Below, in pieces: positions 1 through 47,342 of a stretch of 47,342 nt of DNA (position 1 is its first letter; every line of letters starts with the position of its first letter). The DNA comes from Bacteroidota bacterium (GTDB lineage: Bacteria; Bacteroidota; Ignavibacteria; Palsa-1295). The stretch lies in the NCBI GenBank assembly GCA_021324685.1, contig JAJPIQ010000008.1:1-47342 (forward strand). The letters are read 5' to 3'. A program made the position numbers and the translations under genes. The notes below the pieces were generated by a model. That model was not told where the DNA came from. It saw nothing but the letters and a program-made list of their open reading frames with translations, and made no database searches.

Positions 1-1149
1 GGCGCCGGGCGGAGCGTACCCGGTCGTTCGAAGGATGCGGGCCCAACCGAGATAGGGATTTTTTCCGGAACGGACCGTAAGGCCGGCAAACGTATCGACC
101 GTGTGAAGGGAATCTAACAGGCGAGGAAATTCGGAGAACACTTTCCCGATCGCGTGACCGCCGCAGGGCATTCCTTCTTCGATCAGCCCATTCAGCACAT
201 CGAGCGAATCGCAGACGGTGTCATTTACGAACCGGATTGAAAGGACCGTATTCGCACGGACGTCGGCCGTACCCATCTGCGACGGTCCGGACCAATGACA
301 CGTGTCTTTTCCCACGCCGCCCGGTTTTGCATCGAAGACCCACGTATCCTCGCCCAGCGAAAGCATTCCACAGCCGCGAAGTCCCGCACCGGCGGCGCCG
401 GACGGCCCGGTGTTCTCGTTCATAACATCGCCGGAAATAGTTACAGTCTGCGGCGTGTACGCCCCGATCGTGCTCGCGCCGAAACCGATCACGAAGGTAT
501 CCATGACGACGAGCGGGTTCGCCACAAAACTTGCGACCATCTGCGTGAGCACGAGATTACGATAGGCATGCCCAATGATGTTATTTAATAAATAGGAGAC
601 ATCGATCTTGTCAAGGTTGCCGGAATAATATTCAAAGGTGCTCGCCGGATCGAGCGCAAACAGAGGGCTGGCGTTCGAATCGAACAGACCCGGGGAAGGA
701 TACGGAAACACGGCGCTCGTGCGGAAGAGCGCTCCGGTTCCCAGATGCATGATCGGTCGTGCCGTATCGGCCGCCGCATTTTGGGCGAGCAGAAACCATC
801 CGCTTCCCATATCGAGCGTTCCGGAAACATGGACCAGCGTATCGCCTGGGTTCGCCGTCGCCTGAAGTTCGAGCGTATCGGTCCCAAGCTGGAGCACACC
901 GCTCACCACGATCTCTGCCAGCGCCGGAGTCGAGCCATCGAGCTGGACCGTATCGCCGATGCCGATAAGAACGGTGTCGCCCGCCTGCGGACGAACGCCG
1001 CTTACCCAGACCGAAGGCGCGCTCCAAAAGCCGCTCGAAACGGTGGTACAGGTGTTTGCGGCCACCGGTGAGGAAAAAAAGGCGCACGCCAGAGCCCACT
1101 GCAGAAATGCAGCGAATACACGATGGACAAAAGGGCGGCGATGGATCAC
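1..1149 (-). CDS. Secreted protein of unknown function, partial (3' end outside window)
   Basis: This open frame runs without a stop from a GTG at 1149 to the window edge, so only the N-terminal 383 codons are visible. The N-terminus is a good signal peptide: basic residues (HRRPFVHR), a hydrophobic stretch, and a likely cleavage after SSPVAA near residue 31. The rest is Gly/Ser/Thr/Asp-rich with recurring short hydrophobic strands (for example DTVLIGIGDTVQLDG and LVHVSGTLDMGSGWFLL), as in extracellular beta-rich or beta-helix proteins. No catalytic motif is recognised. Other proteins of this style in the window carry T9SS tails, so the missing C-terminus may too, but that is inference. The start is uncertain: there is no clear Shine-Dalgarno, but the signal peptide fits the GTG. 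Confidence 0.7.
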   Translation of the reverse strand, partial: MIHRRPFVHRVFAAFLQWALACAFFSSPVAANTCTTVSSGFWSAPSVWVSGVRPQAGDTVLIGIGDTVQLDGSTPALAEIVVSGVLQLGTDTLELQATANPGDTLVHVSGTLDMGSGWFLLAQNAAADTARPIMHLGTGALFRTSAVFPYPSPGLFDSNASPLFALDPASTFEYYSGNLDKIDVSYLLNNIIGHAYRNLVLTQMVASFVANPLVVMDTFVIGFGASTIGAYTPQTVTISGDVMNENTGPSGAAGAGLRGCGMLSLGEDTWVFDAKPGGVGKDTCHWSGPSQMGTADVRANTVLSIRFVNDTVCDSLDVLNGLIEEGMPCGGHAIGKVFSEFPRLLDSLHTVDTFAGLTVRSGKNPYLGWARILRTTGYAPPGA

Positions 1150-1346
1150 TCTGGCAAACCGGAATGAAGTGGGAACATTAAAAAAAGGGAGTGATTCCGG
1201 GGTGCGCAACGCCTTGCGTGGCCTTCGGGTCTCGATCAGCCCTAAATAGCTCTTACGAGGCCCGAAATTCCGAAAAGTTTGAAAAATTCGGGCACAATCC
1301 TGATGGGTTCTGCGGTTTCAGTTTTACCTATTTCACCGTTTTTTCC

Positions 1347-2468
1347 ATGGCTCTGGCCACCACGTACGAACCGCCTCAAAACACGCTTTGGCTCCGTTCC
1401 AAAGCGTGGGATCTGACCTGGATTTCGGGCTCGGTCCTGCTCATGGTCATCCCGTATGCTTCCTATTATATCGGGCAGGCCTTCGGTTTTTCTCCGGACG
1501 ATGCGCGCAACGCGGTGAACATGCTCATCGCGTTCCTTATTGGCGGCCCGCACATGTATGCAACGCACCTGCGTACGACGCTCGACCCGTCGTTTCGCGC
1601 GAGGCATCCATCGATCCTCATCGCGGCCATCCTTATTCCGCTGGCCGTAATTTATCTCGGCTATTACCATTTTATTTTCCTGCTGACGTTTTTCTTTTTC
1701 TGGGCGAGCGTTCATGTGCTGCACCAGATCGTCTATCTCGTCGATTGCTATAACGGCCGGACACCGAAAGCGCCGACCATGAAATCGAAGATGATCGACT
1801 ATGCGGTCGTGCTTACGGCGCTCTATCCGGAAGCGATGTGGCGCTTTACGCACAACACGTTCAAGGTCGGGCAGAACCTTCTTTTCTTCCCGGACATCTT
1901 CAAAGTCGGTTCGGCACGGTGGTACGAACCGGTACCCGGGAACCTGCTATGGATGCTCTCCGGCGTTGTGTTCACGGCCGCGCTGGCACTCTTTATTTCG
2001 AAGACGTACCGGGAATTCCGCACAGGCGAAGGGAATGTTCCGAAGACCATCCTTATCTCGGCCACCATCGTCGCGACGTTCATCACTCCCTTTTTCCATG
2101 AGCTCGACGTCGCCTTCCAGGGGTTGAACTCCTGGCATTCGTTCCAATATCTCGGGCTCACGTGGTATATCAACCGGCTTCGGTACGACCGCGGCGAGCT
2201 CCCAAAATCGCTTAGCCTTTTTTCACGCCCGGGCGAGTGGTGGCGCTTTTATGGCTTTAACGTCACGCTCAACCTCACCGCGCTCTCGATGATCGGAACG
2301 CTGCTGCTCACGCGTTCCTACACGGGGCTTTCGTTCGACCAGTGCTACTATATGATCGTCCTTTCGTTCCTGCTCACGCATTACTACCACGATCATATTA
2401 TCTTTACCGAGCAGGCCGATTTCAGCCGGGCTCCGGCCAAAGGCTTTGCGCTCAGTCCGCAGGCATAG
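1347..2468 (+). CDS. Histidine-rich polytopic membrane protein, function unknown
   Basis: This is a 373-residue protein starting at the ATG at 1347 (MALATTYEPP). The open frame extends upstream to 1191, but that part does not look like protein. About eight hydrophobic segments alternate with short loops. Histidines and acidic residues cluster at membrane boundaries: GGPHMYATH (H69, H74), SVHVLHQ (H123, H126), FFHELD (H251), NSWHSF (H264) and THYYHDH (H345, H348, H350). Such constellations are typical of membrane metalloenzymes such as di-iron hydroxylases, desaturases or Brp/Blh-like dioxygenases. I cannot place it in any of these families. It is followed 160 bp later by yidC on the same strand, with no obvious functional link. 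The call as a real gene is firm; a metal-enzyme role is inference. Confidence 0.8.
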   Translation: MALATTYEPPQNTLWLRSKAWDLTWISGSVLLMVIPYASYYIGQAFGFSPDDARNAVNMLIAFLIGGPHMYATHLRTTLDPSFRARHPSILIAAILIPLAVIYLGYYHFIFLLTFFFFWASVHVLHQIVYLVDCYNGRTPKAPTMKSKMIDYAVVLTALYPEAMWRFTHNTFKVGQNLLFFPDIFKVGSARWYEPVPGNLLWMLSGVVFTAALALFISKTYREFRTGEGNVPKTILISATIVATFITPFFHELDVAFQGLNSWHSFQYLGLTWYINRLRYDRGELPKSLSLFSRPGEWWRFYGFNVTLNLTALSMIGTLLLTRSYTGLSFDQCYYMIVLSFLLTHYYHDHIIFTEQADFSRAPAKGFALSPQA

Positions 2469-2630
2469 CTCGGGTTCTTCGTCATTTAAGATCGGACGGG
2501 CGATAAAACTTATTCTTCCCTCATTTCAGCGTTTCAAAACCTTCTCCCATATCCCGGCGTTTGAGGGCCGATTAAAATACCGGGGCGCCACCTGCGTCTT
2601 ATAACGCCTATATTCATCCTCTTTCGCTAA

Positions 2631-4460
2631 ATGGATTCCAATAAGACGACGACCATCGGGTTCATCCTCATTTTCGTCGTTTTTATGGCCTGGCTGCTCT
2701 ACATGAACCAGCAGGAGGCCAAACTTCCGCACCCCTCAAAACCGGCCACGGCGGAGACGACGCACGTAACCGTTCCACCGCCGGCCGCGGCGGCGCAGGC
2801 GGCCGCGCCGGGTCCGGCGACGGTGGACACCGCCCAGAGATCGACCGTCTTCCAGAGCGCGTCCGCGCCGAACGTGACCAAGACCGTCCAGACGCCACTC
2901 TTTACGACCCAACTTAGTTCCCGCGGCGCGTCGATTTCGAGCTTCGTACTGACGCAATACAAGACCTGGGACAAAAAGCCGGTGGAGCTCGTCGCGCCCG
3001 GCGAACCGGGCGGTGCAGATATTAACCTCAAGTTCGTCGCCTCGGACGGGAAAGTCGTCGCCACGAACGATCTGCCGTTTACGCTCGATCCGAAATCGCT
3101 TTCGCTTACCAGCGGCGACAGCGAAAGTTTTTCGGCCGTCTGCCGGTTGGATAGCGGGCGCTGGATCGAAAAAGTGTTCCATTTCTCCGGCGCACGCTAC
3201 GTGATCGGTATCGAATACAAGCTGCACGGCATGGAGAACACCGTAAGCGGGTATCACTACACGGCCGCGCTCGACGATCCGCTGCCCTACGTCGAACAGC
3301 GGACGATGGACGAGACCGCCGGTTCCAAAGCCTTTGCCGGGCAGGCCGGCGAAATGGAGGACCTCAACCTCACCAAAGCGAATGCGAACGATCACAAAAC
3401 GATCGACGGCGATATTTCCTATGCTGGCATTCGGAACGAATATTTCGAAGAAGCGATCGTCCCGTATGGAACGAAAACCGCCGGCGCCGAAATTTCCGGC
3501 CGCACCGTCGCCATTACGGACGGCGTCCTCGCGCGCTACAGCGCGTCCATTAACGTTCCCATCGGGCGGACCCCGGACGAGACGCTCTCCTTCCAGCTCT
3601 ATTTCGGTCCCCTCGAATACGACCGCGTCGCTTCGCTGGGCGTCGGCCTGGAGCAATCGATGTATTTCGGATGGACCTTTATCGTACGCCCGATCTCGAT
3701 CCATCTTTTGCTCCCGTTCTTCCTCTGGCTGCACGGATTTTTCTCGAACTGGGGCGTCGTCATCATCGTCTTTTCGATCGCGATCAAACTGATTACGATC
3801 CCGCTTTCGACGGGCCAGATGCGCTCGATGAAAAAAATGCAGGTCGTCCAGCCGATGGTCACGGAACTCCGCGAGAAGTACAAGGACGACCCGAAAAAGA
3901 TGAACGAGGAGATGCTGAAGATCTACCGGACCTACGGCGTCAATCCCGCCGGCGGCTGCCTTCCGCTCGTACTTCAGATGCCGATCCTTTTTGCGCTCTA
4001 TCAGGTACTCAAGAACGTGATCCAGCTCCGGCAGGCGCCCTTTGCATTCTGGATCAACGACCTTTCGGTGCCCGACATTCTCTTCCATTTTCCGCAGGGC
4101 CTTCCCTTCATCGGCGGCGCGCACATGAGCGGACTGACCCTCCTGCTCGTCGTCACGATGTTCATCCAGCAGATGTTCACCGTCACCGATCCGCGGCAAA
4201 AGCAGATGGCCTATATTATGCCGATCGTCTTCATTTTCATGTTCAATAACCTTCCCTCCGGTGTGGCCCTCTATTACTTCATGTTCAATATCTTCGGAGT
4301 TGCCCAGCAAATTTATCTCACGAAGATCGCTACGCCGCCGAGCCTCGAAGAACTAAAAAAGAATCCCAAAAAAGGCGGCGGACTCATGGGTAAACTTCAG
4401 GCCATGGAACAGGAACAGCGCAAAGCCCGCCAACAGCAGTATCTGGGAAAGAAGAAATAA
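2631..4460 (+). CDS. yidC: Membrane protein insertase YidC
   Basis: YidC inserts and folds inner-membrane proteins, alone or with SecYEG. The 609-residue length fits the Gram-negative form. There is an N-terminal membrane anchor (about residues 9-25), a Pro/Ala-rich linker, a large periplasmic beta domain (about 60-350), and then the conserved membrane core. The core contains NWGVVIIVFSIAIK, the cytoplasmic hairpin with QPMVTELREKYKDDP, and NPAGGCLPLVLQMP. Lys386 sits where E. coli has the groove arginine R366. The C-terminus is basic (QQQYLGKKK), as expected for ribosome contact. The usual upstream rpmH, rnpA and yidD genes are not present; the 162 bp before the ATG hold nothing recognisable. 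Identification is secure. Confidence 0.97.
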   Translation: MDSNKTTTIGFILIFVVFMAWLLYMNQQEAKLPHPSKPATAETTHVTVPPPAAAAQAAAPGPATVDTAQRSTVFQSASAPNVTKTVQTPLFTTQLSSRGASISSFVLTQYKTWDKKPVELVAPGEPGGADINLKFVASDGKVVATNDLPFTLDPKSLSLTSGDSESFSAVCRLDSGRWIEKVFHFSGARYVIGIEYKLHGMENTVSGYHYTAALDDPLPYVEQRTMDETAGSKAFAGQAGEMEDLNLTKANANDHKTIDGDISYAGIRNEYFEEAIVPYGTKTAGAEISGRTVAITDGVLARYSASINVPIGRTPDETLSFQLYFGPLEYDRVASLGVGLEQSMYFGWTFIVRPISIHLLLPFFLWLHGFFSNWGVVIIVFSIAIKLITIPLSTGQMRSMKKMQVVQPMVTELREKYKDDPKKMNEEMLKIYRTYGVNPAGGCLPLVLQMPILFALYQVLKNVIQLRQAPFAFWINDLSVPDILFHFPQGLPFIGGAHMSGLTLLLVVTMFIQQMFTVTDPRQKQMAYIMPIVFIFMFNNLPSGVALYYFMFNIFGVAQQIYLTKIATPPSLEELKKNPKKGGGLMGKLQAMEQEQRKARQQQYLGKKK

Positions 4461-4523
4461 CCGAACGCGCTCGGGATTGTGTAACGGCGAAGTTGAATGA
4501 TCGCAGCATCCTTTCAACTCTTC

Positions 4524-5011
4524 CTACAAGTCACGTACGGAAAAGTTTTGAGGATCCTTCATGCCCAGGCATATTTCAGGGAGTAATTCCGCCTGACCTC
4601 CCGCTAGTGGGATGGAACTATCAAGTCGAATCCAAAAAAAATCGAAGGCGATCGTTTCCTTCCCGGACGTTCCCCCGTCCGTTTCAAAATGTCTCCATTT
4701 TGAAGGCAGCGGCTCGCGGGTGATGATGTGAAATACGTGCCTTTCCTGAATCTCTTTACGATACAGAGACATGTCATAATAATAGATTCCCAGCTTTTTG
4801 TTTACGATAAAATCGGTTAAGCCCGTTTCTTCCCTTACTTCCCTGACGATCGCATCCAGGGGCTCCTCGTCCTCTTCAATGGTGCCCGCGGGAACCTGGA
4901 TCCCGGCTGAGGGCGAGGCGGGCTGCTCGAAGACCAGAAGCTTCTCGCCCTGAGTTATATAGCCTAAGACTTTTTTGTGAGTCGGTGTCCTTCAGGGATC
5001 GCAGGCTTCAC
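4524..5011 (-). CDS. Nudix hydrolase, reading frame interrupted by a -1 shift
   Basis: A GTG at 5011 opens a short frame (VKPAIPEGHRLTKKS) that stops after 15 codons. At the heptamer A AAA AAG (4976-4970) a -1 shift joins it to a long frame ending at 4524. The joined product is about 162 residues and contains a perfect Nudix box (G-x5-E-x7-REVREETGL), within which the catalytic glutamates are REVREE. Nudix enzymes hydrolyse nucleoside diphosphates linked to another moiety; the substrate here is unknown. Without the shift, the only in-frame ATG (4772) lies after the Nudix box and would give an inactive fragment. AGG arginine codons are used, unlike the neighbours, which suggests transfer. The cause may be programmed frameshifting, a recent mutation or a homopolymer sequencing error; these cannot be separated from sequence alone. 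Confidence 0.8.
4970..4976 (-). promoter_or_regulatory. A AAA AAG slippery heptamer in the Nudix gene
   Basis: On the minus strand the zero frame reads ACA AAA AAG TCT TAG. Slipping back one base gives AAA AAA GTC TTA GGC, which continues straight into the Nudix domain. A AAA AAG is the heptamer used for -1 frameshifting in bacterial dnaX and many IS elements. A Shine-Dalgarno-like GAAGGA lies about 11 nt upstream, close to the spacing of the dnaX stimulator. No strong downstream hairpin is evident; only the palindrome AGAAGCTTCT lies further on. Confidence 0.5.
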
Positions 5012-5076
5012 GATGTTGAAAAAAAATGGAATTCTCGTTACGGGATCACCAGTCTCTTCATCGTCACGGCCGACTG

Positions 5077-6036
5077 TCATTCCTTCACCAATTTCACGGT
5101 CTGCACTTCGCCGTAAGCGGTGATGATGCGGGCATAATATGTTCCCGATGGCAGGCCGGCGAGCGATATGGGCACCGATTTATTCCCCGGCTCGAATAAG
5201 CTTTCGAATCCCGGTTGGGAGAGCTCGTGACCCAGCACATCGAACAATTCTATCTTTACGTATGCTTCTTTTGAAATACCGAAGGAAATAATCGTTCCGT
5301 TGTTTACCGGATTTGGTGAGGCACTGGCGTTGGAAAGGATGGTTGGCATTGGCTTCTCAATGGAAGCATAGAGGAAGTGCTTTGCGAGGAGCGTATCGAG
5401 GCCGTCCAAGCTTGAAAACGGAGGGATTGTAGTATCGTTGGGATAATGCAGCCCGCCAATTGAGTCGTTGATCCAGCGCTGCCGTTGTTGTTTGCGAATA
5501 TACAACCATCCGTACATTACATCAGGTGTATCACAGGTCGTGTTTTGCACGATCCACTTCTCTAAGGCGACTGCGGTGTTCGTACTCTTAAAAAATTGCT
5601 GTTGCGATGTATCGGCCGGATAAAATATGATCTGCTGTACACACTGGCAAAAATATTCCGGGTCCGTCGTGTTGAAATACAGGACAGACTCAATCCAATG
5701 CCGATAATCTGCCCAGAGCTCCGAATCATGCATCGGGTTCCCGTTCTCCAGATTTTGAATGGCTACATTTAAATCGCCGAACGCGCGCCACGATTGATAC
5801 GAGTTAGGACAACGTTCAATATAGAGTTTCAGCGTATCATATCCTTCCTGATAATATCTCGACTGGATCTCTGATGTTCCAGTAACATACAAATAAAAGC
5901 AGGAATCCTGACTTGACGTATCGTTCGGGGCTGATACCGCCTTATGCGTGCCAATCCGATTGTGCGCGAACCCGCCGGCCGGAACGATTACGGCCAGCAG
6001 CAGCGCGATAAAGAGTAGCTCCTTCACCAACTTCAC
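5077..6036 (-). CDS. Secreted T9SS-sorted protein, function unknown
   Basis: This is a 319-residue protein with a GTG start at 6036. It overlaps the stop of the upstream Kelch gene by four bases (GTGA), so translation is probably coupled. A signal peptide (LLFIALLLAVIVPAGGFA) covers about residues 7-25. The middle has tetratricopeptide-like helical stretches (YYQEGYDTLKLYIERCPNSYQSW) rich in Tyr, Trp and Cys, without a recognised domain. The last 85 residues are a T9SS type A sorting domain: ASPNPVNNGTIISF, then VKIELFDVLGHEL, then LPSGTYYARI. It is presumably exported and attached to the surface with the Kelch protein. The protein begins and ends with the same peptide, VKLVKE, encoded by near-identical DNA. 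An in-frame tail after the stop resembles a second sorting-signal end. Confidence 0.85.
   Translation of the reverse strand: MKLVKELLFIALLLAVIVPAGGFAHNRIGTHKAVSAPNDTSSQDSCFYLYVTGTSEIQSRYYQEGYDTLKLYIERCPNSYQSWRAFGDLNVAIQNLENGNPMHDSELWADYRHWIESVLYFNTTDPEYFCQCVQQIIFYPADTSQQQFFKSTNTAVALEKWIVQNTTCDTPDVMYGWLYIRKQQRQRWINDSIGGLHYPNDTTIPPFSSLDGLDTLLAKHFLYASIEKPMPTILSNASASPNPVNNGTIISFGISKEAYVKIELFDVLGHELSQPGFESLFEPGNKSVPISLAGLPSGTYYARIITAYGEVQTVKLVKE
5080..5099 (-). repeat. 20-bp direct repeat, copy B (3' end of the T9SS gene)
   Basis: On the minus strand this reads CCGTGAAATTGGTGAAGGAA and encodes the terminal VKLVKE just before the TGA. It matches the copy at 6019-6038 in 18 of 20 positions, same orientation and same frame, 939 bp apart. 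Confidence 0.7.
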
Positions 6037-6038
6037 GG
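6019..6038 (-). repeat. 20-bp direct repeat, copy A (5' end of the T9SS gene)
   Basis: On the minus strand this reads CCGTGAAGTTGGTGAAGGAG. It spans the end of the Kelch gene and the first codons (VKLVKE) of the next gene. Together with the copy at 5080-5099 it brackets the whole 319-codon gene, as if that gene arrived or was duplicated by recombination at this sequence. Confidence 0.7.
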
Positions 6039-7901
6039 GACTACAATAGCACGGAAAACGCTCGCGTTACCCTGGCTGAGTCGTAAATAATAGATCCCGG
6101 CTATTACATCGGGCGTCGGGATCGAAATTTCCGAGCCAGTGCTGCGAATGCCCGCATCTGAAAATATTTCTCTTCCCAATTGATCATAGGCATGGATTTC
6201 TAATGGCATTACATCGTTGGATCTGTAACTAATTGTAACGCTGGGGGCGGAGACGCTGATGTCCTGGACCGAAAGCGATGATTCATTAATCGGCGTGACG
6301 CCGCTCTCTGCGCCAAGTGCTTTTACCGTCCAATGCGCGTCCCCGCTGCTGGAGATACATAAGGGAATGCTTTGACTTCCTGATTGAAGGCTAAGGTTGG
6401 GAAGATTAACGAGACTCGATCCTAACGAAGCGTTTTTCGGAAGAAAGACCGCCATGCCGACATTCAACGGATTCGTGACTGCCGACGATATGTTTTCGAT
6501 CGTAAAGTCTTCGGAATTATCGTGTAGGGATTCTGAACTGACGATCCATCCGTCCGGTGGAATGTACCCGGCAAACCGGACGACCGAGGAATCCCACGTG
6601 TACGTACCCGACATGCTCTGCAGCGTGGGCCAGAGGGAATCAAGATTGATAGAAGCACTGACATCGACCGTCATGGGAAGCGAGTCGGTGTGGCCGAAGA
6701 AGGAAGACGCGGACGAGGAATGCTGTGTGCTGAGGCTTGCCTGGGACGATGGGATTTCGAATACAAGTTTCTCGCAAGCGGACAAGGGCGAGGAATCATC
6801 ATTCGTTCCCGCTATTAAATAAATGGTCTTCACTTCGTCGCAACCGGCATTCTCAGTCATCATGACGCTTCCTTCCGAAGTGCGTGGAATATTCGGGGCG
6901 GGCGCACGGGAGGTCGCACCTGTGCTTACATCGATCCAACTTGCGGGAACGACCGTGGAGAATTGTCCCGGAATAGAAAGGCCACCAATGGTAATAATAG
7001 AATCATCATTAATCCTGTATGAGATGCCATAATCGTGACCAAAGGGTAACGAACCGGCGTCCGTCCATCGGTCCTGGGAAGGATCATAGAGTTCTACTTC
7101 GGTAGTGGTCCCAAAATGGGCGGACCGACCGGAAAGCATGGCTATTTTTCCTTCCGATGTTTCCACAAGCTGCGATAATCCCTCGACAGGTTGGGTCAGC
7201 GGGGAGAGCAACATCCAGGTCCGAGATGAAGGATTATAGAATTGGACAAAATTCAGGAATTGGGGTTCGAACGAAAGCTGAAAAACTCCGCCCGCAAATA
7301 CAATCCCATTCAATCGTTTTGAATAGATACACTGATAACCAAAATAGCTCGGCATCGGAGATGGGACCTTTAAAAAGGTCTCGGAAACAGGGTCGAACTC
7401 CTCGGCTAAATTGGATAAATCGGGTGAAGTGGAATCTATTCCCCCGAGTATTAACACATGTCCATTTTCAAGTGTGATCGCGCTGAAACATGCGCGGGGC
7501 CTCGCCATACTCGCAGTCCTTTGCCATGTTCCCGCTTTTGGATCGTAAATTTCACACGTGTTTGTAACGCTCGCTTTCGTACCGGGAAAAGCAGTAAAGC
7601 CGCCTGCTGTAAAGATACGTCCGTCCGGTAGCGTTGCGACCGCACCCCACCATCGTGGGGCATGCATGCTTCCCGTAGCGCTCCATGAATCCGTTTTGGG
7701 ATCGTAAATCTCGCTCTCTGTAAAAGCCGTGACTAAATTGTGGCCGCCGAACACCAAAATCTTATTGCCGGGGAGCACCGCGCACGAAGGCCGCCATCGG
7801 GCTTGAAGGATGGGAGCAATATTCTCCCATTGCTGCCCGAAGGTAACCCCATTGAAGCAGACCACGACACACAAGCTGACCAGGACCCGCTTGAAGACCA
7901 T
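6033..7901 (-). CDS. Secreted Kelch-repeat beta-propeller protein with T9SS sorting domain
   Basis: This is a 622-residue protein. Residues 1-22 form a signal peptide (MVFKRVLVSLCVVVCFNGVTFG). About residues 25-375 hold six Kelch repeats with the typical pattern of a GG pair followed by an IYDP-x-W motif: ILVFGGHN, SEIYDPKTDSWSATGSM, IFTAGGF, CEIYDPKAGTW, HVLILGG and VELYDPSQDRW. This predicts a six-bladed propeller, usually a binding platform or a carbohydrate-oxidase-like scaffold. About residues 390-540 resemble a cohesin-like beta domain. The end is a T9SS type A sorting domain (LEIHAYDQLGREIF and GIYYLRLSQG, ending AIVVP). It is the first gene of an overlapping pair with the downstream T9SS gene. 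No catalytic residues are evident. Confidence 0.9.
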   Translation of the reverse strand: MVFKRVLVSLCVVVCFNGVTFGQQWENIAPILQARWRPSCAVLPGNKILVFGGHNLVTAFTESEIYDPKTDSWSATGSMHAPRWWGAVATLPDGRIFTAGGFTAFPGTKASVTNTCEIYDPKAGTWQRTASMARPRACFSAITLENGHVLILGGIDSTSPDLSNLAEEFDPVSETFLKVPSPMPSYFGYQCIYSKRLNGIVFAGGVFQLSFEPQFLNFVQFYNPSSRTWMLLSPLTQPVEGLSQLVETSEGKIAMLSGRSAHFGTTTEVELYDPSQDRWTDAGSLPFGHDYGISYRINDDSIITIGGLSIPGQFSTVVPASWIDVSTGATSRAPAPNIPRTSEGSVMMTENAGCDEVKTIYLIAGTNDDSSPLSACEKLVFEIPSSQASLSTQHSSSASSFFGHTDSLPMTVDVSASINLDSLWPTLQSMSGTYTWDSSVVRFAGYIPPDGWIVSSESLHDNSEDFTIENISSAVTNPLNVGMAVFLPKNASLGSSLVNLPNLSLQSGSQSIPLCISSSGDAHWTVKALGAESGVTPINESSLSVQDISVSAPSVTISYRSNDVMPLEIHAYDQLGREIFSDAGIRSTGSEISIPTPDVIAGIYYLRLSQGNASVFRAIVVP

Positions 7902-8001
7902 AATGAAGATCGATGATCCTTAATAACCTTCGAATCCGAGTTTTGTTACACCGGTCGAGTGCGGGAGCAAAACAGGTCCCTGTTGGCTTTCATGCTTTCC
8001 T

Positions 8002-9309
8002 ATGTCGCTCAGCGGATTTCACGATACGATCGTCGCTCCGAGCACGGCTGAGGGCCGGGCGGCGCTGGCGATCGTCCGCATTTCGGGCTGGGGGGCGGTC
8101 CAAATCGTTTCGAAGGTCGTAAGTGAGCCCGAAGGACTTTGGGTGGCCCGGTCGGGCAGTTCGTTTTACACCCGGATTCACCCCCCATCCGCGGCCGGGC
8201 CGGGGGAGTTCATCGATGATGTCGTCATCCACGTTTTCCGAGCGCCGCGGTCATACACGGGCGAGGACCTTATTGAAATTACGTCCCATGGTTCGCCGGT
8301 GATCGCTCGGCAAATTCTGGGTGCGCTCGTCGCCTGCGGCGCGCGCCAGGCCGAGCCGGGGGAATTTTCCCGGCGGGCCTTCTTTAACGGCAAGATCGCA
8401 ATCGAAGATGCGGAACTTATTTCGATCAAAGCCGATGCGCATTCGGAAGCCGAACTCCGCGGCGCGGAACTCGCGATGCGGGAAAAATACCATCGCCTGA
8501 AAAAAGCCTACGATGCCCTCATCGCACTCATCGCTCGGGTCGATGCCGAGATCGACTTTGGCGAATCCGACGATATCGAGATCGAGGACTTCGATGAACG
8601 GGTGCACGAAGCGACGCAATCGCTCGAAGCGCTTATGCGCGAAAGCACGAATCGCCGCTTAAATACAGGGTTTTTCAGCGTTGCCTTTACGGGACCTCCT
8701 AATGTCGGCAAGAGCAGCGTGTTCAATGCGCTATTGAATTTCGAGCGGAGTATCGTGAGCGAAGTTCCCGGCACGACGCGCGATTATGTCGAGGCGTTTA
8801 TCGAGGTCGAAGGCTTCCGGGTAAAATTGATCGACACCGCAGGAATTCGAGAGACCGGGGAGTCGATCGAAGCGCGCGGCATCACCCTTGGTGCGAACGC
8901 CGCGACGCGCGCCGATATTTCGCTCCGTGTGACCGATCCCACAGACCGCGCACCGCGCACGCAGAGCGGGAACGTTCTTTTGCACAATAAAAAAGATCTC
9001 GATGGATGGCAGGACGCGCTTTCGGTCTCCGCGCGGACCGGCGAAGGCATGCCCGACCTGCACGCATGGCTTGCAAGGGAACTTCAAAAAAAATCGCCGG
9101 AGCTGAGCCAGATCCGTTTGAGCGAGACTGAAATGACCAGATTGGAACATGTTCGGTCCCGGCTCGAAGAAGTTAATGCCGGCATGGAACCGGCACTCCT
9201 CGCGGAGGATTTGCGAAATGCCGCTTCCGAGCTTGCTATGCTACTTGGCGAAAATATAAGCGCCAATAGCCTGGACTACATTTTTTCAAAAATGTGCATT
9301 GGAAAGTAA
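8002..9309 (+). CDS. mnmE: tRNA uridine-5-carboxymethylaminomethyl(34) synthesis GTPase MnmE
   Basis: MnmE works with MnmG to place the cmnm5 group on wobble uridine 34 of several tRNAs, using a methylene-folate. At 435 residues it is near family length. The N-terminal folate-binding domain includes TIVAPSTAEGRAALAIVRISG and SYTGEDLIEI. The inserted G domain has G1 (GPPNVGKSS, about 231-239), G2 (GTTRDY), G3 (DTAGIRE) and G4 (NKKD). The protein ends with the diagnostic CIGK motif, whose Cys is important for catalysis. It is followed by mnmG after 91 bp of AT-rich DNA, so the functional pair is genetically linked, and it is divergent from the Kelch gene. Identification is secure. Confidence 0.97.
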   Translation: MSLSGFHDTIVAPSTAEGRAALAIVRISGWGAVQIVSKVVSEPEGLWVARSGSSFYTRIHPPSAAGPGEFIDDVVIHVFRAPRSYTGEDLIEITSHGSPVIARQILGALVACGARQAEPGEFSRRAFFNGKIAIEDAELISIKADAHSEAELRGAELAMREKYHRLKKAYDALIALIARVDAEIDFGESDDIEIEDFDERVHEATQSLEALMRESTNRRLNTGFFSVAFTGPPNVGKSSVFNALLNFERSIVSEVPGTTRDYVEAFIEVEGFRVKLIDTAGIRETGESIEARGITLGANAATRADISLRVTDPTDRAPRTQSGNVLLHNKKDLDGWQDALSVSARTGEGMPDLHAWLARELQKKSPELSQIRLSETEMTRLEHVRSRLEEVNAGMEPALLAEDLRNAASELAMLLGENISANSLDYIFSKMCIGK

Positions 9310-9400
9310 AAAATATAAAGAAAAGTGATGACTTCATTAATTATCCTTCATGAAAACTGTATCAAGCTTTAACTGACAAACTATTCGTTAAGAACAGTAA

Positions 9401-11320
9401 TTGTTCCACGTGGAACACTTTAAATTGGATGAAATACCAAATTTGGAAGAAATAGCCGACATACAAGCAATAGCAGACATATTAGTAATCGGAGGCGGAC
9501 ATGCAGGAATCGAAGCCGCCAATGCAGCGCATAAAATGGGGCTGAAGGTCCGGCTCGTCTCGATGTCAGCCGAAAAAGTCGGGACGCTTTCCTGTAATCC
9601 GGCCGTGGGTGGAACGGCAAAGGGGCAGGTCGTGAAAGAGATCGATGCACTGGGCGGCCTGATGGGTGAAATTACAGACGAGTGTTCGCTCCAGTTCAGG
9701 ATGCTGAACCGCTCGAAGGGTCCCGCCGTCTGGTCGCCACGCAGCCAGGTCAGCCGAAGCCGCTACCCAACCATCGCCCAAAGAAAACTTCTGGAATTGG
9801 ACCCAGATATTATCTTCGAGGGATCGGTCGAGAAGATATGGATCGAAGGAGGCAGGGTTGTAGGAGTGATCCTCGGCAATTCCGAACGACTTCGGGCAAA
9901 GGCTGTAATCGTTTGCGCCGGGACGTTTTTGAATGGTGTGATGCATACGGGACTCGACCAGACGTCCGGCGGGCGGTTCGGCGAAAGGGCCGCAACCCTG
10001 CGTACAGAACCGGAGGGAGTTCTAAAGCTCGCGACAGCAAGGCTGAAGACTGGTACTCCGCCGCGTGTATCGCTCAATTCGATCGATACGTCGAATTTAG
10101 AAGTCCAGCCCGGAGATGAGATTCCGATTCCTTTCTCTTACAGGACGGAATTTACTCCTAAAAATACGATCAGTTGCTGGCTGACTCATACATCGAAGAA
10201 AACGCATGATATTCTCGCCACGGGATTCGACCGGTCGCCGATGTTCCGAGGCGTGATTCAGGGTAAAGGACCGCGATATTGCCCTTCGATCGAGGACAAG
10301 ATAGTCCGTTTTGCGGAGAGAAACGAGCACCATATTTTTTTAGAGCCTGAGGAGGCGGACGGCGATGTCGTATATGTAAATGGATTTTCGACCAGTTTGC
10401 CTGCCGATGTCCAGTTGGAAGCTTTACGATCGCTTCCAGGGCTCGAAAATGTAGAAATGCTTCGGCCAGGATATGCGGTAGAATATGATTATTTCCCGGC
10501 TTATCAGCTCCATCATACGCTCGAAAGTAAGCAAGTCGAGGGACTTTACTTTGCGGGGCAGGTCAATGGGACCTCGGGTTATGAAGAAGCCGCGGGCCAG
10601 GGGCTTGTGGCAGGAATTAATGCCTCAGCCAAAATAAAGGGGCTGCCGAAGTTTATCTTAGGGCGCGATGAAGCTTATATTGGAGTTATGATCGATGACC
10701 TGATCAATAAGGTCCAGGAAGAGCCTTACCGGCTTTTTACTTCAAGTGCAGAACATCGGCTTTTGCTGCGGCAGGATAATGCGGACCTTCGTCTTTACGA
10801 AAAGGCGTTTAAATATGGATTGATTTCGCTAAGCGAGCGCGAAAAAGTTAGCGAAAAACAGTATTTGATCCGCGCTGCTTTGGAATGGGCAGAGACAGAG
10901 CGCATGACGGTCAGCGAAAATCCGCTGGTCCGAGACAGCGTTAAAAATCGAGTTAAATCGAAGAAGGGATCGCTGCGTGAGTGGCTTGAAAAATCAGAGG
11001 CTAAGGTAAAGGATGTCTTGCTCGCGAGAAATGATGCCATCGAGATTGCCGAAACCGAGATAATTTATGAGGGCTACGTTAAGCGGCATCATCAGCAGAT
11101 TGCCCGATTGAAGGAGAGCGAAGAGCGAGAGATTCCGGCAGACTTCAGTTTCAGTACAATTCCATCCCTGAGCAAGGAAGCACGCGAAGTCCTGCTCAAA
11201 GTTCAGCCATCGACAATTGGGCAGGCGTCGAGATTGGCTGGCGTTACGCCAGCCGATTCAGCAATTTTGATGGCGGCCGTGCAACGGAAGATGTTCCACG
11301 TGGAACAAATTGCAAAATAG
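9401..11320 (+). CDS. mnmG: tRNA uridine-5-carboxymethylaminomethyl(34) synthesis enzyme MnmG
   Basis: MnmG (GidA) is the FAD/NADH partner of MnmE in wobble-uridine modification. The dinucleotide-binding motif [10 protein letters not shown] lies at residues 31-40, followed by the family signatures [13 protein letters not shown] and GPAVWSPR and the C-terminal helical region. The length of 639 is normal. The frame opens at a TTG at 9401, directly after an in-frame TAA. The first residues MFHVEH, and MFHVEQ near the C-terminus, are encoded by two identical parS-like palindromes. The start may therefore really be a later codon: candidates are the GTG at 9410 and the TTGs around 9425-9443. The N-terminus also has an internal repeat ([10 protein letters not shown]). 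murQ follows after 36 bp. Confidence 0.96.
9402..9417. promoter_or_regulatory. parS-like centromere site 1
   Basis: This is the perfect 16-bp palindrome TGTTCCACGTGGAACA. It matches the known ParB-binding parS sequences of bacterial chromosomes (consensus TGTTTCACGTGAAACA, with the TTCCACGTGGAA variant known from pseudomonads). It sits one base after the TTG start of mnmG. parS sites normally lie near the replication origin, which fits dnaA and yidC in this window. No parA or parB is present here. Confidence 0.85.
11292..11307. promoter_or_regulatory. parS-like centromere site 2
   Basis: This is a second perfect TGTTCCACGTGGAACA palindrome, identical to the one at 9402-9417 and 1,890 bp away. 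It lies inside the last codons of mnmG, where it encodes MFHVEQ. Two identical 16-bp palindromes in 2 kb cannot be chance, and both are kept within a conserved coding frame. Confidence 0.85.
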
Positions 11321-11356
11321 ATATAAATACTAATTTATTTCTACCTTTATATAAAT

Positions 11357-12274
11357 ATGCCTTCAGCTTTATTCGATGAAGTCCAGAGCTTAGCTACGGA
11401 GCAGCGAAACGAGGCTTCCATGCGAATGGACGAAATGTCCGCGCGAGAGATCCTGGAGTTGATCAATAGGGAAGACGCAAAAGTAGCGGAGGGCGTCCGA
11501 GTCGAGATCCCTCATATCGAAGTGGTCGTAAATGAATTGGTCGAGCGGTTCAAGCTCGGCGGGCGGCTGATTTATGTGGGTGCCGGGACGAGCGGGCGAA
11601 TGGGGATCGTCGATGCAGCGGAGTGCCCGCCGACGTTCGGGACCGATCCCACGATGGTCCAGGCAATTATTGCCGGCGGCCAGAAGGCGGTATTTCAGGC
11701 CCAGGAAGGTGCGGAAGATAGACCACAAAATGGGGCGAAGGAAATCGAACGCATTGGAGTGATCGCGCGCGACCTCGTGATAGGAATTGCTGCCAGCAAG
11801 CGAACGCCGTTCGTCCTCGGCGCGCTGGAGCGGGCGTTCGAACTGGGAGCTTTTACCGTACTGCTTACCACAAATCCGCGCGAGAGCGTACGATATGATT
11901 ATTTGAAAGAGACGATTTGCCCGGTGGTCGGTCCGGAAGTGTTAATGGGATCGACACGAATGAAGTCCGCCGTAGCGCAGAAAATGGTTCTCACGATGAT
12001 CACAACGACGGCGATGGTGCGGCTCGGTAAGGTCTTCGAAAATATGATGGTCGATCTTCAGCTTACAAATAAGAAATTAGAAGAACGCGCCAGGCGAATT
12101 GTGATGATCGCGACCGGCTGCGATTACGACAAGGCCACGGAACTGCTTGTCTCGACCGCCGGGCATGTCAAAACGGCGATCGTGATGCAGATCGGGAACC
12201 TATCGAAGCCGGAGGCGCAGGAAAAACTTAATGCGGCCGATGGATTTGTCAGGCGTGCGTTGACGTTTACGTAA
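11357..12274 (+). CDS. murQ: N-acetylmuramic acid 6-phosphate etherase MurQ
   Basis: MurQ cleaves the lactyl ether of MurNAc-6-phosphate to give GlcNAc-6-phosphate and D-lactate during recycling of peptidoglycan fragments in the cytoplasm. The 305-residue protein has the SIS sugar-isomerase fold and the family signature GAGTSGRMGIVDAAECPPTF (about residues 73-92). Further conserved stretches are GIAASKRTPFVLGAL and GPEVLMGSTRMKSAVAQKM. The length is typical. It lies 36 bp after mnmG and 4 bp before uppP, so murQ and uppP are very likely cotranscribed and both serve cell-wall precursor economy. No MurNAc transporter or kinase is adjacent. Confidence 0.95.
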   Translation: MPSALFDEVQSLATEQRNEASMRMDEMSAREILELINREDAKVAEGVRVEIPHIEVVVNELVERFKLGGRLIYVGAGTSGRMGIVDAAECPPTFGTDPTMVQAIIAGGQKAVFQAQEGAEDRPQNGAKEIERIGVIARDLVIGIAASKRTPFVLGALERAFELGAFTVLLTTNPRESVRYDYLKETICPVVGPEVLMGSTRMKSAVAQKMVLTMITTTAMVRLGKVFENMMVDLQLTNKKLEERARRIVMIATGCDYDKATELLVSTAGHVKTAIVMQIGNLSKPEAQEKLNAADGFVRRALTFT

Positions 12275-12278
12275 GCGC

Positions 12279-13109
12279 ATGACGCTTTCCATCTCCATCA
12301 TCGCGACGATCCTCGGCGTTATCGAGGGACTCACGGAATTTCTACCGATCTCTTCGACCGGACATCTTATCGTATTCGACCGCATCCTCGGATTTCAGAC
12401 GATGCTGCAGAATCCGGACAAGGCCGAACTCTTCGAAGTGGTGATTCAGCTCGGTGCCATACTCGCGATTGGGGCGCTGTTTCGAAAGCGGCTTATGGAG
12501 AGCATCTTTTCGAGATCGCTCGAATCGAACGCCGGGCGGCTTCGAACCCATCTATTGATCGCGTTTTTGCCGGCTGCGGTCCTTGGGCTCCTAACTCATA
12601 AGTTTATCACGACGTATCTCTTCGGACCGCTCACGATCGGTATTACGCTCGTCGTCGGCGGGATCATTATCATCATCATCGAGAGATCGACCCGCGAAGA
12701 CAAGCGAACGATCACGATCGATTCCCTGAGCTGGAAAGATTCTCTCATCATCGGGCTGGCGCAATCGCTTTCGCTTATTCCGGGAACCTCCCGCGCGGCG
12801 GCGACGATCATGGGTGCGATGTTGCGTGGTGTAAAACGTGCTTCGGCGACCGAATTTTCATTCCTTCTGGCCTTCCCGACGATGATCGCTGCAAGCGGTT
12901 ATGAAATGATGAAATATCGCGACCTGCTCACGCGCGATATGCTCGGAATGATCATGATCGGTTTTATTACCTCGTTCGTTGTCGCGTTGGCGGTGGTTGC
13001 CTGGTTTATTCGGTACGTCCAGCGGCATCCATTCACGGGATTCGGCATTTATCGAATTGCATTTGGGGCTTTTGTGCTTGCTTTATGGGCTGCCAAAGTG
13101 CTTATGTAG
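12279..13109 (+). CDS. uppP: Undecaprenyl-diphosphatase UppP (BacA)
   Basis: UppP dephosphorylates undecaprenyl diphosphate to regenerate the lipid carrier for peptidoglycan and polysaccharide synthesis. The 276-residue protein has about eight membrane segments. The two catalytic motifs are clear: EGLTEFLPISSTGH (residues 16-29) and PGTSRAAATIMGAMLRG, containing the conserved Ser-Arg pair. It starts 4 bp after the murQ stop, which implies translational coupling. Downstream, nested hairpins and a terminator-like structure end the unit. Confidence 0.96.
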   Translation: MTLSISIIATILGVIEGLTEFLPISSTGHLIVFDRILGFQTMLQNPDKAELFEVVIQLGAILAIGALFRKRLMESIFSRSLESNAGRLRTHLLIAFLPAAVLGLLTHKFITTYLFGPLTIGITLVVGGIIIIIIERSTREDKRTITIDSLSWKDSLIIGLAQSLSLIPGTSRAAATIMGAMLRGVKRASATEFSFLLAFPTMIAASGYEMMKYRDLLTRDMLGMIMIGFITSFVVALAVVAWFIRYVQRHPFTGFGIYRIAFGAFVLALWAAKVLM

Positions 13110-13124
13110 AGCTCTGGAGAACAT

Positions 13125-13155
13125 GAATTTCGTTACATAATGTAATATGAAATTC
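13125..13155. repeat. Nested inverted repeat after uppP
   Basis: Outer arms GAATTTC and GAAATTC enclose a perfect inner palindrome, TTACAT-A-ATGTAA. The two nested dyads span 31 bp, starting 16 bp after the uppP stop. It has no T-tract, so it looks more like an operator or an mRNA-stabilising hairpin than a terminator. Confidence 0.55.
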
Positions 13156-13178
13156 AGAACGAAATGGTCCCAACCTCT

Positions 13179-13203
13179 AAAAATGGCCAAAAAAGCCATT
13201 TTT
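13179..13203 (+). terminator. Rho-independent terminator of the murQ-uppP unit
   Basis: The stem AAAAATGGC / GCCATTTTT has a 7-nt A-rich loop (CAAAAAA) and is followed by T-rich sequence. It lies 70 bp after uppP. The A/T flanks would allow use in both directions. Confidence 0.6.
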
Positions 13204-13357
13204 TGCTTTTAGGGTCATTTGGCAATGCCTTTGTAATAATTATGGTCACAGAGTTACTCACTCTATAAAATGAGTCTTTTCTCAAAAGCGCGGATGTCTT
13301 ATCATCCGGCTCATCTTGACCTCCTACAGTCACATAAAGAACAGGGCGAGAGAACAG

Positions 13358-13389
13358 AAAGGCGAGTACTACGATTAGTATTCGCCTTT
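13358..13389. terminator. Strong hairpin 3' of the small secreted gene, probable terminator
   Basis: The arms AAAGGCGAGTACT and AGTATTCGCCTTT form a 13-bp stem with one G-U pair and a 6-nt loop. It lies 45 bp past the stop of the minus-strand gene ending at 13435. The T-rich tail is better on the plus strand (CAATTTTT), so direction is uncertain. Confidence 0.5.
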
Positions 13390-13434
13390 CAATTTTTAAA
13401 TCGTTGAATCCGCGTTCGAATCGCGGTGGGACGT

Positions 13435-14010
13435 TTAGCGATTGTCGTATGTCCTTGGCCTGGCCCGCTCCTGTTGAGGGTTATTGTCGGAAATGATCAC
13501 GCCGTCCATATGCTCGCGCGTCGAATTTTTATCCATCAAAACTCGGACGCTGCCATGGAATTTCGCTCCGGAATGCCGATATCTTTTTTGAGGAGGGTGC
13601 TTATATTCGTAGCGTGCACCGGTCGAAGTCCGCAAATACCACACGCCCGACTTAGTCCGGTAAATTTTGCCGGAAACGGTGATATCCGAAATTGGCAGAT
13701 CGATGGGGTATCGCACGGTATCGATACGAGCGAGTACGCGAACGATATCGCCTAACATACAGATGGAAGCCATGCCTTTCGTCGGTTCGGCTTTGATTAC
13801 GATATGCTGGCCTTCCACGCGCAGGGGATACACAATGCCCGTATCGCCGACAAGCTCATAACGCTTACCGAGCGAGGTTTGAAGATACCAGCAGCCTCCT
13901 TCGAGCGTCGAATGGTGCATGATGCCGGAAATCGTGATCCAGTTCTCCTCGTCCTGCGCAATAGCTTGCGTAGATACTGCCAGTAGGACAATAAAAAGGA
14001 ATGTTCTCAT
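13435..14010 (-). CDS. Small secreted protein with two related beta-domain repeats
   Basis: I take the start at the ATG at 14010 because it gives a clean signal peptide (MRTFLFIVLLAVSTQAIAQ). The open frame extends 16 codons further upstream without such a signal. The 191-residue product has two halves of similar pattern: ITISGIMHHS, then GCWYLQTSLGKRYELVG, then a hydrophobic strand; and ITVSGKIYRT, then GVWYLRTSTGARYEYK, then a strand (VRVLMD). This looks like a duplicated small OB-fold-like domain of the DUF5818 kind, though I am not sure of the family. The C-terminus is basic and hydrophilic, with no T9SS tail, so a periplasmic location is likely. It is divergent from the CoA ligase gene. 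Confidence 0.75.
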   Translation of the reverse strand: MRTFLFIVLLAVSTQAIAQDEENWITISGIMHHSTLEGGCWYLQTSLGKRYELVGDTGIVYPLRVEGQHIVIKAEPTKGMASICMLGDIVRVLARIDTVRYPIDLPISDITVSGKIYRTKSGVWYLRTSTGARYEYKHPPQKRYRHSGAKFHGSVRVLMDKNSTREHMDGVIISDNNPQQERARPRTYDNR

Positions 14011-14085
14011 GAATTTTTCTACGTCGATCTGGGGGAAAGTAACACTTCGAACTTCCATGCTAAAAGTTTTGTAAATTTAGAGCAT

Positions 14086-14091
14086 TATAAT
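14086..14091 (+). promoter_or_regulatory. Possible -10 element for the CoA ligase gene
   Basis: TATAAT lies 16 bp before the ATG at 14108, in the 97-bp divergent spacer. No convincing -35 partner is visible; TAAATTTA just upstream resembles the Bacteroidota element weakly. A GGAAG Shine-Dalgarno at 14098-14102 supports the ATG at 14108 over the GTG at 14102. Confidence 0.3.
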
Positions 14092-14107
14092 ATCATCGGA
14101 AGTGCCC

Positions 14108-15748
14108 ATGTCGTACGAAAAATTTATGAACGAACTTCCGCCCCGCGAATACTGGGGCGAGCGTGTCTACACCCGTCCGGAATTCAACTATCCTGACGAT
14201 CTGAATGCCGCCGCGGAACTCATCGATCGCAATGTCGCGGAAGGGCGCGGCTCACGTCCGGCGATTTATTATAAAGACCAGGTCATCACCTACGGTGAAT
14301 TGCTCGCGGACGTTAATAAAATGGGCCATGCGCTCAAACAGCTTGGCATCGAGCCCGGCGATCGCATCCTCATGCGGTTTCCAAATACGCCAACGGCCAT
14401 TGCGGTGTGGCTTGCCACACTCAAGATTGGCGGTGTTGCCGTTATGATCATGACAATGCTTCGAAGTCGTGAAATCAGCTATCGCACAAACGATGCTGAA
14501 TGCAAGCTCGTCCTCTGCGATGCCGCGTTTATCGATGAAGTTGAAAAAGCGGAACCTGCCATGACGACCGTCCGCGAAATTCTTGTAACGGATGGTTCCC
14601 ATCCGCGGTATCGTTCCTTCGAAGACCTTTGGAAAAATGAACCGCCCACATTGGCTCCCGCAAAACTTTCGCGATATGACCTTGCGCTCATCGGTTATAC
14701 ATCGGGCTCTACCGGCGATGCCAAGGGGACCGTTCATTTTCAGGACGATGTGTTAGCGATCGCCGATGGCTACGCGCGCAATATTTTAACTCCGACCGAA
14801 CACGATATTTTTACCGGCCATCCACCGCTCGCATTTACGTTCGGCTTAGGCGGTCTTCTCGTATTTCCGTTTCGGTTCGGCGCGAGTACGGTGCTTCTCG
14901 ACCAGTTCACTCCGGAAAACATGCTGAAGACGATCTCGAACTACAACGCGACGATCTCGTTCTGTGCGCCGACCTGCTATAATATGATGATGCGCCTGGA
15001 CGAAAAGAATGAGTACGACCTCTCGAAACTGCGCATTGGCGTGAGCGCCGGCGAAACGCTGCCCAAACCCATCTACGAAAAATGGAAAGCGAAATACGGC
15101 GTCGATCTGCTGGATGGAATTGGTTCCACCGAAATGCTGCATATCTTCGTTACCAACCGTCCCGGGGATGTCCGGGGCGGAGCAACGGGTAAGCCGGTGC
15201 CAGGATACCAGGCAAAGATTGTCGATGAACAGGGACGGGAACTTCCACCGAACACACCTGGCCTGATCGCCGTCCAGGGTCCGACAAGTTGCCGGTACTG
15301 GAAAAAGCCCGAACGCCAAATGGGATATGTCATGAACGGGTGGAATGTGCCCGGTGATGTATTTGTGATGGACGAGGAGGGATATTTTTATTACCAATGC
15401 CGCAACGATGACCTTATTATTACCGGTGGATACAACGTATCGCCGCCGGAACTTGAATCGGTCATCAACGAACATCCGGCCGTGAAGGAATCGGCCGTCG
15501 TTCCCAAGCCTGACGATCTCCGTGGGGCCATTGTTAAGGCGTATGTTGTCCTAAAACCGGGCGAGCAGGGAAGTGTGCATTTGGTAAAAGATATTCAGGA
15601 TTTCGTGAAACGGGAACTCGCACCCTATAAATATCCGCGCGAAGTAGAATTTATCGACGCACTGCCGCGAACCGATACGGGCAAAGTGCAACGCTACGTG
15701 CTCCGGGACCGGGCAAAACAGGAAATGGAAAACCTCGTCGAAGCGTAA
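14108..15748 (+). CDS. AMP-dependent acyl/aryl-CoA ligase (benzoate-CoA ligase-like)
   Basis: This enzyme of the ANL superfamily activates a carboxylic acid through an acyl-AMP to its CoA thioester. The 546-residue protein has all core motifs: the P-loop YTSGSTGDAKGTVH (about residue 196), the A5 motif DGIGSTEM, the A8 motif around GYFYYQCRNDDLIITGGYNVSP, and the A10 catalytic lysine in RTDTGKVQRY. The N-terminus (PREYWGERVYTRPEFNYPDDLNAA) and the region around PPLAFTFGLGG most resemble benzoate- and 2-aminobenzoate-CoA ligases. The substrate cannot be settled from sequence. It stands alone; no degradation genes are adjacent. The start at 14108 is chosen for its Shine-Dalgarno. Confidence 0.9.
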   Translation: MSYEKFMNELPPREYWGERVYTRPEFNYPDDLNAAAELIDRNVAEGRGSRPAIYYKDQVITYGELLADVNKMGHALKQLGIEPGDRILMRFPNTPTAIAVWLATLKIGGVAVMIMTMLRSREISYRTNDAECKLVLCDAAFIDEVEKAEPAMTTVREILVTDGSHPRYRSFEDLWKNEPPTLAPAKLSRYDLALIGYTSGSTGDAKGTVHFQDDVLAIADGYARNILTPTEHDIFTGHPPLAFTFGLGGLLVFPFRFGASTVLLDQFTPENMLKTISNYNATISFCAPTCYNMMMRLDEKNEYDLSKLRIGVSAGETLPKPIYEKWKAKYGVDLLDGIGSTEMLHIFVTNRPGDVRGGATGKPVPGYQAKIVDEQGRELPPNTPGLIAVQGPTSCRYWKKPERQMGYVMNGWNVPGDVFVMDEEGYFYYQCRNDDLIITGGYNVSPPELESVINEHPAVKESAVVPKPDDLRGAIVKAYVVLKPGEQGSVHLVKDIQDFVKRELAPYKYPREVEFIDALPRTDTGKVQRYVLRDRAKQEMENLVEA

Positions 15749-15754
15749 AAAGTG

Positions 15755-18700
15755 CTACTTCCAAAGGACCACCCTTTGGGTGAGTCCCGGGTCGAAGGAC
15801 CCCGAGGGTGTTCGAATACGTAGGTATCGGACACCCTCGCTGTTTCTTTGCGTCCCATGAGCTAGATCGAGTTCCATTGTTTGTACTCCACAACCCTCGA
15901 AATGCAGCGGAAATGTTGCAACGCGCTCGCCCAGTTCATCCCAGACTTCGAGAACGGCATCGTTGGAATATTCAATGGGAACTGCAAACGTGAGATGAAC
16001 AAGTCCGGTCGTAGGATTCGGAGAGATCCGATCGAGCCGAATCGTTCCTAAGGCAAGGAACGTGGCGAGCGTGCTATCCCCACAGGCCGGATCGAGCGTA
16101 AATTTGGCAATAGAATCTTCGAGAGTGACGGGTAGGCACGCCTCCGAGCCGTTGGCATCGTACAGGTGTATGTTCGTTAGTTCAATGGGCGTCGAAAGCG
16201 ATGTGCTTACGAACGGCCGGCAGACGATTTCGCACAGGATACCAGAATCGATCGCGGTATCGTTCGGAAGAGTGAGCTCAAGGGCGACACTATTTCTTGA
16301 AATGGGAATGAATGTTGCCTGAGCATTTGAGAACATGCCAACAGCTCCCAGACTTTCCGGAGTAAGGACATCGGTGTTCAACCGAAGTAAAAACGTGAGC
16401 CTCCGTGCTGTAACCGCGCTCGAATTCTTCGCAAAAACGGGAATCGTTACTGGCGTTGAGACCGGAGCATGAAGTTGAAGAGCCCCAAAAGCAATCTTTA
16501 TCGGTGCAACGCTCAATCCTTCACCGACCACGGAAATCACCGTATCATGTCGATTGCCGTTCGATTCCTGAAAATCGAACCGGATAGAGCTCTTGTACGC
16601 GCCCGTGTCGAGCGGCATAAACGACCCTGTTAGCGCAATGTTTTGACCTGCGCCGATAGCGAAAACGGTATCGCCGAATGAAAAGTCAGTCGAATCTTCT
16701 CCTGTTACACTCGCGTGTAGAATCTTAATAGAATCACAAAAATGATTTTGAATGGAAACAGAAAACGGCTGCATCTCGCACGGATACGCTTCAATATTTG
16801 GCGAGAGTGATAATATCGTCGTCCCGTTGTCCACGACACGGATGGAGACGGGGACAATAAACATTCCCGCCGAGGTCATCAGCTTTAAGCTGGAGCGAAT
16901 AATTCCAAGTGCCGTATCGGGTACGTATTGAAGGATAACAAGATCCGAATCGCCCGGAGGGATGGAAGGGGCGGGACGATTCTCCAGTGAGAATTTATTC
17001 GAATCTATACTTATTGTATCAAAAAGGTCCGAACAGCCTCGGCTATACAGAACGAGCGTGTCCGCAATGGCGGAGCAGACCGAAGTCGTCCCTAAAAACA
17101 ACGAATCTCTGGAAAGTCCGATACTGGAAGTTCCGGCAGTACCCATTCCGACGAGCGAAATAGTGGTATCATAGCGTCCTGAACTGGAGTAGGAAAAAAT
17201 GAAATGGACTCTTCCGGTATCGAGTCCCGTCTTGCGCGGCACCAACACGAAGTTTACGGTTCCAACGTTGCGCGGATAAATAGTATCGAAGGACGGCAAA
17301 CCAGTGGTGTGAAATGGGCCGCTCACAATTTCGGAGTCGAGCGTAAACGATTCGCAGGCCACATTCTTGAGCGTAAATGGAAATGCTTCGGAATCGCACA
17401 GTGGGGCAACGATCGAATCTGGAAACGAAATGGAAACCGCTCGGCCCGTTGAATATCCGGTTCCCATAAGTAGGATGGAATCGATACCTGCAGAATGGTA
17501 AACCCAAAGAAACGCGCGGTCCGGACCGATCGAATCAGGTATAAAATGCAGTAAAAACGACCTCGAGGTTTCAGGACTTAAAACGAAGGGCCGAAATTGC
17601 GACGCCAGCGAAAACGCATTGTCGGAAGAGACGATGCTGTCGATCGTTATTGGGCCGCAGCCAACATCGGTAATGCGTAAGGTATGGAATGCATCGGAAC
17701 AAATGCTCACGCTGTCGAAGTCGATCGTGTCGTGCTTCGTTGTTTCGGTAAACGAAAGCAAGCTTTGTTTAGAAGAAGTCCCTCGAAGTGGAATGCGAAT
17801 CGTTGTATCTTCTGTATAACCGTCCGGCTGTCGGACGGTTAGTCGCATAATGGCGGTCCACGGTATTTGTCTTGTGGGACGGTAGCGTATTTTGAGCGTA
17901 TCGTCGGACGTGCTTTGAATGAACGCGAATGGATTGTAATAAAGCGGAACACTTAATTCACCGGCGGAATCATTGAGAAATTCTACATTAGAAATTTGGA
18001 CGGAATCGCAGACACGATATCCGAGCAGGATCGGAACGATTGCGCTGTCGCAAACCGGCGACGAAATCGTATCGGGAAGAGAAAGCGTGACGAAGCGTAG
18101 GACCGATGGTGAAAGCGTCCCATCGCCACCGTCCATCGTCCGCCAGACCCCTCCCGAATCGTCGAAGGCGAAGACGACGGCACCGCGTCCAGTCACGCCG
18201 AAGCGTTTATCGTTCAGCGTGTTGGGCCCGCCTACGGTTTGCCAGTTTACACCCGCATCGGTCGAGCGGAGCATCGCGTTCGGTCCGATCGTTGCCGGTT
18301 CGCGGCCTTGCACATACATAATCGACTGACAAATATGCGACCCGGCAATACCGCCGCTAAGGCCGGAATCTCCATACACTTTAACGCGAGTTTCCGACCA
18401 CGAAGAAATTGGAACTTTTATTATTGCCGTTTCGCTCGAAAGCGTGAGCTGGTCCCGTTCGCTCGCTAAAAAGAAGTTCCGTGAAATCGGGTCTCCGTAC
18501 GGAGTCCACGCTTCGGAGGTCGACGCTATTGTCTGCCATGTTTTCCCGCTATCGCTCGTGTACAAATGTGGACACGATGCGTTCGAGGCTTGCGAAGTAA
18601 CAAAGCCGTGCGCGTCGTCCATAAAGTCGATCCCCAGGGCCTGATCGGTCGATGCAATATGGGTCCACGTTTTGCCAGTGTCCGCTGAAAACATGACACC

Positions 18701-19147
18701 GGGATCGATATCGCGATCCGTATAAAAAACGCCACGTTCCGTTTCCCGAATAGAGACCGGGAACCCGGCTTGATGAATGCGCGACCACGTTTGTCCTCCG
18801 TCGGTCGAGCGATAAATCCCGCTCCATCCCGTTTCCGTGAATTCCCGGATCGTAGCCCAGCCGTTCTTTCTATCGCGAAAAAAAATATCGGTGACCTCGC
18901 CGCGAAGATATGGGTTCGGCAGTTGCGAAAGCCGCCATGTTGAGCCACTATCCGTCGTGTAATAGATTTCAGCCGGTGAGATCGATAAATAATGTCCCGT
19001 TCCGATCACGCCTTCGCGCGCGTTAAAAAAAAACGCGGAAGAACCCATTGTATTACTAAGCGCAAGGACCTTCGACCAGTGTTGTGCATTCACGATCGAT
19101 GGCGCAAAACACAGTGCGCACGTCAGATAGATCGCCGCGCGCTTCAT
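15755..19147 (-). CDS. Giant secreted protein: BNR propeller, choice-of-anchor repeats, cohesin-like domain, T9SS tail
   Basis: This is a 1,130-residue protein. The start is at the ATG at 19147, which overlaps the upstream gene's stop (ATGA) and opens a signal peptide (MKRAAIYLTCALCFAPSIVNA). About residues 25-370 carry BNR/sortilin-type repeats with the SxDxGxTW motif: TTDSGSTWR, STDGGQTWSRI, TSDSGKTWQTIAS and STDAGVNWQ. About 390-880 hold four Ig-like choice-of-anchor (ASPM/Hydin-type) units, seen as recurring PLCDSEAFPFTL- and FTLDS-like segments. About 890-1040 look cohesin-like. A T9SS sorting domain follows (LDRISPNPTTGLVHLTF). It is likely a cell-surface or secreted adhesive or scaffolding protein. 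The sorting tail contains a palindromic sequence and is slightly longer than usual. Confidence 0.9.
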   Translation of the reverse strand: MKRAAIYLTCALCFAPSIVNAQHWSKVLALSNTMGSSAFFFNAREGVIGTGHYLSISPAEIYYTTDSGSTWRLSQLPNPYLRGEVTDIFFRDRKNGWATIREFTETGWSGIYRSTDGGQTWSRIHQAGFPVSIRETERGVFYTDRDIDPGVMFSADTGKTWTHIASTDQALGIDFMDDAHGFVTSQASNASCPHLYTSDSGKTWQTIASTSEAWTPYGDPISRNFFLASERDQLTLSSETAIIKVPISSWSETRVKVYGDSGLSGGIAGSHICQSIMYVQGREPATIGPNAMLRSTDAGVNWQTVGGPNTLNDKRFGVTGRGAVVFAFDDSGGVWRTMDGGDGTLSPSVLRFVTLSLPDTISSPVCDSAIVPILLGYRVCDSVQISNVEFLNDSAGELSVPLYYNPFAFIQSTSDDTLKIRYRPTRQIPWTAIMRLTVRQPDGYTEDTTIRIPLRGTSSKQSLLSFTETTKHDTIDFDSVSICSDAFHTLRITDVGCGPITIDSIVSSDNAFSLASQFRPFVLSPETSRSFLLHFIPDSIGPDRAFLWVYHSAGIDSILLMGTGYSTGRAVSISFPDSIVAPLCDSEAFPFTLKNVACESFTLDSEIVSGPFHTTGLPSFDTIYPRNVGTVNFVLVPRKTGLDTGRVHFIFSYSSSGRYDTTISLVGMGTAGTSSIGLSRDSLFLGTTSVCSAIADTLVLYSRGCSDLFDTISIDSNKFSLENRPAPSIPPGDSDLVILQYVPDTALGIIRSSLKLMTSAGMFIVPVSIRVVDNGTTILSLSPNIEAYPCEMQPFSVSIQNHFCDSIKILHASVTGEDSTDFSFGDTVFAIGAGQNIALTGSFMPLDTGAYKSSIRFDFQESNGNRHDTVISVVGEGLSVAPIKIAFGALQLHAPVSTPVTIPVFAKNSSAVTARRLTFLLRLNTDVLTPESLGAVGMFSNAQATFIPISRNSVALELTLPNDTAIDSGILCEIVCRPFVSTSLSTPIELTNIHLYDANGSEACLPVTLEDSIAKFTLDPACGDSTLATFLALGTIRLDRISPNPTTGLVHLTFAVPIEYSNDAVLEVWDELGERVATFPLHFEGCGVQTMELDLAHGTQRNSEGVRYLRIRTPSGSFDPGLTQRVVLWK
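15764..15839. repeat. Cluster of three inverted repeats in the 3' end of a T9SS gene
   Basis: The three adjacent hairpins are CACCC-TTT-GGGTG (15770-15782), GGGTC-GAAG-GACCC (15789-15802), and CGAGGGTGT...ACACCCTCG (15803-15839, 9-bp arms, 19-bp spacer). All lie within the last codons of the minus-strand gene and near the end of the converging ligase gene. They resemble an intergenic palindromic (REP/MITE-like) element and may also act as a terminator. Confidence 0.5.
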
Positions 19148-20970
19148 CGTTTGATGAGTAAGACCCGCGCTAATTTCCCCGCGCAGCGGATAAAATAGGT
19201 TCCATTTGTTAAATCGTCGAGAATCCCACTCGCATCCCGAAGCTTTCCTGCGGCAACCTCTTGTCCGAGGCAATCGAAGATCTGAACGTCCTCATTCGGC
19301 GAGACCCCAACAAGTGTAATGCCTCCGGAAGTTGGATTGGGAACGACCGTGAGTATGCTCGAATCGAGCGAAGCGACCGACGCCGCCTCGACCCCTTCTC
19401 CATACAGCGAGACAAACGTGTGCCCGGCATTCGTCCCAATCTCGATCGATTCAAGTGCCGGACCGGGACTCTCGGGGGCATAAGACACTCGCATCATGGC
19501 AGTACTGTCTCGCGTAATCAGGATTGGGAACGTTAATTTTGGCAATTCAAAAAGCGCCGGATTGCTTGAAACAATGGAATCGATTCTTAACACGCTGCAA
19601 CCCGAGTCTTGGATTCTGAGGGTCATCGCACGTGACCGCCCTACCTCGACCGTTCCAAAATTGAGACTGTCGGCGATCGAGAGCTCCGGAGGCAATGTGA
19701 CGGCAATTGCAACTGCTCCAAAGTCGGCATGCTCTCGGAACTTCCATTCCAGGCTGTGGAACCAGAGTCGCAGCACGATGGGATCGGTCCCTATGTTGCT
19801 CGCGGAATATCGCAGTGCAATATCGGCGGAATTGCCGAAGAGCGTTTGAGGGTCGATCGCCCGAACGATCGTTCCTCTCGCATGGAGTATCGAGATCGAA
19901 TCGATACGAACGCCGGTGCAAATCGAAGAGGAAATATGAATAAAAAGGGGAACTGAATTAGATGTACAAATCGTGTCGACAATCGTATCGGCTCTGACCC
20001 GCATCGCGGAGGCTACGGAATCGGGCACGAGGCCGTCTGCCCCATTATGACTTACGAAGAGTGATCCATAACCAAACCCGAAACTTGCCCACCAATAGAG
20101 CGTCGAACCACGATCGAAAGTCCATGCACCACGAACGAGTAGGCCATTTTCGGACGGAGACGGACCGGCATCTTCAAATGTCAATCCCGCATCGCGGCTG
20201 CGCATAATATCCCCATTCGAGCCATTGCGATCGCCATTGGTGATATAAAAAGCGCCAGAGCAATCGTGCGCACCGAAGACCTGACCGCTAAATGTTCCTA
20301 ACGCGAACTGCAGCGGAGGCAGGACAGCATTCCAGGAAAGCCCACGATCGGAACTTTCAAAGAGCGTGTCGCCACCGACCCAGGCGAGGCGATGAGCGGT
20401 ATCGACAAAAATGCTGGCGCAGCGGCTCATATAAGAACGTACCACGTTCCATGTAACTCCGCCGTCGATGGAGCGATAAATATTGCCTGCAGAGACGGCG
20501 AGAAGTTCTTTTGAAGAAAAATAATCGATAGCTACGATCGAATCGCCACGCACAATACCAGTTGTGGGCAATAGGGTATCGCCCGCAATGCTGAAGTATA
20601 ATTCGCTGTCCGAATACAGAAACACTCGGTCTGTCGTCGCACGGACGAGAGCGAGAATGCCATGGGTAAAAGAAGTATCGATCGCCGTGGGATGCCAGGC
20701 GGACCAGCGACCGGTCCCTATGTAGAGAGTATCTCCATCCGTTGCCCAGGCGACGTCCGTGTTCTGAATATCAATTGCGGAGACCGGTTTCAAAAATACG
20801 GGATTAAAAACCGTATCGCTTACGCGTAAAATTTCGGTTCCATCGCAGATAAGGCCCGAATGTGCGTCGTAAAAATCGGCAGCGCTTACGGTGGTCAGAA
20901 TGTTCCAGGACCCGTTCGCTTCGGCGCAGAAGACCATACACAACCAGCCGATCACGAAAGCTCGAAGCAT
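19144..20970 (-). CDS. Secreted BNR-repeat protein with choice-of-anchor domain and T9SS tail
   Basis: This is a 608-residue protein. I start it at the ATG at 20970 (MLRAFVIGWLCMVFCAEANGSW), a signal peptide; the open frame begins nine codons earlier at 20997. About residues 25-330 show BNR-like repeats (RSIDGGVTWNVVRS, SSDRGLSWNAVLP and SRDAGLTFEDAG), predicting a beta-propeller. About 340-520 contain Ig-like choice-of-anchor units (LSIADSLNFGTVEVGRS). The end is a T9SS domain (VVPNPTSGGITL and DVQIFDCLGQEV, ending VLLIKR). It overlaps the next gene by ATGA, so this protein and the 1,130-residue protein are probably made together, with related domain architecture suggesting an old duplication. 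Function is unknown. Confidence 0.9.
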   Translation of the reverse strand: MLRAFVIGWLCMVFCAEANGSWNILTTVSAADFYDAHSGLICDGTEILRVSDTVFNPVFLKPVSAIDIQNTDVAWATDGDTLYIGTGRWSAWHPTAIDTSFTHGILALVRATTDRVFLYSDSELYFSIAGDTLLPTTGIVRGDSIVAIDYFSSKELLAVSAGNIYRSIDGGVTWNVVRSYMSRCASIFVDTAHRLAWVGGDTLFESSDRGLSWNAVLPPLQFALGTFSGQVFGAHDCSGAFYITNGDRNGSNGDIMRSRDAGLTFEDAGPSPSENGLLVRGAWTFDRGSTLYWWASFGFGYGSLFVSHNGADGLVPDSVASAMRVRADTIVDTICTSNSVPLFIHISSSICTGVRIDSISILHARGTIVRAIDPQTLFGNSADIALRYSASNIGTDPIVLRLWFHSLEWKFREHADFGAVAIAVTLPPELSIADSLNFGTVEVGRSRAMTLRIQDSGCSVLRIDSIVSSNPALFELPKLTFPILITRDSTAMMRVSYAPESPGPALESIEIGTNAGHTFVSLYGEGVEAASVASLDSSILTVVPNPTSGGITLVGVSPNEDVQIFDCLGQEVAAGKLRDASGILDDLTNGTYFIRCAGKLARVLLIKR

Positions 20971-21040
20971 GCGTCTTTCCGTAACGGAATGGCTCATAGC
21001 AACGTTCGAGGAGGGCGATGTGACTGCCGGAAGCCGTTGC

Positions 21041-22555
21041 TTACGCTTGAACGACCGGCTTCGCCTTTAAAAAGCTTGGCGGCGCGATTGTTTTTTTCAC
21101 TTCTGTTGGAATTTCAACGTCAATCGGAAGTTCCGCCGAAACGACATTCGACGGGACACTCTTATTACCGGCGCGATCGTAGGCCCGAAGATAGTATTGG
21201 TAAGTAATGCCGGGCGCAGCAAGATGGTCCGTCCACATCGACGTGGTAATGGAATAAATATGCGAGAACGATTTTCCGGCGTCATCGGAACGCCACACTT
21301 CGTATCCCATAACGGCCTCATTGTCAGTCGCCTGTTTCCAGCTTAAGCGAATATTGCCCGAACGTACGAGGATGGAAAGCGAGTCCGGAACACTCCACTC
21401 CGGCGCGACATCATCTTCGGAGTATGGCGCCTGAATTTCATCTTTCGGCCATAAGCCGCAGACGACCTCATGAAAGTTCTCATCGAGTGCTTTGCAGATA
21501 TTCCAATAGATGCATTTTACGATCTTATCGGAGTTCCCCGTCCGCGATTTTTTTGGGAGATCCGGGTCCGCTAACAGCGCACGCGCCATTCCTATGAGAT
21601 CGGCACGGCCATCCTGCAACACCGCTTCGGCGAATTCCGGAGTGGGAATTTTCCCCGTCGCAACGACAGGCGTTTCAAAGCCATGCCGTCGCAGCATTCT
21701 GCGCGCGGCTTCTGCCATGTGAAGGTTATAGCCGTCGGGATATTCGAGCGGCGGCATGCAGCGGTCTCCCGAGTAGCCGGTGTACGGATAGAGTACTTCG
21801 CCTTCTTTATGAACCGCGTCTTCGAACTTCCCGCCGGCCGAAAGTGAAATATAATCCACACCGCGCATCGTGGGCGATACTTCCTGAGCGAATTTCAGCG
21901 CGATGATCTGCGATTCTTCCGTTGTATATCCGCCTTTAATACACTCTTCCCCTAAAAAGCGGACGCCGACCGGGAAATCATTCCCGACCATTTCGCGTAC
22001 TTTTTTGATCACCTGCAAGGGTAGGCGCATGCGATTATCGAGCGATTTACCGCCATAGAGATCGGGCCGTTTATTGCGCTTCGAAAGAAAGCTCGAAAGC
22101 GTATAAGCATGCGCCATGTGCATTTCAACGCCGTCGAATCCGCATTCGCGCGCTCGAAGAGCAGCCTGGCCGTATTGCTCGACGATCTGCTGAATATCGG
22201 CGATCGACAAGTCCTCGATCTTTTGCCGCCAGCCCGAGCGAGCAATTTTCAGGAAGTGAATGATCTGCGGGACCGCCTTCGAATCGCTCGTATCGTGGAT
22301 CTTTTTTGCAAGTTCCGTAAGTCCGGGTTTGAATTCATCCGTGCAAATCCTGAGCAGCGGACCCGATTTCGCGGTATGCACCGCCATCGCTTCGAGCACG
22401 ATAAGCCCCACTTCGCCCTTGGCAAATCGCACATAGCGGTCCGTAATATCTTTGTTGACAAATCCATCTTCTCCCGAAAGGCGCGTCACCATTGCCGGCA
22501 ACACCAGCCGGTTCGGGAGCGTCATGGAATTAATACGGAACGGGGTGAAGAGCAT
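21041..22555 (-). CDS. Old Yellow Enzyme family flavin oxidoreductase fused to a fibronectin type III domain
   Basis: This is a 504-residue protein without a signal peptide. Residues 1-340 form the FMN-binding TIM barrel of the OYE/2,4-dienoyl-CoA reductase family: LFTPFRINSMTLPNRLV, GFDGVEMHMAHAYTLSSFLS (H146 and H149 at the substrate site), NKRPDLYGG, and LIGMARALLADPDLP. After it comes a degenerate iron-sulfur motif: C348, C354 and C366 remain, but position 351 is Trp where a Cys is expected. The usual C-terminal FAD/NAD module is missing. Residues 384-478 instead form a fibronectin III domain (LSWKQATDNEAVMGYEVWRS and YYLRAYDRAGNKS). Substrate is unknown. It lies 70 bp upstream of the T9SS protein starting at 20970 and may share its transcript. 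Confidence 0.9.
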   Translation of the reverse strand: MLFTPFRINSMTLPNRLVLPAMVTRLSGEDGFVNKDITDRYVRFAKGEVGLIVLEAMAVHTAKSGPLLRICTDEFKPGLTELAKKIHDTSDSKAVPQIIHFLKIARSGWRQKIEDLSIADIQQIVEQYGQAALRARECGFDGVEMHMAHAYTLSSFLSKRNKRPDLYGGKSLDNRMRLPLQVIKKVREMVGNDFPVGVRFLGEECIKGGYTTEESQIIALKFAQEVSPTMRGVDYISLSAGGKFEDAVHKEGEVLYPYTGYSGDRCMPPLEYPDGYNLHMAEAARRMLRRHGFETPVVATGKIPTPEFAEAVLQDGRADLIGMARALLADPDLPKKSRTGNSDKIVKCIYWNICKALDENFHEVVCGLWPKDEIQAPYSEDDVAPEWSVPDSLSILVRSGNIRLSWKQATDNEAVMGYEVWRSDDAGKSFSHIYSITTSMWTDHLAAPGITYQYYLRAYDRAGNKSVPSNVVSAELPIDVEIPTEVKKTIAPPSFLKAKPVVQA

Positions 22556-22648
22556 GGTTTGAACCGAAAATGGAATTAACGGAGATTTCGGGGATAAATG
22601 TTCAATGATTCAGACTACTCATCAAAATCGGCGTAATCAGGGTTCCGG

Positions 22649-25219
22649 TCAGAGCATTCCTTGCACATCGACATCGAGTGTCACTTTCACGTGCGGCGAG
22701 GCGAAGCGCTTTTGGTATTCGTCCAATGCGCCGGTGATCAAACGCCGGATCTTCTCTCCGTTCGGATCCTGTTTTTTGAAATTTTTAATGAGAATATGCC
22801 AGCGGTATTCGCTGCGCAGTTTGGCAATCGCTGGCGGGGCTGGACCGATACGTTCATAATAGGAGGCTCGCAACGGGAACAGAGTCGCAAACTGCTCGGC
22901 CCGGGCTTTTGTGGTGGTTTCGTGAAGGCCACGGAATTCAATAAGAATTAAGCGACTGAACGGAGGGTAAAGAAGGGATTCTCTATCCTTTAGTTCCCAT
23001 TCGAAAAACGTATCGTAGCTATGGGCAACAGCCATTTCAATCGCAGGATTGGTCGGCTGCAACGTTTGGATCAGCACTTCTCCGGCGAGCTCCATGCTCC
23101 GTCCGGCTCGGCCCGCTACCTGGGTTAAAAGTTGGAATGTCCGCTCGTTGGAACGAAAATCAGGAATGTTAAGGCTCGTGTCCGCACTGATGACACCCAC
23201 GAGCGTGACCCGAGGGAAATCGAGCCCTTTTGCGACCATTTGCGTTCCCAGTAAAATATCCGCGTCGCCGTGAGCGAATGTGGAAAGGATTTTTTGATAA
23301 GCGCCCTTCCGCGCGGTCGTGTCCAGGTCCATGCGAACGACCTTTGCTTCTGGGAACGCTTTCGCGATGTCTTCTTCTACTCGTTGTGTGCCGGTGCCTC
23401 CGAATCGCAGGGTTTCCGCACCGCACGTCACGCACGTTTTTACGAGCGGAGTAACGAAGCCACAGTAATGGCAGCGCATTTGGTCCCGCAGGCGATGGTA
23501 GGTGAGCGTGACCGAGCAGTTGGGACACATTTCGGGATTCCCACAGGTCAGGCATTCGCGATACGTCGAGTATCCCCGCCGGTTTTGGAATAGAACGACT
23601 CCTTCTTTCTTTTCGAGTCGTGTTTGGATGGCTTCTCGAAGTTCGGGCGTAAGCGCTATTTTTGCTTTTGCAAAATCCCGACGGTTTTCGGCCGTACGAA
23701 GATCGATAATGTTCACGCGCGGCAACGCCGCTTGTTTGGCACGTTTGGTTAGTCGAATCAGCTCATATTTGCCTTGTGCCGCATTATAATAGGATTCGAT
23801 GCTGGGGGTGGCGCTGCCTAATACAGTAACGCCGTTCAGCATGGCGCCTCTTATGACCGCAGCATCGCGGGCATGGTAGCGTGGCGATTTATCGAATTGT
23901 TTATAGGTTGCTTCATGCTCTTCATCGACAATGATAAGTCTTAGATTTTGCACGGGTGCGAAAACAGCGCTGCGTGCGCCAATTGCAAGCTTGGTTCTAC
24001 CTTCAACAAGGGCACGCCACGCGGAAGACCGTTCTGTCGTGGACATTCGGGAGTGAAGTACGGCAATTTCGGACGTACTCGAAAGGCTCAATCGCATTCG
24101 AAACCGCTCGATGAGTTGCGGCGTGAGCGCAATTTCGGGGACAAGAATGAGTACTCCGCCTTCATTCGAAAGGACTTTTTTTGCAAGCGCGATGTAAACT
24201 TCAGTCTTCCCGGAGCCGGTTATGCCATGAAGGAGAAACGTTTTTGATTTCCCTATTTCCAAGGCGTTTGCAATCTTTTTTACAGCTTCTTCTTGCTCGG
24301 AAGTAAGGGCGATGTTCGAAATATCGTCTACTCCGGGTTCTTGCGCAAGGATATCCTTTCGTGAAATATTCTTTTCTTGTTTTCGAGTCCGAATATAACC
24401 TTTTTCACGCAGCGCCTTAAACGAGCTTTGGGATGCACCCGCTTTTTTGATAAGAAGCGGAAGACTGAGCGGCTCGTCCGGAGCTATCTGCGTTTGTTGA
24501 ATGAGTGAAAGAAGAATATTTGCCTGCCGGGGTGCTTGTTTTTCGAGTTCGTTCAACGTCGCGGCTAAATGCTCGGAACCGATGGAAAGATGAGGCGCAA
24601 GTTCGACGATGATTTCTTTGGGGATGGAAGCAGCACCGCGAAGCGCTCGTTCGATGCGAATATAATTCGCCTCCTCGAGAGCATGTAACGTTGCGTATAG
24701 GCTATGGACCTTTGTAATCCCAGCCAGCTTTGAAATCGATATACCCTCCGCATGTTTACGAATTTCATCGAGCAGCAAGCGCCGTTGTGGACTAAGCGCA
24801 TCTGAAATTTTTTCGCCTTGTTCAAGAGCGATTACACGGGCCTTGGTTTCTGGCTTGAGTCCTTCCGGTAGTGCGGTCCCCAGCACATCGCCCCAGGAGG
24901 TCAGATAATAGGTGGCCAGCCATTTTGTCCATCGAAGAAAGTCTTCATCGAAAACCGGCGATGGATCGAGAACATCGGAAATCGGTCGGACTTTTGACAT
25001 TGCCAGGGGCAGTGCATCGCTGATCGAGACGATGACGCCGGTCTTTTCGCGCTTTCCCAGGGGAACGAGTACCCGGGTGCCAACGCGAATGCGCTCTCGT
25101 AATGCATGGGGAACGGAATATACCAGGCCGTCGGAACCGCCGGAATGGAACTTAAATGGGAGCGACAGCGCAACGGTAGCGAAAAGCGCGTCAAGGCGTT
25201 TCGCCGTTGGGTTGGTCAT
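22649..25219 (-). CDS. priA: Primosomal replication restart helicase PriA
   Basis: PriA binds stalled forks and D-loops and reloads the replicative helicase. The 856-residue protein has the N-terminal 3'-DNA-binding domain and a helicase core with Walker A HGITGSGKTEVYIAL. The DEEH box appears in the stretch IIVDEEHEATYKQ. The zinc-binding insert carries paired cysteines (CLTCGNPEMCPNC, CHYCG and CVTCG). The family stretch GTQMVAKGLDFPRVTLVG is also present. The start overlaps the end of the small HicB-like gene by 29 bp, so priA is the last member of a birA-coaX-small gene-priA operon. Identification is secure. Confidence 0.97.
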   Translation of the reverse strand: MTNPTAKRLDALFATVALSLPFKFHSGGSDGLVYSVPHALRERIRVGTRVLVPLGKREKTGVIVSISDALPLAMSKVRPISDVLDPSPVFDEDFLRWTKWLATYYLTSWGDVLGTALPEGLKPETKARVIALEQGEKISDALSPQRRLLLDEIRKHAEGISISKLAGITKVHSLYATLHALEEANYIRIERALRGAASIPKEIIVELAPHLSIGSEHLAATLNELEKQAPRQANILLSLIQQTQIAPDEPLSLPLLIKKAGASQSSFKALREKGYIRTRKQEKNISRKDILAQEPGVDDISNIALTSEQEEAVKKIANALEIGKSKTFLLHGITGSGKTEVYIALAKKVLSNEGGVLILVPEIALTPQLIERFRMRLSLSSTSEIAVLHSRMSTTERSSAWRALVEGRTKLAIGARSAVFAPVQNLRLIIVDEEHEATYKQFDKSPRYHARDAAVIRGAMLNGVTVLGSATPSIESYYNAAQGKYELIRLTKRAKQAALPRVNIIDLRTAENRRDFAKAKIALTPELREAIQTRLEKKEGVVLFQNRRGYSTYRECLTCGNPEMCPNCSVTLTYHRLRDQMRCHYCGFVTPLVKTCVTCGAETLRFGGTGTQRVEEDIAKAFPEAKVVRMDLDTTARKGAYQKILSTFAHGDADILLGTQMVAKGLDFPRVTLVGVISADTSLNIPDFRSNERTFQLLTQVAGRAGRSMELAGEVLIQTLQPTNPAIEMAVAHSYDTFFEWELKDRESLLYPPFSRLILIEFRGLHETTTKARAEQFATLFPLRASYYERIGPAPPAIAKLRSEYRWHILIKNFKKQDPNGEKIRRLITGALDEYQKRFASPHVKVTLDVDVQGML

Positions 25220-25379
25220 GATTCCCCACGCGCTCTATGATAAGCTGACGCATTTTTTCCTCGACCTGCTGATGGGCCGTTCCACGAACGATGAGGTCGA
25301 GCTGCGGACAAAATGCGGCATACACTTCCTCGCCCTGACGGCGAATTAAAATCTCATATTCTTTATCTCCGATACGCAT
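25191..25379 (-). CDS. Small HicB-like protein
   Basis: This is a 62-residue protein: MRIGDKEYEILIRRQGEEVY, then a hydrophobic AAFCPQLDLIVRGTA strand, then a helix (QQVEEKMRQLIIERV). The order of strand, Gly-x-Thr/Ala turn and helix resembles the degraded RNase H-like fold of HicB antitoxins and their stand-alone relatives. No HicA toxin is adjacent, so a toxin-antitoxin role is unlikely. It is tightly packed: its ATG shares a base with the coaX stop (TAATG), and its end overlaps the priA start by 29 bp. That arrangement argues it is a real, translated gene. Function is unknown. Confidence 0.7.
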   Translation of the reverse strand: MRIGDKEYEILIRRQGEEVYAAFCPQLDLIVRGTAHQQVEEKMRQLIIERVGNHDQPNGETP

Positions 25380-26200
25380 TAACTTCGTGCTCCCATTTCT
25401 TCGGCCGTGGCTTCGAGGGATGTCTCTGCTGGGGTTAGCTCCGCTGCAAGCCGAATTCCTTTCAATATCAGGTCTCGATCGAAGCGTGTAACAATATTCG
25501 TTCGGCCTTCGATCACCCGCGAAAGTCCGCCGGTCGCGAATACGATCGGCTCTTCGTTCGCGAATACGGCCGCCGATAATCGCTGAACGAATCCTTCGAT
25601 CTGGGAAAGACCGCCATAAAGAACTCCGGACTGAATGCTCTCGACCGTTGTGCGACCGACAATGCTCGCCGGAAACGAAAGATCGACCGACGGAAGCTGT
25701 GCAGCGCGTTGCGCTAACGCTTCGGCGCCAAGCTCAAGGCCAGGAGCAATGGCACCTCCCAAATAGACGCCGTCCGCTGTAATGCAATCGAATGTCGTTG
25801 CAGTGCCCAAATCGACCACGATCGCTGGCCGATGGGTCCGTTCGCCTTCCAATTTAAACGCTGCAAAAGCGCCTAAGAGGCGGTCGGTGCCAAGCTCTTC
25901 AGGATGTGGGTAATCGATCTGCATGGGAACGCTTGTGCTCGTAATAACGAGTACCGTCGCGGCCGGAAAAATTTCGTGCAGGACGACAATAAGTTCGTCC
26001 GAAGCCCAGGGCACGACACTGGCAATTGCAATGACGTCCGGCGCTGTTATGCCCGTCGTCGGGGCATCCAGCGTTTCACGCGTCAGGGCGCGGTGCGTCA
26101 AAGTGCGCGTCGGAATGTCGAACCGCTTTTGGAGTTGTGCTCCCTCGAAGAGTCCGATCGACGTCGAAGTATTACCAATATCTACGGCCAGAAGTGCCAT
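25379..26200 (-). CDS. coaX: Type III pantothenate kinase CoaX
   Basis: CoaX phosphorylates pantothenate, the first step of coenzyme A synthesis; the type III form is not inhibited by CoA. The 273-residue protein (ATG at 26200; the TTG at 26215 is less likely) begins with the ASKHA phosphate motif LLAVDIGNTSTSIGLF. It continues with the conserved PEELGTDRLLGAFAAF and VVDLGTATTFDCI and the GGAIAPGLELGAEAL segment. It lies 24 bp after birA, a common pairing, and its stop overlaps the start of the small HicB-like gene. Confidence 0.95.
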   Translation of the reverse strand: MALLAVDIGNTSTSIGLFEGAQLQKRFDIPTRTLTHRALTRETLDAPTTGITAPDVIAIASVVPWASDELIVVLHEIFPAATVLVITSTSVPMQIDYPHPEELGTDRLLGAFAAFKLEGERTHRPAIVVDLGTATTFDCITADGVYLGGAIAPGLELGAEALAQRAAQLPSVDLSFPASIVGRTTVESIQSGVLYGGLSQIEGFVQRLSAAVFANEEPIVFATGGLSRVIEGRTNIVTRFDRDLILKGIRLAAELTPAETSLEATAEEMGARS

Positions 26201-26224
26201 CCAAAGCCTAACCAAAATTTCACA

Positions 26225-26974
26225 TTAACGATTCTGCTTATTCCAGGCCAGCGAACCGTTGCGAACCTCCAAGGACTGACCCTTCCCATCGATCATTCGC
26301 ATCGTCCCGGAATCGTCAATACCAGCAAAGCGAACATCGCACAATCTTTGTCCATTCTCGGTAACTAATTCGAATGACGAAATAGCTGCCATCCATGAAA
26401 GTTCTTGGCGCAAGCGCGCGAGAACCTGCTCTAGAGAAGAATGATGAAGTTCGCGTTCAATCGATTTTAAGATATTGTCTCGAAGGAATGAAACAGAGAC
26501 GTCCGTCCCTTCGAGCAATAAGGACGTTGCAATATCGGCCAGTGATCGATCGAACGATCGTTGCCTGACATTGACGCCGATGCCAACAACAGCCGATTTC
26601 ATGGCAGCGCCATTCCATTCCGCTTCGACCAGGAGTCCGGAAACTTTCTTCTCGCCGATCAAAATATCATTTGGCCACTTTAAAAGAACGTGCTGAGAAT
26701 GTTCCGGAGCCAATGATCGCAGAGTATCCAAAACAGCGAGCGCCATGCGATATTGCAAAAGTTGTTGTGGATTTGAGATCTCCAAAAGAACGACGCTCAT
26801 GAGCAGCGAAGCATCTCGCTCATCGTTCCATACACGCCCCGGACTCCGGCCACGGCCGGAGGACTGGTGCTTTGCCACGATGACATCCCCATGCTTCGCT
26901 TCGCCACGAAACAGCCGTTCCATTGCAACGGTGTTCGTAGACCCGACCTCTTCGTATTCAATAATGTTCCACAC
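26225..26974 (-). CDS. birA: Biotin-[acetyl-CoA-carboxylase] ligase BirA, without DNA-binding domain
   Basis: This enzyme attaches biotin to the biotin carboxyl carrier protein of acetyl-CoA carboxylase through biotinyl-AMP. The 249-residue protein starts at a GTG (26974). It contains the catalytic motifs GRGRSPGRVWN, which binds biotinyl-AMP, and LKWPNDILIGEKKVSGLLVE, followed by VGIGVNV. The length and the immediate start of the catalytic domain show there is no N-terminal helix-turn-helix, so it is a plain ligase rather than a biotin repressor. It is the first gene of the operon with coaX, the small gene and priA, and is divergent from aspartate kinase. Confidence 0.95.
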   Translation of the reverse strand: MWNIIEYEEVGSTNTVAMERLFRGEAKHGDVIVAKHQSSGRGRSPGRVWNDERDASLLMSVVLLEISNPQQLLQYRMALAVLDTLRSLAPEHSQHVLLKWPNDILIGEKKVSGLLVEAEWNGAAMKSAVVGIGVNVRQRSFDRSLADIATSLLLEGTDVSVSFLRDNILKSIERELHHSSLEQVLARLRQELSWMAAISSFELVTENGQRLCDVRFAGIDDSGTMRMIDGKGQSLEVRNGSLAWNKQNR

Positions 26975-27059
26975 AAATGAACGTGTTGCTCTACGATCTA
27001 ATTAAGAACGTACGAAACAGATGCTAACAGTTGAAAAGAAAAATGCACTTCGCAAAAAT

Positions 27060-27067
27060 TATATTTG
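27060..27067 (+). promoter_or_regulatory. Possible Bacteroidota-type -7 element for aspartate kinase
   Basis: TATATTTG matches the TAnnTTTG element and lies 33 bp before the TTG start of aspartate kinase. An upstream TTG (27031) is 26 bp away, longer than the usual spacing, so the call is weak. Confidence 0.3.
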
Positions 27068-27100
27068 TTCTCGGAGTGTGAACTTCAGCCATAATTACCA

Positions 27101-28489
27101 TTGATCGTCTATAAATTTGGTGGCGCTTTGGCCCGCTCGAAGCGCGGCCTGGAGGCCCTTGTACGCATACTGGACGAGGCTCAGAAACGCGAAGCTATTC
27201 GTGCACGCCGCGCAGCGACCGGACAGTCCGGCATCGTGCTTGTCGCGAGCGCCATCGGGCATACGACACGCTATCTTGCTCGCGCCGCCGAACTTGCCGA
27301 AGAAGGTCGCTTAAAAGAAGCAGAGGATGTCCTTTCGCGAACCGTCGCACAGCATGAACAATTAGCGGCAACTTTGCGTCTGGACCGCGAAGCCGCTCTT
27401 TTCGAGCGGTTCGAATCCATTTCGAATCAGACCGCGAGTCTTTTGGAAGGAATCGCAATTGTTCGCGAACTTTCCTTGCGCACACGCGATGCCGTGCTCG
27501 CACAAGGCGAGTTGCTCGCAACCGCTCTGATCGAAGCATTACTGAAGGATCGGGGAATACCGGTTCGATTTATCGACGCAAGGAATATCATCGTAACCGA
27601 TGAAACGTTTGGTCACGCAGTTCCCAATATAAAAGAAACAGGCGCACGTACCGAGCGTGCCATCCTGCCGGCCCTGCGACGTAGCGAGGTCGCGCTCGTT
27701 CCGGGCTTCATTGGCGCGACACGAGATGGGATCACGACGACGATGGGAAGTGAAAGCTCCGATCTTTCGGCCACACTGCTGGCAAGCGTGCTTGGCGCCA
27801 CCGAAGTGATTATTTGGAAAATGCTTCCAGGCCTATATACGGCCGATCCGGAATTCGTAAAAGCACCAAAGTTAATTCGCACGCTTACGTTCGACGAAGC
27901 AGAAGAACTCGGAAGGCGAGGTGCGCGCGTGTTGTTCCCGGCATTCGCCCATCCATTGCGGAGCGGAACAACAAGCTTGCGTATTGGAACTCCATTTTCT
28001 AAAACCTTCCGTCATACCGTCCTGCAGCAAGAACTTCCCGACGCGGGCCGACCTACCAAACCGTTGGCTCTTGCGATCGAACAGCGTCTTGTGCCCGTCA
28101 CCATCGAAGCATCAAAGGAACCGGCCGGACGATTGAGACAAAGTCAGACCCAGCACATTTCAAACCTACACGCCATGGGTATTCTCTCGTGGACGACGGC
28201 AAGTGAATCCAACATTCTAATCCGCAAGGAAGACCGTCGCGCAGCAATTGCCGAACTGCAGGCTGGCGATTTTCACTTCTCAGAAGGTCCTCCTGTGAGT
28301 GCCGTATCGCTCCTTTTGAGAAAAAATGGCAGTGACACCACAGAGTTCGTTTCTGGTATGGGGCGGTCACTCCGTTCCTTTCGTTTGTATGGAATACTTC
28401 CGGTCGAGAATAGCCTCGTCGCTATCGTCCAGGATTCCGAAGGCATTCCGGCTTTGAGGAAACTGCATCGTGATGTTTTCGGGAGATAA
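27101..28489 (+). CDS. lysC: Aspartate kinase
   Basis: Aspartate kinase phosphorylates aspartate, the entry step to lysine, threonine, methionine and diaminopimelate. The 462-residue protein opens at a TTG (27101) with the nucleotide-binding KFGGALARS, a variant of the usual KFGGTS. It continues with the family features FIGATRDGITTTMG-SESSDLSA, the aspartate-site region GLYTADPEFV, and FDEAEELGRRGARVLFP. The last about 140 residues form two weakly conserved ACT-like regulatory domains, so feedback control is likely but the effector is unclear. secG follows after 62 bp. It is monofunctional, with no homoserine dehydrogenase domain. Confidence 0.93.
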   Translation: MIVYKFGGALARSKRGLEALVRILDEAQKREAIRARRAATGQSGIVLVASAIGHTTRYLARAAELAEEGRLKEAEDVLSRTVAQHEQLAATLRLDREAALFERFESISNQTASLLEGIAIVRELSLRTRDAVLAQGELLATALIEALLKDRGIPVRFIDARNIIVTDETFGHAVPNIKETGARTERAILPALRRSEVALVPGFIGATRDGITTTMGSESSDLSATLLASVLGATEVIIWKMLPGLYTADPEFVKAPKLIRTLTFDEAEELGRRGARVLFPAFAHPLRSGTTSLRIGTPFSKTFRHTVLQQELPDAGRPTKPLALAIEQRLVPVTIEASKEPAGRLRQSQTQHISNLHAMGILSWTTASESNILIRKEDRRAAIAELQAGDFHFSEGPPVSAVSLLLRKNGSDTTEFVSGMGRSLRSFRLYGILPVENSLVAIVQDSEGIPALRKLHRDVFGR

Positions 28490-28551
28490 CCGTCGGTTCG
28501 GAATTCTTTTCCTCATGCTGTGTTTCATAGGCCCTTCTACGAAAGGCCGAT

Positions 28552-28947
28552 ATGTTCACGTTAGTTGTCATTTTAATCGTACTCGTCTGCATTCTGGTGA
28601 CGGTTGTTATTTTGTCGCAATCCTCGAAAGGGGACGGCCTTTCAGGCGCTTTGGGAGCACCGGGTTCGGTTGGAGCAGTTTTCGGCGTTCGCCGGGCTTC
28701 CGATTTCCTGCAAAAAACGACGATATGGCTCGGTGCGATCTTCGTAGTTCTCTGTATTCTCGCTAATTTACTGTTTTTGCCTACCGGAAACAATATTCCG
28801 AGCGCTGTCCGAAATGGCCCTGTTCCAACGCCTCAGGCCCAGCAGGCACCGCCTCAGGGACGCCCCTCGGCGCCCGCAGCCCCACCTTCGGGAGCGCAGC
28901 CTGGAACGGGGCAGACAAATCCGGATAACTCACCTCTGCCAAAATAA
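28552..28947 (+). CDS. secG: Preprotein translocase subunit SecG
   Basis: SecG is the small accessory subunit of the SecYEG channel. The 131-residue protein has two membrane helices (about residues 2-21 and 56-76). They flank the conserved loop QSSKGDGLSGALG, containing GSVGAVFG, which is diagnostic of SecG. The C-terminal 50 residues are a Pro/Ala/Gln/Gly-rich low-complexity tail, longer than in E. coli. A GAAAGG Shine-Dalgarno precedes the ATG. It is placed after aspartate kinase and ends at a terminator-like hairpin. Confidence 0.93.
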   Translation: MFTLVVILIVLVCILVTVVILSQSSKGDGLSGALGAPGSVGAVFGVRRASDFLQKTTIWLGAIFVVLCILANLLFLPTGNNIPSAVRNGPVPTPQAQQAPPQGRPSAPAAPPSGAQPGTGQTNPDNSPLPK

Positions 28948-28982
28948 TTTTTCGGAGTACGATCGGATGACCTGAGTTTAAT

Positions 28983-29005
28983 GGGGTGAAATGGTATTTC
29001 GCCCT
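28983..29005 (+). terminator. Terminator after secG
   Basis: The arms GGGGTGAAAT and ATTTCGCCCT form a 10-bp stem (two wobble pairs) with the 3-nt loop GGT, followed by ATTTTGTTTT. It lies 35 bp after the secG stop and 40 bp before the aminotransferase start. Confidence 0.65.
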
Positions 29006-29044
29006 ATTTTGTTTTATGATGGTTAAAATCCCAGACCATCGCCC

Positions 29045-30178
29045 TTGAAAGTAGAATTTTATAAACATCCCCTCGGCGAAGAGGAAATTTCCAGCCTCGC
29101 CGAAGTAATCCACTCGACCTTTCTTACCACCGGCCCAAAGACGAAGCAATTCGAGGCCGAATTCGCTCGCATGATGAACGCAAAGTATTGCGTTGGAGTC
29201 ACCAGTTGGACCATGGGCGGCTTTATTGCGCTAAAAGCGCTGGGAATCGGTGCGGGCGATGAAGTCATTACAACGCCGATGACCTTCATGGCGACAGGGA
29301 ACATTATTTTGGAGTGTGGCGCGATGCCGGTCTTCGTAGACGTCGAGCCCGAAACAGGGAACATCTCTTGCCAGGAAATTCGAAAAGCAATTACGAAACG
29401 CACGAAAGCAATCCTCCCAGTCCATCTGTATGGCCAAATGTGCGATATGCGCGAGATGCAAAAGATTGCACAAGAGCATAACATCGCCTTAGTCGAAGAT
29501 GCGGCTCATTGTGTTGAAGGCGTTCGAGACGGCTTAAAACCGAGCCATGCGTCCGACATGGCGGTATTCAGTTTTTATGCGACCAAAAATTTGGCTTCGG
29601 GCGAAGGCGGGGCGATCCTTACGAATAACGAGGAGCTTTACGAAAAATTATTGGTCCTTCGGCTGCATGGAATGAATAAATCCGCGGCCGACCGCTACTC
29701 GGCGCGTTTCAAGCATTATGACATGCAAATGCTTGGATATAAATGCAACATGTTCGACCTTCAGGCGGCCATGCTTCTACCCCAGCTTCCGAAATTACAG
29801 GAGCGGCTCTCCCGCCGAGAGTACATTTGTCAGCGCTATGAAGCAGGCTTTCGAAACATCGAAGGAATAGCTTATCCCGCAGTGCTGAACGGTTCCGTGC
29901 ATGCCAGGCACCTCTTTACGATCTGGGTCGACCCGAAGGTGCGGGATGCTGTCCTATCCGACCTTCAGGACAGAGGGATCGGCGTTGCAGTTAATTTCCG
30001 TTCCATTAATCGCCTGACCTATTACCGCGAGCACCTCGCGCTCCCCGACGGCACGTTCCCAGTGGCCGAACGGATCGGAGACTCCACCATCACGCTGCCC
30101 CTATACACGAGGCTTGCAGAAAACGAGATCGATTATGTGATCGAGCAGACGATTCAGTCGGTACGCTCGTTCTCATAA
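29045..30178 (+). CDS. DegT/DnrJ/EryC1/StrS family PLP-dependent aminotransferase
   Basis: This family transaminates keto-sugars for lipopolysaccharide, capsule or glycan synthesis. The 377-residue protein starts at a TTG (29045). It contains TTGPKTKQFEAEFARMM, VEDAAHCVEG (Asp152 binds the PLP pyridine nitrogen) and SFYATKNLASGEGGAI, where Lys181 forms the Schiff base. The length is normal. The exact sugar cannot be told. UDP-glucose dehydrogenase elsewhere in the window could feed the same nucleotide-sugar pool, but the two are not linked. It has no operon partner, being separated from secG by a terminator. Confidence 0.92.
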   Translation: MKVEFYKHPLGEEEISSLAEVIHSTFLTTGPKTKQFEAEFARMMNAKYCVGVTSWTMGGFIALKALGIGAGDEVITTPMTFMATGNIILECGAMPVFVDVEPETGNISCQEIRKAITKRTKAILPVHLYGQMCDMREMQKIAQEHNIALVEDAAHCVEGVRDGLKPSHASDMAVFSFYATKNLASGEGGAILTNNEELYEKLLVLRLHGMNKSAADRYSARFKHYDMQMLGYKCNMFDLQAAMLLPQLPKLQERLSRREYICQRYEAGFRNIEGIAYPAVLNGSVHARHLFTIWVDPKVRDAVLSDLQDRGIGVAVNFRSINRLTYYREHLALPDGTFPVAERIGDSTITLPLYTRLAENEIDYVIEQTIQSVRSFS

Positions 30179-30183
30179 ACTAA

Positions 30184-30245
30184 GCCGATCTTAGCGCATT
30201 CACAATATCGCGCCGCGCGGAAGTTGGAAAGGAATCCGCCGATGA
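30184..30245 (-). pseudogene. Remnant of an ABC permease 3' end
   Basis: The minus strand encodes GGFLSNFRAAR and then goes out of frame. Aligned to the end of the intact permease at 31557 (GGFLPSFRAARLDIVNALRSG), it shares the stretches AGCGCATTCAC and CGCCGCGCGGAA on the plus strand, but lacks about 5 bases between them. The divergence is too large for a fresh duplication. It looks like the decayed tail of a paralogous permease gene, left on the other side of the inserted hydrolase gene. Confidence 0.6.
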
Positions 30246-30257
30246 ATTCTTTGATAG

Positions 30258-31385
30258 TCATTTGAAAGCATCGTGCAAAAATGCCAACGTCTTATTCCAG
30301 GAGTCCGATTCAGCAAAGTCATTTCCTTCCTTGGTACCCCCCCAACTTGTGGTCATGAAGGCATGACCTGCATTTTTGTAATTCAAATGTTTATACATAA
30401 AATGGAAGTTGTGATCCTTGAGCCTTTTCACTATTTGCTCTGCCATCAATGAGGACGGCCATATCTGATCGTCCTCGCCGGAAATCAATAGCACAGGCCC
30501 GTTGATCTTTTCCACTTCAATGGTTGCAGCATCGCGGTATTCTAATTGGCCGATTGAGATAATGAACATTCCAAGCGTGTTACCGCCTTTCAAAGCTGTT
30601 TCATCATACAAGTATGGGATGAAAGGGAGTGGTTGCTTATTATACGACCAGGAGGAATTTCTTCTTGTCAAATCATGAGGTGTAAACCCCTGGAAGACAT
30701 AAGCGCTTGGCGCCATGGCGACGACCGCTTTGATTTCATCAGGATATTTTGTAGCTAGCAAAAGTGCTAATTCGGCCCCTCTTGATCCCCCATACACCGC
30801 TATCTTGTTTGTATCGACCATCGGATTGCTTTTGATAAGCTTGAAAGCTTTTTCGAAATATTCTAATGGGATATTTTCCAGTTCTTTGGGCAGGCTATCG
30901 AGATTGAAATATGCGATAGCCAACGCTGCATAATTATTTCTTGAGAATTTTTCTGCCATTATATTTGCACCATAAATTCCGCCTTCAGAACCGCCGAAAC
31001 ATACGATGGCCGGCACCTTACCATCGATATGTCCGGGCATGTGCCACTGATAAATAAGCTCATTTGCATTTTGATAGCCATAGATGGAATGCATCGGGAA
31101 AAATGACTTCATGAGGCCACATACTATCAAGAGGATACTTAGTAAAAGTGGAATATAAGGCCAGCTTACTATTTTCCTGTTCTCACGCCAATAAATAATG
31201 GACAGGATGAAAAGGGTAAGGAGGCCAAGATACCCGACAGCCATGGCAATACTATACACAACAAAATATCCTGCATAGATCAACGAAAATTCAAATAGCC
31301 GGATGAAAGCGAAAATGATCCCCCAAACTAAGGTAATCCAAAAAAGCTTTGAAGATGTCGATGTAAATTTGGGTGCGGTGTGCAT
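30258..31385 (-). CDS. Membrane-anchored alpha/beta hydrolase, BAAT/acyl-CoA thioesterase C-terminal type
   Basis: This is a 375-residue protein. Residues 13-95 hold three hydrophobic segments that anchor the protein. The rest is an alpha/beta hydrolase most like the BAAT domain of acyl-CoA thioester hydrolases and bile-acid-CoA acyltransferases: CFGGSEGGIYG (oxyanion region), YGGSRGAELALLLAT (nucleophile Ser201), SGEDDQIWPS (Asp near 305) and NAGHAF (His341). The catalytic triad is complete. Base use is clearly AT-richer than the neighbours (many AAA, AAT and TTT codons), pointing to recent transfer. It is bracketed by an intact permease and a decayed permease tail. Substrate is unknown. Confidence 0.85.
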   Translation of the reverse strand: MHTAPKFTSTSSKLFWITLVWGIIFAFIRLFEFSLIYAGYFVVYSIAMAVGYLGLLTLFILSIIYWRENRKIVSWPYIPLLLSILLIVCGLMKSFFPMHSIYGYQNANELIYQWHMPGHIDGKVPAIVCFGGSEGGIYGANIMAEKFSRNNYAALAIAYFNLDSLPKELENIPLEYFEKAFKLIKSNPMVDTNKIAVYGGSRGAELALLLATKYPDEIKAVVAMAPSAYVFQGFTPHDLTRRNSSWSYNKQPLPFIPYLYDETALKGGNTLGMFIISIGQLEYRDAATIEVEKINGPVLLISGEDDQIWPSSLMAEQIVKRLKDHNFHFMYKHLNYKNAGHAFMTTSWGGTKEGNDFAESDSWNKTLAFLHDAFK

Positions 31386-31556
31386 AATTCGGAAATTAAA
31401 AAATATGAACCATCCTCAAAACTTTTTTGTGTCAAATTCCGGCCACAATGGATTTGTAACCCCGTTCCCGCACGCGTATTTGGTTCTGCAAATCTTTTAA
31501 TCCCTGTAACGCTTGGGCGATCCAGAGTTTGGATTGAGCTTATTGAAGGGTCCAAA

Positions 31557-32732
31557 TCACCCCGACCGGAGCGCATTCACGATATCCAGGCGCGCCGCGC
31601 GGAAACTCGGTAGAAATCCTCCGACGAACCCCATGAGCGTTGCGAAGACAAGCGTAGAAATGACGATCGATGGCGTCATCGTAAATCCAAATGCGATTTC
31701 ACTAAAAGAACTGAAATCGGTCGTCGAGATCGTAAGAAAGGAAAGAAAGAGCGCGCACACCAGCCCTATGCCTGCACCCAGAAGGGCAATAAATAACGAT
31801 TCAATCAGGAATGCTCCGAGCACGCTCCGACGCTGAAATCCGAGAGCCCGCAATGTTCCGATTTCGACGGTGCGGTTTGCAACCGCCGCATACATGGTGA
31901 TCATGGCGCCGATCATAGCACCAAAGCTGAAAATAACGGTAATAACAATTCCCAGAATGCTGATAAAGTTACTAAGCGTCTCCGACTGTTCCGCGTAAAA
32001 TTGCTTTTCGGGCTCGATCTTAAGATCGTTAAATCGCGGATCGCTTTCGAATTTCGTTTTAAGAGCACTGAAATCTTTTTTATCGCGCAGGCGCATGACG
32101 ATCGAAGAATAAGCCTGGCGATGGAACGCCTGCAGAATTTGGTTTTGGTCACCCCAAATATCCGACGCAAAACCACTCTTTCCGGCGTCGAAATGCCCGA
32201 CGATCGTCCATAATCTTCCGGCAAATTTGATCGTTTTCCCAATCTCCATTCCATCGAAGCGGTCGGCAATTTCATTGCCGACAATAAGTTCCGAAGCCCC
32301 GAAATTGAACATCCGGCCTTCCGTCAGCTTGACCTGAGGCCGGAGCATGACGCCGTCCGGGGTAACGCCGCGCACGGTGACGTTGGAAAGATCGCTCGGT
32401 CCGGCACCATGTTTACGAAGATTGATGATCGTCAGAACTTCTTTCGTCATCAGGGGCTGACCATCGGAACCGACTGCGATCTCCGGCTGGGTCCCGATCG
32501 TATTCGCTTCGTCGAACGTGATAATACTGAGCGTCTCGCTTTCGGCCGATTTGCGAAGAACAATCGCGTTATCGTCCGAACCGGTCGCAACCATCGTATC
32601 CTTGATGCCATTGGCAAGCATTAATACGGCTGTAAAGACGAATGCAACAAGTGCAACGCCGGCGATCGTGAGGAACGTCGTAAGCTTACGTGTCCAAAGA
32701 GAGCGGAAACTGTAACTTAGTGGAATTTTCAT
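31557..32732 (-). CDS. ABC transporter permease, MacB/FtsX type (second permease)
   Basis: This is a 391-residue permease of the type VII (MacB/LolCE) ABC class. There is one N-terminal membrane helix (about residues 18-40), a large periplasmic domain (about 45-270), and three C-terminal helices. The FtsX core shows the stretches MYAAVANRTVEIGTLRALGFQRRSVLGAFLIESLF and GFVGGFLPSFRAARLDIVNAL. It is the last gene of an operon with an adaptor, an ATPase and another permease (7-bp gap to the latter), so the channel is likely a heterodimer. A TTTTCA-poor start region offers no better codon than the ATG at 32732. The transported substrate is unknown; lipoproteins, peptides or drugs are typical of the class. 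Confidence 0.9.
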   Translation of the reverse strand: MKIPLSYSFRSLWTRKLTTFLTIAGVALVAFVFTAVLMLANGIKDTMVATGSDDNAIVLRKSAESETLSIITFDEANTIGTQPEIAVGSDGQPLMTKEVLTIINLRKHGAGPSDLSNVTVRGVTPDGVMLRPQVKLTEGRMFNFGASELIVGNEIADRFDGMEIGKTIKFAGRLWTIVGHFDAGKSGFASDIWGDQNQILQAFHRQAYSSIVMRLRDKKDFSALKTKFESDPRFNDLKIEPEKQFYAEQSETLSNFISILGIVITVIFSFGAMIGAMITMYAAVANRTVEIGTLRALGFQRRSVLGAFLIESLFIALLGAGIGLVCALFLSFLTISTTDFSSFSEIAFGFTMTPSIVISTLVFATLMGFVGGFLPSFRAARLDIVNALRSG

Positions 32733-32739
32733 GTCCGTA

Positions 32740-33897
32740 TTATCCTACTTGCCGTAACCCATCGACAATTTTCATACTGAGTGCGCGGTTCGCCGGGAAG
32801 ATCGCAGAAATAATTCCAACCACAACGGCGAAGATTCCCGCAATGATCAGGGTACTGGGTTCGACGATAAATTGCGGAATAAAGCTCTCCATGCCTTTCG
32901 CAAAGCCGGCGGCCATGGGGAACGTAATGAGAATCCCGACCACTCCCCCGAGAATAGCGATCGAAAGCGACTCGCCGAAGATAAGGATCATCAGATGCTG
33001 ACCCGTGAAGCCAAGCGTTTTCAGCACGGCATACTCGCGGATCCGCTCGCGTGCCGTCATGATCATCGTATTGGCGAGCACGAGAAAAATAATTCCGATG
33101 ATCACATACGATACGATTTGCAGCGACGTGATGATGGCGCTCGACATCGAGATAAATCCGGCCTGGAACGCTTTTTCGGTCTCGGTCTTCGTCTCGTTAT
33201 CGGAATTGGTGAATAGCGCATCGACCGCTTCCGAGACACGCGCGGCATCGTTCGGATTTTGAATTTGCACCGTGTACCATCCCACTTTATTCGCGCGTGT
33301 CGGCATCGTCTTCAGCACCTGTTCGTTCAGGTAATCCCATTGGAAGTACATCGTACTTTCTTCGGTCGATTTTTCCTTTCCATGATAGATGCCCCGCACG
33401 ACGAATTGCCAATTGCCGGGGAAAATATCTCCGACGATAGTAATGACATCGCCGATCTTGAAATGATATTGATCTGCAAGCTTTTGTCCGACGATACAGC
33501 CGCTGCGGTCCTTCATCCATGCGGAAGCCTGATCGGGGGATAGAAGATATTCGGGATAGACTGTTTGGAATGTATTGGCATCGGTCGCGATTCGCGCGAA
33601 GAAATGTTGCTTGTCGATATACTGTCCGCCAAACCAGTTGGAGTAGTTGACATTCTTCACGCCAGGAACCCGAAGGATCTGATCGCGATACGAAAGCGGG
33701 AGCGGGAAAATGAACGAAACGGAATTGCGCGTGACGAGCCGGTCCGGTGCGGCGGAATTCGCGCCGGAATACCACGACGTAACGAGCGTTCTAAGAAGTC
33801 CGAACGCCATCACCGCAATCGCTACGCCCAGGATGGTGAGCGCTGCGCGCAATTTATGACGAAAAACGTTCCGAAAAATGAGTTTGGCAATCTTCAT
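32740..33897 (-). CDS. ABC transporter permease, MacB/FtsX type (first permease)
   Basis: This is a 385-residue permease with the same topology as its neighbour: an N-terminal helix (LRAALTILGVAIAVMAFGLL), a periplasmic domain of about 200 residues, and three C-terminal helices. The core is NTMIMTARERIREYAVLKTLGFTGQHLMILIFGESL and the end is FPANRALSMKIVDGLRQVG. It differs enough from the second permease to suggest an obligate heterodimer, as in LolCE. It sits 15 bp after the ATPase gene. The periplasmic part resembles MacB-type MacB_PCD domains. Confidence 0.9.
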   Translation of the reverse strand: MKIAKLIFRNVFRHKLRAALTILGVAIAVMAFGLLRTLVTSWYSGANSAAPDRLVTRNSVSFIFPLPLSYRDQILRVPGVKNVNYSNWFGGQYIDKQHFFARIATDANTFQTVYPEYLLSPDQASAWMKDRSGCIVGQKLADQYHFKIGDVITIVGDIFPGNWQFVVRGIYHGKEKSTEESTMYFQWDYLNEQVLKTMPTRANKVGWYTVQIQNPNDAARVSEAVDALFTNSDNETKTETEKAFQAGFISMSSAIITSLQIVSYVIIGIIFLVLANTMIMTARERIREYAVLKTLGFTGQHLMILIFGESLSIAILGGVVGILITFPMAAGFAKGMESFIPQFIVEPSTLIIAGIFAVVVGIISAIFPANRALSMKIVDGLRQVG

Positions 33898-33912
33898 AGT
33901 TGGGAATGTTTA

Positions 33913-34593
33913 TTAATTCATCGAAAGCTCGCCCTTATCCAGGTGCCGGGTCTTGTGTGCTTTTTCGGCCGCGGCAGGATCGTGCGTGACCATCACGATC
34001 GTCTTTTTGAATTCCTGATTGAGTTGTTCGAGCAATGCAAGCACATCCTCGGCCGATTTGCGATCGAGGTCTCCGGTCGGTTCGTCTGCGACGATGATGG
34101 TTGGGTCCGTCACGATGGCACGGGCAATCGCAACGCGTTGCTCCTGACCGCCCGATAGCTGTTTCGGATAATGATGAATGCGATCGGAAAGTCCAACGAC
34201 CCCGAGGGCCGTTTCCACGTGTTTTTTCCGGTCCGCTTTGGAAAGGTCCGTCAGCAGAAGTGGAAGTTCCACATTCTCATAGGCCGTCAGCACTGGAATG
34301 AGATTATAGAATTGAAAAACAAATCCCACATGCCGCGATCGCCATTTGGCGAGGGCCGACTCCGATAACGTTGAAATATCGGTCCCGGCGATGTTGATCG
34401 AGCCACTTGAAGGACGGTCAATGCCTGCAATGAGATTCAGGAGCGTGGTTTTACCAGAACCGGAAGGTCCCATCAGTGCAAGGAACTCTCCTTCCGGCAC
34501 ACCCAGCGACAGGTTTTGCAGGACCGGGATATCCATAGTGTCCCGTTTATAGATTTTGCTGACGTTCTTTACTTCGACAATGGAATCAGGCAT
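33913..34593 (-). CDS. ABC transporter ATP-binding protein, LolD/MacB type
   Basis: This is a 226-residue ATPase driving the adjacent permeases. It contains Walker [10 protein letters not shown] (residues 42-50), a Q-loop (FQFYNLIP), the signature [14 protein letters not shown], Walker B with [13 protein letters not shown], and the switch-histidine region VMVTHDP. The [12 protein letters not shown] segment after Walker B is typical of the LolD/MacB subfamily. The gene sits between adaptor and permease genes in one direction. Confidence 0.95.
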
Positions 34594-34675
34594 GGGCGAA
34601 TTATTTTTAGGGTACGAAAATACGAAAATTTAGGACAAGAGACGAATATAAAACCATTAAATTGTGCAGCGTCAT

Positions 34676-35911
34676 CTACTCTGCCGGCTTCACCTTCGTC
34701 CCATTTTTCAGTTTGTCCGTGGGACTGAGGACGACTTTATCCCCATCCTTGAGTCCCGACTTCACTTCAATACCATTGCCGACCGTTTCTCCAAGCATCA
34801 CGGGCGTTTCGACGACATGATCGCCCGAAACAACGAAGACTCTCTTTTTACCGTCTTTTGAAACGATTGCAGAAGCTGGAACCGTAAGCTTCGGCCCCGA
34901 CGAATCAACGATCGAAGAATCCTTCAGGAATGAAACTTTAAGGCTCATTTCCGGCAGCACGCGTGCATCCTTATCGAGGAAATCGACTTTAGTTAAAACC
35001 GTGGCCTTGGATCGGTCCGCCGTCGGAACGATCATATGGACGATTCCGCGATATTGCTTTTCGGGAACCGCATCGAGCGAGATCTGGCAGGGCTGACCCA
35101 CATGCACCATTTCCAGATTCGATTCGGATACATCGACCTCGGCATCGAGTGAGGTCATGTCGGCCAATGAAACAATGTCCGCTTTCGATCCTGCTGCCGC
35201 GCCAAACGGAGTGATAATGTCCCCGACATCTGCATCCTTCGTGAGCACCGTTCCATCGAACGGTGCGCGGATATTCGTGAATTCGACCTGCACCTGAGCG
35301 GCTTGCACTCCTTTTTCCGCAAGTTGAACGTTCGCTTCCTGGGTATGGACCTGCGCGACGGCCTGCTTGTACACGGCTTCTGCATTTACGAGATCGGCAG
35401 AAGATGCAAGCTGTTTAGAGTATAGAACTTTTTCACGACGGTACGTCGAATCGGCATTGACAAGAGCAGCTTTTCCGTTTTCGAGCGTCGCCTGAGCAGC
35501 GGCAAGCGAAGCCTGGGCCTCGGCCAGCGCGGCCTGAACATCGACATCTTCGATCTTACCGATAATCTCGTTCTTTTTCAGGACGGAACCCTCTTCCACT
35601 CCCAGCCATACGAGCCGTCCCGTTCCTTTGGATCCGACGGCGGCCTTGCGGCTTGCGACGACGTATCCACTTGCGGTCAAAACCGAATTCGCCTGAGAAG
35701 GCAGCGTCATCGAGACGGTCCCGACCTGCACTTCTTCGGGGGAAGATAAAAAGCTGTTTACAAAAAATCCCAAAATTACGAGAATCGCGATCGCGGCAAC
35801 AGTCCATAAGACCGGCTTCATCGATCGGCGGGAATGCCCATTCGACGTCGATGGGGCATCTCGATGAATCCGAAGGCTGTTAAGATCGATTTTGGGCGAG
35901 TCGAGCGACAT
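34676..35911 (-). CDS. Periplasmic adaptor (membrane fusion) protein of an ABC efflux system
   Basis: This is a 411-residue adaptor. It has a 30-residue cytoplasmic N-terminus, one membrane anchor (about residues 33-52, WTVAAIAILVILGFFVNSFL), and a biotinyl-lipoyl half-motif (GRLVWLGVEEGSVLKKNEIIGKIE). A long alpha-hairpin rich in Ala/Gln/Glu (about 115-195) is followed by the second lipoyl half (VEFTNIRAPFDGTVLTKDADVGD) and beta-barrel and membrane-proximal domains. This is the MacA/HlyD order. It leads the operon with the ATPase and two permeases. No TolC-like outer membrane channel is nearby, so one encoded elsewhere is presumably used. Confidence 0.93.
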   Translation of the reverse strand: MSLDSPKIDLNSLRIHRDAPSTSNGHSRRSMKPVLWTVAAIAILVILGFFVNSFLSSPEEVQVGTVSMTLPSQANSVLTASGYVVASRKAAVGSKGTGRLVWLGVEEGSVLKKNEIIGKIEDVDVQAALAEAQASLAAAQATLENGKAALVNADSTYRREKVLYSKQLASSADLVNAEAVYKQAVAQVHTQEANVQLAEKGVQAAQVQVEFTNIRAPFDGTVLTKDADVGDIITPFGAAAGSKADIVSLADMTSLDAEVDVSESNLEMVHVGQPCQISLDAVPEKQYRGIVHMIVPTADRSKATVLTKVDFLDKDARVLPEMSLKVSFLKDSSIVDSSGPKLTVPASAIVSKDGKKRVFVVSGDHVVETPVMLGETVGNGIEVKSGLKDGDKVVLSPTDKLKNGTKVKPAE

Positions 35912-36000
35912 GAAAAAAAGGTTTTATCCGGTTTCGGTAAACAAACTTATTCTAAAAAACTCCCTGTGAGAATATGCAGACGTATAAAAATCGATTTTAT

Positions 36001-36033
36001 TTGAAGTTCAAAAACGTTTATGAGTTATCTTTG
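36001..36033 (+). promoter_or_regulatory. Bacteroidota-type promoter for the large membrane protein
   Basis: TTG (36001-36003) and TATCTTTG (36026-36033, matching TAnnTTTG) are 22 bp apart, near the spacing seen in Bacteroidota promoters. The start codon lies 23 bp downstream, leaving a short leader. Confidence 0.45.
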
Positions 36034-36056
36034 AAAGAGAACGTTCACCATTCGCT

Positions 36057-38129
36057 ATGTTCTTAAACCGCATTTCGGCTACTCTTACGCTGGCGCTCGG
36101 CATAGCCGGGCTATTCCTTGGCGAATGCCTTCTGTTTCATTTCCCTTTGGGAGTTGGCGCAGATGCTCTTTGGCTCATGGGGCTCACGCTCCTTCCCGGC
36201 ATTATCGTAGTCCTTCTTTTTCGACACGGTTTCGGACTCGAGTTAAAGGTACCGGAAATTCTATCTCTCGGCGGCGCTATTGGATTCGGGTTACCGCCGT
36301 TTATCCTCGGCATTTTACACGACGTCGGAATTACAAATGGACTTACAATTTACTATTTTTTTCGTATTGCGATCGCCTTAATTCTGTTCTTGCTCATCGT
36401 CCTTCCAAAACTGCACTTCGGACTTGAAGGGAAGGTCCGCACAATAAATTATTTCCTGCTTTTTGCGATTGGAGCCCTTTTCCTGTTCGCGGCAAGTAAT
36501 CTTCAGGGATTTCAATTCCAGGCGGACGGGAGCATTCTCACCCGAGGGCTTTTCGGAACCGATCTTCCTTTTCTCGCCGGTGAAATTCATGGCCTGAGAA
36601 ATTTCGGGACGTTACAGGACCTTCACCAGATGGCCGAGCCCTGGCACTATCATGACTGGACCTATCAGCTCCTCGCGTTATTTCCCAGCAGTCGAACGCT
36701 CCCGGACCTTGCGCTGGCCGCTCCGCTCGTCGGTTATACGCTGCTTTCGTTTTCTCTGTTTACGCTCGTTCTGACCCTTACGAAGCGATCCTATGTTGCC
36801 ATTATTTCGGTTCCCATGTGGTTCTTAGCCGGCGGTCTGGGAAATGGCGAACTTTTGAGTTATGCGCTGAGTCCCTCCTTCGTGTTTGGCAGCATGATCC
36901 TTCTGAACGTACTGCTGACATTAGACCTTCGCACCAAAGAAATCGATCCCAGGCGCCAATGGGTATACATTGGAATCCTGCTCTGCCTGCTTCTGGAACT
37001 CTCTCAGACAAAACTCTCGAGTGCGGTCGTTGGCATCGGCGCGCTCGGACTTATCGCGGTGCTCCTGGTAAAGAAAGAGAGAATGCTCTCGTTACAATTG
37101 CTGATGATAACGATCGTCGTCCTCCTCCTTATTTTTTTTCAGAACGGTGCAAATCCTCTTATGCCAGGGAATGACTTTCTCATCGGAGCACCGCTGCTGG
37201 GATATGCGAATCATCTTGCCGCCGTATTGCACCTGCCGGTATCGACGCTGAACCCTGTTTCACATGGGCTCGCGTTGCGTTGGCAAACGTTGCTGATAAT
37301 CCCCTTCTTTGTATTCCATCTCGTGCGGTTTGTCACGCAGGACCCGAAACTGCTCTGTGCGGCAATCGTCCTGGGGCTCTTCCGGAAAGAACTATGGAAT
37401 GGTTATGGGATCGTCACACGCATGCTGGTTCTCTCTCTTCCGATTGGATTTTTACTTCCCGTTCTCTATTCGCCGGCGTGGTACCCACTCGCGCTCTCGT
37501 TTTATGCCCCGCTCGTAAGCACGCAATCGGCGTTGCTCCTTTCGGCACTGGCCTTCGGCATGCTTGCTTCACATCCTGAGGGACGCCGGACAAAAGCGAT
37601 CATGGGCCTCGTCGCGGCCATCTATCTTGCCGCGGTTGCATTTGGATTTCGTTCCATTATGGACGAGAACAGTTCCAAACCTCGCGTCATATCCTCTTCG
37701 CTCGTTCATACAATGGAATTCCTGCAGCGGCATACGAATGAGCACGACCGGATTGCAACCCACCGCTGGGATCTCGACTCTGCGGGCGATGAATCGTTCT
37801 ACTGGTATTCCGCACTTTCTGGACGCACGATCGTCTCGGAAGGAGCGAAATATGGCTCCTTGCTCGCCGCCGTTGCCGATACGAATGCAGAAAAAGGTCT
37901 TCATCCCGTCGAAGCTGCGAAACGAGTGCTGGCGGTCCGAAGGATATTACTCGATACGGTCTACGAAAGTCACTATGTGGGTTCCGTCCTCCGTGCCCTC
38001 CATAGCCTAAACGCTTCGTATGTGCTCGAGACGGCCGATCAGCGACTTTCCGTCGATCCCACTTCGCTGGGAAGATTGACCTATTCCGAGCCCGGAATTT
38101 GGGTCTGGAGCGTTGCTCCCGGGCCTTGA
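36057..38129 (+). CDS. Large polytopic membrane protein, possibly GT-C glycosyltransferase-like
   Basis: This is a 690-residue protein with about 13 predicted membrane segments in its first 520 residues and a soluble C-terminal part of about 160 residues. A periplasmic loop after the fourth to fifth helix (LTRGLFGTDLPFLAGEIHGLRNFG and AEPWHYHDWTYQLLA) contains Asp, Glu and His residues in the place where GT-C lipid-linked sugar transferases keep their catalytic acids. The C-terminal part begins with HTNEHDRIATHRWDLDS, as in other large membrane glycosyltransferase-like proteins. The family is not certain and no motif proves activity. It is divergent from the ABC operon. Confidence 0.75.
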   Translation: MFLNRISATLTLALGIAGLFLGECLLFHFPLGVGADALWLMGLTLLPGIIVVLLFRHGFGLELKVPEILSLGGAIGFGLPPFILGILHDVGITNGLTIYYFFRIAIALILFLLIVLPKLHFGLEGKVRTINYFLLFAIGALFLFAASNLQGFQFQADGSILTRGLFGTDLPFLAGEIHGLRNFGTLQDLHQMAEPWHYHDWTYQLLALFPSSRTLPDLALAAPLVGYTLLSFSLFTLVLTLTKRSYVAIISVPMWFLAGGLGNGELLSYALSPSFVFGSMILLNVLLTLDLRTKEIDPRRQWVYIGILLCLLLELSQTKLSSAVVGIGALGLIAVLLVKKERMLSLQLLMITIVVLLLIFFQNGANPLMPGNDFLIGAPLLGYANHLAAVLHLPVSTLNPVSHGLALRWQTLLIIPFFVFHLVRFVTQDPKLLCAAIVLGLFRKELWNGYGIVTRMLVLSLPIGFLLPVLYSPAWYPLALSFYAPLVSTQSALLLSALAFGMLASHPEGRRTKAIMGLVAAIYLAAVAFGFRSIMDENSSKPRVISSSLVHTMEFLQRHTNEHDRIATHRWDLDSAGDESFYWYSALSGRTIVSEGAKYGSLLAAVADTNAEKGLHPVEAAKRVLAVRRILLDTVYESHYVGSVLRALHSLNASYVLETADQRLSVDPTSLGRLTYSEPGIWVWSVAPGP

Positions 38130-38216
38130 ACTTCTTGCGAGAAGCGGCTGTTAGCGCGCTACTCTGTTCGAAAAAGTCCGGTCCGGATGCTTCGTAAGAG
38201 ATTTTAAGGACAATGA

Positions 38217-38651
38217 ATGGATAACGAAACCGCTACGCTTTCAGTCGAAACTTCTGCGCCAGAGCGCGCCACCTCCGCCCTCACCAAACTCTATGTCGGC
38301 AGCCTCCCCTATACCTGGACTGCTGAAAATCTTGAAGAGACGTTCCGGCCCTACGGCCGTGTGACCAGTGCCGCCGTCGTCGCCGATCAACTGACGCGCC
38401 GCTCGAAGGGCTTTGGTTTCGTCGAATTTGAATCCGATTCGGATGCGAAAAAAGCGATGTCGGAGCTCGACGGCCGCGAGTTCGAAGGCCGCAATCTTTC
38501 CGTCAAAGAAGCTCGGGCGCATGTGGAAAAAGCGATCGACCGTGGTAACGGCCCCCGCTTTGGCCGCGAACATGTTCAGCTTTCGTACGATAATTCGGAA
38601 TCCACGGATACCTCCGGTCGGTCATACGGAAACCGCCGCGGCTGGTGGTGA
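38217..38651 (+). CDS. RRM-domain RNA-binding protein
   Basis: This is a 144-residue protein with one RNA recognition motif. RNP2 is LYVGSL (residues 25-30) and RNP1 is SKGFGFVEF (about 63-71), with the aromatic residues needed to stack RNA bases. The C-terminal tail is Arg/Gly/Ser-rich and ends GRSYGNRRGWW, like the glycine-rich tails of bacterial and plant RRM proteins. Such small proteins are common in Bacteroidota and cyanobacteria, where they act in RNA stability or cold response; the target here is unknown. It ends at a strong bidirectional terminator. Confidence 0.93.
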   Translation: MDNETATLSVETSAPERATSALTKLYVGSLPYTWTAENLEETFRPYGRVTSAAVVADQLTRRSKGFGFVEFESDSDAKKAMSELDGREFEGRNLSVKEARAHVEKAIDRGNGPRFGREHVQLSYDNSESTDTSGRSYGNRRGWW

Positions 38652-38675
38652 GAATTTAAATTAAAAAAGAAAATG

Positions 38676-38708
38676 AAAAAACGCCTCGAATATGCGAGGC
38701 GTTTTTTT
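38676..38708. terminator. Bidirectional rho-independent terminator
   Basis: A perfect 7-bp stem, CGCCTCG / CGAGGCG, with loop AATATG is flanked by six A's on the left and seven T's on the right. It works for the RRM gene on the plus strand and for the ferredoxin gene on the minus strand, whose stop lies at the edge of the hairpin. Confidence 0.9.
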
Positions 38709-39030
38709 ATTGGTATTTCGGATCTTTTATTCTCAAACGTTCGACGGGTTTGCCACCCAGGATGTGCGAGTCGATAATTTCCGGAACATCTTCAGGCTGA
38801 ACGCCTCCATACCATACGCCTTCCGGGTATACGACAACCGAAGGGCCGTATTCACAAGCATCTAAGCACCCCGATTGATTGGCGCGGACCGTGCCCCGCA
38901 GACCTCGTTGCTTTATTTCCTGCTTCATGGCCTGTCGGATTTCTGCCGATCCTTTGCGCGCACAGCACCCTTTCGGGTCGTCTTCTCCTCGAACGTTCTC
39001 GCAGACGAAAATATGATGTTTGAACCGCAT
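38707..39030 (-). CDS. Thioredoxin-like [2Fe-2S] ferredoxin
   Basis: This is a 107-residue protein of the thioredoxin-like 2Fe-2S ferredoxin family (NuoE C-terminal/Aquifex Fd type). The start HHIFVCENVR and the later SGCLDACEYGPSVVVYPEGVWYGGV are diagnostic. The cluster cysteines are C10, C23, C55 and C59, with an extra C22. It is a soluble electron carrier, often found near cobalamin or sulfur metabolism genes; here it follows an orphan response regulator after a hairpin, with no such partner. It ends inside the bidirectional terminator. Confidence 0.9.
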   Translation of the reverse strand: MRFKHHIFVCENVRGEDDPKGCCARKGSAEIRQAMKQEIKQRGLRGTVRANQSGCLDACEYGPSVVVYPEGVWYGGVQPEDVPEIIDSHILGGKPVERLRIKDPKYQ

Positions 39031-39043
39031 TGTAATGCCGAAA

Positions 39044-39070
39044 GCGGGAATTCACCGGTTGAATTCCCGC
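39044..39070 (-). terminator. Hairpin between response regulator and ferredoxin genes
   Basis: GCGGGAATTCA and TGAATTCCCGC form a perfect 11-bp stem with a 5-nt loop. It lies 34 bp after the response regulator stop and 14 bp before the ferredoxin start, with only a short T-run, so it could be a terminator or an attenuator. Confidence 0.5.
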
Positions 39071-39103
39071 ATCATAAAAATGAAAGCTTTGGTATTTCTA
39101 AAA

Positions 39104-39796
39104 CTAGGTCCGAACGCCGTAACCCACGCCCCGCTCGGAGGTAATAAGGCGGTCCTTCTCTTCGCGGCCGGCATCGATCTTTTCTCGCAGACGCTTAATG
39201 TAGACGTCGATCACGTTCGACCCCATTGTAAATGAGTATCCCCATACGTGCTGTGTAATGACCGATCGCGAAAGGATCATGCCTTTATTGCGCATGAGGT
39301 ATTCGAGCAATTCATATTCCTTGACGGTGAGCGGAATATGCTGCTCCTCCTCCGAACCTTGCTTTTTTCGGCGCGCGGTGTGCGTAACCGTGTCGAGCAC
39401 GAGGTCGCGGGCAATAAGCTGTGTTTTCTTTTCGATGTCGGAGCGCCGCAAGAGCGAACGGACCCGAGCGGAAAGTTCTTCGAAAAGGAATGGCTTTGTT
39501 AAATAATCGTCTGCGCCGGCATCGAGGCCCTCGACCTTTTCGCCAATCTCTGTCTTGGCCGTCAGGCAGAGGATCGGGACATTTCGTTTGGCTGCACGAA
39601 CCTCCTTTATGACTTCGATACCCGATTTTTTGGGCATCATAATGTCCGTAATGATCAGGTCGTACGATTCGGAAAGCGCTCGTTGTAGTCCTTCTTCGCC
39701 GTCGAGAGCGACGTCTACATCGTATTTTTCTTCCCGGAGTCCCTGCTCGAGAAAACGAGCCACCTTTTTTTCGTCCTCGATGACGAGTATGCGCAT
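39104..39796 (-). CDS. OmpR/PhoB-family response regulator (orphan)
   Basis: This is a 230-residue two-domain regulator. The receiver domain has the acidic pair in VIEDEKK, the phosphoacceptor Asp51 in LIITDIMMP, the Thr/Ser switch in CLTAKTE, and the lysine in DDYLTKPF. The C-terminal winged helix (about residues 130-228) includes VKEYELLEYLMRNKG, VITQHVWGYSF, VDVYIKRLREKID and RGVGYGVRT. No sensor kinase is adjacent, which is unusual for this family. It is followed by a hairpin and the ferredoxin gene. The 275 bp upstream are AT-rich, with a TATTTTTG (minus strand, 40019-40012) that could be a promoter element. Confidence 0.94.
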   Translation of the reverse strand: MRILVIEDEKKVARFLEQGLREEKYDVDVALDGEEGLQRALSESYDLIITDIMMPKKSGIEVIKEVRAAKRNVPILCLTAKTEIGEKVEGLDAGADDYLTKPFLFEELSARVRSLLRRSDIEKKTQLIARDLVLDTVTHTARRKKQGSEEEQHIPLTVKEYELLEYLMRNKGMILSRSVITQHVWGYSFTMGSNVIDVYIKRLREKIDAGREEKDRLITSERGVGYGVRT

Positions 39797-40071
39797 AAGA
39801 GTAAAAGAATTAGTCTAAGCGACGGGACGCTCGTGAGAAATAGAGAGAAAAGCTTCTCGCATTCGACCGCCGCTTATGGTTCTCAATGAAATATGCAAAA
39901 AGTATGCTCTTTTTTAATTAAGCATAATTTTTCAATTGTCTGCGGCGCACGCTTCTACGCAAACAATAGAGTGGCCGGCTTTTCGCTTCTTAAAAATCCC
40001 TGCCACTGACACAAAAATAAGCATTTTTTTATAGAAGCACACCTAAAAGCGCATATTTTCAATTTTGCCGG

Positions 40072-40959
40072 TTAATCCTTCGGCTTAATAAATATTGTGA
40101 CCGTATCGCGAGCCGCGCTGCCAAAAACGCCGATTCCACCGTTAATATGGTTGAGTGTCGGTTGATAATCGGTGCCCCCGCGGCCAATGACCTGCCGCTG
40201 ATAATCGGCCCAGTTCGTATCGATCGCATAAAAGGTGATGAGGTTCGGCCCATACCAGAGGAAAAGCCGAGGTGTGATCGCGATCTCGGGTCCCGTCGCA
40301 ATATTCGAGTAGCGGATGGTGAGATTCGAATCGATGTCCGGAATTTCAGTTGCCATGTGGCCCCGGGTCGAAGGCGAAAGTGAATCGGCTAAGGCCGTAT
40401 CCAACGCCTGGACGCTTAAAAGATATTCGCGGTTTGGATTGTCGACCGGTCCCGCCGTCACGGGGAAAACCAGGGAGGCAAGATTGTTCGTGTCAACAAT
40501 AAAGGTCTGCCCGCGCAGGGAATCGACGATCGCACTGTAATGGATCGGCATGGGAACTGTCGTTGTAGCCGTTACTGTGTGAATGCCACTGGTTTGCCGG
40601 TCCGGAGCTGTGATCGAAAGGGTGTACGTCTTGCCGCCTTGAACGACGAGGTCGCTGATTGGAAGATCATAGCGGCCTTTCAGTCCCGTCGGCAAAAGTG
40701 TGTGTGCGACGCCATCGGCTGTGATCGTGATCGTCGCGCTATCGACGGCGTAATCGAGATCGTCATAATAATCGCCGAAAGGCGTCGTACGGTGAAGGAC
40801 GATCGAGTCGATCGGTTCGCCGGCATAAATAAATCCATCGACCACGAGCTGCTCGGTGTAATTGCTTTGAATGGGAGTGTCGCAGCCGCACATACAACAC
40901 ACCATTACCGTCATTGCGAACAGCGATAGCCAACGCGACAGGGATCGATGGGTCGACAA
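40072..40959 (-). CDS. DUF4249-type outer-surface lipoprotein, partner of the TonB receptor
   Basis: A TTG at 40959, preceded by GAGGGAG, gives a short lipoprotein signal: hydrophobic WLSLFAMTVMVCCMCGC with the lipobox Cys in MCGC. The frame is also open to an ATG at 41070 that overlaps the receptor's stop (ATGA); that would add a 37-residue hydrophilic leader, which is less likely. The mature part is beta-rich: QLVVDGFIYAGEPIDSIVLHRT, then SATITITADG, then KTYTLSITAPDRQ. It matches the pattern of DUF4249 proteins regularly encoded next to TonB-dependent receptors in Bacteroidota. It probably caps or assists the receptor at the cell surface; its ligand is unknown. Confidence 0.8.
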   Translation of the reverse strand: MSTHRSLSRWLSLFAMTVMVCCMCGCDTPIQSNYTEQLVVDGFIYAGEPIDSIVLHRTTPFGDYYDDLDYAVDSATITITADGVAHTLLPTGLKGRYDLPISDLVVQGGKTYTLSITAPDRQTSGIHTVTATTTVPMPIHYSAIVDSLRGQTFIVDTNNLASLVFPVTAGPVDNPNREYLLSVQALDTALADSLSPSTRGHMATEIPDIDSNLTIRYSNIATGPEIAITPRLFLWYGPNLITFYAIDTNWADYQRQVIGRGGTDYQPTLNHINGGIGVFGSAARDTVTIFIKPKD

Positions 40960-41066
40960 GGCAACTCCCTCGTTAATGGGAACGGATTGTTTTGCCGGAT
41001 CGAACGTTCTTCGTTCGTTCGATTCGGCTCCCAACGACGTGTTATACAGTTTCACTTTCATTGAAA

Positions 41067-43376
41067 TCAAAAGCTCACCGAGACGCCGAACGTCGGCAAT
41101 ATGGGCAGGAGCCGTATGAACGTGATCGTCGCCGGGTTTGTCGATTGATCGACCTGCGAAATCCAGACGTTCCGGTAATTATAGGCATTGAACACATCGA
41201 AATTAAATTCCGCATTGCGCTGGTCCGAATAGAAGGAGAAGCTATAGGTCGCAGAAAGATCGAGCCGGTTATAGGGCGGCAACCGGAGCGCATTCTTATC
41301 GCCTTCGATCGGGATCGTCCGCGTCGGATCTTCGAAATCGGGTTCCAAAGCGGTGATCTGGGTATAGGCCTGACCCGTTTCATACGTAAATGCGGCGCCG
41401 AGCGTCCATCGGTCGTTCACATGATACATCGCGACGAGGTCGAAGTCATTCCGTCGGTCGTAGGTCGGTGGGAACGGTGTTCCATTATTGATGTCTGGGA
41501 ATGTTCTCCAGGTCCACGCGAGCGTGTAACCGAGCCATCCGGTGAGACGGCCCACTTGCTTCTGCAGGAAGAATTCGATCCCATACGCCGTGCCATTCCC
41601 AACGAAGAAGATGTCGTTTAACGTATTGCCGGTCATCACATTCGGCCGCATTTCGACGAGGTTGCGCATATCTTTATAATAGGTTTCGACGTCGATCGTA
41701 TAATCGGCAAACGGTGCCGTCGAAACGCCGAGTACATACTGATAGCACCGTTCGGGCGCCTGGGACGTGTCGGTCGGAAGCCAGACGTCGAAGATCGGAA
41801 TAAGGTCGTTCGTCGCAAGTTTAAGATATTGATGGTATATTCCGACGCTCGCTTTGAGTGTGATCAGCGGAGAAAAAATATACCGCGCGCTGAAACGCGG
41901 ATCGACACCGATTTGCGGATTGGAACTTATTTTATCGACTCGCAGGCCGCCGGTGATCGCGAGTGGATTTTCTTCCGCTCCCGAGATCGCGGGCTTCCAT
42001 TCGTCCTGAACATAGGCGGCTCCATAGAACGGCGTCGCGCCAAAATCAGCATTCGGCGGATTATTACCGCTCTGCACGAGCAGGGATGTACGATATCCGG
42101 TCGCCTGAAGTCCCGTCTTTATCTCATTCGCGGTATTCGGATAATAATCGACGCTCGCACGTGCCGTATAATCGGAAATGCCGTTATGATAGGTCACCGG
42201 GACTGCCGTGGAGCCGATCGTAAAAACAGAGGAAAAATTGCTCGCAGATAGAGTAAGTTTCGAAAATAATTCGCTCCCGAAGACGTGGGTCCACTCGCCC
42301 GAAACAGATTTGTTGCCCCACGAGAGTGCGATGTCCGGCTGGCCGGTCGAATCGCGATGGGCCGTCGCCGTGGAAGAGAAGGTCAGATTATCAGAGCCTT
42401 CGTAGGCTGCGAAAACGACCTTATCGTTCGGTGACGGATTTTGCGTGAGCTTCGCGTTCGCGTCGTAAAAGTAATAGTCCGGAAGGCTGAGGCGCTGGGT
42501 AAGTCCGAGGGTATTCATCACCAGATCGATGTAACTTCTCCGCCCCGCGAGCACAAGGGCTCCGGTCCCCACCGGAGTTTCGAGCATACCGCTGCTCGAA
42601 ATAAGGCCGAGGTCGACTTTGCCTTTTGTGGTATTTCGATCGCCTTCGATATCCGTCACATTGAGCACCGCCGAAAGCCGGCCCCCATATTCGGCTGGGA
42701 ACCCTCCTTTAATCAGCTCCACGTCCTTGATCGCATCCGGATTGAAGGTCGAGAAAAATCCGAAGAAGTGCGAGGGATTATAGAGCACGCTGCCATCTAA
42801 AAGGATCAGGTTTTCGTCCGGCGAACCGCCGCGAATATAGAGACCGCTCGAAATTTCGCTCGACGTTTGAACGCCGGGAAGGAATTGCAGGATACGAAAG
42901 AGGTCCGCCTGCCCCATTTTCGGAAGTTCCTGGACTTGCTGCGGGGAGATCGTCACTCGCGATACTTGGGGCTCCTGGCGTTCGCGTTCTTCCGAGCTTT
43001 CGACGGTTACTTCCTGACTGCTCAGGCTCGTCGTGGCAAGCGAAAAGTTTTGGGTCCGCTCTTCTCCCGGACGAAGCGTCATCGTTTGGAATAACGTCCG
43101 ATAGCCCAGCGAGGAGACTTCAATCGTGATGGTACCGCCGCCCGGGATATGGAGCGAAAAAAAACCGCTCTTGTTCGTTATCGACCCCAAATGGAGCGCG
43201 CGCACTCGCACGGTCGCACCAATGATCGTCTCTCCGGAAGCGGAATCCCGTACGAAGCCGGAGACCACAGCCGAGGCAGAATCCGGAACGTAGAAGTTCG
43301 ATCGACTGGAGGCGTTCGCACTGGCCGCAAAACACAAAATGACGATGACCCCGAATGCTCGAATCCAGCGAGGCAT
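41067..43376 (-). CDS. TonB-dependent receptor with N-terminal carboxypeptidase-regulatory-like domain
   Basis: This is a 769-residue outer-membrane receptor. A signal peptide (MPRWIRAFGVIVILCFAASANA) is followed by a carboxypeptidase-regulatory-like domain (VSGFVRDSASGETIIGATVRV) at about 38-115. The plug follows (LPKMGQADLFRILQFLPGVQ, then GLYIRGGSPDENLILLDG and LIKGGFPAEYGGRLS), then a beta-barrel rich in Tyr/Trp strands ending in Phe. It imports a large nutrient using TonB energy. It is followed by the DUF4249-type lipoprotein, a common pair. The substrate cannot be read from sequence. The inositol-phosphatase gene lies 28 bp upstream in the same direction. Confidence 0.95.
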   Translation of the reverse strand: MPRWIRAFGVIVILCFAASANASSRSNFYVPDSASAVVSGFVRDSASGETIIGATVRVRALHLGSITNKSGFFSLHIPGGGTITIEVSSLGYRTLFQTMTLRPGEERTQNFSLATTSLSSQEVTVESSEERERQEPQVSRVTISPQQVQELPKMGQADLFRILQFLPGVQTSSEISSGLYIRGGSPDENLILLDGSVLYNPSHFFGFFSTFNPDAIKDVELIKGGFPAEYGGRLSAVLNVTDIEGDRNTTKGKVDLGLISSSGMLETPVGTGALVLAGRRSYIDLVMNTLGLTQRLSLPDYYFYDANAKLTQNPSPNDKVVFAAYEGSDNLTFSSTATAHRDSTGQPDIALSWGNKSVSGEWTHVFGSELFSKLTLSASNFSSVFTIGSTAVPVTYHNGISDYTARASVDYYPNTANEIKTGLQATGYRTSLLVQSGNNPPNADFGATPFYGAAYVQDEWKPAISGAEENPLAITGGLRVDKISSNPQIGVDPRFSARYIFSPLITLKASVGIYHQYLKLATNDLIPIFDVWLPTDTSQAPERCYQYVLGVSTAPFADYTIDVETYYKDMRNLVEMRPNVMTGNTLNDIFFVGNGTAYGIEFFLQKQVGRLTGWLGYTLAWTWRTFPDINNGTPFPPTYDRRNDFDLVAMYHVNDRWTLGAAFTYETGQAYTQITALEPDFEDPTRTIPIEGDKNALRLPPYNRLDLSATYSFSFYSDQRNAEFNFDVFNAYNYRNVWISQVDQSTNPATITFIRLLPILPTFGVSVSF

Positions 43377-43404
43377 AATTTGACTGATGTGAGAGGAAAT
43401 TCCG

Positions 43405-44256
43405 CTATGAAACGCTTTCAGAGGACGTGCCAGAAGTTTTGATATTGTTGCCTTCGATAATGTCCGATATCATCTCATGGTGCAGGCCATTCGTGGCAAT
43501 GATCGAGCGTTTGTAGATATTGTAATCCGTGCCATCGTAGTGCGTCACCCGGCCGCCTGCTTCTCGGACCATGAGTTGCCCGGCCGACGTGTCCCAGGGT
43601 GAAAGTCCGATCTCCCAAAAGGCCTCAAAACGGCCGCAGGCAACGTAGGCTAAGTCCAGCGCGGCGCTTCCCAGACGGCGGATGAGCAAGCCTTTGTACA
43701 GAAAGCTCGAAAATTGCTCGATCACCGATTCCGGATTTTGATGCACATTGTACGGAAAGCCGGTGACGAACAAACTTTTGCTTGCATCTGCGACGCGAGA
43801 AACAGAAATCCGTTCGCCATTCAAAAATGCGCCATGGCCTCGGCGTACCGTGAAGATTTCGTTCAGGTTCGGCTGATAGATCGCTCCACATTCCATGGTG
43901 CCGTTGACTTCCACGCCGACCGATACGCACCATATCGGCAGACCATGCGCAAAATTCACCGTTCCATCGATGGGATCGATGATCCATCGAACTCGTGCAT
44001 GAGAGAATCCGAAATCGTCACTGGATTCGCTCGATCCCAATTCTTCACCGAGAAATACATGATCGGGATATTTGGAAAGGACGGTATCGCGAATCGTTTG
44101 TTCGTTGCGTGAATCGACCTGCGTCACGATATCCATCTCATTCGTTTTTGTCGATATTTTTAGTTCCGAGCGCTGTATATTCCGAGCATAATCCCCGGCT
44201 TCGCGGGCGACCTGGATGGCAAGGGAGAGGTAGTCCTGAATAATGTCCATTGCCAC
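43405..44256 (-). CDS. Inositol monophosphatase family protein
   Basis: This is a 283-residue Mg2+-dependent phosphatase of the IMPase/FBPase superfamily. Motif A is GEELGSSE and motif B is WIIDPIDGTVNFAHGLP, with the metal-binding Asp-x-x-Asp-Gly. Near the C-terminus WDTSAGQLMVREAGG supplies the third metal ligand. Substrates in the family include inositol-1-phosphate, fructose-1,6-bisphosphate and 3'-phosphoadenosine-5'-phosphate; which applies here is open. The start could be Met1 or Met3 (MAMDII). It lies 63 bp after UDP-glucose dehydrogenase in the same direction. Confidence 0.93.
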   Translation of the reverse strand: MAMDIIQDYLSLAIQVAREAGDYARNIQRSELKISTKTNEMDIVTQVDSRNEQTIRDTVLSKYPDHVFLGEELGSSESSDDFGFSHARVRWIIDPIDGTVNFAHGLPIWCVSVGVEVNGTMECGAIYQPNLNEIFTVRRGHGAFLNGERISVSRVADASKSLFVTGFPYNVHQNPESVIEQFSSFLYKGLLIRRLGSAALDLAYVACGRFEAFWEIGLSPWDTSAGQLMVREAGGRVTHYDGTDYNIYKRSIIATNGLHHEMISDIIEGNNIKTSGTSSESVS

Positions 44257-44319
44257 GCAAACAATGGAACGGGCCTGAAAGTAGCAGTTCGCTTTGGGAG
44301 GATGCTTCCGAATGAAACG

Positions 44320-45627
44320 CTATCGCCGACCGATCCCGTAATACGTGAACCCATATTCGCGCATGCGCTCAGGATCGTATATATTGCGACCATCGAAGAT
44401 GACCTTGTCACGGACCTTCTTTGTAATCAGTTCGAAATTCGGATTTCGAAATTCATTCCATTCCGTCACCACGACCAGGGCATCGACTCCTTCCAGGGCA
44501 TCGATATTTTTTCGAAAATATTTCAGATTTTCGTTCTCCGGAAGTACCTGCTTCATCGGTTTGATCGCAGCAGGATCGGTCGCATTCACATTTGCTCCAC
44601 GATCCAAAAGACCTCGAATGAGCTCGATCGATGGCGCTTCCCGAATATCGTCCGTACGAGGTTTGAAGGACAGCCCCCAGACAGCAAACGTTTTTCCTTC
44701 GATCGCCCCGTTATAATGTAGTATAATTTTTTGGAGGAGCTTCGTTTTTTGACGGTCATTTGCAGTCTGCACGGCTTTCAGCAACTCAAAGTCGTGCCCA
44801 AGTTCTTCGGCGGTTTTAATAAGGGCCTTGAGGTCCTTCGGAAAGCAGCTTCCGCCAAAACCGGCACCGGGGAACAAAAATTGGGGACCGATACGACCGT
44901 CCGAACCGATCCCAATACGGACATGATCGACGTCGGCTCCCACGAGGTCGCACAGGTTCGCGATCTCGTTCATAAAGCTGATCTTCGTAGCGAGCAGGGA
45001 GTTGGCGGCGTATTTTGTCAACTCCGCCGATTTCTCGTCCATGATGAAAATAGGGTTCCCCGTGCGGACGAACGGCTCATAGAGTTCTTTCATCACCATA
45101 ATCGCTCCCGGATCGCGCGAGCCCACAACGATCCGGTCCGGCTTCATAAAATCCTGAACGGCCGCGCCCTCTTTCAGAAATTCCGGATTGGAAACGACTT
45201 CGATCGGAATATCGGTGGATGATTCGAAGATCGCGCGAACGCGGTCTGCGGTACCGACGGGAACCGTCGATTTGTTGACGACAATCTTAGGCTCGGTGGC
45301 GATCGCTGCAATATTTTTAGCCGTTTCCAGGACCATGGAAAGATCGGCAGCCCCATCGGCGCCGGGAGGGGTAGGAAGCGCGAGAAAGATCACCTCGGCG
45401 GAATCGACCGCTTCTTTCAAATCGAGCGTAAATCGAAGCCGGCCTTCTGAAACGTTAAAGCGGACAATCTCTTCCAGGCCAGGTTCAAAGATCGGGATAA
45501 TGCCGTTGCGAAGGTTCTCGACCTTTTCCGGCACGATATCCATGCAAATGACCTGATTGCCGGTCTCGGCAAAACCAGCTCCGGTTACGAGCCCGACGTA
45601 CCCTGTTCCAATTATGGCGATGTTCAC
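44320..45627 (-). CDS. ugd: UDP-glucose 6-dehydrogenase
   Basis: Ugd oxidises UDP-glucose to UDP-glucuronate with two NAD+, a precursor for capsule and surface glycans. The 435-residue protein starts at a GTG (45627). It has the Rossmann motif GTGYVGLVTGAGFAETG, the family signature around KSTVPVGTADRV, the substrate loop FLFPGAGFGGSCFPKDLKAL containing the catalytic cysteine, and the C-terminal GLSFKPRTDDIREAPS. Length and motifs match bacterial Ugd. It opens a minus-strand run with the inositol-phosphatase gene and possibly the TonB receptor. Confidence 0.96.
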   Translation of the reverse strand: MNIAIIGTGYVGLVTGAGFAETGNQVICMDIVPEKVENLRNGIIPIFEPGLEEIVRFNVSEGRLRFTLDLKEAVDSAEVIFLALPTPPGADGAADLSMVLETAKNIAAIATEPKIVVNKSTVPVGTADRVRAIFESSTDIPIEVVSNPEFLKEGAAVQDFMKPDRIVVGSRDPGAIMVMKELYEPFVRTGNPIFIMDEKSAELTKYAANSLLATKISFMNEIANLCDLVGADVDHVRIGIGSDGRIGPQFLFPGAGFGGSCFPKDLKALIKTAEELGHDFELLKAVQTANDRQKTKLLQKIILHYNGAIEGKTFAVWGLSFKPRTDDIREAPSIELIRGLLDRGANVNATDPAAIKPMKQVLPENENLKYFRKNIDALEGVDALVVVTEWNEFRNPNFELITKKVRDKVIFDGRNIYDPERMREYGFTYYGIGRR

Positions 45628-45783
45628 GAAAGTAGGTGCTAAGTGCTAAGTCTCCGCCTCAGCGGATGCTAAGTCCCGAGAGTTCGCTAAATGGGCGAGT
45701 TCTGAGAATCGGTTAATAACACAATTACGCTGAAAATGCTTCATGTTCCGTTGCATTCATCGAAGGAAAAATTTGAGTATCAT

Positions 45784-45827
45784 TTTTAAACTCCCATCTT
45801 CTTTATTTTAAACTCCCATCTTCTTTA
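45784..45827. repeat. Perfect tandem repeat of a 22-bp unit
   Basis: Two identical adjacent 22-bp copies begin at 45784 and 45806. Each starts TTTTAAACTCCC and ends TTCTTTA. It lies just before the AT-rich tract in the dnaA-ugd gap. Confidence 0.9.
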
Positions 45828-46147
45828 CTTTCCCACGAACCTCTTTAAGAAGAGTTTTTAAAAGATATTTAAATACCTTTATTGTTAATTTAAAGGCGGT
45901 GGATATGTGGGTATCGAACGATTACGAAAATGAAACCCTGTCGTATCATAGGCGTTTTGGAGTTCACATCTTATCCTTAGTCTGAAAAAGAAGTGGCTAA
46001 CAACGGTGGGTCTAACATACCACGATACTATCCACGGCATCCCCCGTTGCGAAATTGCTTTTCAACAGAAACCCAGAAGCTATTCGCATGCGAATGTTGG
46101 AACTCATTTTTTTCGTACGTTATCATCCACAACAGGGGGAAAAAATA

Positions 46148-46175
46148 AAAAGCCCTTCATGATGGAAGGGCTTTT
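46148..46175 (-). terminator. Terminator of dnaA
   Basis: AAAAGCCCTTC and GAAGGGCTTTT form a perfect 11-bp stem with a 6-nt loop. It lies 24 bp after the dnaA stop. On the minus strand it is followed by a T-rich run, as for a rho-independent terminator. Confidence 0.9.
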
Positions 46176-46199
46176 GAATATAAGAATGTTGTGGTCGCA

Positions 46200-47342
46200 T
46201 TACGAGTGCATCATTTCGAGTTGCCGGCGAAGTTCTTCGATCTTTTTTTGGAGCGCCGGATTGGCGGTCATATCGTCCATGACGGTCTGGACCGCATGGA
46301 TGACGGTCGAATGATCGCGGCCGCCGAAATGAAGGCCGATCGACTTGAGCGAATGGTTCGTTAACTCTTTACAGAGATACATGGCTACTTGCCGCGCGAC
46401 TACGATCTCCTGGCGTCGTGTTTTAGCGCGTAGCGACTCTTCCTCGATGCCAAAACGCCGCGCTACGATACGCTGGATATTCTCGATCGACAGGATCGGG
46501 GTCGAGCGCTTTGCGAGCTTCCGCAACACTTCCCGGGCAAGTTCTAAGGTCGGCTCGCGACCTTCGAGCGAAGACATGGCCAGGAGCGAGATGAGGCAGC
46601 CTTCAAGTTCCCGAATATTCGAAGTGACGTTCGTCGCGATAAACTCGATGACTTCCGGCGAAAGGTCGATCCCGTCGGCAATCGCCTTATGCCGAAGAAT
46701 GGCAATGCGTGTTTCGAGATCGGGCGCGCCGATATCGGCCGTCAGTCCCCACTGAAGGCGGTTGAGGAGCCGATCGTCGATGTCCTTCAATTCTTTCGGC
46801 GGTCGATCGCAGGTCAGGATAATTTGTTTACCGAGCTCGCGGAGCGCATTGAACGAGTGAAAAAAGATGTCCTGCGTTTTTTCTTTCCCGGCAAAGAACT
46901 GCACATCGTCGATAATAAGGATATCGATCGAGCGGTAAAAGCTTTGAAATTCATTGATCTGGCCGTTCTGGATCGCATCGACAAAATCGACGGTAAACTT
47001 ATCGCTGGAGGTATACAGAACGCGAGCGGTTGGGAATTTTTGCATCGCGGCTCCGCCAATCGCCTGGATCAAATGCGTTTTTCCTAACCCGACATTCCCG
47101 TAGAGAACGAGGGGATTATATCGCGTGCCTCCCGGATTATTGGCAACGGCCATGGCGGCCGCATACGCCAGTTTATTCGACTCGCCGCGAATAAAGGTGT
47201 CGAACGTGTATCGCGGATTGAGATTCGATTCGATCGGTTTCTTCCCTATGCCAGAAGCTTGAGGCGTGACAGGAGAAAATGGCGGGCGAACCGCTGCCGG
47301 TATTGCATTCGGCGCGGTCGGTACCCCAAACGATGGCGTGGC
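46200..47342 (-). CDS. dnaA: Chromosomal replication initiator protein DnaA, partial (5' end outside window)
   Basis: The frame is open to the window edge; 380 codons are visible. They begin in the Pro-rich linker (domain II) and run into domain III: NPRYTFDTFIRGESNKLAYAAA, Walker A GNVGLGKTHL, Walker B ILIIDDVQF, sensor and arginine-finger region RLLNRLQWGLTADI. Domain IV carries the box-binding signature GLHFGGRDHSTVIHAV. DnaA-ATP binds origin boxes and opens DNA. The missing part is domain I. A strong terminator follows. dnaN is not downstream; the gene is followed by a 572-bp gap and ugd. Confidence 0.97.
   Translation of the reverse strand, partial: ATPSFGVPTAPNAIPAAVRPPFSPVTPQASGIGKKPIESNLNPRYTFDTFIRGESNKLAYAAAMAVANNPGGTRYNPLVLYGNVGLGKTHLIQAIGGAAMQKFPTARVLYTSSDKFTVDFVDAIQNGQINEFQSFYRSIDILIIDDVQFFAGKEKTQDIFFHSFNALRELGKQIILTCDRPPKELKDIDDRLLNRLQWGLTADIGAPDLETRIAILRHKAIADGIDLSPEVIEFIATNVTSNIRELEGCLISLLAMSSLEGREPTLELAREVLRKLAKRSTPILSIENIQRIVARRFGIEEESLRAKTRRQEIVVARQVAMYLCKELTNHSLKSIGLHFGGRDHSTVIHAVQTVMDDMTANPALQKKIEELRRQLEMMHS

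Follow-up and report, generated by a model that had tools for sequence, protein, structure and literature searches.

The window, which is the whole stretch of 47,342 nucleotides analysed here, carries a gene for an Old Yellow Enzyme (OYE) barrel followed by a fibronectin type III (FN3) domain, hereafter OYE-FN3. It lies between priA and a pair of BNR/T9SS proteins. An earlier reading of the sequence alone had given the gene the limits listed in Table 1. These proved correct, and the coding strand is the minus strand.

Table 1. Positions of OYE-FN3, its parts and other genes of the window discussed in the text
Feature	Position	Strand	Basis or remark
OYE-FN3 gene	21041..22555	minus	504 aa, ATG start, whole reading frame
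OYE domain, predicted FMN-binding TIM barrel	21542..22552	minus	about residues 2-338; Pfam PF00724, Foldseek
HMAHAY, residues 146-151	22103..22120	minus	H-x-x-H-x-Y active-site signature of OYE ene-reductases
C-x5-C-x11-C motif, residues 348-366, CIYWNICKALDENFHEVVC	21458..21514	minus	lacks the second Cys of the four-Cys Fe-S motif
FN3 domain, residues 392-473	21137..21382	minus	Pfam fn3, family profile, model strands
BNR/choice-anchor protein with T9SS tail	19144..20997	minus	44 nt downstream of OYE-FN3; treated here as a neighbour only
Benzoate-CoA ligase family gene	14102..15748	plus	TIGR02262, 406 bits vs a cut-off of 375
2Fe-2S ferredoxin-like gene, 107 aa	38707..39030	minus	51% identity over the match to the planctomycete ferredoxin adjacent to OYE-FN3

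Domain architecture of OYE-FN3

The Pfam profile Oxidored_FMN (PF00724, cut-off 27 bits) matched residues 2-236 and a second stretch with an E-value of 1e-49 and 170 bits. The best Foldseek match was the Thermus OYE (prob 1.00), whose HMAHGY aligns to the HMAHAY of OYE-FN3, and the latter was invariant across the family alignment (A1). With a barrel profile above the cut-off and the substrate-binding signature H-x-x-H-x-Y (or N) of the family, OYE-FN3 is a predicted FMN-binding Old Yellow Enzyme; databases name its family only as a generic flavin oxidoreductase. Searches with Pfam and NCBIfam profiles found no FAD/NAD module, and FN3 stands in its place. As profile matches and conserved orthologs demonstrate, this domain swap, described in the sequence-only reading, is real. 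When the N-terminus was read by eye, no signal-peptide-like stretch was seen and the barrel began directly, in agreement with the cytoplasmic appearance described before. A profile search gave no Por_Secre_tail match. Having neither a signal peptide nor a C-terminal sorting domain, OYE-FN3 does not look like T9SS cargo.

The fn3 profile (PF00041) hit the window protein weakly (E-value 1e-3 for the whole protein and 6.6e-5 for the fragment), and the score of 23.5 bits is by itself below the gathering cut-off of 25 bits. PF00041 was matched by 15 of the 26 OYE-FN3 family members, and a profile built from the domain retrieved the FN3 domains of titin (1e-24) and chitinase A1 (1e-10) from the PDB. 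The AlphaFold model displayed seven strands in this region, where the pLDDT was about 58-84. As a whole the model was weak (10 sequences, overall pLDDT 65, under 50 at residues 347-379), too weak to read either the placement of FN3 against the barrel or the cysteine geometry. Weak in the single sequence and clear in the family, the predicted FN3 domain is genuine, a seven-strand beta sandwich, as had been claimed. One ortholog (L043:6001-7554) has an extra linker stretch, APLLEKEGEFENPRLSKAGAGGGW, between OYE and FN3, which looks like an in-frame insertion derived from a repeat; at the same locus, an upstream frame (4935-5975) duplicates 22 aa of the OYE start.

In the window protein, the cysteine motif after the barrel reads C-x2-W-x2-C-x11-C. 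Its three cysteines, spaced C-x5-C-x11-C, were fixed in all 41 sequences inspected (27/27 OYE-FN3 and 14/14 of a sister clade without FN3). The four-cysteine Fe-S motif of long-form OYEs is therefore incomplete in OYE-FN3, since its second Cys is missing from all 41. An Anaerolineae relative with the full module (L044) has C-x2-C-x2-C-x11-C at identical spacing. Most likely, to judge from the alignment, one cysteine was lost in the common ancestor of OYE-FN3 and the sister clade, and the other three were retained. The sequence-only reading had taken the motif for a damaged remnant. Because the three cysteines are constant, the FN3-less sister clade included, decay was rejected, and the motif is on this comparison a stable variant.

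Distribution and history of the family

Orthologs with 72-90% identity were found in all 12 genomes of the same family, some of them cut off by contig ends, and none of comparable score in 48 other genomes of the class. In a 395-genome sample of the phylum, the strong matches outside the family lacked FN3 and were OYEs with about 33% identity. A contig scan retrieved OYE-FN3 from MAGs labelled Kapaibacterium or Ignavibacteria and from one planctomycete. Among 199 planctomycete genomes, about 20 contained the OYE-FN3 form, one or two as fragments only, with 54-63% identity to the window protein, and about 51 contained the sister form, which lacks FN3 and has extra residues inside the barrel; the two forms were separated by match pattern, with whole sequences inspected for 14 of the sister form. 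Many of the compared genomes are fragmented assemblies. The search for the OYE plus FN3 architecture thus returned a conserved family in Kapabacteria and planctomycetes. No paper on this architecture was found in the open-access literature searched, and within that literature OYE-FN3 is an undescribed enzyme family.

In the tree, OYE-FN3 and the FN3-less sister clade formed one group (100/99), and the Kapabacterial OYE-FN3 group stood beside the sequences of planctomycetes G586 and G557 (83/95). Two long-branch rows distort parts of the tree other than the OYE-FN3 grouping. The position of G586 and G557 suggests a transfer between Kapabacteria and planctomycetes.

Genes of a probable aryl-CoA pathway

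The planctomycete operon runs in the order benzoate-CoA ligase, SDR, RidA, MarR, PRK08258 hydratase (ECH), acyl-CoA dehydrogenase (ACAD), often a 2Fe-2S ferredoxin, and OYE-FN3 as the last gene. ECH and ACAD were present at 16 of 19 planctomycete OYE-FN3 loci, and the ferredoxin gene adjoined OYE-FN3 at about half of the loci. At L040, L093, L096 and L097, a PaaA-like di-iron gene takes the place of the ferredoxin; where scanned, the PaaA-like proteins scored about 64-67 bits to PaaA_PaaC, far below the PaaA equivalog cut-off. The same gene set occurs in Paracoccus denitrificans and Phyllobacterium, where it surrounds, on annotated plasmids, a fusion called 'bifunctional salicylyl-CoA 5-hydroxylase/oxidoreductase', which is the enzyme class of 2-aminobenzoyl-CoA monooxygenase/reductase (ACMR). 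By gene content, the planctomycete operon is the gene set of the proteobacterial 2-aminobenzoyl-CoA (abm-type) clusters; the abm pathway is that of Azoarcus evansii (Schuhle 2001, as cited in PMC3534580 and PMC4539516).

The abm-type set (ligase, monooxygenase, hydratase, RidA and ACAD) was also present in the genome of the window, spread over three contigs. The PRK08258 hydratase (367 bits vs a cut-off of 330), RidA and ACAD form one cluster, beside which no SDR was found. The ligase in the window is likely to be the activating enzyme of the pathway, as its profile match suggests. In the relative G003, ACAD-RidA-ECH, the ligase and OYE-FN3 lie inside about 20 kb, the monooxygenase not among them. 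A PaaA-like match (G000:C44:88925) was left out of the pathway, being weak with 23% identity. The kynureninase profile, for a candidate anthranilate source, stayed below its cut-off throughout the family. The OYE-FN3 family, as its gene neighbours indicate, travels with genes for degrading CoA-linked aromatic acids, and we consider it quite probable that the enzyme belongs to an abm-like aryl-CoA pathway.

As the FAD/NAD module is missing, hydride has to come from free NAD(P)H or electrons from a separate donor. A separate donor had been proposed from the sequence alone; that part is one of the two options, and the ferredoxin adjacency fits it without proving it. The ferredoxin-like gene of the window may possibly encode such a donor.

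A stand-alone monooxygenase and a single OYE

A search of 18 genomes with OYE-FN3 detected the monooxygenase half of the ACMR-type fusion in 17. No monooxygenase match was obtained in G466 and G475, both of which encode OYE-FN3. The Kapabacterial monooxygenase is encoded by itself, with a length of about 376-393 aa, and stops where the fused OYE would start. The copy in the genome of the window (G000:C40:6532-7677, 382 aa) matches positions 1-383 of the 768 in the fusion model NF006101. Against PRK08255, it scored 453 bits (positions 1-383 only) and OYE-FN3 129 bits; neither half reaches the equivalog cut-off of 1078 bits, which is set for a single fused protein. Short, apparently stand-alone monooxygenase frames were also seen in the planctomycetes G586 and G557, which hold OYE-FN3, and in five with the sister form. 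The sampled split monooxygenases, planctomycete and Kapabacterial, formed one clade (100/100), and in the genomes searched they occur only together with OYE-FN3 or the sister-form OYE.

Across the class, hydratase and monooxygenase share the presence/absence pattern of OYE-FN3. In planctomycetes, the monooxygenase accompanied OYE-A/B in 59/71 vs 6/128 genomes (Fisher p 3e-31, a value that overstates the co-occurrence because it ignores the relatedness of the genomes). Ten Kapabacterial genomes and the planctomycete G586, which is of the split type, have no PF00724 gene above the cut-off besides OYE-FN3; G557 has one further such gene. Most OYE-FN3 planctomycetes, e.g. G512, G561, G576 and G430, carry an intact monooxygenase/OYE fusion elsewhere. 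OYE-FN3 shares about 28% identity with the OYE half of the fusion, and the two fall in separate clades.

Discussion

OYE-FN3 resembles three known systems, each in part. As in the ACMR (PRK08255) or abm pathway, an AMP ligase, SDR, RidA, MarR, PRK08258 hydratase and acyl-CoA dehydrogenase are neighbouring or co-occurring, and the Kapabacterial monooxygenase is clearly homologous to the N-terminal half of ACMR. Unlike in ACMR, this monooxygenase is separate, and the OYE, which has a three-Cys motif and FN3, belongs to another OYE lineage. The cysteine motif occupies the matching place in long-form Fe-S OYEs (BaiCD, mycofactocin-associated OYE, 2,4-dienoyl-CoA reductase, trimethylamine dehydrogenase), and BaiCD (210 bits) and mycofactocin OYE_2 (200 bits) gave the best NCBIfam barrel scores; OYE-FN3, however, has only three of the four cysteines, and at its C-terminus FN3 takes the place of the whole FAD/NAD module. 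The third resemblance is to type III aryl-CoA reductases, OYE-family enzymes for the reduction of aryl-CoA thioesters (PMC6502838); one of them, 2-naphthoyl-CoA reductase (NCR), was among the fold matches of OYE-FN3. NCR, which functions in anaerobic naphthalene degradation, has retained the C-terminal module of the long form (PMC6502838), whereas OYE-FN3 lacks that module and occurs in an oxygenase-pathway context.

We propose for OYE-FN3 the role of a cytoplasmic flavin reductase in an aerobic pathway that handles aromatic acids as CoA thioesters, of the kind known for 2-aminobenzoate (abm); the substrate, reaction, electron donor and metal content of the enzyme and the role of FN3 are what we infer here. 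An AMP-forming ligase would produce the aryl-CoA, an FAD monooxygenase would hydroxylate it, and reduction of the hydroxylated ring by the OYE-type enzyme would give a cyclohexenone-CoA, no longer aromatic, to be processed by RidA, SDR, a crotonase-type hydratase and acyl-CoA dehydrogenase. In the classical organisms, monooxygenase and OYE are fused; in Kapabacteria, the monooxygenase is encoded alone and OYE-FN3, the only OYE of the genome, would reduce in trans. FN3 would tether OYE-FN3 to its partner or donor. Electrons would enter at the three-cysteine site, provided that a metal cluster is bound there.

We give an even chance to the idea that, in Kapabacteria, OYE-FN3 serves in trans as the reductase for the missing OYE half of the fusion. 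The orthologs, the operon, the gene set shared with the fusion, the pathway genes of the own genome, the split clade, the sole OYE and the linkage in G003 speak for it. Against it stand the intact fusion of most OYE-FN3 planctomycetes, in which a reductase half is already present, the distance to the fused OYE, the missing monooxygenase match in G466 and G475, the scatter of the own pathway genes without the SDR, and the fragmented assemblies. In planctomycetes with an intact fusion, OYE-FN3 must do something else or be redundant, and a second reduction step is possible there. OYE-FN3 may thus belong to the aryl-CoA pathway and carry out an extra reduction, or serve a parallel branch with a different aryl-CoA, instead of the step of the fused OYE. 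The coexistence of both enzymes in G512, G561, G576 and G430, the PaaA-like di-iron gene at the four loci named above, which hints at a different oxygenation, and the distant relationship to the fused OYE would all agree with this, but 10 Kapabacterial genomes and G586 have no other OYE gene above the cut-off for the first reduction. We regard it as a serious though less probable reading. The most specific form of the in-trans role, a split 2-aminobenzoyl-CoA monooxygenase/reductase in which a different OYE lineage replaces the lost half, with FN3 for docking and a 2Fe-2S ferredoxin passing electrons to a cluster on the three cysteines, is doubtful as a complete package.

Two further explanations leave the pathway aside. 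The FN3 part could be an assembly join or a frame accident, as the window's own fn3 score below the gathering cut-off might suggest; the full fusion, however, recurs in independent assemblies from two phyla with 54-90% identity, and GC is even across the OYE/FN3 join. An artefact, named beforehand as what would overturn the fusion, was thus rejected and has practically no chance of being correct. Otherwise OYE-FN3 could be an ene-reductase or detoxification enzyme, surface-linked or of general function, that is tied to the T9SS proteins encoded downstream and docks through FN3 to a polymer or a surface protein; the sequence-only reading pointed in this direction. It counted two T9SS-type proteins downstream. 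The nearer one, which lies 44 nt from OYE-FN3, does bear a tail, barely above the cut-off (23.7 vs 23); in the other, 15755-19273, the profile search recognised none. A T9SS pair follows OYE-FN3 directly or with one gene between at L033, L034, L035, L037 and L043, and only its first gene at L038. The pair is non-adjacent, about 5 kb off, in L042/G003, the planctomycete orthologs (54-63% identity) sit in the aryl-CoA degradation operon without T9SS-type proteins, and OYE-FN3 has no signal-peptide-like N-terminus or sorting tail. As the neighbourhood is unconserved beyond part of the Kapabacteria, a surface function was rejected as improbable; the T9SS neighbours are probably incidental.

A family so far labelled as generic flavin oxidoreductase thereby gains a concrete, testable role, and oxygen-dependent CoA-thioester routes for aromatic acids are suggested for Kapabacteria and many planctomycetes, which are known mostly from metagenomes. 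If the in-trans role is true, a classic fused flavoenzyme would operate as two separate proteins, and the cytoplasmic FN3, an unusual location for this domain, would be a candidate coupling part.

Some minor observations were made at the loci. As listed, the two long BNR/choice-anchor frames of the window (15755-19273 and 19144-20997) overlap by about 130 nt. At the three Kapabacterial loci L036, L038 and L039, OYE-FN3 has a CADD-family gene upstream; the L038 copy (4394-5098, plus strand) scored 259 bits with TIGR04305 against a cut-off of 200, and the other two were recognised by sequence similarity. Being limited to these loci and of a putative folate-related family, it was rejected as a partner oxygenase and is a chance neighbour or folate-related. 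A betaproteobacterial plasmid, pTEGF4 of Limnohabitans (L119:8923-10410), carries the sister OYE without FN3 in the vicinity of genes for tryptophanase, 3-oxoadipyl-CoA thiolase and a 3-hydroxyacyl-CoA dehydrogenase, which points to aromatic metabolism there too.
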